Source: Brachybacterium avium (GTDB lineage: Bacteria; Actinomycetota; Actinomycetes; Actinomycetales; Dermabacteraceae). From it: a stretch of 64,000 nt of DNA. How positions within the stretch are numbered: the first letter of the stretch is position 1; every line of letters starts with the position of its first letter. A program made the position numbers and the translations under genes. The notes below the pieces were generated by a model. That model was not told where the DNA came from. It did no database searches and was given only the letters and a program-made list of their open reading frames with translations. Of this stretch, positions 1 through 64,000 are shown one piece after another. The DNA is taken from contig NZ_CP022316.1 of NCBI RefSeq assembly GCF_002216795.1, forward strand, positions 2,108,001-2,172,000. Reading direction: 5' to 3'.

Positions 1-1
1 G

Positions 2-637
2 ATGCTGACCACGTACCTCGAGCACGACGCCGATGCGGTGAGCGGCCCGGTGCACGCGGTGTTCGAGGGCGAGGAGGATCCGTGGGTGGCCGCCGGCGGG
101 TACTACCTCGGCCAGCGTCGCGAGGGAGTACGGACAGGCACGGTGCTGCAGCGGGCCGCGACGAACAATCTGCTGCTCGACATGGGTCAGGTGCGCCTGC
201 TCGGCCTGCGGTTCGATGAGCGCTTCGGGCTGACCGGGGGAGAGGACTCCCTGTTCACCGGGCAGCTGACCGCAGCGGGAGGACGGATCATCTTCTGCGC
301 CGAGGCGGTCGTGGACGATCTGGTACCCCGGGCGCGCAACACCCGTGCTTTCAACCTGGCCAGGCGCCGGGCCCAGGCGGCTACCCATGTGCGGGTCGAG
401 CAGAACCTCGCCGTCTCACGGCGGGCCAGGGCGGCCAATGGTGCGCGCTGGTTCGTGATCGGATCCGGGCAGCTCGTCAAGGGTTCGGCCCTTGCGGTCA
501 TCGGCCGAATCACCGGCGATCTGCATCGGCAGGCGCAGGGAGAGGGGCGGGTTTCGAGCGGGATCGGTGTGCTGGGAGGGTGCGTGGGGATCGTGTCCGC
601 GCCCTATGCGCGGCAGCGGAACGATCGGCGGCGGTGA
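2..637 (+). CDS. Family 2 glycosyltransferase, C-terminal part (5' end outside window)
   Basis: The reading frame is open from the left edge; the first ATG at 2 is probably internal. The visible 211 residues match the second half of a GT2 enzyme: a DPW element, then a GLTGGEDSLF motif where family members place the acceptor-activating acidic residue, then a basic membrane-proximal tail. It is clearly paralogous to the second domain of the convergent glycosyltransferase that ends at 681 (shared VFE-DPW, ANLLLD/NNLLLD and GGED blocks). It probably adds a sugar to a lipid-linked surface polysaccharide repeat at the inner membrane face. Donor and acceptor cannot be told from sequence. Confidence 0.8.
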   Translation: MLTTYLEHDADAVSGPVHAVFEGEEDPWVAAGGYYLGQRREGVRTGTVLQRAATNNLLLDMGQVRLLGLRFDERFGLTGGEDSLFTGQLTAAGGRIIFCAEAVVDDLVPRARNTRAFNLARRRAQAATHVRVEQNLAVSRRARAANGARWFVIGSGQLVKGSALAVIGRITGDLHRQAQGEGRVSSGIGVLGGCVGIVSAPYARQRNDRRR

Positions 638-680
638 CGACGGGCTCCGCAGGCCCGGGGCCGCACGAAGTCGGGCGGCG

Positions 681-2608
681 TCAGGGTCGTGCGTATTCTT
701 CGTAGAGGTGACCTCGAGCGCCGGCGAGCATCCCGCGCCCGCGATGGAACGTGCGCATACCGCGGGCATCGTGCCCCAGATGTCGCCGCGCCCGACCGTA
801 GTGATGCCGTGCCAGGCCGGCGGTGACCCGAGCGGTCCCGCCGAGGAGGTATCGGCCCCGCAGGGCCAGACGATGCGTCGAGGTAGGGGCCAGGCGGAGA
901 TTGACGTTCACCAGGCCGTTGCCGGCGCTGAACGCGCGCTGCGTGGCCCATTCGCGGGTGAGGCGGCTGGGGACGACGGTGTCCTCGACCTCCGACTCGT
1001 TGCACCACAGGAGGGTGCCACCGCGCTGCACGAGCTGTTTCGTGAACATCGTGTCCTCGCCACCGCTGAGCCCGAGCGACCCCTCGAAGCGGAGCCCCAG
1101 ATCCTGAACCTGGGCCAGGTCCAGCAGCAGGTTCGCAGTGGAGGCGGCCGGGAGCGAAGTACCGGTGGGGCGCTGACGTCGATAGAAGGTCCCCGAAGCG
1201 ATCATCCAGGGATCCGTGCCTTCCTCGAAGACGGAGACGAGACGGCCGGCCACCGCGGCGGCGCGACGGTGACGCCAGACGTCCACCAGCGAGGAAAGCC
1301 ACCCGGTCCGGGGGATCTCGTCGTCATCGAGGAAGGCGAGGAGATCACTCGTGCGGCTCTCGTCCAGCGCCCGGTTCCGCGCTGCGGAGATGCCGGGCGT
1401 GGTCTCGTGGACGTATCGCGGCTCCAGCGGCGAACTCGTGACGGTGTCACGAGCGGAACCGGCGGGGTCGTTGTCGATGACGAGCACATCGACGACGACG
1501 TCCGGGGTCTCCGCGATTCGTTCTGGCAGAGCTGCGAGCAGGGCGGCGAGTCGTGCTGGTCGCCGGTACGACGGGATCGCGACGGTGATCCTGAGGGGTC
1601 TCACCTCCTCAGGTCCCGAGGCCCGCGCCCCGTGCATCGGCGCTGTCCCCCGCGGGGTGGTGGCCGGTGGGCGGCGGAGCAGCTGGGCGGTCCCCGCGAG
1701 CAGCCCGCGGGCCGCAGCCAGGAGCCCCTTCGGCTCGGTGAGAGCTTGTTTCCGACCCCCTCGCATCCAGATCCTGGCGGACTGACGCGGAGACGCCGCC
1801 ACCCAGCTCGCCCACTGCCTGCCCCGAAGATGCCGACGTCCGAACAGCATCCGATTGCGAATGTTGTAGAAGTAGTAGGTCGGCGACTTGGTCCGAGAGC
1901 TCCCGGCCTCCTGAGTGCCGCCCTCGTCATGGATGACGAGCAGATCGGGACGAATCTCGAGGCGCATCCCCTGCTCCGCAGCGCGCCGGGAAATGTCGAC
2001 GTCCTCCCAGTAGAGGAAGTAGTCCTCATCGAAGCCCCCAGCAGGTCGAATGCTCGGGCGCTGAAAGCCAGGCAGGCTCCGCTGAGCCAGTTCGCCCACT
2101 CGGGGTCCTCGTCGAGCTCGGACCAGCCGGAGCGCATCTGGCCTGTGCGACGGTGCATCCTCGCACCTCGGAAGTGCGGCTCGCCGTTCCCGGTATCCAT
2201 GAAGGGCGAGACGAGGGCCAGCGGGTCGGCGGTGACGTGTCGGGCGAGCTCGCGCAGCACAGCCATCGAGGCGATCGCATCGGGATTCAATGTGATGAAT
2301 GCGTGGAGTCCCCGCCGGCGGGCCGCGGCGACCCCGAGGTTGACACCGGCTCCGAAACCATCGTTCGCGGCGGCGATGAAGAGCCAGCCGCGCTCTGCGG
2401 ACAGGGCTGCGGCGCTTGCGCGGGCTTCCTGGCTGTGGAAGTTGTCGACCAGTACGACGAGGGCGCGGTCATCCGCATCGACCTCGGGTCCGATGTTCCC
2501 CGCGACCAATGTGGGATCTCCGTAGTTCACGATGATCACCGCGTAACCGTTGGTGCGCTGTGCGGCCACGTTGCTCCTCAGCTCCGGTGTCGACGGCAAC
2601 GACGACAC
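681..2608 (-). CDS. Tandem GT2 glycosyltransferase (WbbL-like domain plus second GT2 domain), one frame break
   Basis: GTG start at 2608 with a TGAGGAA ribosome site (2614-2620). The N-terminal ~190 residues are rhamnosyltransferase (WbbL)-like: VIIVNYGDP, LNPDA, then LSGACLAFSARAFDLLG. The expected continuation, GFDEDYFLYWEDVD, lies in another frame. Adding one G to the five-base run at 2035-2039 joins the halves. In the corrected frame no stop separates this domain from a second GT2 domain (ITVAIPSYRRP, AFLDDDEIP, LGLSGGEDTMF), giving about 642 residues. The second domain could instead start at ATG 1637, after GGGGGA, if a stop has been lost by another error. The second domain is a paralogue of the partial gene at 2-637. 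Role: two sugar-transfer steps in exopolysaccharide repeat assembly. Confidence 0.75.
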
Positions 2609-2824
2609 AACTGTTCCTCAGGCCTTCAATTATGATTCATTTGCCCGATTTACACCAGATGTCCGTCATGGCAGGATGGGGAGAGCTGTACCCCATGGCG
2701 GGCTACCCCGCCGTGCTGCTTCATGCCGGGGAGGCATCGTGATCGCTCTAACGCACCACCAGTCCGCCCGCATCGGTCGTGACCGTGCCGATCGCGGGCG
2801 GACGGGTGTGCTCGAGGTGGAGAA

Positions 2825-3430
2825 GTGAGTTCCGAGCTGCTTCTGGTGGTCTGCGCCGCGAACATCTGTCGCTCGCCGTTGGCGGAGTTTCTCCTGCGTC
2901 GCGGGCTCGCGGGACTTCCCGACCTCTGGGTGGCGAGTGCCGGCACTCTGGCGCAGAGCGATCGCGAGATCTGCTTGCGGGTGGCGACGTGGTGCGACGA
3001 CGAGAGTTGGATGGCAGAAGCGAGCGCGCATCGCTCACGGCGCATCGATCCCGATCTGCTGGAAGCGGCCGCCCTGATCCTGGTCTCCTCTCGCGACGTC
3101 CGGGCGGACGTGGTCCTCGCCGCACCCGAGGTGCGTGGGCGCACCTACACCCTCCGCGAGGCGGCGCACCTGGGAGACGGATTCGATGCGGCTGCGCAGA
3201 CCAGGCACCTCGGTGAGGTCGCTCGGTATGCCACGCACCTGGACCGGGCGCGCGTGGTGCGCGGGACGATCCAGGGCAGGCGTCCGCGCTGGGGCCTCAC
3301 GCGGCGCGCGGACGGGCCGGACATCGCGGACGGCCATGGGCGGAACAGGTGGGTGCATCGAGCCGCTCTGGAGGAGGTCTCCGAGGCTACGGCGGCCGTT
3401 GTGCGGCAGCTCGGCGGCCGTCGCGCATGA
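2825..3430 (+). CDS. Low-molecular-weight protein tyrosine phosphatase (Wzb/CpsB-like role)
   Basis: GTG start at 2825. The 201-residue protein begins with the LMW-PTP P-loop: C10-A-A-N-I-C15-R16-S, i.e. C-X5-R-S, with the catalytic Cys10 and phosphate-binding Arg16. Near the C terminus PDIADGHGR matches the general-acid region (usually ADP), so the Asp is kept. The protein is longer than the typical ~150 residues because of a middle insertion. In exopolysaccharide loci this family dephosphorylates the BY-kinase; the partner here is most likely the kinase at 11554-12909. Start choice is uncertain because no clear Shine-Dalgarno site is visible. Confidence 0.88.
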   Translation: MSSELLLVVCAANICRSPLAEFLLRRGLAGLPDLWVASAGTLAQSDREICLRVATWCDDESWMAEASAHRSRRIDPDLLEAAALILVSSRDVRADVVLAAPEVRGRTYTLREAAHLGDGFDAAAQTRHLGEVARYATHLDRARVVRGTIQGRRPRWGLTRRADGPDIADGHGRNRWVHRAALEEVSEATAAVVRQLGGRRA

Positions 3431-3473
3431 CAGCGGGCGAGAGGAGCAAAGTTGCGAATGTCCGAATTGCCGG

Positions 3474-3502
3474 TTGCGCGTAGTATGTGGTGAGTTTACG
3501 AT
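3474..3502 (+). promoter_or_regulatory. Promoter for the lipoprotein/surface-protein operon
   Basis: TTGCGC (3474-3479), exactly 17 bp, then TACGAT (3497-3502), in the gap between the phosphatase and the lipoprotein. A start site near 3509 would leave a leader of about 65 nt before the ATG at 3574. Spacing and the A/T-rich -10 make this one of the best sigma-70-type matches in the window. Confidence 0.6.
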
Positions 3503-3573
3503 GGCGGGGAGACGCAACCTCGCGGATCTGCCGCAATGACGCGGTATGGAGTCGCGGGAGTCAGGAGCGCGGG

Positions 3574-4371
3574 ATGAAAAGTCCGTCCGAAGCACGCAGT
3601 GCGGGATCGCGAATGCGCTCGAAGGCTTCCGCCCTCGCCGCTGCAACCGGACTGTTGCTCTGCCTCGGGCTCGCAGGATGCGCGCCCGAGCCGCCCGAAC
3701 AGGGAGCCCCGACCGTCTCCACCGAGGAGCAGTCGCCGGCGCCGGGCACCGCAGCCCCCTCGGCTCCAGAGGATGACGAACCGACCACTGATGACGGCAC
3801 GGCGCCCGGAACTCCCGAGGAGGAGGGCGTGCCCGCGGGGGACGACGTCGGAGACGGCGCCGGGAGCGGGGACGACGGCGAGACCGACCCGGATGCGGAC
3901 TCTGATATCAATGCCACGGACGACTGGCGGGAGCCCGAGGACCCGACCGCCGAAGGGCCGACTGCGGCGCCGGTGCTGCCGGAGGTGGAGGGACGGATCG
4001 GCGATGGCGTGGCTCTCCCGACCGAGGTCGTCGTCTCGATCACCTCGGTCACCACGACCACCCTCACCGCCGAGACCCCCGGCGAGTACACGGGGCCCGC
4101 GATCATCGTCGGGGTGCAGATCGCGAACGAGTCGGACGTGCCGCAGCCGGTGGGGTCAGCCGTCGTCGCGCTCACCGGGGAGGGCGGCGAGGTCGGCGTC
4201 CCCACCTGGGCCTCTCCGAATGATCCGCTGCACGGTGAGGTGCAGGCGGGCGGCACCGTCGATGGCACGTACGTATTCATGATGGATCCGGCGGGCGAAC
4301 GCTCCGTGACGGTGCGCGTGAACTATTCAGCGGGCGAACCGGTGGCGACGTTCACCGGTACGACCCCGTGA
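3574..4371 (+). CDS. Secreted lipoprotein with acidic Pro/Glu/Asp linker and beta-rich C-terminal domain
   Basis: ATG 3574 is chosen because AGGAG lies at 3563-3567; in-frame codons further upstream lack a site. The 265-residue product has a basic N terminus, a hydrophobic stretch and the lipobox LAGC with lipidated Cys36. Residues ~40-140 are a low-complexity acidic linker that should span the cell wall. Residues ~145-265 look like a small all-beta domain similar to DUF4352-type extracellular domains (weak recognition). It precedes the giant surface protein by 43 bp and probably shares its transcript from the promoter at 3474-3502. It may be an envelope-anchored accessory of polysaccharide export or surface assembly; function is inference. 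Confidence 0.8.
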   Translation: MKSPSEARSAGSRMRSKASALAAATGLLLCLGLAGCAPEPPEQGAPTVSTEEQSPAPGTAAPSAPEDDEPTTDDGTAPGTPEEEGVPAGDDVGDGAGSGDDGETDPDADSDINATDDWREPEDPTAEGPTAAPVLPEVEGRIGDGVALPTEVVVSITSVTTTTLTAETPGEYTGPAIIVGVQIANESDVPQPVGSAVVALTGEGGEVGVPTWASPNDPLHGEVQAGGTVDGTYVFMMDPAGERSVTVRVNYSAGEPVATFTGTTP

Positions 4372-4414
4372 TCTTCCACCAGGCTTGCTCCTCAAGAATC
4401 GCTGACAGGAACTG

Positions 4415-7400
4415 ATGATGACGACTTCACCTCGACGTGACGCACTGGCATTGCGGCAGGTCTTCGGGCTCCTGGTGGCGATGGTGCTGCTCGTCGGAGG
4501 AATGGCGGCGGTGTTCTCCCTGTCCTTCGGCGCCACGGCGGATGCGGCGGAGCCCTCACCGCCGCCGCTCCTGCAGCGCAACGATGATGTCGTCACCGCG
4601 GATCCGTTGCCGACGGTCCAGATCGACAACGGGTACGTGTGGGCGCAGACGACCATCGGCACCACCGTGTATGCGGTCGGCGATTTCGACAACGCGAGGG
4701 CGCCGTTGGCGGCTCCCGGTACTCAGCTCACCCCGCGTTCGAACATCCTCGCGTACGACATCACCACCGGCGACCTGCTTCCCTTCGCGCCGCAGGTCAA
4801 CGGGGTCATCAAGGCCGTTGCCGCGTCACCGGACGGCAGCCGGATCTACATCGGCGGGTCGTTCAACTCAGTCAATGGGCAGACCCGTTACAGCATCGCC
4901 GCCCTGGACGCGGCAACCGGACAGCTGGTCTCCGGCTTCACCCCGTCCGTCGGAGGCACGGGTGTCTTCGCGCTCGTCGCGCACGGTTCCATGGTCTACG
5001 CCGGAGGCCTCTTCACACAGGCGAACGGGACCTCTCGACAGAACACCGCTGCGTTCTCCGCGAGCAATGGCGCACTCATGCCGTGGGCGCCCCAGACGGA
5101 CCGGCAGGTCGACGCCATGGTCGCGGATCCGGGCGGCGAGAAGATCATCCTCGGCGGACGCTTCTCCGAGGTGAACGGCAACACCACCATGCGTGGACTT
5201 GCTGCCATCGATGACCAGTCGGGTGCAGTCGATGCGGCGTGGGCACTTCCTCAGACCGTCAAGAACGGGAAGGGGACCGGAAGCACCCGCGGAAAGGCGG
5301 GCATCTTCGCGCTCGCCACGGACGACGACGCCGTCTATGGGACCGGGTGGGTCTTCGCCGACCTCGCCACAGGAAACCTCGAGGGCACCTTCGCGGCGGA
5401 AGCCGACACCGGCGAGGTGCGCTGGATCTCCGACTGCCTCGGGGATCACTACGGTGTCTATTCCACCGGGACGACGGTCTACACGACGAGCCACACCCAC
5501 GCCTGCTCGACCATGGGGCTCCATCCTGAGCAGAGCCCCCGGACCTATCGATACGTCGAGGCGTATACGACTGATGCCCGGGGACTTCTCGGCCGTAATC
5601 CCCATGCGGGGAGGACGTACCAGGACTGGGCGGGAACTCCCGGACCGTCCGCATATGCGTGGTATCCCGACTTCTACACCGGTACGACCTCCGGGCTGGG
5701 CCAAGCGGGGCTCTCGATCACCGGCGTCGGGGACATCATCTCGGTCGCCGGCGAGTTCCCCGGAGTGAACAATCAGCGTTTCGAGGGGATCGTCAGGTTC
5801 TCGACGAACCCACCGCAGGGGGCGAAGGACGGGCCACGCCTCTCCGGCTCGGACTGGCAGCCCGCGGCGAACTCTCTCATCCCCGGCCGCGTGCGGGTCT
5901 CGGTGCCGGGCAACTGGGACCGTGACGACCTGGACCTCACCTACGAACTGCGACGTGCCGGTACGGGTGCGCCCGTCGACACCGTGACCGTGCCCTCGAC
6001 CTGGTGGGAGCAGCCGAGCATCGTTCTCGAGGACACGACGGCGACTCCCGGATCGTCGGTGTCGTACACCGTCGTGGTCCGCGATGGCGACGGGAACTCC
6101 GTGACGAGCCAACCGGTGACGACGACCGTGGCTACAGGAGTAGCCTCCGACTACGTCTCCGCAGTCCTGGACGACGGACCCCAGCTCTACTACCCGCTCG
6201 GCGACACGATGCAGGACTGGGCAGGGGGCAACTCACCTGTCGCCGGCAGCGGCGTCACCCCGGGTGCGCCTGGCATCGAGAACTCGTCGACCGGGTACTC
6301 GGACTTCAACGGATCGAATTCCGGGCGCGTCGTGAGCAGCTCGACCATGGCGGCATCCGCAGAGTTCTCCACCGAGCTCTGGTTCCGCACCACCAGCTCG
6401 CAGGGCGGGAAGCTGATCGGGTACGGCAACTCGCCGTCCGGAGACTCCAGCAGTTACGACCGTCATGTGTACATGTCGAATTCCGGGCAGCTCGTCTTCG
6501 GTGTTTACCCGGGCTCGGCCCAGACCATCCAGAGCGCTGCCGGCTACAACGATGGGGAATGGCATCACGTCGTCGCCTCACAGGGCGCTGGCGGTACAGC
6601 GCTCTATCTCGACGGGGCCCTCGTGGCGGCGAACAGCGCGGTGACGACTGCACAGAGCTATACGGGATATTGGCGGATCGGGGGAGACAACCTCAGCGGA
6701 TGGCCGAACGGCCCCGGCTCAAACTACTTCGATGGTGACATCGACGAAGTCGCCGTGTATGCCCGGGCCCTCGAGCCGGGCCAGGTGGCGACGCACTACG
6801 GCATCGGCAAGGGCTTCGGGGCCCCGACGTCGTCGTTCACCGCGACCACCGAGGACCTCGATGTCACGGTCGATGCCTCCGCTTCCTCCGCGAAAGGCGG
6901 AGCCACGCTCGAGCAGTACCGATGGGACTTTGGCGACGGCAGCCCTGAGGCGACCGGGGAGACAACGGCGCACACCTACGCAGGGACTGGCACCTTCACC
7001 GTCACCCTCACCGTGGTCGACAGCAACAGGCTCACCGCGACGAGCGACCAGACGGTGACCGTGACCGGGCCGAATATTGCGCCGAACGCAGAGATGGGGA
7101 CCAGCGTCGCGGGCCTCACCGTGACGGCAGACGGTGCGGGATCCACGGACCCTGATGGACAGATCGTCTCCTACGACTGGGATTGGGGAGACGGTGATTC
7201 CTCGACCGGCCAGGTCGCTTCCCACTCCTATGGCGCGGCCGGCTTCTACACGGTGACCCTGACGGTCACTGACGACCAAGGCGGAACAGCGCAGACGACT
7301 GAGCAGGTCACGGTCACGCATGCTGATCCGACAGCGCAGTTCTCCGCATCGGTCTCCGGCCTGAGCGCGAACGTGGACGCCGAGGGCTCGGCCGCCTCCG

Positions 7401-10218
7401 ACGGTGCGACGCTCACATACTCCTGGAACTGGGGTGACGGCACGCCCGACTCCCAGGGGAGGACTGCCTCGCACTCCTACGCCGCCGGCGGAGACTATGA
7501 GATCACCCTGACCGTCACCGATAGCCTCGGCTCCTCCGCTGCGAGCGCGCAGTCGGTGTCGGTGACCGCTGAGGTGTTCGCGGCGTCGGATTCGTTCGAG
7601 CGGACTGTGGCCAGTGGTTGGGGTTCGGCGGATGTTGGTGGTGCGTGGGCGTCGACGGGCTGGGACTCGGCGGCGATGTCGGTCGGTGATGGGGTCGGGT
7701 CGATGGTGCTGGCTCCGGGTGCCGGGCGAGACATGCTGCTGACCGAGACATCGTTGACGGATTCCGGTGCGGCGATGAGCTACACGTTGGAGGGCGGACC
7801 GTCCACTGGTTCCCTATATGTCGGGATGAAGACGCGTTATGGCGCGGACGGGCATGCGTATCGTTCTCTGGTCTGGCATCGCGATAACGGGACGATGTGG
7901 TTGGTGATCCAGCGTGATGGCACGGTGCTGGATACGCAGCGGCTGTCGGGTCAGCAGTGGGCGGCCGGGGATACGTTCCAGGTGCGGACCGAGGTGGTCG
8001 GTGATGATGCTGCGACGATTCGGATGAAGATGTGGGCCGATGGTGCGATGGAGCCGGCTGGTTGGCAGTTGGAGACCACGGATTCCGGTGCTGCGGCGCT
8101 GACGGGTCCCGGGTCATCGTCGGTGTATCTGTATCGTTCGGGCAGTTCATCTGGTGACGCGCCGGTTCATTTCGACGACTACCGGCTCTCGAACCTCGGC
8201 GACGGCGCCGGGGAGCCTGTCGAGAATGTGGCACCGGTGGCGGTGTTCACGTCGTCGGCCTCCGGGCTGGTGCTCGGAGTGGATGGTTCGTCGTCCACCG
8301 ATGAGGACGGATCGATCGCGTCATATGCCTGGGACTTCGGTGACGGTGCTGCGGAGACCGGATCGACGGCTTCGCATGAATATGCCGAGGCCGGGACCTA
8401 TGACGTCAGCTTGACGGTGACCGACGATGAGGGCGCGACACACACCGTCACGCAGTCGGTGTCGGTGACCGCTGAGGTGTTCGCGGCGTCGGATTCGTTC
8501 GAGCGGACTGTGGCCAGTGGTTGGGGTTCGGCGGATGTTGGTGGTGCGTGGGCGTCGACGGGCTGGGACTCGGCGGCGATGTCGGTCGGTGATGGGGTCG
8601 GGTCGATGGTGCTGGCTCCGGGTGCCGGGCGAGACATGCTGCTGACCGAGACATCGTTGACGGATTCCGGTGCGGCGATGAGCTACACGTTGGAGGGCGG
8701 ACCGTCCACTGGTTCCCTATATGTCGGGATGAAGACGCGTTATGGCGCGGACGGGCATGCGTATCGTTCTCTGGTCTGGCATCGCGATAACGGGACGATG
8801 TGGTTGGTGATCCAGCGTGATGGCACGGTGCTGGATACGCAGCGGCTGTCGGGTCAGCAGTGGGCGGCCGGGGATACGTTCCAGGTGCGGACCGAGGTGG
8901 TCGGTGATGATGCTGCGACGATTCGGATGAAGATGTGGGCCGATGGTGCGATGGAGCCGGCTGGTTGGCAGTTGGAGACCACGGATTCCGGTGCTGCGGC
9001 GCTGACGGGTCCCGGGTCATCGTCGGTGTATCTGTATCGTTCGGGCAGTTCATCTGGTGACGCGCCGGTTCATTTCGACGACTACCGGCTCAAGAGCCTT
9101 GACGACGGAGCGCCGAAGGCGCAGCGAGCAGCCGTAGTCCCGGATGAGGGTGCGGCCCTCACGGAGGAGAAGCATTCTCCTGCGGAGCCTGAGGAGGCCG
9201 ACGCGCACGAGGCCCCCGCCCCGGACGGGGACGTGGACGTTCCTGCTGAGGCAGAGGATGAGGGTGCTGAAGCCGAGGCTGCGGCTCCTGAGGACGTGGA
9301 CGTTCCTGCTGAGGCAGAGGATGAGGGTGCTGAAGCCGAGGCTGCGGCTCCTGAGGACGTGGACGTTCCTGCTGAGGCAGAGGATGAGGGTGCTGAAGCC
9401 GAGGCTGCGGCTCCTGAGGACGTGGACGTTCCTGCTGAGGCAGAGGATGAGGGTGCCGAACCCGCAGCTGCGGATCCCGTGCCCGCGGACGAGCCCGACC
9501 CGGACTCACCACAGGCCCCGGAAGGGGCGACGGCCGACGACTCGCAGGAGTCCGAGGAGGAGGCGCCGGTCGAGGACGAGGCACCCACGGTGGAATCCCG
9601 CGTCGAGGACCGCTTCGACCGGACCATCGAATCGGGATGGGGAGAGGCGGACCACGGAGGCGCGTGGGTTCTGGCCGGCGACTCCGACGGGGTGCTCAGC
9701 GTCGCGGACGGCAACGGCCGTATGCAGCTCGCCCCGGGACCACGGCGGACGTCGTCCTGGACGGACCGTCCCTCGCGGTGGCGACTGCCGAGCTCACCTT
9801 CCGCATCGAGGAGGGTGCGGAACCTGACGGCACCGAGGTCGGGATTATCTTCGGCCAGAGCGGTGACTCGCCGTATCGCCTGGAAGCGTCGATGCGCCCG
9901 GATGGAACACTCTGGCTGATGGTGCATCGGGGCGAGGTCCTGGTTGCCGAACAGCAGCTCGACGACATGACGCTCGAGCCCAGCGCGACATACACGCTCG
10001 CAGTCTCCACATCCGAGGACGACGGCTCGGCGCTCACGGCCAAGCTCTGGGAGACCGCAGGCAAGGAACCCTCTGACTGGCAGCTCACCGTCACCCCGGA
10101 CGAGATCCCGTCCGACCCGGGCAGCGGGGCGGTCGGCCTGACCGCCACGCGAGCGGACGGTGCAGGAGAGCTTGTCGGGATCGTCATCGAGGAGATCATC
10201 GCGTCACCGCGGGGCTAG
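4415..10218 (+). CDS. Giant secreted surface protein: beta-propeller, LamG, PKD repeats, three related C-terminal domains (one frame break)
   Basis: ATG 4415 (a second ATG follows at 4418) has AGGA at 4407-4410. The N terminus has a signal-like hydrophobic segment ending ATADAAEPS. Residues ~50-480 show delta-60-like propeller repeats (IYIGGSFNSVNG, VYAGGLFTQANG, IILGGRFSEVNG). Next come an Ig-like stretch, a LamG/concanavalin-like domain (~620-800) and three PKD domains with WDFGDGS/WDWGDGD cores. Then follow an identical pair of ~214-residue domains separated by a fourth PKD domain, a 21-residue acidic repeat array and a diverged third copy of the C-terminal domain. The frame breaks in that third copy. 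One extra G at 9736-9738 restores LAPG-TTADVVLDG and reading to 10218. No LPXTG or TM anchor is visible. Likely an extracellular adhesin or polysaccharide-binding protein. Confidence 0.85.
7548..8188 (+). repeat. 641-bp direct repeat, copy 1 (inside surface-protein gene)
   Basis: Appears base-for-base identical to 8451-9091, offset 903 bp (301 codons). It encodes the ~214-residue C-terminal-type domain. Codon use is unlike the neighbours, with many GGT/GTT/GCG-rich stretches and more third-position T. Confidence 0.9.
8451..9091 (+). repeat. 641-bp direct repeat, copy 2 (inside surface-protein gene)
   Basis: Second copy of 7548-8188. Identity stops just after the codons for the FDDYRL end of the domain. 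Exchange between the copies would remove or add exactly 903 bp in frame, including one PKD domain. Confidence 0.9.
9230..9481 (+). repeat. 63-bp tandem repeat, four units, acidic 21-residue linker
   Basis: Units begin at 9230, 9293, 9356 and 9419. The first three are essentially identical and the fourth diverges in its second half. Each unit encodes DVDVPAEAEDEGAEAEAAAPE or a variant, so copy-number change keeps the frame. It forms a negatively charged stalk between the second and third C-terminal-type domains. Confidence 0.9.
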
Positions 10219-10229
10219 GATCGCTAAGC

Positions 10230-11531
10230 ATGATCACTGCCGCACCGACCGCGCTGCTCGCCCTCGGCGCGCTCGCGGCACTGGTGATCGCAGTGATCGT
10301 GCTGCGCGCCGTCCCCAAGGGGGCAGTCGTCGCCTGGGCAGTGGTGCTCTTCCTCGTCCCCGTGTGGGTGGGGGTCAGCATCGGCTTCTTCTGGTACGGC
10401 ATCACGGTGCTGACCGCGGTCCTGCTGATCGTCTTGTGGGCGAAGGTTCCGCTGCATCCCGCCGACGGATGGATAGCCGCGTTCCTCGTCGTGCTGAGCG
10501 CCATGTTCGTTCTGAAGGGTGTGACTCTGTCGGTGACCGTCACGGCAGTGCTCGAATGGGTGGTCCCGTACGTCTGGGGGCGCATCATCATCGCGCGGGT
10601 CGACGAGCGCTGGGTGATGCGGACGATCGCCGGCGTCGCGGTGGCCGCCGCATTGCTCGGCATCATCGAATTCTCGACGTCCTTCAACCCGTGGGTGCTG
10701 ATTCCCGGCCCGGAGCCCCTCTACTCGACCTGGAGCGAACTGCAGCCCCGGGGCGGGGTGCTCCGGGTCGAGGGGGCTTTCGGACACTCGATCGCCCTCG
10801 GGACGACCCTCGCGATGTCGTCGGCCTTCGTCATCGCGGCGCGTTGGAGGCCCGCCCTCACGATGCTTGCTCTCAGCACGCTCACGGCCGCCGTCGTGCT
10901 GACATTCAGCCGCACGGGGCTGGTCTCGCTGGTGCTCACCGTCGTGTTGTCGGTCCTGCTTCTGCCCGGCCTCTCCCGGCGGCTGCGTGCGGGGGTCGTC
11001 GGCCTCGGCGTCGTCGCCGTCGCAGTGGTCGTCCCGGTGCTGGACTCCGTGCTCGGGGCCGCCGGTGAGGAGGCGGACGGGAGCGCCGGGTATCGCGCGG
11101 ACCTTCTGGTCCTGCTCCGGCAGGTGGATCTCTTCGGAAACGCAGGGGACTGGACGTCGCTGGTCTCCGGTGACCAGTACCTCGGGTATTTTGCGCGGTC
11201 GACGGACAATGCGCTCCTGTCGATCATGCTCAAGATCGGCGCCGTCCCGACGCTCCTCCTCGTCGCCGCGATCATCGGCGCGGTCCTGATGGTGTTCCGT
11301 CGGCGGGGGCGGAGCCCGGCGGCGATCGCAGTCGTGGGGCAGCTGCCGAGCCTGGTCGTGGTCGCGATGATCACCCAGTACGGGACCTTCTTCTGGTTCT
11401 GCGTGGGCCTCGCCATTGCGTCGGGCACCCGGACGGGCGACCGGTCCGAAGACGACCTCGGTCCAGTGCGAGCGGGGCGAGAGCCGGAGAACCGGTCCCG
11501 CTTCGGTCCCGGAGTAAGCCACGACCGATAG
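10230..11531 (+). CDS. O-antigen-ligase/polymerase-like membrane protein
   Basis: ATG 10230 lies 11 bp after the surface-protein stop, with AGGAT nearby. The 433 residues form about ten to twelve hydrophobic helices with a larger external loop in the middle (residues ~155-190, FSTSFNPWVLIPGPEP region) and a central helix pair containing FSRTGLVSLVL. This is the layout of Wzy/WaaL-type O-antigen polymerases and ligases, which lack conserved sequence motifs. The C terminus is hydrophilic. Between the surface protein and the chain-length regulator, it is the best candidate for the polymerase that joins lipid-linked repeats outside the membrane. Confidence 0.75.
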   Translation: MITAAPTALLALGALAALVIAVIVLRAVPKGAVVAWAVVLFLVPVWVGVSIGFFWYGITVLTAVLLIVLWAKVPLHPADGWIAAFLVVLSAMFVLKGVTLSVTVTAVLEWVVPYVWGRIIIARVDERWVMRTIAGVAVAAALLGIIEFSTSFNPWVLIPGPEPLYSTWSELQPRGGVLRVEGAFGHSIALGTTLAMSSAFVIAARWRPALTMLALSTLTAAVVLTFSRTGLVSLVLTVVLSVLLLPGLSRRLRAGVVGLGVVAVAVVVPVLDSVLGAAGEEADGSAGYRADLLVLLRQVDLFGNAGDWTSLVSGDQYLGYFARSTDNALLSIMLKIGAVPTLLLVAAIIGAVLMVFRRRGRSPAAIAVVGQLPSLVVVAMITQYGTFFWFCVGLAIASGTRTGDRSEDDLGPVRAGREPENRSRFGPGVSHDR

Positions 11532-11553
11532 GATCGGCGTACTAGGGGGTGTG

Positions 11554-12909
11554 ATGTCTGATTCGTCTGCGGGCCTGCCGGTGCTTCTCGCCGCACTGCG
11601 CAAGCTCTGGTGGGTGGTCGTGATCGGTGGCGTGCTCGGTGCCGCGGGGAGCCTCGGATATTCATCCCTCCAGACGCCGCTGTACACGGCCACCAGCTCG
11701 CTCCACTTCTCGATCACCCAGGGCAGCAGTGCGACAGACCTGAACCAGGGGGCCAGCTACACGCAGAGCCAGATGCTCTCGTACGCCCAGCTGGTCGAAG
11801 GCTCGCTCGTCCTCCAGCCGGTGATCGACGAGCTCGACCTTGGGACGACGCCGAGCGAGCTGTCCCGGTCGATCTCGGTATCGATCCCCCGGGACACCTC
11901 GACGATGAAAATCACCGCGACCGCGACGGACCCTCAGCGTGCGGCAGATCTCGCCGCAGCGAGCTCCGAGCACCTCATCGAGGTGCTTGATGAGGAGGGG
12001 TCGAAGACTGCAGACGGTTCCCCGTCGGTAACCGTCGCGATCTACGACGAGGCGGTTCCGCCCCGCTATCAGTCCTCGCCCGACAAGACCCGTGATGCGT
12101 TCCTCGGCGGCGTCATCGGAGGCATGGTCGGGATTGCGACGGCCCTGCTCATCGCGCTGCTCGACACTCGAGTCCGCAATGAGGAGATCCTGGTCGAGGC
12201 CGGCGGCGACCCCGTGCTCGGCGTCGTCTCGAAGGCCCCGCTGCTCCAGGCCCGCACTCTTGCGGTCGCACTGGAGCCGCTGAGCCGGACCGCGGAGGAC
12301 TTCCACCGGATCCGGTCGGCGCTGACTTACGCGAACGTCAGCTCCAGAGTGCGCGTCCTGCTGGTGACCGCGGGGATGCCCGGGGAGGGGAAGTCGACGA
12401 TCTCCGTCAACCTCGCGATGACTCTGGCTGGCCTGCGTCACTCGGTGCTGCTCATCGATGCGGATCTGCGGCGTCCCCGGGTCCACTTCCATGCAGGGAT
12501 CGACGGTTCCGTCGGTCTGACGAACGTGCTGCTCGAGCAGGTCTCGCTGGATGTCGCGACGCATTCCGTGAGCGGAACGACGCTCGACGTGCTCCCTTCC
12601 GGAGAGATCCCTCCGAACCCGGCGGAGATACTCACCTCCCATCGGATGGAGGAGCTGATCGCTGCAGTGTCGAGCAAGTACGACTACGTCATCATCGACA
12701 CCCCGCCCACCCTCAGCGTTGCGGATGCCAATCTGCTCGCACCGATCGCCGATGGCGTCCTGCTCGTCGTGGATGCGACCAAGACCCGACGTGCCGCCCT
12801 GGCCGAAAGCATGAAGACCTTGGAGATGGGCGGCGCCCGCATCCTCGGAACGGTGCTGAACCGTGCACGACCGGTCCGCCGACGCGACAGCTACTACGCC
12901 GAGAGCTGA
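11554..12909 (+). CDS. Polysaccharide chain-length regulator / BY-kinase (Wzz-CpsD fusion)
   Basis: ATG 11554 (a GTG at 11551 precedes it) after an AGGGGG run. Residues ~15-40 and ~185-205 are the two Wzz-type TM helices flanking an extracytoplasmic domain. The cytoplasmic C-terminal half has Walker A GMPGEGKST (~273-281), Walker A' LLIDADLRRP (~298-307) and Walker B VIIDTPP (~379), the signature of bacterial tyrosine kinases. The tail ends RRDSYYAES; tyrosines 447-448 are the only visible autophosphorylation cluster, shorter than usual. It sets chain length and export with the polymerase just upstream, and is the expected substrate of the phosphatase at 2825-3430. Confidence 0.9.
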   Translation: MSDSSAGLPVLLAALRKLWWVVVIGGVLGAAGSLGYSSLQTPLYTATSSLHFSITQGSSATDLNQGASYTQSQMLSYAQLVEGSLVLQPVIDELDLGTTPSELSRSISVSIPRDTSTMKITATATDPQRAADLAAASSEHLIEVLDEEGSKTADGSPSVTVAIYDEAVPPRYQSSPDKTRDAFLGGVIGGMVGIATALLIALLDTRVRNEEILVEAGGDPVLGVVSKAPLLQARTLAVALEPLSRTAEDFHRIRSALTYANVSSRVRVLLVTAGMPGEGKSTISVNLAMTLAGLRHSVLLIDADLRRPRVHFHAGIDGSVGLTNVLLEQVSLDVATHSVSGTTLDVLPSGEIPPNPAEILTSHRMEELIAAVSSKYDYVIIDTPPTLSVADANLLAPIADGVLLVVDATKTRRAALAESMKTLEMGGARILGTVLNRARPVRRRDSYYAES

Positions 12910-13094
12910 CGAAGATGAGGTGGGCGAGTGCGGGGCCGGTGGACGCCGTCGCCCGCCATGGAGGACGACGGGACAGGGTGGGCGGAAGCCCTCGGGCATG
13001 TCGCGCCGGAGCTGTCCGCTCTCCCATGACCGATGAGATAATCGGACATACCCTGATAAGCTCGGACCTTCCCGACATTTAAGGCGGGGTTGAT

Positions 13095-14351
13095 GTGTCA
13101 AAGGCACGGAGCGCGAGTCGGACTGGGGTGATCGAAGTGACGCACTCGCTCGATGCTGCGGTTGCGCGCGTGGTGGCCGATGGGAACTGCAGCGGTTGTG
13201 GGGCATGCACCCTGCTCGACCCGGGGCTCTCGATGCAGCTCTCGCCCGAGGGGTTCATGAGGCCGGTCCGCGTTTCGAGAGGAGGCTCGGCGAGGGCGGA
13301 TCCGGTGACGGAGTTCGCCGAGATCTGCCCGGGGCGCATCGTATCCTCCCCGCATCCTGATTCCGCTGAGCGGCATCCGCAGCTCGGCTCCTACCTGGAG
13401 GCATGGTCCGTGTGGGCGACGGATCCTGATGCTCGCTTCCGAGGGGCGAGCGGTGGGGTGCTGACGTCCTTGTCGGCCTGGCTCACGCAGACGGGACGGG
13501 CGGACAGGGTGTTCGGCGCAGGACCGGATGTGAACCCGCGCCGTACGGTGAGCGTGACGATCACGGATCGGAAGACGGCGCTGGCCGCCGCGGGGTCCCG
13601 CTACGCACCCGTCGCCGCTCTTGTGTCGCAGCACGTGCTGGACCCGCGCAGCGCAGTGATCACGAAACCGTGTGAAGCCAGTGCTCTGCATCGGCTGCTG
13701 GACGGTCGGGAACCGGAGGAGCGCCCCTTGATCCTGTCGTTCTTCTGCGCCGGGGTCCCCAGTCAGCACGCGACGGACGCACTGGTGAGGGAGCTCGGTG
13801 TACCCGACGAGGAAGATCTGACCGCGCTGCGCTACCGCGGCTCCGGCTGGCCGGGACGCTTCACGGCCTCGACCGCGTCTCGTGACGTCTCGATGGACTA
13901 CCGGACCTCCTGGGGCAAGCGCCTGGGGCCGACGATGCAGTGGCGATGCAAGATCTGTCCGGACGGTGTCGGAGAGTCCGCAGACCTTGCGGTGTGCGAC
14001 TTCTGGGAGGTCGACGAGCGCGGGTACCCGCGGTTCGACGAGGACGATGGGAAGAGCGGACTGCTCGTGCGCACGGAGCGCGGTCGCCGGTTGCTGCATG
14101 ACGCTCTGGCGGAGGGAGTGCTCGACGGGGCGCCCGTCCGCGCCGAGGGGATCGCCGCGGTCCAGCCGGGGCAGACCGGTCGACGTGAAACGCTCTTCGG
14201 TCGCCTGATGGGTGCGCGGCTGGGCGGCGTCAGGGTCCCGAGATACCGGGGCTTCCCGCTGGCGCGACTCGCTCTGATCGATGTGCGCCTCAGCATCCGG
14301 CACGCGCGTGGCGCTTTCAAGCGAGTTCGGGCCGGGCGAGTGGGTAGGTGA
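13095..14351 (+). CDS. FrhB/FdhB-type flavin and iron-sulfur protein of polysaccharide loci
   Basis: GTG 13095 is preceded by AAGGCGGGG. The 418-residue protein has the N-terminal cluster motif C32-SG-C35-GA-C38-T and, around residue 284, CKICPDGVGESADLAVCDFW, as in the coenzyme F420 hydrogenase/dehydrogenase beta-subunit family (FrhB_FdhB N and C domains). Members of this family that sit in surface-polysaccharide clusters usually accompany pyruvyl transferases; one is present at 17519-18619. The role is probably a redox step on a sugar or carrier, but no substrate is established. Whether F420 or another flavin is used cannot be read from sequence. The 185-bp gap before it holds only short A/T-rich stretches and a 5-bp inverted repeat (13030-13045). 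Confidence 0.85.
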   Translation: MSKARSASRTGVIEVTHSLDAAVARVVADGNCSGCGACTLLDPGLSMQLSPEGFMRPVRVSRGGSARADPVTEFAEICPGRIVSSPHPDSAERHPQLGSYLEAWSVWATDPDARFRGASGGVLTSLSAWLTQTGRADRVFGAGPDVNPRRTVSVTITDRKTALAAAGSRYAPVAALVSQHVLDPRSAVITKPCEASALHRLLDGREPEERPLILSFFCAGVPSQHATDALVRELGVPDEEDLTALRYRGSGWPGRFTASTASRDVSMDYRTSWGKRLGPTMQWRCKICPDGVGESADLAVCDFWEVDERGYPRFDEDDGKSGLLVRTERGRRLLHDALAEGVLDGAPVRAEGIAAVQPGQTGRRETLFGRLMGARLGGVRVPRYRGFPLARLALIDVRLSIRHARGAFKRVRAGRVGR

Positions 14352-14489
14352 TTACCAGGTGAGCAGTGATCGCACGGAGCCGATGGCGGACTCAGGAGGC
14401 TGCCCGAAGCATGCCGGTGATCGTCGAAGTCCGGTGCGCGCGTGCGGAGCCGGCAGTCAGTGCGATGGAACGTCGAGCGGAGCCATGGG

Positions 14490-16328
14490 ATGACACGACG
14501 AGGAAAGCGTACGACCTCCCCGATGGTGCGGATTCGAGAATCTCTCACCGCGTGGCGGAGGATCGCGACGTTCTTCACCGGCTCGACGCGGCAGATGGTT
14601 CTGATCGCCTTGGTCTCCGTGGCGACCGGCCTCGCGGAGGCGCTCCTGCTCACCCTCATCGCCTCGATCGCGATGGCGATCGCGGACGGCGCGAGTGACG
14701 TTCAGGTGGCGCTCTTCGGCGCGAGCGTGACCGGGAGCCGCATGGAGATGATCGTCGTGAGCCTGATCGTGGCGATCGTTCGGGGGGCTCTCCAGCTCCT
14801 CGTCGCCTACCTTCCCGCGCGGATGAGCGCGCAGGCGATGGCACGCCTGCGCCAACGGCTGTTCGATGGATTCGTCGGCTCTACGTGGAGCGTGAAGGGC
14901 AGTGAGCGCGAGGGCGGATTCCAGTCCCTCATGATCAACCAGGTCAATGCGACGGCGCAGACGATCATCGTGATGAGCGTGGCAATCTCATCGATGCTGA
15001 TGTTCTTGACGCTGCTGGTCTCCGCCGTGGCGCTGAGCCCCGCCGCGGCGGCCGTCATCACCGTGGCGTCCCTCGCGCTGTTCGTCGCACTGCGGCCGAT
15101 GGCGAAGAATCTCCGGAAGAGTTCGACGAACCTCAGCTCGGAGGGCATCGAGTACGCCAAGACCACGCAGGACGTCGCGTCGATCGCCGAGGAGATCCAG
15201 GTGTTCGGAGCCAGCCCCACGTACCGCGGCATCTTCTACGATCAGCTCCGCGCCGTCCAGAAGCCGTTCCAGCACACCCGCTTCATGAGCCAGGCAGTGC
15301 CGGCGCTCTACCAGAGCACCGCGCTCCTGATCCTGGTCATCGCGCTGCTCGTCGTCTCCCTCGCCGGTGCACAGTCGGTCACGACGCTGGGAGCTGTCGT
15401 CCTGATGCTGGTGCGAGCCGTCACCTACGGGCAGCGAGTCCAGACTTCCCTGACGACGATCGACGAGAAGGTCCCGTTCATGCTCCACCTCGCCGACGCC
15501 ATCGAGCAGTACGAGGACAACGCCGAAGTCCCGGGAGAGACCTCGCTGGAGTCCATCGAACATCTCCAGTTCCGCGACGTGTCCTATGAATACACACCCG
15601 GGAAGAGCGCACTTGAAGAGGTCTCCTTCTCGGTGAAGATGGGAGAGGTCGTCGGCATCGTCGGCCCCTCCGGGTCCGGCAAATCCACCCTGGTCCAGCT
15701 CTTGCTTCGGCTGCGGGAGCCCGCCGAGGGCACATACCTCGTCAACGGGCTGGCAGCGCAGGAGCTGCGTCGCTCCGATTGGCGGAAGCTGGTCGCGTAT
15801 GTGCCGCAGATGCCACAGCTGGTCTTCGGGACCGTGCGGGAGAACATCCGCTTCTATCGCGAAGAGCTCACGGACGATGACATCGTCCTGGCCGCACAGC
15901 GCGCCCACGTCCACGAGGACATCTTGCGTCTGTCCGATGGCTACGACACGGTTGTCGGCCTGCGGTCGGCCAGCATCTCCGGCGGCCAGGCGCAGCGGAT
16001 CTGTCTCGCGCGCGCCTTCGCAGCGAATCCCAAGGTGGTCATTCTGGACGAGCCGACGAGCGCGCTGGACGTGAAGTCCGAGGGTCTGGTGCAGAAATCC
16101 CTCGAAGCGCTCGGGGGCGAGGCGATCGTCTTCCTCGTCGCGCACCGGCTGACGACGCTCACCGTCTGCGACCGTGTCATGGTCATCAAGGATGGTCGCC
16201 TCGAAGGGTTCGAGACGACCGAGGAACTCTTCAGATCGAACGACTTCTTCCATGAGGTCACGACCATCACCCGATCCGGGAACGGTGAAGCGCCCGGTAG
16301 TGGTCCAGGGATCGAGGAGCAGCGGTGA
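14490..16328 (+). CDS. ABC transporter, fused permease and ATPase (type IV exporter fold)
   Basis: ATG 14490 is chosen because GAGCGGAG lies just upstream; a later ATG at 14523 is possible. The ~612 residues carry six TM helices (residues ~30-330), then an ATPase domain: Walker A GPSGSGKST (~393-401), Q-loop, signature ISGGQAQR (~495), Walker B VVILDEPTSALD (~512-523) and H-loop AHRLTT (~551). No Wzx flippase is seen in the locus, so this exporter is the best candidate for moving a lipid-linked glycan or another envelope product. It overlaps the next gene by four bases (GTGA), so the pair is translationally coupled. Confidence 0.88.
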   Translation: MTRRGKRTTSPMVRIRESLTAWRRIATFFTGSTRQMVLIALVSVATGLAEALLLTLIASIAMAIADGASDVQVALFGASVTGSRMEMIVVSLIVAIVRGALQLLVAYLPARMSAQAMARLRQRLFDGFVGSTWSVKGSEREGGFQSLMINQVNATAQTIIVMSVAISSMLMFLTLLVSAVALSPAAAAVITVASLALFVALRPMAKNLRKSSTNLSSEGIEYAKTTQDVASIAEEIQVFGASPTYRGIFYDQLRAVQKPFQHTRFMSQAVPALYQSTALLILVIALLVVSLAGAQSVTTLGAVVLMLVRAVTYGQRVQTSLTTIDEKVPFMLHLADAIEQYEDNAEVPGETSLESIEHLQFRDVSYEYTPGKSALEEVSFSVKMGEVVGIVGPSGSGKSTLVQLLLRLREPAEGTYLVNGLAAQELRRSDWRKLVAYVPQMPQLVFGTVRENIRFYREELTDDDIVLAAQRAHVHEDILRLSDGYDTVVGLRSASISGGQAQRICLARAFAANPKVVILDEPTSALDVKSEGLVQKSLEALGGEAIVFLVAHRLTTLTVCDRVMVIKDGRLEGFETTEELFRSNDFFHEVTTITRSGNGEAPGSGPGIEEQR

Positions 16329-17431
16329 GACCTGCGCGGAAGCTCCGCAGCTCGTGGCGCAGAGCCGGCTCGCTGTGGAGGGGCCTGCAGAACGGGCGGC
16401 GAACTGCGACCACGGCGAGGGGGCTGCTTCGCCCGGGCATCTATCGTCCGGTCTCGGAGACGCTCTGGGCCCGAAGGGGTGCCCGCATCCCGGTGCATCT
16501 CCTGCGGACCAAGGGTGGGAGCCCGTCGAGATCCGCGGAAGTATCGATGCCGTACAGGCTGCTCCGGCTGGTGGCGGGCACCTTCCCAGTACTAGGCCCA
16601 CGGCGCGGCAGGGCGGCCGAACTCGTGGTCGTCTCGTTCGACGGGGGGATCGTCGTCCTCGATCTAGCGGGTGGAAAGGTCCATCGGACCTATGGGACCG
16701 GCCCGCTGACCCCGGCGGACGAGGACCGGCGGAGACAGTTCATCGAACACGTCTCTGCGCCGCAGTTCCGGTTCCACCGCGAGGGCGCGGTGATCGAGGA
16801 GGAGCTGGTCGACGGTGACTACCTCGGGGACCTGGCACACGGGGAGCGGGCCGAGCTCATCACGACGCTCGTCGAACAGTTCGCGACGCTGACGGCGACG
16901 TACAGCAGCGATGCCCCGTCGGTCACGGACCGAGATCTCGAAGCCGTCCTCCAGGAGGTCGATGTCCCGCTGGGGTTCGCCCGGGCCTGGGGGAGATCGT
17001 CGACGCACTGGTTCTCCGCCCGGACACCGTGGATCCCCACACCGCGGGAGGCCAATGCGAAGAACATCGTCGTACGACCGGACGGGAGACCGGCTCCCAT
17101 CGATCTCGGCGATCTCCAGGTGGATCCCTACTTCATCTACCCCGTGGGCATCCTCATCGCTGCGGGGGACACGGTGATGCGCCGCTTCCTCTCGGGAGAG
17201 TTGGACAGCTCCTTCGCGCCGCTCTTCGAGGCCGCCGGCCGGAGCTGGCGTGGCACTCCGGAAGAACGCCAGGGCCTGCTGCTCGCACGGATCGCTTACG
17301 CGGCACACAAGGACTCTCTCGTCCAGGGGAACGCCGACCGTGCGATCTTCTCCGCATCTCTGCTCAGGAGGTGGGAAGAAGTTCGGGACGTCTTCGACGG
17401 TATCCCTCAGCATCGTGCGCAGGCACTCTAG
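16325..17431 (+). CDS. Protein-kinase-fold-like protein of the polysaccharide locus, function unknown
   Basis: GTG 16325 overlaps the ABC exporter stop (GTGA). No family was recognised with confidence over the full 368 residues. The C-terminal half contains NAKNIVVRPDG (~244-254) followed by APIDLGDL (~257-264). This resembles the catalytic-loop Asn and the metal-binding Asp of APH, LPS-kinase or Fam20-like folds, but the usual catalytic HxD upstream is replaced by PREANAKN. An N-terminal basic, Arg-rich stretch could contact membrane or glycan. Coupling to the exporter suggests modification of the exported glycan or its lipid carrier. It could also be a catalytically dead relative. Confidence 0.6.
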   Translation: MRPARKLRSSWRRAGSLWRGLQNGRRTATTARGLLRPGIYRPVSETLWARRGARIPVHLLRTKGGSPSRSAEVSMPYRLLRLVAGTFPVLGPRRGRAAELVVVSFDGGIVVLDLAGGKVHRTYGTGPLTPADEDRRRQFIEHVSAPQFRFHREGAVIEEELVDGDYLGDLAHGERAELITTLVEQFATLTATYSSDAPSVTDRDLEAVLQEVDVPLGFARAWGRSSTHWFSARTPWIPTPREANAKNIVVRPDGRPAPIDLGDLQVDPYFIYPVGILIAAGDTVMRRFLSGELDSSFAPLFEAAGRSWRGTPEERQGLLLARIAYAAHKDSLVQGNADRAIFSASLLRRWEEVRDVFDGIPQHRAQAL

Positions 17432-17473
17432 CCGCGCCATCGCATGCTATGACACGGCGCGAGGAGCCTCCGG

Positions 17474-17513
17474 GCACCGTGCGTGGTGCAGAGACGTGGG
17501 CGCCGACGCCCAC
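17474..17513. terminator. Paired hairpins between convergent genes
   Basis: GCACC-6-GGTGC (17474-17489) is followed by GTGGGCG-CCGA-CGCCCAC (17496-17513), a perfect 7-bp stem with a 4-nt loop. The hairpins lie in the 87-bp gap between converging genes; there is no long T tract. Likely a bidirectional terminator. Confidence 0.5.
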
Positions 17514-17518
17514 ACTCA

Positions 17519-18619
17519 TCACTGCTGCCGCAGCAGGTCGACCAGAGAGTCCAGGCTCGCACTCCCCCGAGCCGCCGCTGCGCCTGCCTCGGCGGTGGAG
17601 ATCCCGGCAACTTGGCTGACGACCTTCGCAGGCAGGGTCTCCAGGTCATCGGTGCGCAGGTCGAATCCTGCCGTCCAGCCGACCGATTCCAGGAGCGGGG
17701 CGAATTTTCGAGAGTACGCCAGGGGAACGGAGGGCACTCCGACGGAGAGCGCATTCAGGCATGCGTGCATCCGTGAGCCGATCAGCGCCTCGGCACCGGA
17801 GATCACCGAGCGGGTTTCGTCGAGATCGGCGGGCACGATGACCTCTGTGTCGCCACCGACCTCGTCGGCCAGAGCACGCACCGCCGGTACATCGTTGTCC
17901 GGGCTGGGGGTATCCAGGACATGGGCCAGCAGAGCGATCTCACGTCCTTCGGCGCGGAGCGCCTCGAACGTCTCACGGATCATGCGCCGGTACCCGGGCG
18001 CCGAGACGTGGGGGTTCTCGTTCCACAGCAGCCCGCTCACGTTGAGCAGGACGTCTCGGCGCCTGCCGAGCGCCGGTCGGTCGATGGCGAATACCAGGTC
18101 TGTGGTGGTCAGTTCCGGCCTCCTGCCCAGCTGTGCAGCGGCCTGCGCACTGTGAGGATCCCGGGCGATGACCAGCCCCGAGCGGCTGAGGGTGCGCCGT
18201 GCCAGCAGACGGCCGCGCCGGGTCGTGAAGGGGCCGATCGTCTGCGGCGCCATCATCGCGGTCGCGCCGGCCTGGCACGCCATCTCGTGGACCATGGACA
18301 TGGTCATGTGCCGCCCCAGGCCGTAGATGTCCGAGAAGCTGTCACCCGAACGCGTATCCCAGACGAGGTCGAAGCCGCCCAGATATTCCTGCATCCCGTA
18401 GCGGGGCAGGACACGCTCGCGCAGGAGCGAGCGCGGGCGTCCCCACGGCACCTCGGGCGGACGTGCACCGTAGTTCGTGAATGTGAGCTCTGCGTGGGGA
18501 AATGCGCGTCGGAGGAGGTCTCTGGAGCCCCTCGCGAGCGCTGCGACGCCGAGGTTGGGGGAAGACTCCTCTGCCCAGAGGATGAGAATCTTCGACGGGT
18601 CGGATGATTTGGCGGTCAC
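17519..18619 (-). CDS. Polysaccharide pyruvyl transferase family protein
   Basis: GTG 18619 is preceded by AAAGGTGAG. The 366-residue protein fits the WcaK/CsaB pyruvyl transferase family: an N-terminal nucleotide-fold segment (ILILWAEESSPNLGVAALARG), a middle AMMAPQTIGPF block, ARDPHSAQAA, and the C-terminal GSRMHACLNALSVGVPSV block typical of the family. Members transfer pyruvate from phosphoenolpyruvate as a ketal onto sugar hydroxyls, giving acidic surface polymers. Its presence with the FrhB-type protein suggests a pyruvylated exopolysaccharide. It is transcribed away from the CDP-alcohol phosphatidyltransferase across a 347-bp gap. Confidence 0.88.
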   Translation of the reverse strand: MTAKSSDPSKILILWAEESSPNLGVAALARGSRDLLRRAFPHAELTFTNYGARPPEVPWGRPRSLLRERVLPRYGMQEYLGGFDLVWDTRSGDSFSDIYGLGRHMTMSMVHEMACQAGATAMMAPQTIGPFTTRRGRLLARRTLSRSGLVIARDPHSAQAAAQLGRRPELTTTDLVFAIDRPALGRRRDVLLNVSGLLWNENPHVSAPGYRRMIRETFEALRAEGREIALLAHVLDTPSPDNDVPAVRALADEVGGDTEVIVPADLDETRSVISGAEALIGSRMHACLNALSVGVPSVPLAYSRKFAPLLESVGWTAGFDLRTDDLETLPAKVVSQVAGISTAEAGAAAARGSASLDSLVDLLRQQ

Positions 18620-18817
18620 GACTCACCTTTCTGGTCGGGTACAGGAAGTATTTAGGAAGAGGATTCGAGAGCGAGAAATCGGAGTCGCAGTCCGAGTGTC
18701 GGTGGACCCAAGGAACTCGAATACCCATCAGTGGCGGATATGAAGGAGGGCGTTCTGAATGCACGACAAGCACCGGGAATGAATGCCTGGCGTTTTTGAT
18801 ATGGGCACGCGCAAATG

Positions 18818-18853
18818 TTGCCACCCGGAGATCCTCGAGTATTATTGAGGATC
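18818..18853 (+). promoter_or_regulatory. Promoter with overlapping operator-like inverted repeat
   Basis: TTGCCA (18818-18823), 16 bp, TATTAT (18840-18845). The perfect repeat GATCCTC (18830-18836) / GAGGATC (18847-18853) surrounds the -10 box, so a bound protein would block RNA polymerase. Likely drives the CDP-alcohol phosphatidyltransferase. Confidence 0.5.
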
Positions 18854-18863
18854 GGACGCAGAA

Positions 18864-18887
18864 CGGTTCGCGTGCACGTCCGAACCG
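18864..18887. promoter_or_regulatory. 24-bp palindrome in transcript leader
   Basis: CGGTTCG (18864-18870) and CGAACCG (18881-18887) flank the inner palindrome CGTGCACG. It lies about 20 bp downstream of the -10 at 18840. It could be a second operator or an RNA hairpin. Confidence 0.4.
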
Positions 18888-18966
18888 CTGTGATCGTTCG
18901 CGCTGCCGTCGGCGGCGGGGTCACTGTCGACGTCACCGAGACCCCCCGAGATCTGGAGATCGACCT

Positions 18967-19689
18967 ATGACCGTCCTCGAGTCCTACCGCAGTCTCGCTC
19001 AGGCGCAGAAGGGCCGCGCCCGCGGGGCGCCGGCGTACTCGCTGTACGTGAACCGTCCGCTGGGTCGGATCCTGGCGTCGGTGGCGCATGCCGCCGGGCT
19101 GACGCCGAACCAGGTCACCCTGCTCAGTGCGCTCTTCACGTTCACTGGCATCGTTCTTGTGATGGCTGTGCCGCCGTCGTTGCCGCTGGGGATCGCCGTC
19201 TGGCTCCTGTTGGCCATCGGCTATGCCTGGGACAGCGCCGATGGTCAGGTCGCGCGGCTGCGCGGCGGCGGCTCCTTGGTGGGGGAGTGGCTCGACCACA
19301 TCGTCGACTCGGCGAAGCTCGTGAGCCTGCACATCGCCGTCGCGATCGGGGCCTTCCGCTTCTTCGATCCGCTCGAGATCACGTGGCTGCTGGTGCCCCT
19401 CGCCTTCACGGTCGTCGCCACGGTGACGTTCTTCGGGATGATCCTGAACGATCTGCTCAGAGCCCGGATCGGCGCTCCGCAGGCGGCCCAGGCAGGGGGC
19501 TCGTCCCCGCTCCGCGCGGTGCTCGGAATCCCGACGGACTACGGCACCTGGTGCTTCATGTTCGTGCTGTGGGGATGGGCCACCGGATTCATGATCGTCT
19601 ACTTGCTGCTCGCCGTTGCGGCGGTCCTGTACCTGGCGGCCGCGCTCATCATCTGGTTCCGCAAGATGAAGGCACTCGACATCGCGTAG
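18967..19689 (+). CDS. CDP-alcohol phosphatidyltransferase family membrane protein
   Basis: ATG 18967 follows GGAGAT. In-frame codons run further upstream but lie in the regulatory gap. The 240-residue protein carries the complete family motif: D89-xx-D92-G93-xx-A96-R97-x8-G106-x3-D110-x3-D114, plus six hydrophobic helices. The family joins a CDP-activated alcohol or diacylglycerol to a second alcohol at the membrane face using two metal ions. In this locus it may build a phospholipid or phosphoglycan carrier; an ordinary phospholipid role is also possible. It ends 5 bp from the converging glycosyltransferase. Confidence 0.85.
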   Translation: MTVLESYRSLAQAQKGRARGAPAYSLYVNRPLGRILASVAHAAGLTPNQVTLLSALFTFTGIVLVMAVPPSLPLGIAVWLLLAIGYAWDSADGQVARLRGGGSLVGEWLDHIVDSAKLVSLHIAVAIGAFRFFDPLEITWLLVPLAFTVVATVTFFGMILNDLLRARIGAPQAAQAGGSSPLRAVLGIPTDYGTWCFMFVLWGWATGFMIVYLLLAVAAVLYLAAALIIWFRKMKALDIA

Positions 19690-19694
19690 TGGGC

Positions 19695-20858
19695 TCATCG
19701 GCCGAGCTCGACGACGGCTCGGACGAACTCCCCTTGGAATAGCTCGGTGCCGAGCCTGGCCCGGGCGGTCACCGCGTCGGCGACGGCGGCCGCGCGAGAT
19801 CCGTTCCAGTCCCGCAGCAGGTCCCGGGCCGCTTCCGCGATCGCCTCGGCGTCGTCCGGGATGACTCGGACCGCGCCCGCGAATCCTGAGGCGGCTTCCC
19901 GGAGACCGGTGTGATCAGCGACGATCACCGGGCGTGCGCTGAGCAGGGACTCGATCACGACATTGCCGAAGGACTCGTCCCCTCGGGAGGGGACGACCAT
20001 CAGATCCGCATCGCCGATGGCGTTCCAGACCGGGGACCGGAACCCGCGGAAGCGAACCTTCTCCTCGAGACCGAGATCGCGGACACGTGCTCGGAGCTGG
20101 TCCTCGTACCACTCGTATCCAGGGAAGACATCGCCGACCAGGTCCACGGTGGCCTCGACACCCATGCCGTGCAGCAGGGATGCTGCGTCGATGAGGAGGT
20201 CGGGACCCTTCCGCGGAGAGAGCCGCCCGATGAAGAGCAGCCGGGCCGGCCCTTCGATGCGGCCCCGCGGGGGGCGGGTGACAGGCGGCCCCGCTACCCC
20301 GTTGAGGACCACGCGGACCCTCCCCCGTCGTTCCAGCGTTCGCGGCATGCACACGGCACGGCTCGTCTCGGAGTTGAACACGACCCCGTGCGCCAGTGCC
20401 AGGGGTGCGGTCAGCAGCGTGCGCGCCGCCCGGGACAGGGAGGATTCCGCCTCGTGGACGTAGACGATGACCGGGCGGCGGCAGCTCCGTGCGGCGAGAG
20501 TCCAGAACGGCAGGGTCAGCGTGTTCGCGATGACGATGTCCGCACAGACGTCTCTGATCAGTCGCCGCATGCGAGGCAGTGCTGATCCGACGGTCCCGGC
20601 CAGGTGCACCATCCCCCGTGGCGAGAGCATGCTCTTGCGGATGATCGGGACCCCTATGACGCGCACATCGACACCGAGCTCCTCGAGCTGATCCACGAGT
20701 GGGCCGTTCTGGGAACAGGTGGCGATGACGCGGGCGTCCTGCGCGAGCAGCCCCTTGATCGCCTCGAGCATCATCCGGTCCGACCCGTAGAGATCGGCGG
20801 CGGGATTCGCCACCAGCACGGTGCGATCAGCGAGTGGGCCGGCCGGGGGTGTCGTCAC
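19695..20858 (-). CDS. Family 4 glycosyltransferase
   Basis: GTG 20858 overlaps the upstream stop (GTGA), the spacing used throughout this operon. The 387 residues have the GT4/GT-B layout: a glycine-poor acceptor domain, then LLFIGRLSPRKGPDLLIDA, and near the C terminus VPSRGDESFGNVVIESL, which includes the E-x7-E nucleotide-sugar site. It closely resembles the protein encoded at 24288-25460 (shared GSDRM/TSDRM, LSPRKGPDL and SGLREAA/TGLREAA blocks), so the two probably arose by duplication. Last gene of the four-gene coupled operon. Confidence 0.85.
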   Translation of the reverse strand: MTTPPAGPLADRTVLVANPAADLYGSDRMMLEAIKGLLAQDARVIATCSQNGPLVDQLEELGVDVRVIGVPIIRKSMLSPRGMVHLAGTVGSALPRMRRLIRDVCADIVIANTLTLPFWTLAARSCRRPVIVYVHEAESSLSRAARTLLTAPLALAHGVVFNSETSRAVCMPRTLERRGRVRVVLNGVAGPPVTRPPRGRIEGPARLLFIGRLSPRKGPDLLIDAASLLHGMGVEATVDLVGDVFPGYEWYEDQLRARVRDLGLEEKVRFRGFRSPVWNAIGDADLMVVPSRGDESFGNVVIESLLSARPVIVADHTGLREAASGFAGAVRVIPDDAEAIAEAARDLLRDWNGSRAAAVADAVTARARLGTELFQGEFVRAVVELGR

Positions 20859-21757
20859 CGCGAGTCGTCCTCGCGTGGCCAGAGCTCGTCGACGAGCTGA
20901 GCAGTGGAGGCGATATTCGCCCGGCTCGAGGCGCCGAAGACTATCGATTCGAGATTCGGCAGGCCGCACACCCACTCGAGCGCCTCCCGGGGTTGCAGCG
21001 CACCGCTGGCGAAGACGGACATGGCGACGGCACGGAAAGGACGCTTCTCGATCGCGTCCAGGTAGCCGTCCACTCCACCGGACATGCGGAATCCGAGCTT
21101 GTTGATGTTCGAGCACACGATCGGGTTCTGGATCCCCACTGCGTCGAGATCGTCCAGCAGCCGCGGGAGATTCATGGTGATGAAGCCGGGCTCGGCGTCG
21201 TAGTGCGTCCGGACGTGGTCGGCGAAGATGCGGAACGCTTCGGTGAAGCCGAGGCCGGAGAGCAGGTCGACCACGACGTTCTGCATCCAGATCACGGGAG
21301 TGGGAAGCCCGCTGAACATCTTGAGCTCGGCATCGATGAGGAGCGTCGAGATGCCCTCGATGTCCTTCCGCGCGAAGGAGGAGGTCCCTCGGGCGACGCT
21401 GTCCATGAGACCGGTGTCGGGAAGGAACTTCCGGACCGCGCCGAGGAAGCCCTCCTCGGTGATCGCGTTGGCGTACTTGTGGGCGTAGGGCATACACGGA
21501 TAGAACGTCATGCCCGCGTAGTGGGCCGGGTCGGCACGGACGAGGTCGCAGACCTCCTGCATCCTGTCGTGGGTGGTGCACATGAAGGTCGACACGCCCT
21601 CGTCGCGTGCGGCGTCGAGCACCTCCATGATCGCGTCGGTGTCCTGGAAGCGCATCTGCTGGCTGCGAGCCTTCTCCTCCGACATGTGATTGATGCCGAA
21701 GAACTGGTTGTCCCCGAAGAGCAGGCGGTCCATGGTCCGCGTCGTCGTGGCGGTCAT
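20855..21757 (-). CDS. Aldo/keto-reductase-like TIM-barrel protein of polysaccharide loci
   Basis: ATG 21757 overlaps the upstream oxidoreductase stop (ATGA); the frame extends further upstream but that part is a shadow of the neighbour. The 300 residues begin MDRLLFGDNQFFGINHM after a short leader and show alternating beta/alpha segments (STFMCTTHDRMQEV, GMTFYPCMPYAHKYAN, NPIVCSNINKLGFRM, SIVFGASSRANI). The GASS near the end resembles the cofactor-binding end of aldo/keto reductases. The classical Tyr/Lys/His tetrad is not obvious, so the assignment is tentative. Coupling to a Gfo/Idh/MocA enzyme suggests a joint nucleotide-sugar redox step. Confidence 0.55.
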   Translation of the reverse strand: MTATTTRTMDRLLFGDNQFFGINHMSEEKARSQQMRFQDTDAIMEVLDAARDEGVSTFMCTTHDRMQEVCDLVRADPAHYAGMTFYPCMPYAHKYANAITEEGFLGAVRKFLPDTGLMDSVARGTSSFARKDIEGISTLLIDAELKMFSGLPTPVIWMQNVVVDLLSGLGFTEAFRIFADHVRTHYDAEPGFITMNLPRLLDDLDAVGIQNPIVCSNINKLGFRMSGGVDGYLDAIEKRPFRAVAMSVFASGALQPREALEWVCGLPNLESIVFGASSRANIASTAQLVDELWPREDDSR

Positions 21758-22869
21758 CGCACGGCCTCCCCTCGGAGCACGCGCCATGCGCTGCGCGCTC
21801 GGGTAGGGAGCGAGGTCGGTGGCGGGGCGGCGGAGGCAGAGCGCAGCGGTCCATCGACCCGGGCGGCATCCTCGATGATCATCGCGAGGCACTCATCGGT
21901 GATCGCAGCGGAGGTGAAGTCGTTCTGTCCCTCGGATGCGGAGGCCATGACCCGGTGGACGAAGGCGTCCAACTGGTTGCTGTACTCCTCGCCGCGAAGA
22001 TAGAACCAGGGAGCCTCCATGAGCTCGGTCGTGTACTTCACGTTCCATCCAGGGCGGTAGCCCTCGGGAACCGGAGCGCTGTCGCGCAGATACACCTGTA
22101 TCTCCTGTCGGTCTGCATGGATCCTGCCATGGGTCCCCCACAGCGTGATCTGGGTCGTCATCTTCCGCTGGGACTCATCCGACCAGTTCGCGATGAGCTG
22201 CGCGGTGGCCCCGGGATAGTGCAGGGTGGTGGCGACGGCATCATCGATGTTCGCAGAGAAGATGCTGGTCAAGCGACTGCCGCTGACTCCGGTCGGTGCG
22301 CCGAGATACCAGGTCAGCAGGTTCAGAGGATGAGCTGCGTAGTCGTACAGGCACCCGCCTCCGGTCGCACGGCGGCTTCGCCAGGTGGTGCCGGCCTCCT
22401 TGAGCACGACGGGCCCGTAGGCCTCCGCCAGAGCGGTGGTCACCGTGCCCAGGACGCCGAGCTCGAGCAGGCGATGCACCTCGGCGAAGGTGCCGACGAA
22501 GCGATTGTGGTACCCGACCTGGGTGACCAGCCCGGATCGGCGGGCAAGATCGGCGAGCTCCTCGCTCTCGGCGGGATCGATCATGAAGGGCTTCTCGCAG
22601 AAGACGTGGATGTTCCTGCGGAGCGCCTCGCGCACCATTCCCGAGTGGAGGTGGGTGGGGGTGGCGACGATCAGGGCATCCGGCCGGGCCTCGTCCAGCA
22701 TCCGGGTGAGGTCCTTGAACGTCGGCAGACCGGTGTATTTGGTCAGTACGTCCAGCATGTAGCCGGTGGCGTCACAGATGCCGACCACGCGGACATCAGG
22801 ATGCGCGTTGATCATCGACAGGTGCGACAGGCCCATCTTGCCGAGTCCGACAACGGCGACGTCGATCAT
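21754..22869 (-). CDS. Gfo/Idh/MocA family NAD(P)-dependent sugar oxidoreductase
   Basis: ATG 22869 overlaps the upstream glycosyltransferase stop (ATGA). The 371-residue protein has the N-terminal Rossmann motif VVGLGKMGLSHL (GxGxMG) and the family's cofactor/substrate motif CEKPFMIDP around residue 93-101. DYAAHPLNLL supplies the usual catalytic His region. Members oxidise or reduce sugar hydroxyls, often on nucleotide sugars. Here it likely makes an unusual sugar for the polysaccharide with its coupled AKR-like neighbour. Confidence 0.88.
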   Translation of the reverse strand: MIDVAVVGLGKMGLSHLSMINAHPDVRVVGICDATGYMLDVLTKYTGLPTFKDLTRMLDEARPDALIVATPTHLHSGMVREALRRNIHVFCEKPFMIDPAESEELADLARRSGLVTQVGYHNRFVGTFAEVHRLLELGVLGTVTTALAEAYGPVVLKEAGTTWRSRRATGGGCLYDYAAHPLNLLTWYLGAPTGVSGSRLTSIFSANIDDAVATTLHYPGATAQLIANWSDESQRKMTTQITLWGTHGRIHADRQEIQVYLRDSAPVPEGYRPGWNVKYTTELMEAPWFYLRGEEYSNQLDAFVHRVMASASEGQNDFTSAAITDECLAMIIEDAARVDGPLRSASAAPPPTSLPTRARSAWRVLRGEAVR

Positions 22870-24032
22870 CGCAGGGCTCCTTTCGTCTCGGGGGCGTCAG
22901 CGTGCGAGGACGCGGGCACCCTCCCCCGGAGGGCCTTCAGCAGTGCCGTCTCATATTGGTCACCGATCTTCGACCAGGTGAACTCGCTGCGGAATCGTGC
23001 TCGGTTCGCGGCGCCCATGCGGCGTCGGCGTGGAGCGTCGTCCAGCAGCTCGTCGAGGATCCCTGCCAGCTCGGTGGAGTCGGAGAAGTGCTCGTTGTCG
23101 TCACCGACGACCCAGGAGTTGTAGACGTTCCGGTGGGCGACGACGGCATTGCCGGCCGCCATGGCCTCGACCAGGGACGGGTTGGTGCCGCCGACGGTGT
23201 GGCCGTGGAGGTAGAGACCGGCATGGTGGCGCAGCGCCGAGAGCCGTTCGGGATCGAAGATCGCGCCGGGGAACAGCACCTCGTCGGAGGCGGCCGCCCT
23301 CACCGCCGCGACGTACGGCTCGTGGCCCTCGTAGGGGCCGACGACGACGAGCGGCATACCGCGATGCCGTCGCGACCAGGCAGAGACGATCTCGAGCACC
23401 GAGTTCTCCGGAATCGGACGGCAGACCACGATCCCATAGCGCCCGGGGTGCAGGCCCTCGGCCTCGACGGGCCCGGTCGGAGCATCGAGAACCTCATGCG
23501 CCCCGTAGGTGATGGTGGTGACGCGCCGCCGGCCGAAATGCCGGCCCAAATATTGCGCGATCACGGGATGATCCGCGATCAGCACGTCGCCGACGAGGCC
23601 TGCCAGCCGCTCGTTGGCCAACAGGATCGCCTGTTTGGCGAGGCCCCAGCGCTTCCGGGTCCATTCCATGCCATCCATGTTGATGACATTGGGAACCCGG
23701 CGCAGTCGCGGCACGATGTCGAAGACCCCGGTGTTGTACCCGAAGGTCAGCCACACCTCTCCCGACCGGTGGGCGCGCAGAGCATGGCGCACAGAGGTGA
23801 GATCGAATGCGGATGTCCCCCGCCACCCCTCCCGCGGCTCACGTATCAGAACCCGTTCGAGGCCGTTCCACTCGTCGGTGGTCGTGGCCCCGTGGCCCGG
23901 GAGCTGGCAGTAGACGACGACCCGCCATCCCCGATCCCGGAGGTACAGACCGACGTTCTCGGCGGCCGTCTCGAACCCCCCGTAGGCCGCTGGGACCCCA
24001 TGGGTCCCGAGAATACGAACTGTGGGCTGCAT
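22866..24032 (-). CDS. Glycosyltransferase with DUF1972 N-terminal domain (rhamnosyltransferase-like)
   Basis: ATG 24032 has AGGGGAC just upstream. The 388 residues open with ILGTHGVPAAYGGFETA, the signature of the DUF1972 domain found at the start of rhamnosyl- or glucosyltransferases of the GT4 class. The C-terminal half has the GT-B nucleotide-sugar site HGHTVGGTNPSLVEAMAAG. First gene of the coupled four-gene operon; a strong promoter lies 135-170 bp upstream (24174-24202). It probably acts early in repeat-unit assembly at the cytoplasmic face. Confidence 0.87.
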   Translation of the reverse strand: MQPTVRILGTHGVPAAYGGFETAAENVGLYLRDRGWRVVVYCQLPGHGATTTDEWNGLERVLIREPREGWRGTSAFDLTSVRHALRAHRSGEVWLTFGYNTGVFDIVPRLRRVPNVINMDGMEWTRKRWGLAKQAILLANERLAGLVGDVLIADHPVIAQYLGRHFGRRRVTTITYGAHEVLDAPTGPVEAEGLHPGRYGIVVCRPIPENSVLEIVSAWSRRHRGMPLVVVGPYEGHEPYVAAVRAAASDEVLFPGAIFDPERLSALRHHAGLYLHGHTVGGTNPSLVEAMAAGNAVVAHRNVYNSWVVGDDNEHFSDSTELAGILDELLDDAPRRRRMGAANRARFRSEFTWSKIGDQYETALLKALRGRVPASSHADAPETKGALR

Positions 24033-24173
24033 GCTGAGTCCCCTCGCTTGCTGATTGCGATTGGTGGCGTGTCCGGTACCCGCCCTCGTATGCGTGGACC
24101 CGGCTGCTGAACGGCTCAGCGGTGGCTACGACCCTCTCCGGCCGCAGAATGTCCGTATTGTGACGCATTGCCC

Positions 24174-24202
24174 AAATATAGTCGGCGCAGCTCACCACGT
24201 CC
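24174..24202 (-). promoter_or_regulatory. Promoter of the minus-strand glycosyltransferase operon
   Basis: On the minus strand: TGGACG (24197-24202), 17 bp, TATATT (24174-24179). Transcription would start near 24167 and leave a leader of ~135 nt before ATG 24032. The -10 is a 5/6 consensus match. Confidence 0.55.
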
Positions 24203-24287
24203 AGCAGAGCCTCCGTGACTCGAGTTCTCGACCAGCGGTGCGTCCGTCCCTGCGCGAGCGTGGCCCGATTTCGGTCGGGGGCCCGGG

Positions 24288-25460
24288 TCATGACGGGGTG
24301 CTCTCCCAGCTTCCCCTGCTCTCTGCCCCGCAGGCGCGGTTGATCGTCGCCCGGTAGCCCTCGGGGTCGTGGCGCCGCAGCGCCTCGTTCCGGCTGTCTC
24401 TCAATGAGCGCACGATGCTGGACCAGGAGTCGGTGACGTCCACGAGGGCGTCGGCGATCGCGCGCGCATCCCCGGCGGGCACCAGGCGGGTGGTGCGATA
24501 GCCTCCTGCCGCTTCCCGCAGCCCGCTCGAGTCGCTCGCGATGACGGGACGCAGTGCGAGGACGGCTTCGACCGCCGAGTTCCCGAAGGGTTCGTCGAAG
24601 CGCGACGGGGCCAGCAGGATGTCTGCGCGGGCCAGGTGCGGCCAGATGTCCCTCTGGAGCCCGGCGAAGTCGACGTCCACTCCGCTCCCGGCCGCCTGGC
24701 TGCGCAACTGGTCCTCGAACCATTCGTCGCCTGCTTCGGCGGTGCCCAGCATGGTGAGCTGCACGCGCTTCCCCTCCTGCTGGATCAGGGACGCGGCCTC
24801 GAGGGCGAGGTCCGGACCCTTGCGCGGTGAGAGCCTCCCCATGTGCAGGATCCGCAGTGGGGGCTCGAGCGGTTCGCGCGGTGGCGCCGGGTGCGGGGGA
24901 GAAGCGATCCCGTTGCGGACGATCTCGGAGCGTCGGGCGAGGGCGGGGAGTGCGCGACGCATCGTCTCCAGTGAGGCCCGGCTGCTCACGAGCGTTCGCT
25001 GCGACGCGAGGTGAGGGAGGTACAGGAGGCGATCCAGCCAGCGGTTGCCGGAGCCGGCGACCTCATGGATGTGACTGATCGACCGGATTCCCTGATGGCG
25101 GGCGAGGAGGGGCCACTGCGGGATCGCCGTCGTCGAGACGTAGATGACTTCTGGCCGAATCCGCCGGATCAGCCGCCTGATGCTTCGCAGGCCCAGCAGT
25201 GCCCGACGAGCCGTGGCCGGCCATCGCCGTGGTCGCAGCAGGTGTTTGCCGGTCACGAGCATCGTGATGATCTCGATCTCTGCGCCGGCGCGCTCCAGCT
25301 CGACGACCAGCGGGCCCGTCGACGGGAGGGCGACCACCACCCGGCATCCGACCTCCCGCAGGCCGCGCACGCTCTCCAGGAGCATCCGGTCCGAGGTGAA
25401 GAGCCCGGCCCCGGAATGGGCGGCCAGGACGGTCGGGGCGTCGCGTCTGCTCACGGTCAC
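24288..25460 (-). CDS. Family 4 glycosyltransferase
   Basis: GTG 25460 gives 390 residues. GT4 features: ILHMGRLSPRKGPDLALEA in the linker to the donor domain, and APSRFDEPFGNSAVEAVLALRPVI with the E-x7-E site. It is a paralogue of the GT at 19695-20858. It is separated from the coupled operon by 255 bp that contain that operon's promoter, so the two are probably transcribed separately. Role: sugar transfer in exopolysaccharide repeat synthesis. Confidence 0.85.
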   Translation of the reverse strand: MTVSRRDAPTVLAAHSGAGLFTSDRMLLESVRGLREVGCRVVVALPSTGPLVVELERAGAEIEIITMLVTGKHLLRPRRWPATARRALLGLRSIRRLIRRIRPEVIYVSTTAIPQWPLLARHQGIRSISHIHEVAGSGNRWLDRLLYLPHLASQRTLVSSRASLETMRRALPALARRSEIVRNGIASPPHPAPPREPLEPPLRILHMGRLSPRKGPDLALEAASLIQQEGKRVQLTMLGTAEAGDEWFEDQLRSQAAGSGVDVDFAGLQRDIWPHLARADILLAPSRFDEPFGNSAVEAVLALRPVIASDSSGLREAAGGYRTTRLVPAGDARAIADALVDVTDSWSSIVRSLRDSRNEALRRHDPEGYRATINRACGAESRGSWESTPS

Positions 25461-25707
25461 CCGGGGCCTCGTCGTGGTGCGTGTCGGCTCATGGCGACGA
25501 CCGCGGCCGCGCCCCGCCGGCGCGGCGCTCGATGGCGGAGGGGCTGCTTCCCTGAATGCTCACGACTGTTGGCCTCGCGCTTTCCGTGGGCGTACCCACC
25601 TCCCGCCGATTGGACGAAATGTCGGATATGTACGCTTTGGACCCAATGTATGCCCGAACGCGTCCCGAGTCCAGACCGCCCGGCGACCTTGCCTCGCCCC
25701 CATCACC

Positions 25708-25720
25708 TACGATGCGCCTC
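25708..25720 (+). promoter_or_regulatory. -10 box of leaderless histidine-kinase transcript
   Basis: TACGAT (25708-25713) followed by 7 nt and the ATG at 25721, the geometry of a leaderless start. No ribosome site is visible. Confidence 0.5.
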
Positions 25721-27321
25721 ATGCCCCCGACCGTCCCCGCGAGCGCGCCGCCGCAGCGCCGGGGCGCGGATGGACGGTCAGGATCCGGGTGCTGACCACG
25801 ATGATCGCCTTCGTGATGGTGGGGCTGGCCCTGACCGGGGTGCTCACCTACGCCGCACAGTTCCGTGCCCTGGACCAGCGGGTCACCCGCGAGCTCTGGC
25901 AGGAGTACGACGAGCTCGCGCTGATCGCCGCGAACACGGAGGAGAGCGGCGCGCCGGTCCACGCCACCGTCGACAGCGTGCTGCTGCATGCCACCGACTC
26001 GGCGGCTCCGTCGGACGGCGAATCGGTGCTCACCTTCCTCGACGGCGAGCCGCGCTACGAGCCGCGCGCGCAGGAGTACGCGCTGCTGCAGGCGGACTCC
26101 CCCGAGCACCAGCAGGTCCAGCAGGCGATCCTGGACGCCTACGAGCCGGGCGGGGCCGTCATCGTCCCGCTGGAGGCCTATGGCCGGGATCTGCGGGTGC
26201 TGATCGCCTCGGTGCGGGTCGCCGGCGACGAGTCCGAGGGCATCTTCGTGGTCGCGAGCGATATCGGCGCCCAGCGCCGCAGCCTGTGGCAGAGCGTCCT
26301 GACCTTCTCGGTCCTCTCGGTGATCACGCTGCTGATCGCCGGTTGGGTGGGGTATGTGGTCACCGGGCGTCTGCTGCGGCCGCTGGAGGACCTCCGCGCG
26401 GCCACCGGGCAGATCACCGTGGACGACCTCGAATACCGGGTGCCGGTGCCCGAGGTGCGGGACGACATCAGTGCGCTCGCCCAGAACTTCAACCGCATGC
26501 TGGGCCGCATCCAGGAGGGCTTCGCCGCGCAGCGCCGCTTCATGAGCGACGTCGGCCACGAGCTGCGCACCCCGCTGACGATCGTGCGCGGCACCCTGGA
26601 GACCACCGATACGGAGGATCCCGGCGATGTGCGGGAGTCCCACGAGATCGCGCTCGACGAGCTGGACCGGATGGGTCGCGTCGTCGGGGACCTCTCCGAG
26701 CTGGCGGCCTCGGCACGACCCGACTACGTGCGTCCCAGGCCCCTGGACCTGACCGCGTTCGCGCGCTCCGCCTTCGCCCGGATCGAGCACATCGCCGAGC
26801 GGGAGTGGATCCTGGAGCGCACGGTGGACGCGATGGCCGACGCCGACGAGCAGCGCCTGGTCCAGGCGGTCGTGCAGCTCGCCGCCAACGCCGTGCGCTA
26901 CAGCGATCAGGGCAGCCGGATCCGTCTCGGAGTGGACCGGGTGCCGGGTGCGGAGGGGCCCGAGATCCACGTGAGCGTGCAGGATGAGGGCATCGGCATC
27001 CGCCCCGAGGATCAGCGGAGCATCTTCGAGCGCTTCACGCGGGTGGACGGCAGCCGGGGCTCCGGGACGGGGCTCGGCCTGCCGATCGTGAGGTCGATCG
27101 CCGAGGGCCACGGCGGCGAGGTGCGGCTGAGGTCCGCGCCCGGTCAGGGCTCGACCTTCACGATCGTGTTCCCGCAGTCCGCACGCGTTCCGCCGGCCGA
27201 CGCCGAGCGGCCGGCGGCCGCCGGCTCCGCAGGCCCTGGCTCCGCACGCGATACTGGGTCGCGGGAACCGACCCCCGCTGACGACGATGACCCAGCTGAC
27301 CGCAGGAGGAACGACGGATGA
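25721..27321 (+). CDS. Sensor histidine kinase (OmpR-class partner)
   Basis: The frame with the kinase domains is open from VRIRVLTTMIAFVMVG onward. ATG 25721, placed 7 nt after TACGAT, enters that frame only if one G is added to the run at 25761-25764, giving QRRGRGWTVRIRV. Otherwise GTG 25789 or ATG 25801 would start it. Domains in order: TM helix, extracytoplasmic sensor of about 130 residues with no recognised fold, TM helix, HAMP, H-box SDVGHELRTPLTI, N-box, G-boxes DEGIGI and GSGTGLGLPIV. A Pro/Ala-rich tail runs to the end. The stop overlaps the response-regulator ATG (ATGA). The signal is unknown. Confidence 0.88.
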
Positions 27322-28007
27322 GGATCCTCATCGCCGAGGACGAGGCGCGCATCGCCCGCTTCGTGGAGCGCGGCCTGACAGCGAACGGCTTCGCCTGCAC
27401 CGTGGTGGAGAACGGCATCTCCGCGCTCGATCTCGCCTCCAGCGGGGACTTCGATCTGCTGATCCTCGACGTGGGCCTGCCGCGGATGGACGGCTTCCAG
27501 GTGCTGAACGCGCTGCGCGGGATGGACGTGCAGATCCCGATCCTCATGGTCACCGCCCGCACCGGGGTGGAGGACACCGTGCAGGGCCTCGAGGGAGGCG
27601 CGAACGACTACATCGCCAAGCCCTTCCGCTTCGAGGAGCTGCTGGCCCGGGTGAAGCTGCGCGCCCGGGAGGCCGCCGCCGGAGCGGGCAGCGTCAGCGC
27701 CGACGTGCTCGAGCTGGGTGATCTCGCGCTGGATCTGCGCACCCGCGTCGCCACCTGCTCCGCAGACGGGCGGCCGCGCTCGGTGGAGCTGTCCTCCCGC
27801 GAGTTCACCATGGCCCGCGTGTTCCTGGAGAACCCGCACCAGGTGCTCACCCGCGACCTGCTGCTGTCCAAGGTGTGGGGCTACGACTACGACGGCGCCT
27901 CGAACGTGGTCGACGTGTACGTGGGCTACCTGCGCACCAAGCTCGGTGCTCCGCGCCTGGTGACCGTGCGCGGCGCCGGATACAAGCTCGTCGACCCGGC
28001 GGCCTGA
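27318..28007 (+). CDS. OmpR/PhoB-family response regulator
   Basis: ATG 27318 overlaps the kinase stop, with AGGAGGA just upstream. The 229-residue protein has a receiver domain with acidic pocket E7-D8, phosphoacceptor D51 (LLILDVGLPRMDG), the conserved Thr in MVTAR and Lys in AKPF. A winged-helix effector follows with SREFTMARVFLENP and VRGAGYKLV. It is cotranscribed with its kinase. Tandem 11-bp-spaced boxes and a palindrome lie just downstream, before the Asp/His-rich gene, and are the likeliest target. Confidence 0.93.
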   Translation: MRILIAEDEARIARFVERGLTANGFACTVVENGISALDLASSGDFDLLILDVGLPRMDGFQVLNALRGMDVQIPILMVTARTGVEDTVQGLEGGANDYIAKPFRFEELLARVKLRAREAAAGAGSVSADVLELGDLALDLRTRVATCSADGRPRSVELSSREFTMARVFLENPHQVLTRDLLLSKVWGYDYDGASNVVDVYVGYLRTKLGAPRLVTVRGAGYKLVDPAA

Positions 28008-28034
28008 GCCGTGCCGGCACTGCGCGCACCGGGG

Positions 28035-28073
28035 CATGAGAGTCCTCTCATGGCGCGTTCACCTGCGTCTCAT
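28035..28073. promoter_or_regulatory. Candidate response-regulator operator
   Basis: CATGAGAGTCCTCTCATG (28035-28052) is a perfect 18-bp palindrome. TCTCAT recurs at 28046-28051 and 28068-28073, 22 bp apart, with a weaker GTTCAC halfway (28057-28062). That is the 11-bp periodicity expected for OmpR-class regulators, placed upstream of a -10-like CACGAT (28084-28089). Confidence 0.45.
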
Positions 28074-28096
28074 CGCCGTCGGGCACGATGCGCGAC

Positions 28097-28588
28097 ATGA
28101 AGACCCTGCGGAACTACGGGATCATCGTGGCCGTCGCGCTCGTCGCGATCGGTCTCGCGCTGCTGCCGTCGGCGGACGAGACGCCCCAGGCCCGTCCCGG
28201 GATCACCGTCGGGGGGACCGCTCCGGCCTCTCCCGCCTCCCGCAGTGCGGGAGCCCCTTCGGCGGACGAGCAGTCGGCCGACGGGGCGGCGGTGGCGCTG
28301 CCGACCGCCTCCCGGTCCTCGGCGCACGGCCCCGACGATGCCGGCGTCGGCACGATGGAGCCCGCGGCCTCCCCGAGCCCTGCCCCTGCTCCGCAGCGGC
28401 CCCGCCCGTCGAGCGGCTCCTCCGACAGCTCCTCCTCAGGAGGCGACGAGCGCTCGAGCGGGCGCCCGTCGGGGGTCTGTGAGTGGGACGACGGCGAGCT
28501 CGAGTGCGACGATGATGACGACCACGACCACCATCACGACGATGACGATGACGATGACGATGACGACGACGATGAGGACGACGACTGA
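28097..28588 (+). CDS. Secreted or membrane-anchored Asp/His-rich low-complexity protein
   Basis: ATG 28097 lies 7 nt after CACGAT, consistent with a leaderless start; ATG 28088 is the alternative. The 163-residue product has one N-terminal hydrophobic segment (IIVAVALVAIGLALLP) and then a Ser/Pro/Ala-rich spacer. The tail is VCEWDDGELEC followed by about thirty Asp and His residues. The two Cys could form a disulfide. The tail would bind divalent cations outside the cell. Position after the two-component genes and the operator-like boxes suggests it is a target of that system. No family was recognised. Confidence 0.7.
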   Translation: MKTLRNYGIIVAVALVAIGLALLPSADETPQARPGITVGGTAPASPASRSAGAPSADEQSADGAAVALPTASRSSAHGPDDAGVGTMEPAASPSPAPAPQRPRPSSGSSDSSSSGGDERSSGRPSGVCEWDDGELECDDDDDHDHHHDDDDDDDDDDDDEDDD

Positions 28589-28650
28589 GGGCTGCGCTGT
28601 GGAGGGCCAGGCGACCGGGTTCCGGCGACCGAGGCTGCGGTGACTGAGCC

Positions 28651-29439
28651 TCAGGCAGGGACGCCGAGGCGCGCGAAGGCGTTGCGGAAGATGGTCAGCC
28701 CCTCCAGCCCCGGCAGCTTCTGGACCCGCTTGTCGAGCTTGTCCAGCTCGGTGGACCGGCCCGCGAAGAGATGGTTCATCACATGCAGCACCTCGGATTC
28801 GTCCATCATCCCGCTGCCCACCGGCTTCCAGACCCGGGACATGATCATCCGGACGATCTTCTGGGCGTTCGTGGAGGCCAGCAGCCGTTCCCGGGCCTGG
28901 GTGGTGTAGAAGGCGACGTGGCGAGTCTCCTGCTGGGCGATGCGCTTCAGCAGCGGGGACAGCGCCGGGTGGTCGATCATCCCGGAGAGCTGACGGTAGG
29001 CCGCCACGGCGGAGAGCTCGTTGGCCGCCCCCCACACCATGTGCACGGCCACGAAATCCGTGCCCGCGAGGTTCGACAGCACCGACTGCTTCAGCGGGCC
29101 CAGCGCCCCCGTCCAGCCGAGCTTGACCCGCTTGGCCTTGATCTCGTCGTAGTCGACGATGATCCCGTGGCGTGCCAGCACCATCGACAGCGCTTCGCCG
29201 TGCCAGAACTCCTCCCGGTTCCACATCGTCATGAACCCGCCGGCGCCCTCCTCGCGGTGCGAAGGGGTGACCAGCATGTCCCGCAGGAAGCATGAGGTGT
29301 GGAACTCGACGTCGCACATATAGCGCAGCGAGCGCAGGGTCTGCGCGTCCAGGGGCTGGGTCTCGAAGGCGTCGAAATCCAGGTCCTCGTACTTCACGGG
29401 GACAGAGGTCTCGGCGAACTGGTCGAGGTCGAAGGCCAT
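28651..29439 (-). CDS. Diiron ferritin-like protein related to acyl-ACP desaturases
   Basis: ATG 29439 begins 1 bp after the upstream stop. The 262 helical residues carry a full diiron ligand set: E45 (DVEFHT), E77-x-x-H80 (REEFWHG), E141 (ANELSA) and E171-x-x-H174 (ETRHVAFY). The EExxHG and ExRH motifs are those of soluble acyl-ACP desaturases (type 2 fatty acid desaturase family), though the protein is shorter than plant enzymes (~350). It probably binds two irons and oxidises a lipid or metabolite with O2. The coupled partner at 29441-30373 is a degenerate paralogue. Confidence 0.75.
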   Translation of the reverse strand: MAFDLDQFAETSVPVKYEDLDFDAFETQPLDAQTLRSLRYMCDVEFHTSCFLRDMLVTPSHREEGAGGFMTMWNREEFWHGEALSMVLARHGIIVDYDEIKAKRVKLGWTGALGPLKQSVLSNLAGTDFVAVHMVWGAANELSAVAAYRQLSGMIDHPALSPLLKRIAQQETRHVAFYTTQARERLLASTNAQKIVRMIMSRVWKPVGSGMMDESEVLHVMNHLFAGRSTELDKLDKRVQKLPGLEGLTIFRNAFARLGVPA

Positions 29440-29440
29440 G

Positions 29441-30373
29441 TCACACTCCGATCCGGGGCAGTGAGCTGAGATAGGGGTCGGGGAGATCAGGACCGGGCAG
29501 CAGCCGGGTGATCTCGAAGCGGGCGCGGTGCAGCGCGGCGCGGTCCGCGGCGGTGCTCCCGATGACGGCCAGTGCCGGCCGCAGGTCGGGGTCGGGAAGG
29601 CCACCGCCCGCGAGCGGGGAGCTGAGCGAGAGCAGCACCCGAGCGGTGCGCGCCTCGCGCTGGGAGCGGGTGAGGCGGCCGATCGCCTCGGCGGTGAAGA
29701 AGTCGACCGCTGCCTGGTGGCGGTCCACGACCTCCTCGACGATCCGACGGGCCTCGCCGGTGAGCCGGTGCGAGATCGCGGTCAGGGCCGCCTGCAGCGA
29801 GGCCTCCTGCACTGCCATGCGCGCCATGTGGCCGGCCGCCACGGCCTCACCCGCCAGCCCTGTCCACACCGGGGACAGCAGCGGCTGGACCCGATCCAGC
29901 TGGAGCCGGCGCAGGGTGTGCAGGAGGCCCGGACGCCGCCGGTGCCGCGGCCGCTCGGTGGGATGGTCGCCGGTGAGCAGGTCGCGGAGGGCGCGGGACT
30001 GCCAGAAGCGGTCCACCATCCAGGTGGCGAGGAAGGCGGTGATGCGGGCCTCGTTCCCGGTCGCGGTGGCGAGCATGGCGCGGGATTCCGCGAGCGCTGA
30101 GGACTCGAGCCGCTGGAGCACCTCCAGCGCGAGGCGGAGATCCCCGTCCACCGGACCCTCGGAATCCAGCCGGGCCGCGTCGACCAGGAGCCGGGATGAG
30201 CCGCGGCGGATATAGGCGGCGACATCGACATCCGTGCGCAGCACCGGGGTGATGCTCGCATCGAAATGGAGGTGACCGGCGTAGGGCCCGTCCACCGGGA
30301 TCGCGGCATGCGGATCCGGAGCGTTCAGCGCGGGCACGGTCGGAGTCGCGCCTCCGGCCAGATCGACCGACAA
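29441..30373 (-). CDS. Degenerate diiron-desaturase paralogue (probable non-catalytic partner)
   Basis: The TTG start at 30373 has AGGAGAAGAGG just upstream, which decides it. The 310 residues are helical and align with the downstream diiron protein: FLATWMVDRFWQSRAL matches FMTMWNREEFWHGEAL, and VVDRHQAAVDFFTAEA matches IAQQETRHVAFYTTQA. Ligands are lost: E77 becomes Arg122, H80 Gln125, E171 His219 and H174 Ala222. E190 still aligns with E141. It therefore should not hold a normal diiron centre. The 1-bp spacing to the active paralogue suggests a heteromeric complex with one structural subunit. The N-terminal ~40 residues are not recognised. Confidence 0.6.
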   Translation of the reverse strand: MSVDLAGGATPTVPALNAPDPHAAIPVDGPYAGHLHFDASITPVLRTDVDVAAYIRRGSSRLLVDAARLDSEGPVDGDLRLALEVLQRLESSALAESRAMLATATGNEARITAFLATWMVDRFWQSRALRDLLTGDHPTERPRHRRRPGLLHTLRRLQLDRVQPLLSPVWTGLAGEAVAAGHMARMAVQEASLQAALTAISHRLTGEARRIVEEVVDRHQAAVDFFTAEAIGRLTRSQREARTARVLLSLSSPLAGGGLPDPDLRPALAVIGSTAADRAALHRARFEITRLLPGPDLPDPYLSSLPRIGV

Positions 30374-30492
30374 CTGCTACCTCTTCTCCTGGGAATGGGG
30401 CCGCGGACCGTTCAGGACATGCGGTTCTCGCTCATGGGCCGGGATCATTGTACGGAGAGGATCTGCCTGTGGGCCGCGAGCACAGCGCTTGG

Positions 30493-30504
30493 TAGGTTTC
30501 GACT
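30493..30504 (+). promoter_or_regulatory. -10 box of leaderless transcript
   Basis: TAGGTT (30493-30498), 6 nt, then GTG 30505. Confidence 0.45.
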
Positions 30505-32289
30505 GTGACCAACACCGGCGCCGCCTCCCTCCCGGCCTCGGCCGGCGAGCCGGGCGGGGCGAGCCTGCCGGACCTCGATCGGCTCCGGGCCGCGCTGCGA
30601 CCCGCGGAGCTGCCCCTGCCGACCCCGCGCGAGACCCGTGAGGCCGCCGGGCGGGTCAACGATCTCCTGCACGCGGAGCGCTACCGGGAGGCGCGAGCGC
30701 TGGTGGAGCGGTTCCGGGACGCCCCCGCCGCCCCCGAGGACCGGCTCGCGCTGCTGCGCGCCGCCCTCCACGGAGCGGTCCTGGCCGGGGTGGGGGAGCA
30801 GGTCGCCCGCGACGCGGCGGACCTGGTCACCCTGCTGCGCCGCAGCGGGAACGCCGGACAGGCGGCGGCAGTGCTGGCGGTGCTGCTCGAGCGCGGACCG
30901 TTCGCGCAGCTCGCGTCGGCCGGCACCCGCGCAGCGACCGAGGAGATACCGACCGGTAGGGGACGCCACCGGGGGGAGGCGCCGCAGGCCTCTGCCGAGA
31001 TGCTGGTCGTGGTGCGCGCGCTGGAACGCTCGGCCGTCCCCGGCCCGCGCGGCACGACGGCGGATCCGCGCCGCGACGCGGCCCGGCTGCGGGCAGCGCT
31101 CGCGGCGCTGCCGGCCGTGCGGGCGCAGCTGCTGACCGACCCGGAGCACGAGCTCCGGCTGCGCCTCGCCCAGTCGCTCGAAGGAGCCGGGGAAGCGGCG
31201 GCGGCGACCACCGCCGCGCTGGACCTGCTCGAGCTGCTCGCGGACGGAGCCGATGACGCCGCCGACCCGCGCACGGATCCCGAGCGGCTGGCCACCGCCG
31301 CCCATGCGGTGCTCGCACGCACCCTCGGCGTGAGCCATCCCCTGCAGGCCGTGCACCACGCCCTCGAGGCGCTCGATGCGATGCCGGAGATCGAGGATCC
31401 GCCGCTGCGGATCGGACTGATCACTGCACTGCTGCAGGCGCTGATGGCCGCGGGTGCCACCCGGGAGGCCTCCTTCACGGCCGGGCGCCTGGCCTCTCTG
31501 CAGCGCACCCTGGGCCGAGAGGTGCTGCGCACCGCTCCGCTGCTCGCCGTAGCGGCGCAGCGGGTCCAGGCCGAACGGTACGACGCCGCCTGGGTGCCGC
31601 TGGAGCAGGCCCGCGCCATCGCCCGGGAGCACCGTGACCGCCACGGCCTGCTGGAGGTCACCCGGCTCGCCGCGAGCGTCCACGAGCGCACGGGCGAGCA
31701 CGGCTCCTCGCTGCGCGAGCTGCAGCAGATGGCGGAGCAGGCCCGCTGGCTCGCCGACGACCTCGCCACCCCCACCTCCGCCCAGGGGGAGCTGATCCGC
31801 ACCGAGCTGCAGGCCAATGCGCTGGCGATGCGCCGGGCACTGGATCTTGGCCGGCACGGCGCGGTGGAGGGCGCGGTGTGCGCGATTCAGCGGCGCACCC
31901 GCCCCGGCGGCGGGCGCCCGGTGCTGCCTGCCGAGCTGCTCTGGGATCACCGGGTCGATGCGCTGATGGGGCGGTTCCTCGCCGCCGGCGCCGCGCTCGC
32001 CCGCGGCGCTGCCGGGGCCGACGAGGAGACCTGCGCACATCTCCTGAGTGAGGTGCGGGACGCCATCGACGAGGTTCCGCCGGGGCACGAGGGCCGCGCC
32101 CGCTACTGGCGCGTCTACCTCGAGGACCGCCACGCCCACCTGCTCGCCGAGCGGGGACGACGGGAGCCCGCGCACGAGGCCGCCCACCGGGCCCGAGAGG
32201 GCTGGCAGCGGCTCGGGAGCGATGCGGATGTCGCACGGCTGGACGGGCTGCTGCGGTCGCTGGCGGGGGAGGGGGCCGGCGCCGGCTGA
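30505..32289 (+). CDS. Ala-rich helical-repeat protein of unknown function
   Basis: GTG 30505 directly follows a -10-like TAGGTT at leaderless spacing. The 594-residue product is Ala/Arg/Leu-rich and soluble, with no signal or TM segment. Many paired amphipathic helices (ARALVERFRDAPAAPEDRLALL, AAAVLAVLLERGPFAQL, AVHHALEALDAM, ARAIAREHRDRHGLLEV) suggest a TPR-like scaffold. I recognise no catalytic motif and no named family. It is divergent from the diiron pair and converges on the PLP decarboxylase. It may act as a protein-protein adaptor. Confidence 0.7.
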   Translation: MTNTGAASLPASAGEPGGASLPDLDRLRAALRPAELPLPTPRETREAAGRVNDLLHAERYREARALVERFRDAPAAPEDRLALLRAALHGAVLAGVGEQVARDAADLVTLLRRSGNAGQAAAVLAVLLERGPFAQLASAGTRAATEEIPTGRGRHRGEAPQASAEMLVVVRALERSAVPGPRGTTADPRRDAARLRAALAALPAVRAQLLTDPEHELRLRLAQSLEGAGEAAAATTAALDLLELLADGADDAADPRTDPERLATAAHAVLARTLGVSHPLQAVHHALEALDAMPEIEDPPLRIGLITALLQALMAAGATREASFTAGRLASLQRTLGREVLRTAPLLAVAAQRVQAERYDAAWVPLEQARAIAREHRDRHGLLEVTRLAASVHERTGEHGSSLRELQQMAEQARWLADDLATPTSAQGELIRTELQANALAMRRALDLGRHGAVEGAVCAIQRRTRPGGGRPVLPAELLWDHRVDALMGRFLAAGAALARGAAGADEETCAHLLSEVRDAIDEVPPGHEGRARYWRVYLEDRHAHLLAERGRREPAHEAAHRAREGWQRLGSDADVARLDGLLRSLAGEGAGAG

Positions 32290-32290
32290 G

Positions 32291-32317
32291 GTGCATGGGG
32301 TGACCGACCCCGTGCGC
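32291..32317. terminator. Hairpin terminator between convergent genes
   Basis: An 11-bp stem (two G-U pairs) with loop GACCG at 32302-32306; the core GGGGT/ACCCC is perfect. It sits 2 bp after the Ala-rich gene's stop. No T tract. Confidence 0.5.
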
Positions 32318-32362
32318 GGTCCCCTGCCCGGCCCCGTCCGCGAGGCCCGGCCCTGCGCCGGC

Positions 32363-33880
32363 TCAGCTCCCGTCGGCCACCAGCATCGTGGTGCGCAGCA
32401 CCTCGATCACGGCCTGCGGATCCGTCGAGGGGTTCACGAAGGCGAGCCGCAGCGCGATCTCACCGCCGACGGCGGTGGGCACACACAGGATCGTCCCGTC
32501 CTTCGCCAGCCGCTGCGACCAGCGCCGATAGGCGGCCGGCGACCACCCCGGCCGACGGAACACCACCACCGACAGCTCGGGCTCGAGCAGCAGCTCCAGG
32601 TGCTCGGTCTCCGCGATCGCCCGGGCGACGGCCCGTGAGGTCGCCAGGCAGGCCTCGACCGCAGCGGTGTAGGCGGCAGTGCCGTGCGTGGCCAGCGAAT
32701 ACCACAGCGGCAGCCCGCGGGCGCGGCGGGAGAGATGCGCGGCGAGATCGGCGGGGTTGGACTCCCCGCGATCGATCGAGTCGAGATAGGCGGCGTGCTG
32801 GGAGTGCGCGGCCGCGGCCGGGCGCGGGTCCCGGTACAGCAGCGCGCAGCAGTCGTAGGGCGCGAACAGCCACTTGTGCGGGTCCACCACGAAGGAGTCC
32901 GCCTGCTCGATGCCCGTGAAGCGCTCCCGGGCGCTGGGCGCGACCAGGGCCGCCCCGCCGTAGGCACCGTCCACATGGACCCAGGCGCCGTGGCGATGGG
33001 CGACCTCGACCACCGAGGCGAGGTCGTCGACGATCCCGGCGTTGGTGGTCCCCGCCGAGGCCACCACCGCGCAGATCCGCGGGTCCGACTCCAGCGCATG
33101 GGCGAGTGCCTGCCCGGTGAGATGGCCGCGGTCGTCGACGGGCACGCTGATCAGATCCATGTCCAGCAGCCGGGCCGCCGAGGCGATCGAGGAGTGCGCC
33201 GTCGAGGCGCAGGCCAGGGCCCAGCCGCCCTCGGGGCGCCGCCCCCGCTCGCGCAGCGCGTGGTCCCGGGCGGTGGCCAGCGCCGAGAGGTTCCCGTGGG
33301 TGCCGCCGGCGACGAACACCCCGGCGGAGTCCGCGGGCCAGCCCAGCAGGTCCGACAGCCACCGCAGCACCTGGTTCTCCGCGAAGATCGCCCCCGCCCC
33401 GTACTCCCACACCCCGCCGAACACGTTCGCGGCGGAGACCACGGTGTCGAAGGCGACCGCCGCGCGGGTGGGGGCGGCCGGGATATGGGCGAGGTTCATC
33501 GGATCCTCGATGGACCGGGTGGCCGGCAGCAGCACCTCGTCGAAGAGGGCCATCGCGCGGGTGGCCCCGATGCCGTCCTCGGTGATGGTGTCCCCGACCT
33601 CGGCCTGCAGGTCGGCAGCGCTGCGGGCGGTGGTCTTGGGGTCGGTGGCCACCGCGGTGTGGGAGGCCGCCCAGTGCAGGGCGATGCTCACCGCCTCCCG
33701 CTCATCACCCCAGATCTGCGAGGGCTCCCGGTGGCTCTGCAGGGCATCGGCGGCGTCGGAGAAGGCGCTGTGCTCGGCAGATGTCGCCGCTCCCGCGGTG
33801 GCCCCGTGCCCTGCGGAACCGTCTCCGGCGGCGCGGTGGTGGGCGGCGGACGGCGCAGGCTCAGGTATCACGTCGAGCAT
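32363..33880 (-). CDS. PLP-dependent amino-acid decarboxylase (group II)
   Basis: ATG 33880 is chosen because the residues before MLDVIPEP look non-native. The 505-residue protein has the group II decarboxylase features: HIPAAPTRAAVAFDTVVSAANVF (substrate side), GVFVAGGTHGNLSAL (PLP phosphate loop), HVDGAYGGAAL (Asp to the pyridine nitrogen) and VDPHKWLFAPYDCCALLYRD with the Schiff-base Lys (~334). It resembles L-2,4-diaminobutyrate or aromatic-amino-acid decarboxylases; the substrate cannot be fixed. The first ~60 residues are a variable extension. It is divergent from a small GNAT gene. Confidence 0.85.
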   Translation of the reverse strand: MLDVIPEPAPSAAHHRAAGDGSAGHGATAGAATSAEHSAFSDAADALQSHREPSQIWGDEREAVSIALHWAASHTAVATDPKTTARSAADLQAEVGDTITEDGIGATRAMALFDEVLLPATRSIEDPMNLAHIPAAPTRAAVAFDTVVSAANVFGGVWEYGAGAIFAENQVLRWLSDLLGWPADSAGVFVAGGTHGNLSALATARDHALRERGRRPEGGWALACASTAHSSIASAARLLDMDLISVPVDDRGHLTGQALAHALESDPRICAVVASAGTTNAGIVDDLASVVEVAHRHGAWVHVDGAYGGAALVAPSARERFTGIEQADSFVVDPHKWLFAPYDCCALLYRDPRPAAAAHSQHAAYLDSIDRGESNPADLAAHLSRRARGLPLWYSLATHGTAAYTAAVEACLATSRAVARAIAETEHLELLLEPELSVVVFRRPGWSPAAYRRWSQRLAKDGTILCVPTAVGGEIALRLAFVNPSTDPQAVIEVLRTTMLVADGS

Positions 33881-34014
33881 GGTGTCATGCGTCCGGCCGA
33901 GGAGGGAGCGGAACCCTCGACCTCGCCCCGACGCCGCCGAGACGCCGCCGAGACGCTGACAGGCCCGCCTCCCGGACGTACCGTGGAGGCGGCGGCCGGG
34001 AGGGGGTCTGGAGG

Positions 34015-34341
34015 GTGAGCACCGACATCGAGGACCACGCACATGGCCCGGACGAGCCGATCGCCGTGCGCGACAACCCGCGCGCCGAGCGCTATGAGGC
34101 GGTGCGCGGCGGCGAGATCGTCGGGATCGTGATCTACACCCGCACCCGGCGGCGCGTCGAGCTGATCCACACGGTCACCGACCCCGCGCATCGCGGCGAA
34201 GGCGTGGCCTCCCTCCTCGTGCGCACCGTCCTCGCGGAGGCCCGGGTGGCGGCCCTCCCGGTGCTGGTGATCTGTCCCTTCGTCGAGAGCTGGCTGCAGC
34301 GCCATCCGGAGCAGGCCCGCGGTGTCATCGTCGACGACTGA
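34015..34341 (+). CDS. Small GNAT-fold N-acetyltransferase (YjdJ-like, Acetyltransf_CG type)
   Basis: GTG 34015 is preceded by GGGAGGGGG. At 108 residues it is the short form of the fold. It shows YEAVRGGEIVGIVIY and then the acetyl-CoA loop HTVTDPAHRGEGVASLLV (R/Q-x-x-G-x-G/A), and ends in LVICPFVESWLQRHPE, the hallmark C-terminal segment of this minimal family. The substrate is unknown; members are generally housekeeping. Confidence 0.85.
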   Translation: MSTDIEDHAHGPDEPIAVRDNPRAERYEAVRGGEIVGIVIYTRTRRRVELIHTVTDPAHRGEGVASLLVRTVLAEARVAALPVLVICPFVESWLQRHPEQARGVIVDD

Positions 34342-34353
34342 GCGCGGGCGGGG

Positions 34354-34365
34354 TAGCGTCGCTTC
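34354..34365 (+). promoter_or_regulatory. -10 box of leaderless transcript
   Basis: TAGCGT (34354-34359), 6 nt, then ATG 34366. Confidence 0.45.
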
Positions 34366-34875
34366 ATGGACGCCGTAGACATTCTCCGTGACCTCGCCTC
34401 CCGCCCCCGCGTGGCGGCCGCCGCCCTGGGGGACCAGCTGAACCCGGTGAGCCTCAACGCCCGCCCCGGCGGGCATGACAACTCCGTGGCCTGGCTGCTC
34501 TGGCACACCGGTCGCGAGATCGATGCGCAGCTGGCGGAGCTCACCGGCGATGAGCAGCTGTGGATGGCGCAGGGATTCGACGCCCGCTTCGCCCTCGGCC
34601 AGGTGGGGGACATCGTGGGCTACGGACACTCCTCGGCCGAGGCGCGCCGCATCCTGATCGACGACGGGGCGGGGCTGCTGGAGTACGTCGATGCCACGTT
34701 CGCCGCGATGGAGCGGTACCTCGAGATGGTCACCGCCGCGGACCTCGAGGACGTGATCGATGCGCAGTGGGATCCGCCGGTCACTCGCGGCGCGCGTCTG
34801 GTGAGCATCATCGACGACGCAGTCCAGCACATCGCCCAGGCCGCCTACGTGCTCGGGATGCCGCTGCGCGACTGA
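34366..34875 (+). CDS. DinB/DUF664-like four-helix protein
   Basis: ATG 34366 sits 6 nt after TAGCGT, so the mRNA is probably leaderless. The 169 residues fit the DinB/mycothiol-dependent isomerase superfamily: an N-terminal helix, NSVAWLLWHTGREID with the first metal-ligand His, and a C-terminal VQHIAQAAYVLGMPL with the last His. These usually bind one Zn or Ni and may use mycothiol or bacillithiol. No specific reaction can be given. It converges on the PadR regulator across a hairpin. Confidence 0.8.
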   Translation: MDAVDILRDLASRPRVAAAALGDQLNPVSLNARPGGHDNSVAWLLWHTGREIDAQLAELTGDEQLWMAQGFDARFALGQVGDIVGYGHSSAEARRILIDDGAGLLEYVDATFAAMERYLEMVTAADLEDVIDAQWDPPVTRGARLVSIIDDAVQHIAQAAYVLGMPLRD

Positions 34876-34910
34876 GCACTGTTGCCCGGCCGAGCACTGT
34901 TGCTCGGCCG
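34874..34910. terminator. Bidirectional hairpin within an 18-bp tandem repeat
   Basis: Two 18-bp units (34874-34891, 34892-34909; one base differs) begin GAGCACTGTTGC; the first overlaps the DinB stop codon. Their junction forms CGGCCGAGC/GCTCGGCCG, a perfect 9-bp stem with a 6-nt loop (34887-34910), between converging genes. Confidence 0.55.
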
Positions 34911-34928
34911 AGCGCCGTGAATCGCGGC

Positions 34929-35276
34929 TCAGACCAGCTCGCGCTCGATCCGCTGCAGATAGGCGAGCCCGACGGGGGTGAGCGCGAAATCCTGCCGCTT
35001 CGCTCCGGTGCGGGCCACATCGACCTTCTCGAGGTGGAGCACCCCGGAATCGGCGAGCCGTCGCAGGGTGCGGTAGAGGCCGCGGTCGGTGAGCGTCCAT
35101 CCGGTCGTCTCCGCGAAGCGGGGGGCGATGCCGGCGGCCGGGATCGGTCCGTGCTCCTGCACGATCCGCAGCAGCGCGAGCGTGGTCGCCGACTTCTTGT
35201 AGACCTCGACCCAGGAGCGGGCCAGCTCCTCCACCCACTCGGCGTCCTCCGGGGCGGGGGGATCTGGGGCCGTCAC
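34929..35276 (-). CDS. PadR-like winged-helix transcriptional regulator
   Basis: GTG 35276 overlaps the stop of the upstream membrane-protein gene (GTGA). The 115-residue product has the winged-helix core TTLALLRIVQEHGPIPAAGI, then LTDRGLYRTLRRLADSGVL (recognition helix) and a wing with DFALTPVGLAYL, as in PadR-type repressors. It is coupled to a 4-TM protein that it may regulate or sense with. An inverted repeat at 35772-35799 in front of the operon is a candidate autoregulatory site. Confidence 0.8.
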   Translation of the reverse strand: MTAPDPPAPEDAEWVEELARSWVEVYKKSATTLALLRIVQEHGPIPAAGIAPRFAETTGWTLTDRGLYRTLRRLADSGVLHLEKVDVARTGAKRQDFALTPVGLAYLQRIERELV

Positions 35277-35743
35277 GGGCGCGGTCCCTCGAAGCCGCGC
35301 TCGCCGAGGGCCGCGATGCCGTGGGCGATCAGCCCGATCCCCCAGAAGCCGGCCATGCCGAAGGTGGCGCCGAACCAGCCCGCGTCCAGGGCGAGATGGC
35401 CGTCGCCCTGGATGGCGGGCGATGCCGTCGCGATCAGGATGTAGGCGTGCAGCAGGTAGCCGGTGTTGACCATCGCGTAGGTGAGGGCATGGGCCACCAG
35501 GCGCCCATAGCGGACCCGACCCAGCGCCCGGCCGAAGAGGAGCAGGTAGACCGCGTATCCGATCGCGATCACGACCAGGGGGAGCGTGGTCAGCACCGTG
35601 ATGCGGTTGTCGGCGAGCACGATGAGCAGATGCACCACCGCGGTCGCCCCGAGCAGGCAGAGGGCGTAGGGGAGCAGGGTGGCGTGCGCCCGCACGGTCC
35701 GGGACGCGGCGCCGGGCGGAGGCGAGGCGGGGGTGGTGGTCAT
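35273..35743 (-). CDS. Four-TM membrane protein, partner of PadR regulator
   Basis: ATG 35743 has AGGAGGG upstream. The 156 residues contain four hydrophobic helices (ALCLLGATAVVHLLIVL, PLVVIAIGYAVYLLLF, TYAMVNTGYLLHAYIL, FGMAGFWGIGLIAHGI) with short loops and cytosolic tails. No enzyme motif is present. It is cotranscribed and translationally coupled with the PadR gene, a pairing often seen where the regulator responds to membrane or drug stress. Specific function unknown. Confidence 0.75.
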   Translation of the reverse strand: MTTTPASPPPGAASRTVRAHATLLPYALCLLGATAVVHLLIVLADNRITVLTTLPLVVIAIGYAVYLLLFGRALGRVRYGRLVAHALTYAMVNTGYLLHAYILIATASPAIQGDGHLALDAGWFGATFGMAGFWGIGLIAHGIAALGERGFEGPRP

Positions 35744-35771
35744 GGCGGCCCTCCTGCAGGGCTGAGGATGT

Positions 35772-35799
35772 GTACCAGTGGAATACTGCGTATTGGTAC
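35772..35799. promoter_or_regulatory. Inverted repeat upstream of PadR operon
   Basis: GTACCA (35772-35777) and TGGTAC (35794-35799), with the inner AATAC/GTATT also symmetric around TGC. It lies 29-56 bp in front of the ATG at 35743, in an A/T-richer patch. Confidence 0.45.
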
Positions 35800-36004
35800 T
35801 GTACCTGTGGTGCGGTGCATGGTGTAAAGGGGTGCGGGCCCGTGCGGCGGAGGCGGGAGAGCAGGCGCCGGGCTCGCCGCGCAGTGTGCATGACCGGTCC
35901 TCCACAGCGGCCGCCCAATGGCGTCCCAGCGGCCTCGCTGCCTGCGCTCCATGACCCTTGTCCCCCTCGACGCCGGGCGGGTATCCCTCCCGCGGCGGAC
36001 TTCC

Positions 36005-36016
36005 TACACTGGCCCG
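36005..36016 (+). promoter_or_regulatory. -10 box of leaderless dnaB transcript
   Basis: TACACT (36005-36010), 6 nt, then GTG 36017. Confidence 0.5.
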
Positions 36017-37393
<1,377 letters not shown>

Positions 37394-37460
37394 ACGGGCG
37401 CCGCCCGCAGCACCCGACGCGGCGAGCACGGCGGTTGCGGGCGGTTGACGGGGCGCCGGT

Positions 37461-39008
37461 TCACGCAGCGAGTTCCATGGCGCTGCGGCAGAGCGCATCC
37501 ACGCAGTCCGCGAGACGGAAGCCCGCTCCGCCCGTGCTCGCCGCGATGCGCTCCGGGTCAGCGCCGTCCTCATCGGTCGCGGAAGTGAGGGTCCGGATCG
37601 AGAGGTGCTCGAGCATGGCGGGCCAGCGGGCCTGGACAGGCCGTCCCTCGGCGTCGACCACGGCGAAGCGTCGTCCCCGCGGCGTCGTGGTCGGGGCCTC
37701 GGGAACCAGCCGCAGGCCGCCCTCATGGACCGTCACATGGTGCCGGCGGCACAGCAGCGCGAGACCGTCGATGTCGGTGGGCCCGCCCTCTGACCAGGGG
37801 ACCACGTGGTGCGCATCGAGATGCTGGGACTGATGGCAGCCCGGGAAGCTGCACGTCATATCGCGCAGGCGCAGAGCGCGCCGCTGAGCCCGGGAGGCGA
37901 GGCGCCGTGATCTGCCCAGATGGAGGATCTCGCCGCCGGCATCCGTGATCGTGATCGCGACCTCGCCGGTGCAGGCCAGGCGTTCGGCGGTGCGTGCCTC
38001 CAGCGGGCCCGCCCCGAGTGCGCCGCAGATCTGCGGCGTTCCCGCGGGAACGTCGAGCGGGACCGGCTCGGCAGTGATCTCGGTGGCGGTCGGCGGCGCG
38101 GCGGGCGGCGTTCCCGCGGGAACGTTCTGTGTGAGCGCTTCGGCGCTGACCTGGACGATCACCAGGTGGCGATCCTCGCCGGAGCGATCGGCGGGCTCCG
38201 AGTCGAGGAACGTGCGCGCGATATCCAGCAAGGCATCGGCCTTGCGCTGCTCCAGGGTGGGCGCCGTGGTGATCTCGGCGGCGCTCTCAGCAGCTTCCCC
38301 CGTCGAGAGCTGATCCGCAGCAGGGATCGTGTGTGCGGGGCCGCTGTTCGCGAAGCCGCCGCTCGTCGGTCCGTCGGCGTCCGGATCGCTCTGCGGCGGC
38401 TCGGTCCCATCACGGTCCAGGGCGAGGTCGAGGGCGGTGATCACCTCCGCGCCCATCTCGGCGGGGAGCAGGGCACGGATCTCCACCATCCCGTCATCGC
38501 GGATCTGCCAGCGGGCCTGCCGCACCGAGTCCTGGCGGAGCCGGCTGCCGTCCACTGCGCGGAAAGTGGAGATGGTGCGGGCGAGCTGCGAGGCCGTCAT
38601 GGAACGGGCGAGGTCCACGAGGAGTGCCTCCTCTGCGCGGCCGACGACGCGGGTGATCTCACGGACCTTGGAGTAGGACAGCCGCCCGGCGCGGAACTCG
38701 GCGACGGTCAGCGGCATCCCCGGCAGTGCGCGGGCCACCCGGACATGCTCCCGAGCGGTGCCGGGTGACATCGAGCAGGACCAGGACAGCCAGTGCGCTG
38801 TGGACTTCAGGCCCCCGAACCAGCCGAGCCCTTCGCCGGCGTCGAACTCCCCGACCATCAGCAGCAGTTCACACGTGGCCTCGGCGATCATCGCCGCCTG
38901 CTGCTGGATCCGTGCACCGAGCTCCTCGGCCGCGGGCCGGGTGAGCCGGGCGCGAGCCTCGGGCTCGGGACGGGGCGAGGGGATCTCGGGCGGTGGGGTG
39001 CGGGTCAT
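37461..39008 (-). CDS. DUF222 / HNH endonuclease domain protein (13E12-type)
   Basis: ATG 39008 is preceded by GGAGG. The 515 residues have an N-terminal DUF222 helical domain (LSWSCSMSPGTAREHVRVARAL, GRLSYSKVREITRVV, typical of the family). The C-terminal HNH motif is CSFPGCHQSQHLDAHHVVPW then LCRRHHVTVHEGG. The linker (~residues 200-340) is variable and holds a duplicated VPAGTP segment. These proteins are abundant and often multicopy in actinobacteria; the biological role is unsettled. No flanking repeats indicate a mobile element. Confidence 0.9.
   Translation of the reverse strand: MTRTPPPEIPSPRPEPEARARLTRPAAEELGARIQQQAAMIAEATCELLLMVGEFDAGEGLGWFGGLKSTAHWLSWSCSMSPGTAREHVRVARALPGMPLTVAEFRAGRLSYSKVREITRVVGRAEEALLVDLARSMTASQLARTISTFRAVDGSRLRQDSVRQARWQIRDDGMVEIRALLPAEMGAEVITALDLALDRDGTEPPQSDPDADGPTSGGFANSGPAHTIPAADQLSTGEAAESAAEITTAPTLEQRKADALLDIARTFLDSEPADRSGEDRHLVIVQVSAEALTQNVPAGTPPAAPPTATEITAEPVPLDVPAGTPQICGALGAGPLEARTAERLACTGEVAITITDAGGEILHLGRSRRLASRAQRRALRLRDMTCSFPGCHQSQHLDAHHVVPWSEGGPTDIDGLALLCRRHHVTVHEGGLRLVPEAPTTTPRGRRFAVVDAEGRPVQARWPAMLEHLSIRTLTSATDEDGADPERIAASTGGAGFRLADCVDALCRSAMELAA
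38037..38124. repeat. Duplicated 16-bp palindrome inside the HNH gene
   Basis: CGTTCCCGCGGGAACG occurs at 38037-38052 and 38109-38124, 72 bp apart, both perfectly palindromic and both coding VPAGTP in the linker. This is probably the remnant of a 72-bp internal duplication. Confidence 0.7.
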
Positions 39009-39088
39009 GATGGCCTCCGACGGACGTCGACTCTGATCGTCGATCTCAGTCCATCAGAGGGGTGTGACAGCCGAAGCGGCGGGCCGGG

Positions 39089-41683
39089 TCAGTCGTGCGC
39101 GGGGCGGGCGACCTTCCGCAGCTCGCTCCCGGTCACGCTGGCGCCCGCCGCGAGGATCTGTGCAGGAGTGCCCTGGGCGACGATCTTCCCGCCCTTGTCA
39201 CCGGCGCCCGGGCCCATGTCGATCACGTGGTCGCTCTGGGCGATCACGCGCTGATCGTGCTCGACCACGACCACGGTCTGGCCGGCGTCCACCAGCCGGT
39301 TCAGCTCGCCGACCAGCAGATCCACGTCCGCCGGATGCAGGCCCGAGGTGGGCTCGTCCAGCAGGTAGACGCTGTGCCCGCGCACGGTGCGCTGCAGCTC
39401 GGTGGCGAGCTTGATCCGTTGCGCCTCACCGCCGGAGAGCTCGGTGGCGGGCTGGCCGAGGGCGAGGTAGCCGAGCCCGATCGCGGCCAGCGCATCCAGT
39501 GCCCGGGAGATCCGCGGATCCTCCGCGAACACGTCCCGGGCGCGCGCGACCGACAGCGACAGCACCTCGGCGATGCTCAGCCCCTGCCAGGTCACCTCGA
39601 GCGTCTCGGGACTGTACCGGGTGCCGTGGCAGCGTGGGCAGGTCGCGTACGAGCCGGGCAGGAACACCAGCTCGACCTCGATGTGGCCGGTGCCGCTGCA
39701 TTCGGGGCAGCGGCCCTCGGCGACGTTGTAGGAGAAGCGGCCGACGCCCCAGCCGCGCGCCCGGGCCTCGGCGGTGTCCGCGAACAGGCGCCGCACCCGG
39801 TCGAACAGGCCGGTGTAGGTGGCGAGGCACGAGCGCGGGGTGCGCCCGATCGGCTTCTGGGTGATGTGCACGAGCCGATCGATGCCGCCGCTTCCCCGCA
39901 CCTCACCGTGGCGCACCCGGTCGTCCGCAAGGTCGGTGCTGGTCCCGGTCCCGGTGCCGGTCCCGATGCCGATCTCGGAGCCGGCGGCCCCGCCCGGCTC
40001 GGCCACCGGATCGGGATCATCGGCCACCGTGGTGCGCACGCGCTCGCCGAGCACGGTGCCGAGCGCATGGGTGACCAGGGTGCTCTTGCCGGCCCCGGAG
40101 ACGCCGGTGACAGCGGTGAACGATCGCAGCGGCAGTCGCAGGTCGAGGCCCTGCAGCGTGCGGGTGTGCACGGCGTCGATCTCGAACCAGCCGCGAGGGC
40201 TCCTCACCTCGGCGGCCCCGCGCAGGGCGAGCGGGCCGGGCTGCAGATAGCGGGCGGTCACCGAGTCCGCCGCCTGGTCGAGGCCCTCGACCACGCCCGA
40301 GTAGAGCACCTCGCCGCCGTCGGCCCCGGCGCCCGGGCCCACGTCCACGATCCAGTCGGCGTCGGCGACCAGAGTCATGTCGTGCTCGACCAGCAGCACC
40401 GAGTTCCCCTCGGAGAGGAAGGAGTCCAGCAGGTGCTGGAGCACGCCCTTCTCGCTGGGGTGCAACCCCGCCGAGGGCTCGTCGAGCACGTAGGCCACGC
40501 CGAACAGTCCCGAACGCAGCTGTGCGGCCAGCCGCAGCCGCTGCAGCTCGCCGGTGGAGAGGGTCCCTGCTGGGCGATCCAGGGCCAGATGCCCCAGGCC
40601 GAGGCCGACGATGGTGCGCAGCACCGGCAGCACGGTGGGCAGCAGGATCCGTTCCGCCTCCTGTTCGGGGGTGCCCTCACCCTCGGGCAGCGCCTCGTGG
40701 CGGGAGGTCAGCGCGGCCAGGAGGTCATCCAGCGGCATCGCGGCGAGCTGCCAGATCGGCCGTCCGGCGTAGGTCACGCGCAGGGCGTCCGGCCCCAGGC
40801 GATGCCCCTCGCACAGCGGGCAGGATGCCACCGAGAAGTGGGTGAGGGCGCGCCGCCGGGAAGATTCCGCCTTCGAGGTCGCCACGGTGTCGCGCAGGTA
40901 CCGCTCGACGCTGCGCCACTGCCCCCGGTAGGTGCCGTGGGTCTGGCCCGGTTCGCGCACCGGATGGACGGTCACCACCGGCTGCTCCTCGGTGTGCAGG
41001 ACCCACTGGCGGGTCTGCTCCGGCAGATCGCGCCAGGGGCGATGGACGTCGACGCCGAGGGTGTCGAGGATGTCGCGGAAGTTCTTGCCCAGCCACGCCC
41101 CGGGCCAGGCGGCGATCGCGCCCTCGGTGATCGAGAGAGAGGGATCCGGGACCATCGAGGATTCCGTCGGCTCGCGCAGCACACCCGCCCCGTGACAGCG
41201 GGGACAGGCTCCGTCCGGGGTGTTCGGGGAGAAGAAATCCGAGGTCAGGCGACCGCTGTGGAGGGCAGAGCCCTTCTCGAGCACATCGGCGGGATGGTCC
41301 CCGGCGCGCGAGTACAGCAGGCGGATCGCGTTGGAGAGGTTGGTGGTGGTGCCGACGGTGGAGCGGGCCCCGCCCGCGGAGGTGCGCTGCTCGAGGGCGA
41401 CGGTGGGCGGCATCCCGGTCACCGCCTCGACCTGAGGGTCCACGGCGCTGCCGATCAGCCGCCGGGCGAACGGGGCGACCGATTCGAGATAGCGGCGCTG
41501 GGACTCGCCGTGGATCGTGCCGAAGGCGAGGGAGGATTTCCCGGATCCGGAGACGCCGGTGAAGGCGACCAGTCGACCGCGCGGAAGATCCACCTCCACG
41601 TCGCGGAGGTTGTGCAGACGTGCCCCGCGCACGTGCACGAAGCCGTCATCGCCACCGGTCAGGGAGAGGTCGGGGAGGTCCAT
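39089..41683 (-). CDS. UvrA2-type excinuclease ATPase (UvrA paralogue)
   Basis: ATG 41683 follows TACGTT by 6 nt (leaderless). The 864 residues carry both UvrA nucleotide-binding halves: Walker [10 protein letters not shown] (43-51) and GVSGAGKST (~530), signatures [12 protein letters not shown] and [12 protein letters not shown], and [17 protein letters not shown]. Zinc modules CPRCHGAG and [14 protein letters not shown] are present. Length is below UvrA (~950) because the UvrB-binding region is reduced, as in UvrA2 and antibiotic-resistance paralogues such as DrrC. A Gly-Thr repeat ([11 protein letters not shown]) breaks the second half. It probably protects DNA from a bulky adduct or intercalator. 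Confidence 0.85.
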
Positions 41684-41689
41684 CCGTCC

Positions 41690-41695
41690 AACGTA
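41690..41695 (-). promoter_or_regulatory. -10 box of leaderless UvrA2 transcript
   Basis: TACGTT on the minus strand (41690-41695), 6 nt, then ATG 41683. Confidence 0.45.
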
Positions 41696-41754
41696 GCAAG
41701 CGCTGCCGGGGCGACAGCGGCGAGCGGGCGAGCAGGTGGGGGAGAATGGGTCCC

Positions 41755-42318
41755 ATGACCTTCTTCCAGGAGCTCTGGTTCCAGATCGGGGCGTCGCCCG
41801 CCGGTGCGCTGGGTGTGCTCATCGCGAGCATCGTGCTGTACCTGGTCTTCACGCTGATCCTCCAGGTCGCCGGGCCGCGGTTGAGTGCGAACCCGTCGAT
41901 GCTGAGCTTCGCGGTGATGGCGCTGCTGGGATCCCTGGTCGCCCGAGCCATCCTCGGCGAGACCCCGACGCTGGTGGGCGGCCTGATCGCCGTGTCCACC
42001 CTGCTGGTGCTGGAATACCTCCTGGGCAGTCTCCGGCCCGGCTTCGATCGCGTCTTCGCCCGGCGCGGTCCCCGTCCGACGGTGGTGATGGTCCACGGCC
42101 ACGTGCTCACCTGGCAGCTGCATCATCTGGGACTGCGCGAGGCGCAGCTGCACACGCTGCTGCGGCGCGGCGGCGTGCGCCGCGTGATCGACACCGACCT
42201 GGTGATCCTCGAGCCGCGCGGAGGCCTGACCATCGTGCATCGGGGCGAGAAGATCGATGAGCGCCTGGTGCGCGGTGTGCGCGGTGTGGGGCTGATCCCC
42301 CGCTCGCTGACGTACTGA
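41755..42318 (+). CDS. DUF421 / YetF-like membrane protein
   Basis: ATG 41755 follows GAGAAT by 7 nt, and a GGGGGAG is also nearby. The 187-residue protein has three N-terminal TM helices (ALGVLIASIVLYLVFTLIL, SMLSFAVMALLGSLVARAIL, VGGLIAVSTLLVLEYLL). A cytosolic YetF domain follows with PTVVMVHGHVLTW and LRREAQLHTLLRRGGV-like helices (here LREAQLHTLLRRGGV) and VILEPRGGLTIVHRG. Function in the family is poorly known (membrane or spore-envelope homeostasis in Bacillus). It is divergent from UvrA2 with 71 bp between. Confidence 0.88.
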   Translation: MTFFQELWFQIGASPAGALGVLIASIVLYLVFTLILQVAGPRLSANPSMLSFAVMALLGSLVARAILGETPTLVGGLIAVSTLLVLEYLLGSLRPGFDRVFARRGPRPTVVMVHGHVLTWQLHHLGLREAQLHTLLRRGGVRRVIDTDLVILEPRGGLTIVHRGEKIDERLVRGVRGVGLIPRSLTY

Positions 42319-42353
42319 TCCCCGACCTCGCCCCGGGGACGCGGCGCGACGCG

Positions 42354-42389
42354 CTCCGGCCCTGCACCGCAGCGGGTGCAGGGCCGGAG
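42354..42389. terminator. Strong bidirectional hairpin terminator
   Basis: Perfect 15-bp stem (42354-42368 with 42375-42389), loop GCAGCG. Located between the converging DUF421 and OsmC genes. No T tract, but the longest perfect stem in the window. Confidence 0.75.
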
Positions 42390-42409
42390 GTCGGTGAGGG
42401 AGCGAGGAG

Positions 42410-42847
42410 TCAGGCGAGCGAGGCCGTCAGCGTGATGTCCACGCCGGCCAGGGCCTTCGAGACCGGGCAGCTGTTCTTGGCCTCTGCGGCCAGGCGCTGG
42501 AAGTCGGCGTCCTCGATCCCGTCGATCTTCGCGGTGACGCTCAGCGCGATCCCGGTGATCCCGCCTTCGGCGATGTTGAAGGTGACTGCGGCAGAGGTGT
42601 CCACCGAGGTGGGCGGGGTGTCGTTCTCGGCGAGCATGTTCGAGAACTGCATCGAGTAGCAGGCGGCGTGCGCGGCGCCCAGCAGCTCCTCGGGGGAGGT
42701 GGTGCCCTGGGCGGCCTCCTCCGAGCGGGCCTTCCAGTTCAGATCGAAGGTGCCGAGCTTCGAGGTCTCCAGGGTGGTGGTCCCAGAGCCCGAGAGCAGG
42801 TCGCCCTTCCAGGCGGTGGATCCGGTGCTGACGACAGGACGGGGCAT
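42410..42847 (-). CDS. OsmC/Ohr-family peroxiredoxin-like protein
   Basis: ATG 42847 has AAGGAG upstream. The 145 residues match OsmC: GTFDLNWKAR, SPEELLGAAHAACYSMQ with the first redox Cys, and AKNSCPVSKAL with the second. Both catalytic cysteines are present, so it should reduce organic hydroperoxides using a dithiol donor. The SPEELLGAAHAACY spacing and C-terminal DITLTASLA favour OsmC over Ohr. Confidence 0.9.
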   Translation of the reverse strand: MPRPVVSTGSTAWKGDLLSGSGTTTLETSKLGTFDLNWKARSEEAAQGTTSPEELLGAAHAACYSMQFSNMLAENDTPPTSVDTSAAVTFNIAEGGITGIALSVTAKIDGIEDADFQRLAAEAKNSCPVSKALAGVDITLTASLA

Positions 42848-43019
42848 GGTGACTCCTTCGATCGGCGGTCGCCCCCGCGCAGCCGCGAAGGGCGCTTGCT
42901 CCCCACCGTAGTCCCGGCACGGGGATCGGGGGAGGGGTCCTTCGTCCCGGACGCGGGGGAGGCGTCCCGCCCGCGAGCGCCGGCGGCGGCCTCCCGGGCA
43001 CCGGCCGGCTCTCGGCAGA

Positions 43020-44005
<986 letters not shown>

Positions 44006-44057
44006 GTCGATCTCCTCGATCGTCGTCGATCTGGATGTCCCGACAGATTACTCGACC

Positions 44058-45310
44058 TCAGGAGTCGTCGTCGGTGGGGAGGGTCTCGGCCGTCGACGGG
44101 GTGCTGCTGCGCATCCGCTGATACTTCCACCGCTCGGCGAGGCTGGACTTCGACGATGCCCGGTTGCGGGGCGAGAGCGGGTCCTTCCCGAGGACGGGAT
44201 CATCACCGGTCTGGTAGGTGTCGGTCCAGACCTGGACCACCGACCAGGCCACAGCGGTCAACGGCACGGCGAGGATCGCGCCGAAGAACCCGCTCACGAT
44301 CGTGCCGACCGCGAGCGCCAGCAGCACGACGAGGGGGTGCAGGCTGAGCGCGTGGCCCATCACCAGCGGCTGGAGCAGATGGCTCTCGAGCTGGTTGACC
44401 AGGACGACGATTCCGATCACCACCAGCGCGATGAGGGGGCCGTGCGTCACGAGCGCCACCAGGGCGGCCAGGGCTCCGGCGACCGTGGCACCGACGATGG
44501 GCACGAAGGCGCCGACGAACACGATGACGGCCAGGGGCAGCGCGAGCGGTACCCGAGGATCGCCAGCGGCACCCCGATGAACACGGCATCGGCCGCTGCG
44601 ATGATGGCGGTTCCGCGCACGTACCCGCCGAGCAGCTGGACGGTCCGGTCCCCGGATTCCGCCAGCTTCGCGCGGGTCCCGTCGTGGAACCAGCGCAGCG
44701 TGAAGCTCCACAGCAGCTGGCCGTCCTTGAGGAAGAAGAACAGGATGACGATTGTGAGAACCGCACCGGTGACGACCCCGGTGGCTGCACCGATGCCGCT
44801 CAGCGCACCGCCCAGGAAGGCCCCGCTGGTGACGAACCCCGTGACCTTCTGCAGAACGGAGTCGATGGATGCGGTGTCGACGGGGACCGGACCGGTCCGC
44901 AGAAAGCGCTGGAGCTCCTCCCAGCCGCCGACCGCAGAGGCCGACAGCTCATCCCACTCGCCGCGGACGGCGAAGACGATCCCGGTCACCACTCCACCCA
45001 GCACCAGCAGCGTTCCCAGGAACACCGTGAGGGTGGCCAGGACGCGGGACCAGTGCTTGCGGACCAGCCACGCCACCATCGGAGCGACGGCCGAGGCGAG
45101 GATGAGTGCCACCAGCGCGGCGACCACCACGATCCCGACCCGCACCAGGATCCACAGCAGACCTCCGACCACGGCGGTGATCAGCAGCAACTGCCCGCAA
45201 CGCGTGCTCACCCGTCCCAGGGAATCGGACCAGAGGGCGGGGGCGTCCTCGTCGCCCGCGCAGGGTCGCGGGTGACGGCCCGCCGGTTCGGGGAACGAGG
45301 GGGTGGACAT
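44058..45310 (-). CDS. AI-2E family transporter (PerM/YdiK-like), one frame break
   Basis: ATG 45310 lies 7 nt after TATCCT on the minus strand. The N-terminal part has two TM helices, a soluble loop and further helices up to AAADAVFIGVPLAILG. The continuation VPLALPLAVIVFVGAFVPIVGATVAGAL is in another frame. One base added to the C run at 44552-44554 joins them (~417 residues). FVGAFVPIVGA and VNQLESHLLQPLVMGHALSLHP are signature blocks of the AI-2E/UPF0118 family. Substrates vary (AI-2 export, Na+/H+ antiport), so none is assigned. The acidic/Ser C terminus is variable. Confidence 0.87.
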
Positions 45311-45317
45311 GCTCAGG

Positions 45318-45327
45318 AGGATACGCT
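45318..45327. promoter_or_regulatory. Overlapping divergent -10 boxes of two leaderless genes
   Basis: Minus strand TATCCT (45318-45323) is 7 nt from ATG 45310; plus strand TACGCT (45322-45327) is 6 nt from ATG 45334. The two boxes share two base pairs, and only 23 bp separate the start codons. Confidence 0.55.
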
Positions 45328-45333
45328 CCGAGC

Positions 45334-46371
45334 ATGTCGTCCGAGGCGCGCACAGCGGATCACGCAGCGATCATCTACAACCCGGTCACGGTCCCCCTCG
45401 ACCGGATGCGGGACGCCGTCGAGGAGCAGGAGGAACGCCGCGCATGGAGCCCGTCCCGATGGATTCCGACCGATCGGTACGACTCGGGGCGAAGCGCGGC
45501 CTGCCGCGCACTGGCGACATCCCCCTCGGTCATCATCGTGGCAGGAGGCGACGGGACGGTCCGTGCCGTCGCCGGGGTGGTCCTGGACAGCGGCACACCG
45601 CTCGCCCTGCTGCCCTCCGGCACCGGCAACCTTCTGGCCCGCAACCTGGGGCTGCCCCTGGGGAACGTCACCGCGGCTGTCGAGGCGGCGTTCGGCGGGC
45701 TGACGCGACCTGTCGATGTCGGGGTCGTCGAGTTCGAGGATGAGAAGGCTGCGCGGAGCGCAGAGATCTTCCTGGTGATGGCCGGCATCGGTCTGGACGC
45801 GGAGATGGCGCGCACCACGAGGCCCCGGGCGAAGCGATTCCTCGGTTGGCTGGCGTATGTGCCGGCGATCGCTCGATCGGTGCTCGCGAACCGGCCGCTC
45901 GACCTGACGTACCGGGTCGACGACGGACCCACCAGGACGGCGCGTGCGCATACCGTGATCATCGGGAACTGCGGAACTCTCACCGGAGGCATGCTCCTGC
46001 TCCCCGCGGCCAGCGTCGACGACGGGCTCCTCGACGTGGTGATGCTGCGGCCCGCCCGCAGGATCGGGTGGGCGCGGATCGGGACGCGCCTGACGGTCCA
46101 GGGGGTCGCCCACCGTTCCCGGTTCGGTCGCGGCATGCTGCGCCGCGCGCCCGGACTGAGGACTCTGGCGTATGCCCAGGGGCGACGGTTCGAGGTCCGC
46201 TTCGCGAACCCCCACGTCGTGCAGCTCGACGGCGACAGCATGGGGCTCGCGCGCACGGCCCGCATCAGCCTCGATCACCGTGCCCTGCACGTGTGCGTCG
46301 AGGACGACTGTGGACGGGACGCCGGGCGGGAGGGTCGTGCTCCTGCGGACGCTCCTCGGGTCGATGGCTGA
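45334..46371 (+). CDS. Diacylglycerol/lipid kinase family protein (YegS/LCB5-like)
   Basis: ATG 45334 follows TACGCT by 6 nt. The 345 residues fit the DAGK catalytic domain family: AIIYNPV at the start, VIIVAGGDGTVRAVAGVV (nucleotide-binding GGDGT) and LALLPSGTGNLLARNLGLP. The C-terminal beta domain includes AGIGLDAEM and the metal-binding DDGLLDVVML segment; VQLDGDSM closes the fold. It phosphorylates a lipid alcohol with ATP, perhaps recycling diacylglycerol. The last ~35 residues are an unusual acidic/Arg tail. Confidence 0.88.
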   Translation: MSSEARTADHAAIIYNPVTVPLDRMRDAVEEQEERRAWSPSRWIPTDRYDSGRSAACRALATSPSVIIVAGGDGTVRAVAGVVLDSGTPLALLPSGTGNLLARNLGLPLGNVTAAVEAAFGGLTRPVDVGVVEFEDEKAARSAEIFLVMAGIGLDAEMARTTRPRAKRFLGWLAYVPAIARSVLANRPLDLTYRVDDGPTRTARAHTVIIGNCGTLTGGMLLLPAASVDDGLLDVVMLRPARRIGWARIGTRLTVQGVAHRSRFGRGMLRRAPGLRTLAYAQGRRFEVRFANPHVVQLDGDSMGLARTARISLDHRALHVCVEDDCGRDAGREGRAPADAPRVDG

Positions 46372-46414
46372 CTGCTCCCGGTGCGAGAGCCGGGTCAGGT
46401 GCCCGCGTCGGCCC

Positions 46415-48360
46415 TCACTGCAGCGACTCGAACTTGCGGATCCAGGCGGAGCCGATGGGGTTGGCATCGGCCACCATGATGCCGAAGCGGTCCCCGGCGA
46501 TCTCGGCGACCTGGGTCAGCGCGACGCGCCGCTCGTGCCCGCGGGAGTGGTCCAGGCGCCGCACGCCGTTCTCGATGATCGCGTCGAAGGAGTCGGTGCG
46601 GCCCAGGTAGGCCACGAAGGGCATGTCGAAGCGCTCGGCGTAGCGGGCGGAGAGGTCGCGGACCGCCTCGACGTCCTCTTCGGCGAGGTTCTCCAGCGCG
46701 AAGGAGCCCACGTCCTGGCTGATGGCGCCGGCCTGCTCCTCGTCGGCGGTGATCAGGGTGGCCATGTCCGGGTAGGTGCGCACCAGGGCGTCCTGCTCGG
46801 AGTGCTCCGCGGTCAGCACCGCGTCCTCGATCGCGGCGCGCAGAGTCGTGGCGTCGTCGAAGGGGCGCGCCTCCCAGGCCCGCTCGAGCGGCCAGGTGGC
46901 ACCGTTGAACAGCGACCCGAAGGTGGCCACGAAGGTCTCGCGGTCCATCGCGTCCACCTCGGCGATCCCGATCCGCTCGCCCTCGGTGGTGGTGGCGATG
47001 TGCGCACCGCTCTGGCGACCGATGTGGAAGAACACCAGGTTCAGCACGATCGCGGTGATCGCGCCGACGGTCACCCCCGAGGAGACGAACACCTGCGCCC
47101 AGGAGGGGAACACCCCGGCGATGTCGGGCTTGAAGCTGACCAGCATCGCCAGCCCTAGCGAGGTGCCGACGATGACGGAGTTGCGGTTGTCGGTGAGGTC
47201 CACCGTGGACAGAGTCTGGATGCCCACCAGCGCCACCGAGGCGAACAGCGCGAGCGAGGCGCCGCCGAGCACGGGGGAGGGGATCGCGGCGACCACGGCC
47301 CCGGCCTTGGGCAGCACGCCGAGCACGATCATCAGCACACCCGCCCCGGCGACCACCCAGCGGGACTTCACCCGGGTCAGGCGCACCAGGCCGATGTTCT
47401 GCGCGAAGCAGGTGTAGGGGAAGGAGTTCAGCACCCCGCCCAGCAGGGTCGAGAGGCCATCCGCACGGATCGCCTCGGAGATGTTCTGGGGCCGGATCCG
47501 CTTGCCGACGATCTCCCCGGCGGCGAAGACGTCACCGGTGGTCTCCACCATCGTGATCAGCATGACGATGATCATCGAGACGATCGCGGTCAGCGAGAAG
47601 GTGGGCACCCCGAAGTAGAACGGCGTGGTCACGCCGAAGGCCGAGGCCTCGGTGACACCGCTGAAGGAGGTGTCGCCCAGCAGCACCGCGACCACGGTGC
47701 CGATCACCAGGCCCAGCAGCACCGCGATGGTGCCCAGGAAGCCGCGGAAGAACCGCTGGACCAGCACGATGATCCCGAGCGTGCCCAGGGCGTAGACGAT
47801 GTCGCGGGTGGCGGGAGTGCCCTCGGCGTAGTTGGTGATGTCCCCCGCGGAGACGCCCAGCAGGGTGATGCCCATGGTGGTCAGCACGGTGCCGATCACC
47901 ACCGGGGGAAGAACCGCAGGATCTTCGCAAAATAGGGGGCGACCAGGAAGGTGAACAGGCCTGCGACGATGATCGAGCCGTAGATCATCGGCAGACCCTG
48001 GGCACCGCCCTCGCCGCCGGTCGCGGCCAGACCGATCGCGATGATCGGGCTCACCGCAGTGGTGGTCACGCCCTGGATGATCGGCAGGCGCACGCCCACC
48101 TTCCAGAAGCCGACGGACTGGATCAGCGTCGCGATGCCGCAGGTGAACAGGTCGGCGTTGATCAGGTGGATCGTCTGCGCGGCCGTCAGGTTCAGACCCG
48201 AGGCGATCAGCAGCGGCACGATCACCGCACCGGCGTAGAAGGCCAGCACGTGCTGTATCGAGAGCACCGTGAGGCGGCCCGCCGGCGGGACCTGGTCGAC
48301 GGGATGACGGCGCGGGGCGGTGGTGCCGGGCAGGGGCGCGGGAGCTGCGGCGGTGGTCAT
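46415..48360 (-). CDS. NCS2 purine permease fused to UraD-like (OHCU decarboxylase) domain, one frame break
   Basis: ATG 48360 follows TAGGAC closely. The N-terminal 150 residues (LTVLSIQHVLAFYAGAVIVP, INADLFTCGIATLIQSVGFW, LPIIQGVTTTAV) are NCS2 permease. The frame resumes after one base is added to the G run at 47904-47908 (FFPPVVIGTVLTTMG). SMIIVMLITMVETTGDVFA holds the substrate Glu of urate/xanthine permeases. The last ~165 residues resemble OHCU decarboxylase: FNGATWPLERAWEARPF, ADEEQAGAIS, RYAERFDMPFVAYLGR. Where UraD has the catalytic His of HPDLA, this protein has TYPDMA. It may import urate or xanthine and bind or convert its breakdown product. Total ~648 residues. Confidence 0.82.
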
Positions 48361-48377
48361 CGAAGTCCTAGGGGGTC

Positions 48378-48398
48378 CGTCGAGCGCAGGGCTCGACG
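48378..48398 (-). promoter_or_regulatory. Leader hairpin upstream of purine permease
   Basis: CGTCGAGC / GCTCGACG, a perfect 8-bp stem with a 5-nt loop, ending 18 bp before the permease ATG at 48360. It could regulate translation or be part of an operator. Confidence 0.35.
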
Positions 48399-48542
48399 TG
48401 GGGAGCGGGAGCGGGACCGGAGTGCGGGCCGCGCACCAGCGTAGGCCTCTGCCCGTGCGCCGCTGCCGGATCCGCCGCGCAGTGGACGTGAGATCCCCGT
48501 CATCCTGTGGCCGCGATGCGGGATGGCGGGTAGAAGAGAACG

Positions 48543-49754
48543 GTGACGACCCCTACTCCCCGCCGACCCCGGCTCCTCGGCCCCCTGCTCGTGGTGCTCG
48601 CCGTCTTCACCGTCGGCGTGAACCTGCGCCCGGGCGCGACCAGCGTCGGGCCGCTGATGACGGATATCGTCGACGCCTTCGGTCAGGGAGCGTTCGCCTC
48701 CGGCCTGCTCACCGCGCTGCCGCCGCTGATCTTCGGCGGCTTCGGACTGCTGGCGGTCCCGCTGTCGCGGCGGCTGGGGCTGACCGGCACGATCGTCGCC
48801 TCCTTCGTGGTGGCCGCCCTGGGACTGATGCTGCGACCCGCGAGCGAGGTCTTCGCCGTGTTCGTGGTGCTCTCAGCGCTCGCGCTGCTGGGCCCGGCGC
48901 TGGGCAATGTGCTGGTGCCGGCCTGGATCAAACTGCACGGCGGGACCCGGACCGTCGGCCTGATGACGCTGTACAGCGCGACCCTCGCCCTGGGCGGATC
49001 GGCCGCCTCGGCGCTCGCGGTGCCGCTGGCCGGCTCGGAGGCCGGCGGCTGGCGGGACTCCCTGCTGCTGTGGGGGATGGTGCTCGCGGTGCCGGTGGTG
49101 GTCTGGACGGTGGTGCTGACCCGCACCGGGCATGACTTCCCGCCCCCACCGGCGCGGGGCGAGATCGGCGGCTCGCTGCTGCGCTCGCCCACCGCGATCG
49201 CGCTGACGCTGATGTTCGCGCTGCAGTCGCTGAACGCCTACACCCAGTTCGGCATGCTCCCGCAGGTCCTCACCGATCTCGGGGTCACCCCCGCACGGGC
49301 CGGGGTGCTGGTCGCGGTGGTCGCCGGCTGGGGCCTGGTGGGCGGGATCGTGATGCCGACGGTGATCGCGAAGGTCCCTGGCCTGCCCTGGATCGTGGGC
49401 GGCTTCGGCCTGCTCAACGCCATCGGCTACCTCGGCCTGATCCTGTTCCCGACGGTCAGCCCGATGCTGTGGGCGTGCGTGCTCGGCATCGGCGGCTTCG
49501 CGTTCCCCACCGCGATCGCACTGCTGCCCGCCCGCACCCGCTCCCCGCTGGTCACCGCCCGGCTCTCGGGCATGGTGCAGCCGATCGGCTATCTGCTGGC
49601 GGCGCTCGGTCCGATCATCGTCGGCGTGCTGCTGGAGGCGACCGGGTCCTCCGCGGTGGTGCTGTGGTTCCTGGCCGGCACCGGACTGCTGCTGGCGGTC
49701 GCCGGCTTCCGGGTGGGGCTGCCGCGCCTGGTCGACCACGAGATCAGGGCCTGA
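48543..49754 (+). CDS. MFS transporter of the CynX/NimT group
   Basis: GTG 48543, six nt after a weak TAGAAG. The 403 residues form 12 TM helices. VNLRPGATSVGPLMTDI in the first loop is the diagnostic block of CynX/NimT-type MFS proteins, and RLGLTGTIVASFVVAALGLMLRP follows in TM3. The family includes cyanate, nitroimidazole and amino-acid exporters, so no substrate is assigned. It is divergent from the purine permease. Confidence 0.87.
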   Translation: MTTPTPRRPRLLGPLLVVLAVFTVGVNLRPGATSVGPLMTDIVDAFGQGAFASGLLTALPPLIFGGFGLLAVPLSRRLGLTGTIVASFVVAALGLMLRPASEVFAVFVVLSALALLGPALGNVLVPAWIKLHGGTRTVGLMTLYSATLALGGSAASALAVPLAGSEAGGWRDSLLLWGMVLAVPVVVWTVVLTRTGHDFPPPPARGEIGGSLLRSPTAIALTLMFALQSLNAYTQFGMLPQVLTDLGVTPARAGVLVAVVAGWGLVGGIVMPTVIAKVPGLPWIVGGFGLLNAIGYLGLILFPTVSPMLWACVLGIGGFAFPTAIALLPARTRSPLVTARLSGMVQPIGYLLAALGPIIVGVLLEATGSSAVVLWFLAGTGLLLAVAGFRVGLPRLVDHEIRA

Positions 49755-49837
49755 CCTCCACGCGCGAGGGCCGCAGCGGTCCCGGCCGGCGAGGAATTCC
49801 CGGGGAGGCGCAGCCTGATCCATGGGAGGATGCCCCC

Positions 49838-50662
49838 ATGAGCCTCGTCCGCACACTGCGCATCCTGGCCTCGCAGCGGCCGTCCCTGCCCCCGCATGCC
49901 TGCGCCGCCCCGGAGCGGGTCCAGCGGCGCCGGCACGGCCATGTGCCGGTCACCTGGATCGACCCGGATCTCGCGAGCACCGCGACCATCGTCCACCTGC
50001 ACGGCGGCGCCTACGTGGCCGGCGAGAGCTCGCAGACCTGGAACTTCCTCGAGGAGGTCGCCCGTCGCAGCGGCGCGGCCGGCGCGATGATCCACTACCG
50101 ACTCGCCCCGCGCTACGGCTTCCCCACCGCGCTCAAGGACGTGCTGCACGCACTCGAGGACCTGTCTGTGCAGGCCATGCTGCGGCCCGGACGCTGGGTG
50201 CTCTCCGGGGACGAGGCCGGTGCCGGGCTCGCGCTCGCCGTCGCGCAGGTCCTCGCGGAATCGGAGGTGGGCTCCCCGGCGGCGCTGCTGCTCTCCTCCC
50301 CCTGGGCGGATCTCACCCGCGAGGAGCACCCCGATGAGCTGCGGGGGACGGCCGCCCGGCTCTACGCCGGTGCCGTGCCGCGCACCGACCCGCGGCTCAG
50401 CCCGCTGTACGGCCAGCTGTCGGATCTGCCGCCGGTGCACCTGGTCACGGGGGCGAAAGGGGTGCTGGCCGAGGACGGCAGGCGGCTGGAGGCCGCCCTC
50501 ACCGCGGCCGGTGCGCCGCATGAGCACCTCGAGATCCGCAGCGGTGGCGAGCAGGTCGCGGTCGACGGGCCCGGCCCGCAGTCCCAGCAGGCGCGCCGCT
50601 TCCTCATCGAAGCCGCCCGCCGCGCGATGGGCATGGACGAGGTCGCAGGCGCAGCGCACTGA
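49838..50662 (+). CDS. HSL-type alpha/beta hydrolase with degenerate active site
   Basis: ATG 49838 has GGGAGGA upstream. The 274 residues align with the hormone-sensitive-lipase family: oxyanion HGGAYVAGE (H55-G56-G57), RLAPRYGFPTALKDV, and the nucleophile elbow region. The elbow reads GDEAG (124-128) instead of GDSAG, so Ser is Glu126. The Asp site (usually D-x-L in VG-D) reads TGAKGVLAED, and the usual His region reads IRSGGEQVAVDG without His. All three triad positions are therefore altered, while the fold core is kept. It may be a binding protein rather than an esterase. A sequencing error would not explain three changes. Confidence 0.8.
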   Translation: MSLVRTLRILASQRPSLPPHACAAPERVQRRRHGHVPVTWIDPDLASTATIVHLHGGAYVAGESSQTWNFLEEVARRSGAAGAMIHYRLAPRYGFPTALKDVLHALEDLSVQAMLRPGRWVLSGDEAGAGLALAVAQVLAESEVGSPAALLLSSPWADLTREEHPDELRGTAARLYAGAVPRTDPRLSPLYGQLSDLPPVHLVTGAKGVLAEDGRRLEAALTAAGAPHEHLEIRSGGEQVAVDGPGPQSQQARRFLIEAARRAMGMDEVAGAAH

Positions 50663-50715
50663 CCGCAGCGCACCGACTGCAGCGTTCACGCAGGACGCCG
50701 CCGACGCAGCCCGGT

Positions 50716-50733
50716 CACCGCGTCATCGCGGTG
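50716..50733. terminator. Hairpin terminator between convergent genes
   Basis: CACCGCG-TCAT-CGCGGTG, a perfect 7-bp stem with a 4-nt loop, between the HSL-like gene and the small membrane-protein gene. Confidence 0.5.
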
Positions 50734-50736
50734 GGA

Positions 50737-51018
50737 TCACCGCAGCTCGGGCTCGGCCGCATCCGCTCGGCCGGTGTCCGCATCGAGCCGTCGGCGGATC
50801 GTCGCGGCCGTCCGGCGGTCCTGCCGCGTGGCCTTGTCGACCAGCGCGGTGGTGTCGTGCTCGGGCTCATCCGGCTGCAGCACCGTCCACACCATGAAGC
50901 CGATGGTCAGCAGGAGGCAGAGCCCGGCCAGGATCAGCAGCACCGGCCAGGAGAAGGGGACGGGATCCCAGAAGGGATCGCCCGCGATGGGCGCGATGAC
51001 TCCCGCGGCGATGCCCAT
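50737..51018 (-). CDS. Small single-TM membrane protein
   Basis: ATG 51018 is preceded by CAGGGGGC. The 93 residues have a short proline/tryptophan-rich N terminus (PFWDPVPFSWP), one strong TM helix (VLLILAGLCLLLTIGFMVWTVL) and a charged C-terminal tail rich in Arg/Asp. No family recognised. It is divergent from the Ser/Thr kinase and shares an inverted repeat with it (51093-51130), so the two may be co-regulated. Confidence 0.65.
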   Translation of the reverse strand: MGIAAGVIAPIAGDPFWDPVPFSWPVLLILAGLCLLLTIGFMVWTVLQPDEPEHDTTALVDKATRQDRRTAATIRRRLDADTGRADAAEPELR

Positions 51019-51092
51019 CGCTGCCCCCTGAGGTCGTGACGAGAGGACCCCGGCCCGATGATGGCGGAACTCCCGGGGTGCACAGATCAGCT

Positions 51093-51130
51093 CCAGCATA
51101 ACGCCGCTGGGCACCCTGAGGTTATGCTGG
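51093..51130. promoter_or_regulatory. Perfect 10-bp inverted repeat between kinase and membrane-protein genes
   Basis: CCAGCATAAC (51093-51102) and GTTATGCTGG (51121-51130), 18 bp apart. Each arm contains an outward-facing TATGCT, so the arms may be paired -10 boxes, an operator, or both. Confidence 0.5.
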
Positions 51131-51137
51131 AAATATT

Positions 51138-52422
51138 ATGGCTGACGTTATTGTCGGGCGCTTCGCGCTCATCGACCTGATCGCGAAGGGCGGTTCCGGG
51201 TCCGTCTGGCGCGCATGGGACTCCAAGTCCGAGCAGCTCTGCGCTGCCAAGGTCCTGCGTCAGCGCGATTCCGCGGATCTCATGCGCTTCGTGCGGGAGA
51301 AGGGCGTCAGCTTCGACCACCCGCATCTGCTCACCCCCTACGGCTGGGGGCGGAGGACGAGCACGTGGTGATCGCGATGCCGCTGGTCTCCGGCGGGACG
51401 CTCGAATCCGTCGTGAAGAAGCAGGGCAAGCTCGCCGAGCCCGCCGTGGTCGTGATCCTCGACCAGCTGCTGAACGGGCTCTCCCACGTCCACGCCGAGG
51501 GTTGGATCCATCGCGACGTGAAGCCTGCGAACATCATGTTCGAGCCGCGCGGCACGGCCTTCCCCGTCTCCCGGCTGGCAGATTTCGGCATCGCCGTGCA
51601 CGAGACCGATGTGCGGTTCACCCATGTGGGCATGGTCAACGGCACCCCCGGCTATATGGCCCCGGAGCTGTTCTCCATGGCCGAGCCGGCCCCCTCGCAC
51701 GACCTGTACGCGGCCGGGGTGGTGGCGATGGTCGCGCTCAACGGCCCGATCAAGCTGCACGACGGCTCCTTCCGGCCCGACGAGCTGAACCAGTACCTGC
51801 AGGGGGTCACCCCGAAGCTCTCCGCGGTGATCCGCCGTCTGGTGGCGGCGCAGCCCGAGGACCGCTACCAGGATGCCGACACGGTGCGGCGCGACCTTCC
51901 CGGGTGCCGCAGGGCTATCCGTTGACCCACGCCGACGGCGCTGTGCTGAACCTCCAGGACACCCTGGACCCGTTGCCGCCGGACGCGCCCGGCGCCGTTC
52001 GTCCGGAGCGCCCGGTGCCCTCGTCGGCCGGTCCGTCGATGGAGGCGATCCGGTCCGGTCGGGTCCAGCAAGGCTTCAGCTCCGGCTCCCCCTCGCCGCA
52101 GACCGGCCCGCAGTGGGCGCAGCAGACGCCCCCGCAGGGCGCCCCGTCACCGCAGAGCGCACAGCTGAACCCTCATCCCTACACCGCGACCCAGACCTCG
52201 ACCGGCCCCACCGGGCAGAGCGGCTCGACCCGGGGCAGCACCCTGATCGCGGTGGCGCTGGGGACGGTCTCGGCCCTGGTGCTCGGCGCGATCGTGGCGA
52301 TCGTGCTGCTGCTGGTCTTCGACAGCTCCTCGGCCGCCGGAGAGCTCGACGGTGCGGTGGTCAGCAGCATCGGCGTCTCGAGCACCGCGGCCCCGGACGG
52401 CGAGGGGCACCCCTTCGCCTGA
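51138..52422 (+). CDS. Membrane Ser/Thr protein kinase (Hanks type), two frame breaks
   Basis: ATG 51138 follows GGAAATATT. Three segments in different frames make one protein. Bases added to the G run at 51346-51350 (TPYGWGAEDEHVVIAMP) and the C run at 51899-51901 (RRDLPRVPQGYPLTHADG) restore ~428 residues. N-lobe: GRFALIDLIAKGGSGSVWRA with Gly loop, then CAAKVL (catalytic Lys). C-lobe: HRDVKPANIM and LADFGIAV are intact, with NGTPGYMAPE. The juxtamembrane Pro/Ser/Gln region leads to a C-terminal TM helix (AVALGTVSALVLGAIVAIVLLLVF). No PASTA domains, so it is not PknB-like. Likely senses the envelope. Confidence 0.88.
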
Positions 52423-52443
52423 CCCTGCCCCGGCGCCGAAGCG

Positions 52444-53997
52444 TCAGCGGGCGGGGGCCGCGAATGTGTCCAGGGACTGCACGAAGGACTCGCGACGCGG
52501 GTCCATCAGCAGCTCGATCAGCAGCGAGGGCGCGCCCTCCCCGTCACCGGGCACCGTCCAGCGGAGCCGAGCAGGGCTGAGCACCTGGGCCGCATCGACC
52601 CGCAGTCCCTCCAGCGCCGCCGCGTCGAGGCCCGCGCTCGCCAGCGCCGCGGCCAGGCGTCGCCGCCGCTCCGGGCGCGGCACGTCGAGGTCCATGTTGT
52701 CCGCGAACCAGGCATCGGCGACGGCGTCCTCGTTCCGGCTCAGCCAGGTCAGGGCCGCCGAGGCGGCCTCCAGGGTGCGGGGCGCGGCCTGCGGCCGGCG
52801 CGGGGCGAGCAGGGCGGGCAGCTCCCGCTGCAGCAGGCGCAGGGTCTGCATCGACAGCGGGGTGGCCGGGGCGTACTTCGAGTTCGCCAATGCCACCACG
52901 CCCACCCCGGAGTCGCGATGCCAGACCATGAAGGAGCCGTAGCCCGGGTAGCCGCCGGAATGGGAGATGACCTCGCCGAGATCGGGGAAGTGCTCCACGA
53001 CCAGCCCGAAGCCGTAGCCGCGCACCCGGTCGAAGCCGGGGGACGTGCGGGCGGGATCCTCGGGGTCCGTCGGCAGAGCGCCCAGCGCCTGGTGGCGGTG
53101 CAGCTGCTGCATCTCGCGACGGGATGCGGTCGCCAGCGGGCCGGCCGCCCGCGAGGGGGCGTCGGGGGCGTCGGCCGCGGCGAGGAAGCGGACCCAGGCC
53201 GCGACATCATCGACGGTGGAGAACAGCCCGGCCATCGCGCCGTACACGCCGGGGGAGTCCAGCGGCACCGGCTCGAAGCGGGTGGCGTCGGTGCGGTCGG
53301 CGAGGCGGTGGCCGGTCGCGAGCTGGGAGCCGTCGATCTCCTCGCCGGACCAGCCGGTGGCCGCCAGCCCCAGCGGGGTGAGGAAGCGTCGCCGGATCTC
53401 GCTCGCGTAGTCACTGCCGGTGACCTCGTCGATCACGCGCCCCAGCAGGGCGTAGCCGGTGTTGGAGTACTCGAAGCCGGTGCCCAGGCGGTGGGCATGG
53501 CCGAGGCCGCCCCGCAGCGTCGCGGCGAACTCCTCGCGGGTCATCGCCTCCTGCCGATCGCCCCAGGGGTTGTCGGTCACCAGACCGGCGCTCATGGTCA
53601 GCAGCTGGCGCAGGGTGGGCTCGCGCTCGTCCGCGGCGAGGTCGAAGGCCCCAGCGGCCTCGGGGACGTGGGCGGAGACCGGATCGTCCAGGTGCAGGCG
53701 GCCCTCGTCCCGCAGCGCGAGGATCGTCGCGGCGGTGAACGACTTGGTCATCGAGGCGATGCGGGAGACGGTGGCGCGGTCCATCGGCCCGGTGCCCTCC
53801 GCGGGAAGGCCGCCGGTCAGCTCTCGGTGGCCGGCGGCACCCTGGGCCAGCACGGCCTGATCATGAGCGTGCCCGCCGATGATCGCCCAGGTCACCCCCG
53901 AGGTGCGGTGCTCGGCGACGGCGGTGTCGAACAGCTCGGCGACCGCATCGACAGCGGTGGAGGGGATCACAGGGGAGAGCAGGCTGGTCTCAGGCAT
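52444..53997 (-). CDS. Serine beta-lactamase-family hydrolase (class C / penicillin-binding-protein-like)
   Basis: ATG 53997 lies 7 nt after TACAGT (54005-54010, minus strand), preferred over GTG 54006. The 517 residues have the three active-site motifs: S82-M-T-K85 (SxxK), YSNTGY (YxN) and HSGGYPGY (HxG). No signal peptide, so it is cytosolic. It resembles EstB/DAP-type esterases and D-aminopeptidases more than true beta-lactamases, and carries a C-terminal extension of ~150 residues. Substrate unknown. Confidence 0.87.
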   Translation of the reverse strand: MPETSLLSPVIPSTAVDAVAELFDTAVAEHRTSGVTWAIIGGHAHDQAVLAQGAAGHRELTGGLPAEGTGPMDRATVSRIASMTKSFTAATILALRDEGRLHLDDPVSAHVPEAAGAFDLAADEREPTLRQLLTMSAGLVTDNPWGDRQEAMTREEFAATLRGGLGHAHRLGTGFEYSNTGYALLGRVIDEVTGSDYASEIRRRFLTPLGLAATGWSGEEIDGSQLATGHRLADRTDATRFEPVPLDSPGVYGAMAGLFSTVDDVAAWVRFLAAADAPDAPSRAAGPLATASRREMQQLHRHQALGALPTDPEDPARTSPGFDRVRGYGFGLVVEHFPDLGEVISHSGGYPGYGSFMVWHRDSGVGVVALANSKYAPATPLSMQTLRLLQRELPALLAPRRPQAAPRTLEAASAALTWLSRNEDAVADAWFADNMDLDVPRPERRRRLAAALASAGLDAAALEGLRVDAAQVLSPARLRWTVPGDGEGAPSLLIELLMDPRRESFVQSLDTFAAPAR

Positions 53998-54004
53998 GAC
54001 TGTC

Positions 54005-54010
54005 ACTGTA
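54005..54010 (-). promoter_or_regulatory. -10 box of leaderless serine-hydrolase transcript
   Basis: TACAGT on the minus strand, 7 nt before ATG 53997. Confidence 0.45.
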
Positions 54011-54025
54011 GAGCCTGCGACGGGC

Positions 54026-54739
54026 TCAGGAGGACCGGGTGAAGAAGCTGTGGATCACTGCGGCGACCTCCTCGCCGACCACCTCGACGAGCCGCGCCGG
54101 ATCGGTGCGGGCAGGGTCGAAGGCGGTGGGCGGGGCGGGAGCCGCCGCTGGGTCCTCGGTCCCGTCGGCCCCGTCGGCCCCGAGCGGTGCCGGCTCCCGG
54201 CTGGAGGGTGCCGCAGGCGCGACCAGGTCCTCCAGCGTGAGCCCGCGCAGGGTCAGCAGCAGCAGCGGGTGGTCATCGACGGCCTCGACCAGCACGTACA
54301 GCAATGCGGAGACGTGCCGGCAGGGCCCGGGCCAGTCCAGGCAGGAGCAGTCATGGGACAGCTCGGAGGCGTCCCGCGGCAGCAGCGACACCAGCGATGC
54401 GGCCAGCTCCTGCTCGATCTGCTGCGGGTACTCACCGGCGGCCAGGCGTGCCGGCAGCTCCGGATGCGACTGCGCCACCTGGATGAACGCCTGCCGGTCG
54501 TCCTCCCGGAAGGCCGGCAGCTCGAGCCGGGCCTGGTACAGCTCGCCGTCCGCGTCCAGCACATCGCCGCGCGCCGCCCCGGCATCGACGTCCAGCCACT
54601 GCACCCGTCCGGCGCGGGCGTCGGCCTTGCCCCGACCCACCCGGGCCTGGCCCAGCAGGCGCTCGGCCCCGTCGCGCAGTGCGACCGCATGCCAGCTCGT
54701 GCCCACCGCGCCGCGGCGAGAGCGCAGTTCGATGCTCAT
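54026..54739 (-). CDS. SWIM zinc-finger protein coupled to SNF2 helicase
   Basis: ATG 54739 overlaps the helicase stop (ATGA). The 237 residues contain a SWIM finger: HDCSC followed by DWPGPCRHVSAL (C-x-C-xn-C-x-H). N-terminal segments (LRSRRGAVGTSWHAVALRDG, RGRKADARAGRVQWLDVD-like) are shared by the SWIM partners of bacterial SNF2 proteins. In related genomes the two are often fused or adjacent, implying a protein-protein or DNA-contact subunit. The Ala/Pro-rich region near residues 170-205 is a linker. Confidence 0.82.
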   Translation of the reverse strand: MSIELRSRRGAVGTSWHAVALRDGAERLLGQARVGRGKADARAGRVQWLDVDAGAARGDVLDADGELYQARLELPAFREDDRQAFIQVAQSHPELPARLAAGEYPQQIEQELAASLVSLLPRDASELSHDCSCLDWPGPCRHVSALLYVLVEAVDDHPLLLLTLRGLTLEDLVAPAAPSSREPAPLGADGADGTEDPAAAPAPPTAFDPARTDPARLVEVVGEEVAAVIHSFFTRSS

Positions 54740-57700
54740 GAGCCGTCCTCCTCCTCGAGCGAGAGCAGATCCAGCAGCCGGTCGTCGTCCAGCGAGGTCA
54801 GCCAGTCCTCGCCGGGGCCGACAGTCAGCTCGGCCAGCGCCTGCTTGTCCTCGAGCACGGTGTCGATCTTCTCCTCGACGGTACCGGCGCTGACCAGCTT
54901 GTTCACCATCACGTCGCGACGCTGGCCGATGCGGAAGGCACGGTCGGTGGCCTGGTTCTCCACCGCCGGGTTCCACCAGCGGTCCAGGTGCACCACATGG
55001 TTCGCGGCGGTCAGGGTGAGCCCGGTGCCGCCGGCGCGCAGGCTCAGCAGCATCAGCCCGGGCCGGTCCCGGTGCTGCTGGAACTCGGCCACCATCTGGT
55101 CGCGGTCGTGCTTGGAGACCCCGCCGTGCAGGAAGGGGACGTCGATCCCGAACTCGGAGAACTTCTCCTGCCAGTAGGGGACAAGCAGGTGCCCGAAGGT
55201 GGTGAACTGCGTGAACAGCAGCGCCTTCTGGCCCTCCTCGAAGGCCGTCTGCAGCAGATCATCGACCAGCTCGAGCTTGCCCGAGCGGTGCTCACCGTCG
55301 CGCACCAGCGCCGAACCGTCGCCGAGGTAGTGGGCGGGGTGGTTGCACACCTGCTTCAGCCGGGTGATGGCGGAGACCACCAGGGTGCGGCGCTGCGCCT
55401 GCTCGGCGCCGTCGATCTGCACCCTCAGCTCGTCCACGATCGCCTCGTACAGCCCCGCCTGCTCGGCGGTCAGGTTCACCACCCGGCTGAGCTCGATCTT
55501 CTCCGGCAGGTCCTGGATGATCGCGCGGTCCGTCTTCAGCCGCCGCAGGATGAACGCAGCGGTGACCAGCTTGAGGCGGCTGATCGCCGTGCCGTCGCCC
55601 TCCTCCTCGATGGGGGTCGCCACCCGTTCCTGGAAGCTCTTCGCGCTGCCCAGCAGCCCGGGGTTGACCACCTCCATCAGGGAGTGGAGGTCCGCGAGCC
55701 GGTTCTCCACCGGAGTACCGGTCAGGGCGAGCCGATGCGGGGCCTGCAGCGCGCGGGCGGCGCGGGTGACCTGGGTGGCGGGAGTCTTCACGTGCTGGGC
55801 CTCGTCGAACACCAGCCGATGCCAGGGCACCGCCGAGAGCAGCGCCAGGTCACGGGCCAGCAGCGAATAGGTGGTGATCACCAGGTCCGTCTCTGCGGCG
55901 GTGCTCACGAAGGAGGCGTCCCGTCGCCGGGCACCGCCGTGGTGGACGTGCACCCGCAGCTGCGGGGCGAAGGCCGTGGCCTCGCGCTGCCAGGCCCCCA
56001 CCACCGACATGGGGCACACCAGCAGGGTGGGGCCGACGACATCGGCCGGAGGCTCGCCCTCCTCCGTGCCCACCCCCACGGTGCCCTCTCGCTCCCGGCA
56101 CAGCAGGGCGAGCACCTGCATCGTCTTGCCGAGCCCCATGTCATCGGCGAGGATCCCGCCCAGGCGCTGGCGGTCCAGGGCCCACAGCCAATCCAGGCCG
56201 TCGAGCTGGTAGGGCCGCAGCGTGGCCTGCAGGCTGCGCGGCTGGGGGTGCGGGGCGGGGCCCGCCGCGCCCGGCATCAGGCGGGCCAGGCCGTGGTCGC
56301 CGCCCGCGAGCAGGGCCGTGACCCCGAAGTCGACGTCCGCCGCCTCGGGGGAGAGGATCAGCGAGAACATCTCCATCCAGGGCGCCCGGCCCTCGATCTC
56401 GGCCGGCACCGGCGCGGGGGCCAGGGGGGCCGGGCCGGGAGCGGCCGACGACGGCGGACGTGTCTCGAGCAGACGGCCGGGGGCGACCGCTCCGCCTGCC
56501 GAAGCCTCTGCCTGCCGCAGGTCCTTCCGCTCTCCCCGCGTCCGCGCCCCGAAGGCGTCCAGGAACTTCTCCGCGGCGCGCAGCGTGGAGGCATCCAGCC
56601 GCACCCATTGCCCGCGCAGCCGCACCAGCTCGGACTGCGCCTCGCGGATCTCCTCCATCTCCTCCTCGGTGAGCTCCGTCTCGCCCACGGCGACCCGCCA
56701 GCGGAAGGAGACCATCGCCCCGAGACCCACGCCGGAGCCCTTCCTCTCGCCGGGCTCCTCCTCGACCTCCTGCGGGCGGACGGAGGTCTTCTGCTTGGTC
56801 CAGTCGCGGGGCAGCAGCACGGTCACCCCCGCCTCTTCGAGGGTGGGGGTGTCGTGGGACAGGAAGGCGGAGGCCTCCGCGGTGGTCAGCAGCCAGTCCA
56901 CCCCGGTCTCGTCCACGGCGGCGCCGCGCACGGTCGGCGCGAGGCGCATCACGGAGGCGGAGGCCTCGGCGGCGCCGGCGGTGGTGAGGTCGCCGACGGC
57001 GCGCAGATCGGCCACCGGGTGGACGGTCCCGTCCTTCTCGCGCAGGCAGGTCTGCAAGGGCCAGGCGGTCCCGATCGCCGGCTGGAACAGCCGCACCACC
57101 AGCTCGCTGTCCCGCGAGCCGAGGGTCACTGCGGGCCGGCCGGAGTCCACGAGGGCGTCGAAGGCGGCGGTGAGGCGGCGCTGGGTGGGCAGATCCGCGC
57201 GCAGCTCGCCCTCATCGGCCAGTGCCCACAGCACTCCGTGAGGGTCCTCGCGCGGCGCTTCGGCGCGGCGCAGGTGCGCGGCGAACGCGCTGCGGGCGTG
57301 CCCGTCCACCAGGGCGTGCAGCATCGGTGGCGCGTCCTTCTCGGGGGCGCGCCACTGCATGATCGGCCGCCCGTACCGCTCCGTCGCCCGCGCCCGCAGA
57401 TGACGCTCCTGGACGAGCGACTGCGCGCGCAGGTCCAGCACCATCGCCGCCACCAGGTCCGGCATCGCGATCAGCTCGTCCTGCAGCCGCGCCGCGGCGC
57501 CATCGCTGATCAGCGCGGCCAGATGATCGGGCAGCTGCTCGCCGAAGCGCTCCTCGAGCAGGGCGGTCCCGGCGCCGACCAGGCCGGTGAGCGCGGCACC
57601 GGACAGGGGCAGGGCAGGCACTCGGCGATCGCCGTCGCGCCCGGGGATCCGCACCCGGTGCCGCAGCTGATCCGGCGCAGTTGCGAGGGCTTCGGCGATC

Positions 57701-57834
57701 CGGGCGGGAGCCTCACGGCGCAGTGCGGCGACGTCCTCGAGTGCACGCGAGCGCCCCGGCCCGGTCTGCTCGCGCACCCACAGGGCAGGGCCGAGGTCCT
57801 CGTCCAGGACGAGGTGGAGGCGGCGGACGGGCAT
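54736..57834 (-). CDS. SNF2-family DNA translocase/helicase
   Basis: ATG 57834 lies 6 nt after TAGTCT (57841-57846, minus). The 1032 residues have an N-terminal ~500-residue region typical of bacterial SNF2 proteins, then motif I DDMGLGKTMQ (~563), Ia, motif II DEAQHVK (~677), III TGTPVEN, IV, V LRAGGTGLTLT and VI QATDRAFRIGQ. DEAQ replaces DEAH, as in this bacterial group. It translocates on double-stranded DNA and may remodel protein-DNA complexes. Coupled with the SWIM protein. Confidence 0.92.
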   Translation of the reverse strand: MPVRRLHLVLDEDLGPALWVREQTGPGRSRALEDVAALRREAPARIAEALATAPDQLRHRVRIPGRDGDRRVPALPLSGAALTGLVGAGTALLEERFGEQLPDHLAALISDGAAARLQDELIAMPDLVAAMVLDLRAQSLVQERHLRARATERYGRPIMQWRAPEKDAPPMLHALVDGHARSAFAAHLRRAEAPREDPHGVLWALADEGELRADLPTQRRLTAAFDALVDSGRPAVTLGSRDSELVVRLFQPAIGTAWPLQTCLREKDGTVHPVADLRAVGDLTTAGAAEASASVMRLAPTVRGAAVDETGVDWLLTTAEASAFLSHDTPTLEEAGVTVLLPRDWTKQKTSVRPQEVEEEPGERKGSGVGLGAMVSFRWRVAVGETELTEEEMEEIREAQSELVRLRGQWVRLDASTLRAAEKFLDAFGARTRGERKDLRQAEASAGGAVAPGRLLETRPPSSAAPGPAPLAPAPVPAEIEGRAPWMEMFSLILSPEAADVDFGVTALLAGGDHGLARLMPGAAGPAPHPQPRSLQATLRPYQLDGLDWLWALDRQRLGGILADDMGLGKTMQVLALLCREREGTVGVGTEEGEPPADVVGPTLLVCPMSVVGAWQREATAFAPQLRVHVHHGGARRRDASFVSTAAETDLVITTYSLLARDLALLSAVPWHRLVFDEAQHVKTPATQVTRAARALQAPHRLALTGTPVENRLADLHSLMEVVNPGLLGSAKSFQERVATPIEEEGDGTAISRLKLVTAAFILRRLKTDRAIIQDLPEKIELSRVVNLTAEQAGLYEAIVDELRVQIDGAEQAQRRTLVVSAITRLKQVCNHPAHYLGDGSALVRDGEHRSGKLELVDDLLQTAFEEGQKALLFTQFTTFGHLLVPYWQEKFSEFGIDVPFLHGGVSKHDRDQMVAEFQQHRDRPGLMLLSLRAGGTGLTLTAANHVVHLDRWWNPAVENQATDRAFRIGQRRDVMVNKLVSAGTVEEKIDTVLEDKQALAELTVGPGEDWLTSLDDDRLLDLLSLEEEDGS

Positions 57835-57840
57835 GGGCTC

Positions 57841-57846
57841 AGACTA
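57841..57846 (-). promoter_or_regulatory. -10 box of leaderless SNF2 transcript
   Basis: TAGTCT on the minus strand, 6 nt before ATG 57834. Confidence 0.45.
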
Positions 57847-57912
57847 GGCGCCGCGCCCGACGGACGTCGGCGCGCTGTGGACAGATCTGCGGCAGGCGCG
57901 GCCCCGAGCAGT

Positions 57913-59622
57913 TCACAGCCCGTCGATGATCAGTGCCGTCGCGTCGAGCCAGGCCTCCTTGGTCTTCTGGGAGACCCGCTCCCACTCCAGGTGGGAGCCG
58001 TCGACGAACTGGTGCTCGTAGGGCACCTCGGTGACCGCGCGGGTATGCGCCCCGAAATGCGCCCGCAGCCGGTCGCGCAGCGTCGAGTCGAGCTTCCCCT
58101 TGGAGGAGTGGGACAGGATCGTCACCGCATGATCGACCTGTTCGGCCAGCCCCGTCGCCCGCAGCTCATCGATCATCCAGGCTGCGGCGTTGAAGGTGTC
58201 CTCGCGCACGGTGGAGACGATGATCAGCTGGTCCGCGCTCTTGACGGCCGCCAGCCAGTTCGAGGCCCGCACGTTGTTTCCGGTGTCGATCACCTTGATC
58301 CGGTAGAAGCGCGAGAGCGCATCGTTGAGCTCACCGAAGGCGGCGGCGTCGATCGAGGCGGCCGATCCCGGATCCTCATCGGAGGCCAGGATGTCGAAGC
58401 GCATCCCGCCCTGCGGGCGCACGTACGGGTCGAGATCCGCATTGCTGGCCTCGGGGGAGCGCAGGCGGTCGATGTCGTGCAGCAGGTCCACTGCGGTGCG
58501 GGGATGATCGGTGGGGATACCGCGCCATCCGAGCGTGCCCCGGGTCTCGTTGTTGTCCCAGGCCAGCACGTTGCCGCCGCGGGTGACGCCGAGGGTCGCG
58601 GCGATCATCAGGGAGGCCGTGGTCTTGTGCGCCCCACCCTTGAGGTTGACGACCGCGATGTTGCGGGGACCGTCCAACGGCCGCCGGATCCGCTCCAGGC
58701 GCTCCGTCTCGTTCCGCTCACGACGAGTGGGCCGGGGCGAGATCGCTCCGCGGGTGAGCCGGGTGATGAACCCGGGAACACCGCGCGTGGCCTTGACCCG
58801 CGCAGGCTTCGCGGTCGAGGACTGCAGATCCTTGAGGGTGGGACGCGAGCTGTCCGTCTCCGGGGCCGTGCGCGCGGGCAGCGGCCGCTTCGATGTGGCC
58901 GGCTGCTCGGCGGGAGCGGCGGGAGCGACCGGAGCGAAGGGTGCAGGCGAGGCCGACGGTGCGGAGGGCGCCGACGAGGCGATGGCCGGTGAGCCTGCGG
59001 AGGCAGCTGACGCAGCTGACTGGGCCGAGTGCGCTGATGCGGCAGACTGCGCTGACTGGGCCGAGTGCGTCGACGGGGTCGAGCTGAGAGACCCCGCCGG
59101 GCTCTCGGCCGAGGCGGGACCGGTCGAGGGCGGCATCGCGGCGGCCCGGCGCCGCCTCCCGCCGTGCGGGCGCACGGTGGGCAGCTGACCGGTGGCGGGA
59201 GAGCCGATCACGGGATGCTCGCCGGTGGCGGGTGAACCGATCGCGACATGCTCGCCGGAGGTGATCGCGGCGTGCTCCCCGGTGCGGGGCCGCAGCGAGG
59301 TCCGATCGATCCCGCTGAGGTCGGCGGTGTCGTCCGTGGGCGGGGCGATCAGCGGATCATCGATCTGGGGACCGTGGACCGGCCGCTGGTCCGCCTCGCG
59401 GCCGGCGATCCGCCCCGAGGGCTCGACCCGCAGGTGGTGGCGCACGTCCGGTTCGACGATGACCACGTCGAGGTCCTGGTCGGCGGCCTTGGCCGCAGCA
59501 ATGAAGGCCTGCTTCACGCGGTCCCGGATCTCCGGCAGGTCGGCACCGGAGACCTCGACGGTCTCCTCGGCGAGGTGCACGGTGGCAGTCGTGTCGGAGG
59601 TGATCCGCGCCTGCGCGATCAT
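57913..59622 (-). CDS. MinD/ParA-like ATPase with long disordered N-terminal region
   Basis: ATG 59622 has GGAAGGA upstream. The 569 residues begin with a small conserved domain (ARITSDTTATVHLAEETVEV to ~80). Disordered stretches follow: a GEHxxIxSPATG-type repeat (~120-165) and an Ala/Ser/Gln-rich tract (~185-215). The C-terminal ATPase has Walker A LKGGAHKTT (~326-334), AWDNNETRGTLGWRG, and VIDTGNN at motif A'. The canonical KGGxGKT has His in place of Gly. This class occurs near type VII or chromosome-partition genes; none are seen here. It may position a complex at the membrane or nucleoid. Confidence 0.8.
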   Translation of the reverse strand: MIAQARITSDTTATVHLAEETVEVSGADLPEIRDRVKQAFIAAAKAADQDLDVVIVEPDVRHHLRVEPSGRIAGREADQRPVHGPQIDDPLIAPPTDDTADLSGIDRTSLRPRTGEHAAITSGEHVAIGSPATGEHPVIGSPATGQLPTVRPHGGRRRRAAAMPPSTGPASAESPAGSLSSTPSTHSAQSAQSAASAHSAQSAASAASAGSPAIASSAPSAPSASPAPFAPVAPAAPAEQPATSKRPLPARTAPETDSSRPTLKDLQSSTAKPARVKATRGVPGFITRLTRGAISPRPTRRERNETERLERIRRPLDGPRNIAVVNLKGGAHKTTASLMIAATLGVTRGGNVLAWDNNETRGTLGWRGIPTDHPRTAVDLLHDIDRLRSPEASNADLDPYVRPQGGMRFDILASDEDPGSAASIDAAAFGELNDALSRFYRIKVIDTGNNVRASNWLAAVKSADQLIIVSTVREDTFNAAAWMIDELRATGLAEQVDHAVTILSHSSKGKLDSTLRDRLRAHFGAHTRAVTEVPYEHQFVDGSHLEWERVSQKTKEAWLDATALIIDGL

Positions 59623-59729
59623 CTGGGTTCCTTCCGCGTCCTGGGTGCCGCGGCGCCCGGAGCGGGCGGGCGGCATGGTTCGGGTCCACTCTACGGGCGC
59701 AGCGGCCCCGCCTCCCGCCGGATACTGCC

Positions 59730-59741
59730 TACAGTGGCGGC
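59730..59741 (+). promoter_or_regulatory. -10 box of leaderless PP2C-like transcript
   Basis: TACAGT (59730-59735), 6 nt, then GTG 59742. Confidence 0.5.
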
Positions 59742-60497
59742 GTGCACACCACATTGCTCACCGATCCTGCGATCCCGGGGGCGAACGAGGACGCCGGGGG
59801 AGTGCTCGGCTCCGTCGCCGTCGTGCTCGACGGCGCGGGGGTGCCCTCCCGATTCCGGGCCGGCTGCCACCACAGCGTCGCCTGGTTCTCGCACAGCCTG
59901 GCAGCGCGACTGCTGGGCCGCGCCCAGGACCCGTCCGTCCCGCTGCGACAGGCGCTGGCCGGCGCGATCGAGGAGGTGCGCTCCCTCCACGAGGGGGAGT
60001 GCGCTCTGGACCGCGGCAGCCCCTCGGCCACGGTGGTCGCCTTGCGATGGGGCACCGATCATCTCGAGCACCTGGTGCTGTGCGATGCCGCGCTCCTGCT
60101 CGAGGGCACCGACGGGACGGCCATGCGGGTCACCGACCGCAGGCTCGAGGAGGTGATGCGCGCCGAGACCGAGGCTGAGGTGATCGAGGCCCGCCGCAAC
60201 GCACCCGGCGGATTCTGGGTGGCCCGCCACGAGCCGGAGGCGGCTGAGCAGGCCGTGGTCGGCCGCACTGCACTCTCCGCTCTGCGGGGAGCCCATCTGG
60301 TCTCCGACGGCATCACCCGGGCGGTCGATCTCCTGGGGATGCATGACGACTCCTCGCTCGCGCACTCCCTGCGCCAGGACCCGGTCGCTCTGTTGGGGCA
60401 GCTGCGGCAGGCGGAGGAGCGACTGCCCACCGGCCGCCGGCCCCGCAAGCTCCACGACGATGCGACAGTGCTCACAATTCACCTGGATGGCTCCTGA
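59742..60497 (+). CDS. PP2C-like serine/threonine phosphatase family protein
   Basis: GTG 59742 lies 6 nt after TACAGT, so the mRNA is probably leaderless. The 251 residues show the PP2C frame: GANEDAGGV (metal-binding Asp region), AVVLDGAGVPS, SATVVALRWG, HLVSDGITRAV and a final HDDATVLTIHL. The metal Asp residues ED, DG and DD are in place, though the sequence is shorter than canonical PP2C and Arg/Glu-rich. It may reverse Ser/Thr phosphorylation; the kinase at 51138-52422 is one candidate partner. Divergent from the MinD-like gene with a 119-bp gap. Confidence 0.75.
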   Translation: MHTTLLTDPAIPGANEDAGGVLGSVAVVLDGAGVPSRFRAGCHHSVAWFSHSLAARLLGRAQDPSVPLRQALAGAIEEVRSLHEGECALDRGSPSATVVALRWGTDHLEHLVLCDAALLLEGTDGTAMRVTDRRLEEVMRAETEAEVIEARRNAPGGFWVARHEPEAAEQAVVGRTALSALRGAHLVSDGITRAVDLLGMHDDSSLAHSLRQDPVALLGQLRQAEERLPTGRRPRKLHDDATVLTIHLDGS

Positions 60498-60696
60498 GTG
60501 GAGTGCGGGAGGACCCCGGGAAGACGGGACGAACCACCCCCTGTACACTCGGACATCTCGGGTGTATCGCCCATCCGGAAACGCCTCCCCGCCTCGCGGT
60601 TTGGTGCGCGCATGACGAAGTGTTGAGGCGATCTGCACCGAGTTCCAGATGTCCAGAATTTGCATGCCACCAGCGAAGATACGATGGGCTCCCGCG

Positions 60697-60725
60697 TTTA
60701 CAGCACCGCCTCCGAGGCCTAGACT
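60697..60725 (+). promoter_or_regulatory. Promoter of a small leaderless gene
   Basis: TTTACA (60697-60702), 17 bp, TAGACT (60720-60725), then 7 nt to ATG 60733. It combines a good -35, ideal spacing, a TANNNT -10 and leaderless distance. Confidence 0.6.
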
Positions 60726-60732
60726 CGGTGCC

Positions 60733-60948
60733 ATGGGGAGGTCGCCGACGGCGTGTGAGGTCGGAGGCGATCAGCGGGACGAACCCCCGGTTCCCCTGGT
60801 AGGGTTCCGAATGTCGGAAGACGTTGAAAACTTTATAGATGTGCCGTTCCTCAAGACCCCCCTCCTGGGGAGCGGCCGGACGGGCAACATGTCAGGTTCC
60901 CCCACCTTTGGCAGCCCGTCCAGCCTGTTCGCCCGCACCCACCCCTGA
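60733..60948 (+). CDS. Small 71-residue protein, leaderless, unknown function
   Basis: ATG 60733 is placed 7 nt after a complete promoter. The frame runs 72 codons to a TGA and is followed 14 bp later by a strong terminator. The product starts MGRSPTACEVGGDQRDEPP and later has MSEDVENFIDVPFLK and GSPSSLFARTHP, with mixed composition and no TM segment. A shorter product could start at ATG 60811, 5 nt after TAGGGT. No family recognised. The tidy promoter-gene-terminator unit is the main support. Confidence 0.5.
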   Translation: MGRSPTACEVGGDQRDEPPVPLVGFRMSEDVENFIDVPFLKTPLLGSGRTGNMSGSPTFGSPSSLFARTHP

Positions 60949-60962
60949 CGGACGACAGGCAT

Positions 60963-61025
60963 GACGAGCGGTCCGTGAGCCCCCGACACTGTCGGTTGAG
61001 TGCTCCGGGCCGCTCGTCGCTTTTT
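60963..61025 (+). terminator. Rho-independent terminator of the small gene
   Basis: GACGAGCGG (60963-60971) pairs with CCGCTCGTC (61010-61018), with an inner CCGACA/TGTCGG hairpin (60983-60995). It is followed by GC and TTTTT (61021-61025). The only terminator in the window with a clear T tract. Confidence 0.75.
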
Positions 61026-61169
61026 ATCGCTCGCAGGCTCGCAATACGTCGATCAGCTGTGCTTGTGGGCTGATCTCCTATCGCTCGCAGGCTCGCAATA
61101 CGTCGATCAGCTGTGCCTGCGGGCTGGTCTCCTATCGCTCGCAGGCTCGCAAGACGTCGATCAGCCGAG
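61025..61169. repeat. 54-bp tandem repeat ending in the regulator's 3' end
   Basis: Copies start at 61025, 61079 and 61133, each opening TATCGCTCGCAGGCTCGCAA. The second copy differs at a few bases. The third is partial and runs into the last codons of the regulator that stops at 61161. Looks like local duplication of the gene's 3' end and downstream sequence. Confidence 0.75.
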
Positions 61170-61919
61170 GATCGCGACGTCGCTGCCCGGGTCCAGGCGG
61201 TAGCCCGCCCCGCGCACCGTCGAGATCAGGCGGCGGTAGCGGCCCAGCTTGGTGCGGACCCGGCGCACGTGCACATCGACCGTGCGCTCGCCGGTGTCCT
61301 CGGGGGCCTCGGCCCAGACCGTCTCCATGAGCTCGAGGCGGGAGATGGTGCGCCGCGCATTGCCAGCCAGCTGCGAGAGCAGCTCGAACTCCTTGAAGGT
61401 GAAGTCCACGTCCTGCCCATCGATCCGCACTCGGCGGCCGAACAGGTCGATGACCAGGCTGTCCTCCGGGGCGACGGAAGGGCTCGAGACGCTGACCGCC
61501 GTCGCCTGCAGCGCACGGCGCCGAGCGGCCTCCGCATCCCTGCGGGCGGGAGAGTTCGGGGAGACCACGCCGGTGCGACGCGGGCGCAGCGGAGTCACCG
61601 CAGGGGTTCCCTGGCCACGGGGAGGCAGCGTGCGGGAGGTGGTGCGGCCGGCAGCGGCGAAGGAGTTCGGGCTGTTCACCGCCACCGTGGTGCGTCCGTT
61701 GCGGGCGCCGACCAGGCGCTGCGCCCCGGTGCGCAGCTCATCGGCGACCACGGCGGTCTCGACATCGCCAGTGCCGGCGGGGAGGGTGACCGTCACGGTG
61801 ATGGTGACGGCGTCGGTCGCGGGCCGCGGACGCGGCGCCGTGCCCCCGACCCGGTACAGCGGGCGCGAGGCGGGACGACGATCGGTGTGGGTGGTGGGGC
61901 GATCCAAGGTGATGGTCAT
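61161..61919 (-). CDS. Winged-helix (OmpR-type) transcriptional regulator without receiver domain
   Basis: ATG 61919 has GGAGAA upstream. The C-terminal ~100 of 252 residues is an OmpR-type DNA-binding domain: DLFGRRVRIDGQDVDFTFKEFELL, ISRLELMETVW, ERTVDVHVRRVRTKLG (recognition helix), STVRGAGYRLD. The N-terminal ~150 residues are Arg/Thr/Pro-rich with VTITVTVTLPAGTGD and no phosphoacceptor. It must be controlled by something other than aspartate phosphorylation. The 280-nt upstream region holds a Met/His-rich leader peptide and hairpins. Confidence 0.85.
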   Translation of the reverse strand: MTITLDRPTTHTDRRPASRPLYRVGGTAPRPRPATDAVTITVTVTLPAGTGDVETAVVADELRTGAQRLVGARNGRTTVAVNSPNSFAAAGRTTSRTLPPRGQGTPAVTPLRPRRTGVVSPNSPARRDAEAARRRALQATAVSVSSPSVAPEDSLVIDLFGRRVRIDGQDVDFTFKEFELLSQLAGNARRTISRLELMETVWAEAPEDTGERTVDVHVRRVRTKLGRYRRLISTVRGAGYRLDPGSDVAILG

Positions 61920-62087
61920 GATGCGAGTTCTCCGAGGTGCGGCGCGAGATGCGCGGCTGCTGGTGGACCCGGGATCCCTGGGATCGACGCCCGCAGGCGG
62001 ATCACTCAGGGGTGTGCTCCCGGTAGCACCTGGAGCCCGCGCCTTCCGGCCGGCTCCTGTCAGCCGACCCTGGAGGTGTCTTGAGCT
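61920..62087 (-). other. Structured leader between peptide and regulator
   Basis: 168 bp without a gene. On the minus strand it can form GTGCT-ACCGGG-AGCAC, CGCC-TGC-GGCG-type and GATCCC-A-GGGATC hairpins before the GGAGAA ribosome site. May carry the read-out of the upstream peptide. I could not match it to a known riboswitch. Confidence 0.35.
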
Positions 62088-62201
62088 CTAGAGGCTCGGC
62101 TGACGATGCATCATCGGCATCATCATCATGGACATCATCGAGCGCATCGCGGAGCGGACCACCCGGTGGGTGGTCTCGCGGAATGCGGCGCTCGTGGTCA
62201 T
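62088..62201 (-). CDS. Leaderless Met/His-rich small peptide (candidate leader peptide)
   Basis: ATG 62201 follows CATGCT by 7 nt (promoter at 62209-62237, minus). The 37-residue product begins MTTSAAFRETTHRVVRSA and ends in a run with nine Met in thirteen residues, then HRQPSL. The stop (TAG) is 168 bp before the winged-helix gene on the same strand. No family recognised. A function as a translation-sensed leader or a metal-binding peptide is inference. Confidence 0.4.
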   Translation of the reverse strand: MTTSAAFRETTHRVVRSAMRSMMSMMMMPMMHRQPSL

Positions 62202-62208
62202 GGCTAAG

Positions 62209-62237
62209 AGCATGCCCGGTCCCGTCCCGAGGGGCAA
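62209..62237 (-). promoter_or_regulatory. Promoter of the Met-rich leader
   Basis: Minus strand TTGCCC (62232-62237), exactly 17 bp, CATGCT (62209-62214), 7 nt, ATG 62201. A leaderless layout. Confidence 0.5.
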
Positions 62238-62289
62238 GAGGCTGTTCACATGGCGGGACGGGACGGAGGTTGTCGCGTCGAGGAACTGC

Positions 62290-62928
62290 TCAGTCGACGA
62301 CGCCGAAGAGGCGATCTCCCGCATCTCCGAGGCCGGGCACGATGTAGCCCCGCTCGTCGAGCTTCTCGTCGATCGCCGCGGTGACGACGGTGAGGTCGAT
62401 CGCCGGGTCGAGGGCCTCCTCCAGGTTCCGCAGGCCCTCCGGCGCGCACAGCAGCGTCACGCAGGTGATGTCGCGGGCGCCGCGCTCGTGCATGTACTCG
62501 CAGGCGGCGATCAGGGTGTGGCCGGTGGCCAGCATCGGGTCCAGCACGAAGCACTGGCGGCCGGAGAGATCCTCCGGCAGACGGTTCGCGTAGGTGCTGA
62601 CCTCGAGGGTCTCGTCATTGCGCACCATGCCCAGGAAGCCCACCTCGGCGGTGGGCAGCAGGCGCGTGAGGCCATCGAGCATCCCCAGCCCGGCGCGCAG
62701 GATCGGCACCACCATCGGCTTGGGGTTGGTCAGGCGGGTGCCGGTCATCGTGGTCACCGGAGTCTCGATCTCCACGGGGGCGACGGCGACGTTGCGGGTG
62801 GCCTCGTAGGCCAGCAGGGTCACCAGCTCATCGGCGAGCTGGCGGAACACCGAGGAGTGGGTGGCGCGATTGCGCAGCACCGACAGCTTGTGGGCGACGA
62901 GGGGGTGGTCGATCTGGAGTACGCGCAT
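62290..62928 (-). CDS. upp: Uracil phosphoribosyltransferase
   Basis: ATG 62928 lies 6 nt after TAGATT (62935-62940, minus), so leaderless. The 212 residues match UPRT throughout: [35 protein letters not shown], and the PRPP loop [11 protein letters not shown] (128-138), then a C-terminal DAGDRLFG that contacts uracil. Converts uracil and PRPP to UMP in pyrimidine salvage. Divergent from tadA. Confidence 0.96.
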
Positions 62929-62934
62929 GGGGCG

Positions 62935-62940
62935 AATCTA
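62935..62940 (-). promoter_or_regulatory. -10 box of leaderless upp transcript
   Basis: TAGATT on the minus strand, 6 nt before ATG 62928. Confidence 0.5.
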
Positions 62941-63069
62941 CCGGAGGGGGAGGCGCCCCGCCCCGGGTTCGGCCGCGGGAGAGCGAGGCCGAGGGGGTTC
63001 TCACGCCGAGCCCGGCAGGGACGCTGCCGGGCGGGGGCAGGTGTGCCCGGGGCACGCGACAATAGGGCC

Positions 63070-63531
63070 ATGACCGATGACGAACTGATGGGCCTGGCGA
63101 TCGAGGAGGCCCGCGCCGCCGCCGACCGCGAGCCGGCCGACGTCCCGATCGGCGCGGTCGTCACGGGCCCGGGCGGCGAGGTGCTCGCCACGGCCGGCAA
63201 CCGCCGCGAGGCCGATGAGGACCCCACCGCCCACGCCGAGATCCTCGCGCTGCGCCGCGCGGCCGCGGTCACCGGTCGCTGGAACCTCACCGGCTGCACG
63301 CTCGTGGTCACCCTCGAGCCGTGCACCATGTGCGCCGGTGCGATCGTCCTGGCCCGCACGCAGCGCCTCGTCGTCGGCGCCATGGACCCCAAGGCCGGGG
63401 CCGCCGGATCGCTCTACGACCTGGTGCGCGAGCCGCGGCTGAACCACCGCGTGGAGCTCACCACCGGGGTGCGGGGCCAGGAGTGCGGCGAGCTGCTGCG
63501 GAGCTTCTTCCGCGCTCGGCGACGGCGCTGA
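63070..63531 (+). CDS. tadA: tRNA-specific adenosine deaminase
   Basis: ATG 63070 follows GACAAT by 6 nt. The 153 residues carry the cytidine-deaminase zinc site: H55-A-E57 (AHAEILAL) and P-C85-TM-C88 (EPCTMCAGAI), with the N-terminal MxLAIEEAR helix and the FFRARRRR tail. Converts A34 to inosine in tRNA-Arg(ACG) and so is essential for CGN decoding. Normal length for the family. The 175 bp that follow hold no recognisable tRNA. Confidence 0.95.
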   Translation: MTDDELMGLAIEEARAAADREPADVPIGAVVTGPGGEVLATAGNRREADEDPTAHAEILALRRAAAVTGRWNLTGCTLVVTLEPCTMCAGAIVLARTQRLVVGAMDPKAGAAGSLYDLVREPRLNHRVELTTGVRGQECGELLRSFFRARRRR

Positions 63532-63706
63532 GCGGGCCGACGATCGGGCGGCCCCGGCAGTCGTCCGTGCGCCGTCCGAACGGCGAGATCATAATTCCGA
63601 GATCCGAGACGCTCTCGTACAGTGGGCCGCGATCTTCCCTGTCGACCCCCAGCAGAACACCGCCTCCGCCACGACGACGTCGCCCGGGCGGGGACGAGGA
63701 GCCCCG

Positions 63707-64000
63707 ATGGACACCGCCACTCCGCCCCCGGCGACAGATGCGCAGGCGAGCGTCGTCGCCGAGAACGTCTCGAAGGTCTTCTTCTCCGGCCGTGACCCGG
63801 TGTGGGCCCTCGAGGACTTCTCCCTGACGCTCGAACCCGGCTCCTTCACCTGCATCGTCGGACCCTCCGGCTGCGGCAAGTCCACCTTCCTGCGGATCCT
63901 CGGCGGGCTCGAGGAGCGCACCGTCGGCAAGGTGACCACGACCGGTATCGAGCATCCGGTGCCCGCGGCCTTCATCTTCCAGGAGCACGGGGTCTTCCCC
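63707..64000 (+). CDS. ABC transporter ATP-binding protein, nitrate/sulfonate/taurine type (3' end outside window)
   Basis: ATG 63707 has GAGGAG upstream. The open 98 codons run off the edge. The start shows VVAENVSKVFF and then Walker A GPSGCGKSTFLRILGGLE, with FIFQEHGVFP as the Q-loop. The FIFQEHGVFPW-type Q-loop is characteristic of SsuB/TauB/NrtD ATPases. The permease and binding protein should lie downstream. Confidence 0.85.
   Translation, partial: MDTATPPPATDAQASVVAENVSKVFFSGRDPVWALEDFSLTLEPGSFTCIVGPSGCGKSTFLRILGGLEERTVGKVTTTGIEHPVPAAFIFQEHGVFP

Follow-up and report, generated by a model that had tools for sequence, protein, structure and literature searches.

A desaturase-like putative diiron protein and its ligand-stripped paralogue form a conserved actinobacterial gene pair linked to ether-lipid genes

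Results

Two paralogous genes one base apart

In the window, i.e. the whole stretch of 64,000 nucleotides of Brachybacterium avium DNA that was analysed, two genes on the same strand encode a ferritin-like protein, A, and a paralogue, P, whose gene comes first (table 1). A single base separates the stop codon of P (TGA, 29443-29441) from the start codon of A (ATG, at 29439), and the original prediction, which had placed the partners 1 bp apart, was right in this as well as in coordinates and strand. As the Shine-Dalgarno-like GGAG of A lies inside the end of P, its position suggests translational coupling of A to P. In BLASTP, 58 of 246 residues (24%) are identical between A and P (E = 4e-11). 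The same genome contains a second intact and adjacent A/P pair (C1:834.7-836.4 kb; A 67% and P 47% identical). Among 28 directly adjacent A/P pairs for which the gap was measured, the two genes overlap by 11 bases in eight and lie one base apart in 13.

Table 1. Features of the A/P gene pair in the window
Feature	Position	Strand	Description
A	28651..29439	minus	ferritin-like protein of 262 aa; the six expected diiron ligands are all present
P	29441..30373	minus	310-aa ligand-stripped paralogue of A, TTG start
GGAG, Shine-Dalgarno-like, for A	29446..29449	minus	within the last codons of P, 6 nt spacing; read from sequence
AGGAGAAGAGG, Shine-Dalgarno-like, for P	30380..30390	minus	6 nt ahead of the TTG start; read from sequence

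The neighbours on both sides are plus-strand genes whose products have no Pfam match. The gene at 28088-28588 encodes a protein of 166 aa that has an Asp and His run, possibly metal-binding, at its C-terminus; it lies downstream of a pair that by eye resembles a histidine kinase and a response regulator (25144-28007), and the DNA of its Asp tract recurs at two other sites in the genome. The gene at 30505-32289, divergent from P, encodes a protein of 594 aa.

A full set of expected diiron ligands in A and a stripped set in P

Soluble acyl-ACP desaturases share the diiron pattern E, E-x-x-H, E, E-x-x-H. By analogy with these enzymes, we take the six ligand positions of A to be E45, E77, H80, E141, E171 and H174. 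At the same positions P has E90, R122, Q125, E190, H219 and A222, i.e. four of the six ligands are gone and the carboxylates matching positions 45 and 141 of A are retained. The original prediction had set EEFWHG against DRFWQSR and ETRH against HQAA, both of which read as quoted, and had counted three or four lost ligands, the upper number being the actual one.

This difference extends far beyond the window. The pattern E,E,H,E,E,H is present in all 81 aligned A sequences from the loci described below, in addition to the window's A. In 76 aligned P sequences (a set that leaves out a gapped P at locus L102 and one of 541 aa at L044, where the frame runs on), position 77 in A numbering is K in 43, R in 31 and Q in two (K/R in 74), position 171 is K in 48, H in 13, R in 11, T in two and Q in two (K/R/H in 72), and 68 have I, L or Q at position 80; the equivalent of E45 is retained in 71, that of E141 in 57, with D in a further eight. 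From these counts, both iron-binding glutamates (77 and 171) have become basic, i.e. lysine, arginine or in some cases histidine, in at least 70 of the 76 P proteins. Judged by the aligned sequences, ligand stripping is a trait of the P family, and with the other two glutamates mostly kept, the swapped charges probably form buried salt bridges.

Comparison of the window pair with eight Brachybacterium loci gave NG86 dN/dS ratios of 0.26-0.49 for P and 0.14-0.20 for A. This purifying selection, together with wide conservation, rules out that P is a decaying pseudogene. Over 51 loci, the mean distance is 1.14 for P and 0.36 for A, so that P evolves at roughly three times the rate of A.

Fold and family assignment

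AlphaFold2 modelled A (pLDDT 88.6, pTM 0.88) and P (pLDDT 88.8, pTM 0.85) as the same kind of helical bundle, so that P, as originally proposed, has retained its fold in the sense of falling into A's predicted fold class rather than into an unrelated one. The nearest folds to A are acyl-ACP desaturases (4v0j, Z 18.4, rmsd 3.1, 231 aligned residues; DesA2, 1za0, Z 16.2), at 11-17% identity in the structural alignments. The best fold for P is again 4v0j (Z 15.7, rmsd 3.8, 232 residues), tied with R2lox (6qrz, Z 15.1, rmsd 4.8, 230 residues). The corresponding Foldseek E-values are weak (1e-3 for A and 0.06 for P), and the shared fold says nothing on the function of either protein.

Pfam returned only sub-threshold matches for A (FA_desaturase_2 at 6.7e-4, COQ7 and rubrerythrin) and none for P. 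With 19.0 bits, A stays under the gathering score of PF03405 (22.7 bits), and it is far under the NCBIfam equivalog cut-off for R2-like ligand-binding oxidases (NF006199, 11.9 versus 286 bits). PF10520 matched neither A nor P at E <= 10. In an alignment of 60 rows (44 A and 16 P) scanned with PF03405, 41 gave a weak match (E <= 0.01, best 2.5e-5). A hit of A to the RNA-editing complex protein 8fnc (E 9.8e-5) was discarded as a chance look-alike, as 8fnc has ELRR where A has ETRH.

Conservation of the pairing and origin of P

A scan of named genomes for A gave 169 matches, of which 80 are listed as loci with flanks of 5 kb. P accompanies A in 77 of these 80, being directly adjacent in 31 and separated from A by only a reductase gene in 46; the remaining three (L049, L086, L092) start too near to show P. 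In the host's order, with 248 genomes, A was matched at E <= 1e-5 in 39 and strongly in 35, of which 32 have P near A. The predicted conservation of the pairing is thereby borne out.

P accounts for 28 of the 63 rows selected for a tree, and these form one clade (100/100), which groups with the A proteins of genomes G004, G040 and G064 (100/99); on this tree, P has a single origin. Rank correlations of tree similarity over 51 loci were 0.89 for A and P, 0.88 for A and the reductase, and 0.89 for P and the reductase; the partial correlations were 0.50, 0.44 and 0.47, respectively, and the A-P partial correlation was reached by none of 500 label permutations. Because the A-P correlation is about the same as those with the reductase, tree similarity was dropped as proof of a heteromer. 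The suggested heteromer with a pseudo-subunit thus fares differently in its two parts: the pseudo-subunit is supported by the common predicted fold class and the conserved pairing, whereas for the heteromer the trees do not single out A and P.

A genes without P

In two genomes of the host's order (G004 and G040), A has its full set of ligands, and P was not found, even with the P profile. In G064, another contig bears a further, unlinked A-like copy (L132, 6571-7326) that reads EEHEEQ; with the last ligand alone changed, it possibly represents an early stage of ligand loss. Four genomes with weak matches (G043, G129, G171 and G185), which lie outside the 35 and are counted among the 213 others, carry a relative of A that has six ligands but is very divergent (L125, L126, L135, L136; 25-30% identical) and occurs in another family. 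All four have a gene for a fusion of a reductase and a HAD domain (reductase-HAD), and in G171 and G185 (L125, L126) the A relative lies back to back with it.

In a sample of the phylum outside the host's order, A was present in 16 genomes at 35-43% identity. The stretches around A in 14 of these showed six ligands in one frame in 13 and a set split over two frames in G383; no P gene was found in these 14 A-flanking stretches, in four of which the contig stops no more than 1.4 kb from A. A Pfam scan of eight neighbour proteins of four lone-A loci (L150, L131, L133, L154) revealed nothing shared and no ferredoxin, and no electron donor for A/P was found.

An ether-lipid gene neighbourhood

Among the 80 listed loci of 169 matches, the reductase-HAD fusion accompanies the A/P pair in 54, a short-chain dehydrogenase/reductase (SDR) is present in 52 (51 in the cluster and one, L057, far off), an acyltransferase in 51 and an alkyl-DHAP synthase in at least 21, with the 5-kb flanks cutting many loci short; SDR and acyltransferase matches below 40 bits were left out of these counts. 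The reductase was absent from the 5-kb flanks in 26 of the 80. Its parts are NAD_binding_4 (3.8e-47) and HAD, with a sub-threshold Sterile match. In Microbacteriaceae and others, all these genes form one cluster, one strand carrying alkyl-DHAP synthase, acyltransferase and SDR, the opposite one P, reductase-HAD and A; reductase-P-A (four loci) and A-P-reductase (two loci) also occur, giving three orders in all among the 80. The window genome has a four-gene ether-lipid cluster (G000:C1:1310710-1316641) without A/P, the pair being unlinked from it. By its matches to 2uuu (7.6e-103) and 4bby (1.6e-86), the synthase of this cluster is clearly an alkyl-DHAP synthase at the sequence level; the other members are assigned at domain level only. 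This genome thus has both an alkyl-DHAP synthase and a fatty acyl-CoA reductase.

The same association is seen genome-wide. In the host's order, reductase-HAD (E <= 1e-60) is found in 32 of the 35 strong-A genomes versus 30 of the 213 others (Fisher 1e-19, kinship ignored), the synthase (>600 bits) in 30 of 35 versus 23 of 213 (3e-19, kinship ignored), and both together in 30 of the 35. In the phylum sample, reductase-HAD is present in 17 of 19 A genomes, including 16 of 16 outside the host's order, versus 84 of 346 genomes overall (1e-9, kinship ignored). With the best few candidates per genome scored, reductase-HAD was not found in three A/P genomes (G021, G054 and G238), and the synthase was not matched in G021, G238, G004 and G040 and was weak in G054. 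The former three belong to one genus that has kept A/P (L127-L129); a large gene, mfd-like by eye, follows in both L127 and L128, and in L127 a gene that by eye resembles pth precedes. As 26 genomes of the host's order (e.g. G014, G018, G029) have reductase-HAD without A or a P-profile match, the reductase-HAD gene is more widely spread than A/P.

PF10520, the family of PEDS1/CarF, exceeded its cut-off in none of the 248 genomes of the host's order, in a search that had no positive control as it hit none of 14 control genomes either; its sole match (G229, 4.6e-4) was below the cut-off and broken by stops. PF09989, used here as a proxy for PlsA, occurs in 37 of the 248, none of which has A or reductase-HAD.

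Discussion

The genomic context of A/P, for which the original prediction gave no function, points to ether lipids, and a role in their metabolism is very probable. Kept together in many actinobacteria and often placed beside ether-lipid genes, the pair is a good candidate for a missing oxygen-using step. Our proposal starts from sequence-level findings, i.e. that A and P are paralogues, the ligands that each carries or lacks, the one origin of P, the conservation of the pair, the fold prediction and the linkage to the pathway. It is that A and P together would make up one enzyme, with A as its catalytic, O2-activating diiron subunit in the soluble acyl-ACP-desaturase/R2lox fold class. In its paralogue P, side chains that are charged and probably form salt bridges would have taken the place of the metal site, and P may now serve as a structural, docking or regulatory partner of A. 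By analogy with the mammalian route, the reductase-HAD fusion would supply fatty alcohol, acyltransferase and alkyl-DHAP synthase would make the alkyl ether from it, and the SDR would reduce the alkyl-ether product. In this aerobic pathway, A/P would oxidize the alkyl ether or an alkyl intermediate, most likely by a 1'-desaturation yielding the vinyl ether of plasmalogens, a reaction carried out elsewhere by the membrane-bound PEDS1/CarF. The heteromer, its iron, the use of O2, the substrate and the reaction are inferred. Ether-lipid genes without a known vinyl-ether enzyme, an O2-type diiron protein and the dimethyl acetals of some aerobes all fit this reaction, which we regard as having nearly, though not quite, an even chance of being the actual one. 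Such acetals, which are expected from vinyl ethers, are recorded for two aerobic Actinobacteria, i.e. Subtercola (7-17% iso-16:0 DMA; PMC5945732) and Kineococcus rubinsiae (2.9% dimethyl acetal by GC-MS, taken by the authors to indicate plasmalogens; PMC7472656). Neither Subtercola nor Kineococcus occurs among the 80 listed of the 169 A matches. Acetals are further reported for Agreia, and Frondihabitans is reported to lack them. Searches of open-licence PMC papers listed nothing on the A/P pair or a ferritin-like vinyl-ether enzyme and nothing joining dimethyl acetal and Brachybacterium.

Known systems resemble A/P in part. The soluble acyl-ACP desaturases (PF03405), such as castor stearoyl-ACP desaturase and DesA2 of M. 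tuberculosis, share with A the helical-bundle fold class and the six-ligand pattern; A differs from them in its sub-cut-off Pfam score, its low identity, its stripped partner and its link to ether-lipid genes. A pairing of a diiron subunit with a paralogue devoid of metal ligands is familiar from yeast Rnr2/Rnr4 and from the alpha and beta subunits of bacterial multicomponent monooxygenases. P likewise is a ligand-stripped paralogue conserved beside the gene for a presumably active A; those systems, however, belong to other families with other chemistry, whereas the A/P pair arose in a family unnamed in Pfam, with one origin of P. PEDS1/TMEM189/CarF would share with A/P the reaction and the place in the pathway, i.e. 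an O2-dependent step on ether lipids made via alkyl-DHAP synthase. According to PMC9131029, CarF is a membrane protein of four helices that bears histidine motifs, whereas A, not matched by PF10520, is of the soluble, carboxylate/histidine type. CarF and A are alike in that each occurs in only part of the genomes with the upstream genes; in myxobacteria, the same review describes genes for FAR, AGPS, an acyltransferase, HAD and an NAD-epimerase, with CarF in one suborder only. PlsA/PlsR, the anaerobic plasmalogen synthase, makes vinyl-ether lipids in other Actinobacteria (PMC9702350) by a reductive route, in contrast to the proposed one, and its PF09989 proxy co-occurs with A or reductase-HAD in none of the 248 genomes of the host's order.

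A and P could also act differently. That they introduce a mid-chain double bond into a fatty acyl group or alcohol of the ether-lipid pathway, without forming a vinyl ether, would agree with acyl-ACP desaturases being the closest folds and with the weak PF03405 matches, but by itself accounts neither for the association with alkyl-DHAP synthase and the fatty acyl reductase nor for the dimethyl acetals of aerobic Actinobacteria, and appears unlikely to us. We give still less credence to another oxidation of an alkyl ether or fatty aldehyde, i.e. hydroxylation, ether cleavage or a deformylation producing alkane beside an acyl reductase. The fatty acyl-CoA reductase is indeed the commonest neighbour besides P, and the structures similar in fold include aldehyde-deformylating proteins (for A, 6d9f at Z 15.1; for P, 4rc7 at Z 13.9); however, desaturases fit A better, and the reductase sits with alkyl-DHAP synthase, a consumer of fatty alcohol.

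With respect to the partnership itself, P could be a separate pseudo-enzyme, e.g. a lipid- or reductase-binding scaffold, with A a homodimer as lone A presumably is. Six-ligand A proteins without P in G004 and G040, the stretches around A outside the host's order in which P was not found, the reductase gene between P and A in more than half of the listed loci and the reductase's partial tree correlations, which come close to that of A with P, are all compatible with this arrangement. Against it stand the tight spacing of adjacent pairs, many of which overlap or lie one base apart, and the second pair of the window genome, which is likewise intact and adjacent. We consider such independence improbable and a heteromer of A and P likely.

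Several results count against our proposal: A/P genomes in which reductase-HAD or a strong synthase match was not found, genomes with reductase-HAD but no A, the 26 listed loci with no reductase in their flanks, the unlinked pair of the window genome, the search for an electron donor that found none, and tree similarities that do not favour A-P over A-reductase. On balance, we lean slightly towards the complete picture of a desaturase-like, soluble diiron enzyme that has a pseudo-subunit, acts on ether lipids and most likely forms the plasmalogen vinyl ether. More tentatively, this would represent a third route to plasmalogens, in which aerobic Actinobacteria use a soluble 1'-desaturase of the ferritin-like diiron type that has no relation to either PEDS1/CarF or PlsA, and in which, after one duplication, the iron site of the pseudo-subunit turned into lysine/arginine-carboxylate pairs. 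In the Kineococcus report, dimethyl acetals in this aerobic actinobacterium are called surprising at first sight (PMC7472656), and a review singles out the myxobacteria among aerobic bacteria as the striking exception (PMC9131029). For this gap concerning signs of plasmalogens in aerobic actinobacteria, A/P would provide a concrete gene pair. P itself is a clear case of a conserved pseudo-subunit in which a metal site has been swapped for charges, and its relatives with a lone A allow comparison.
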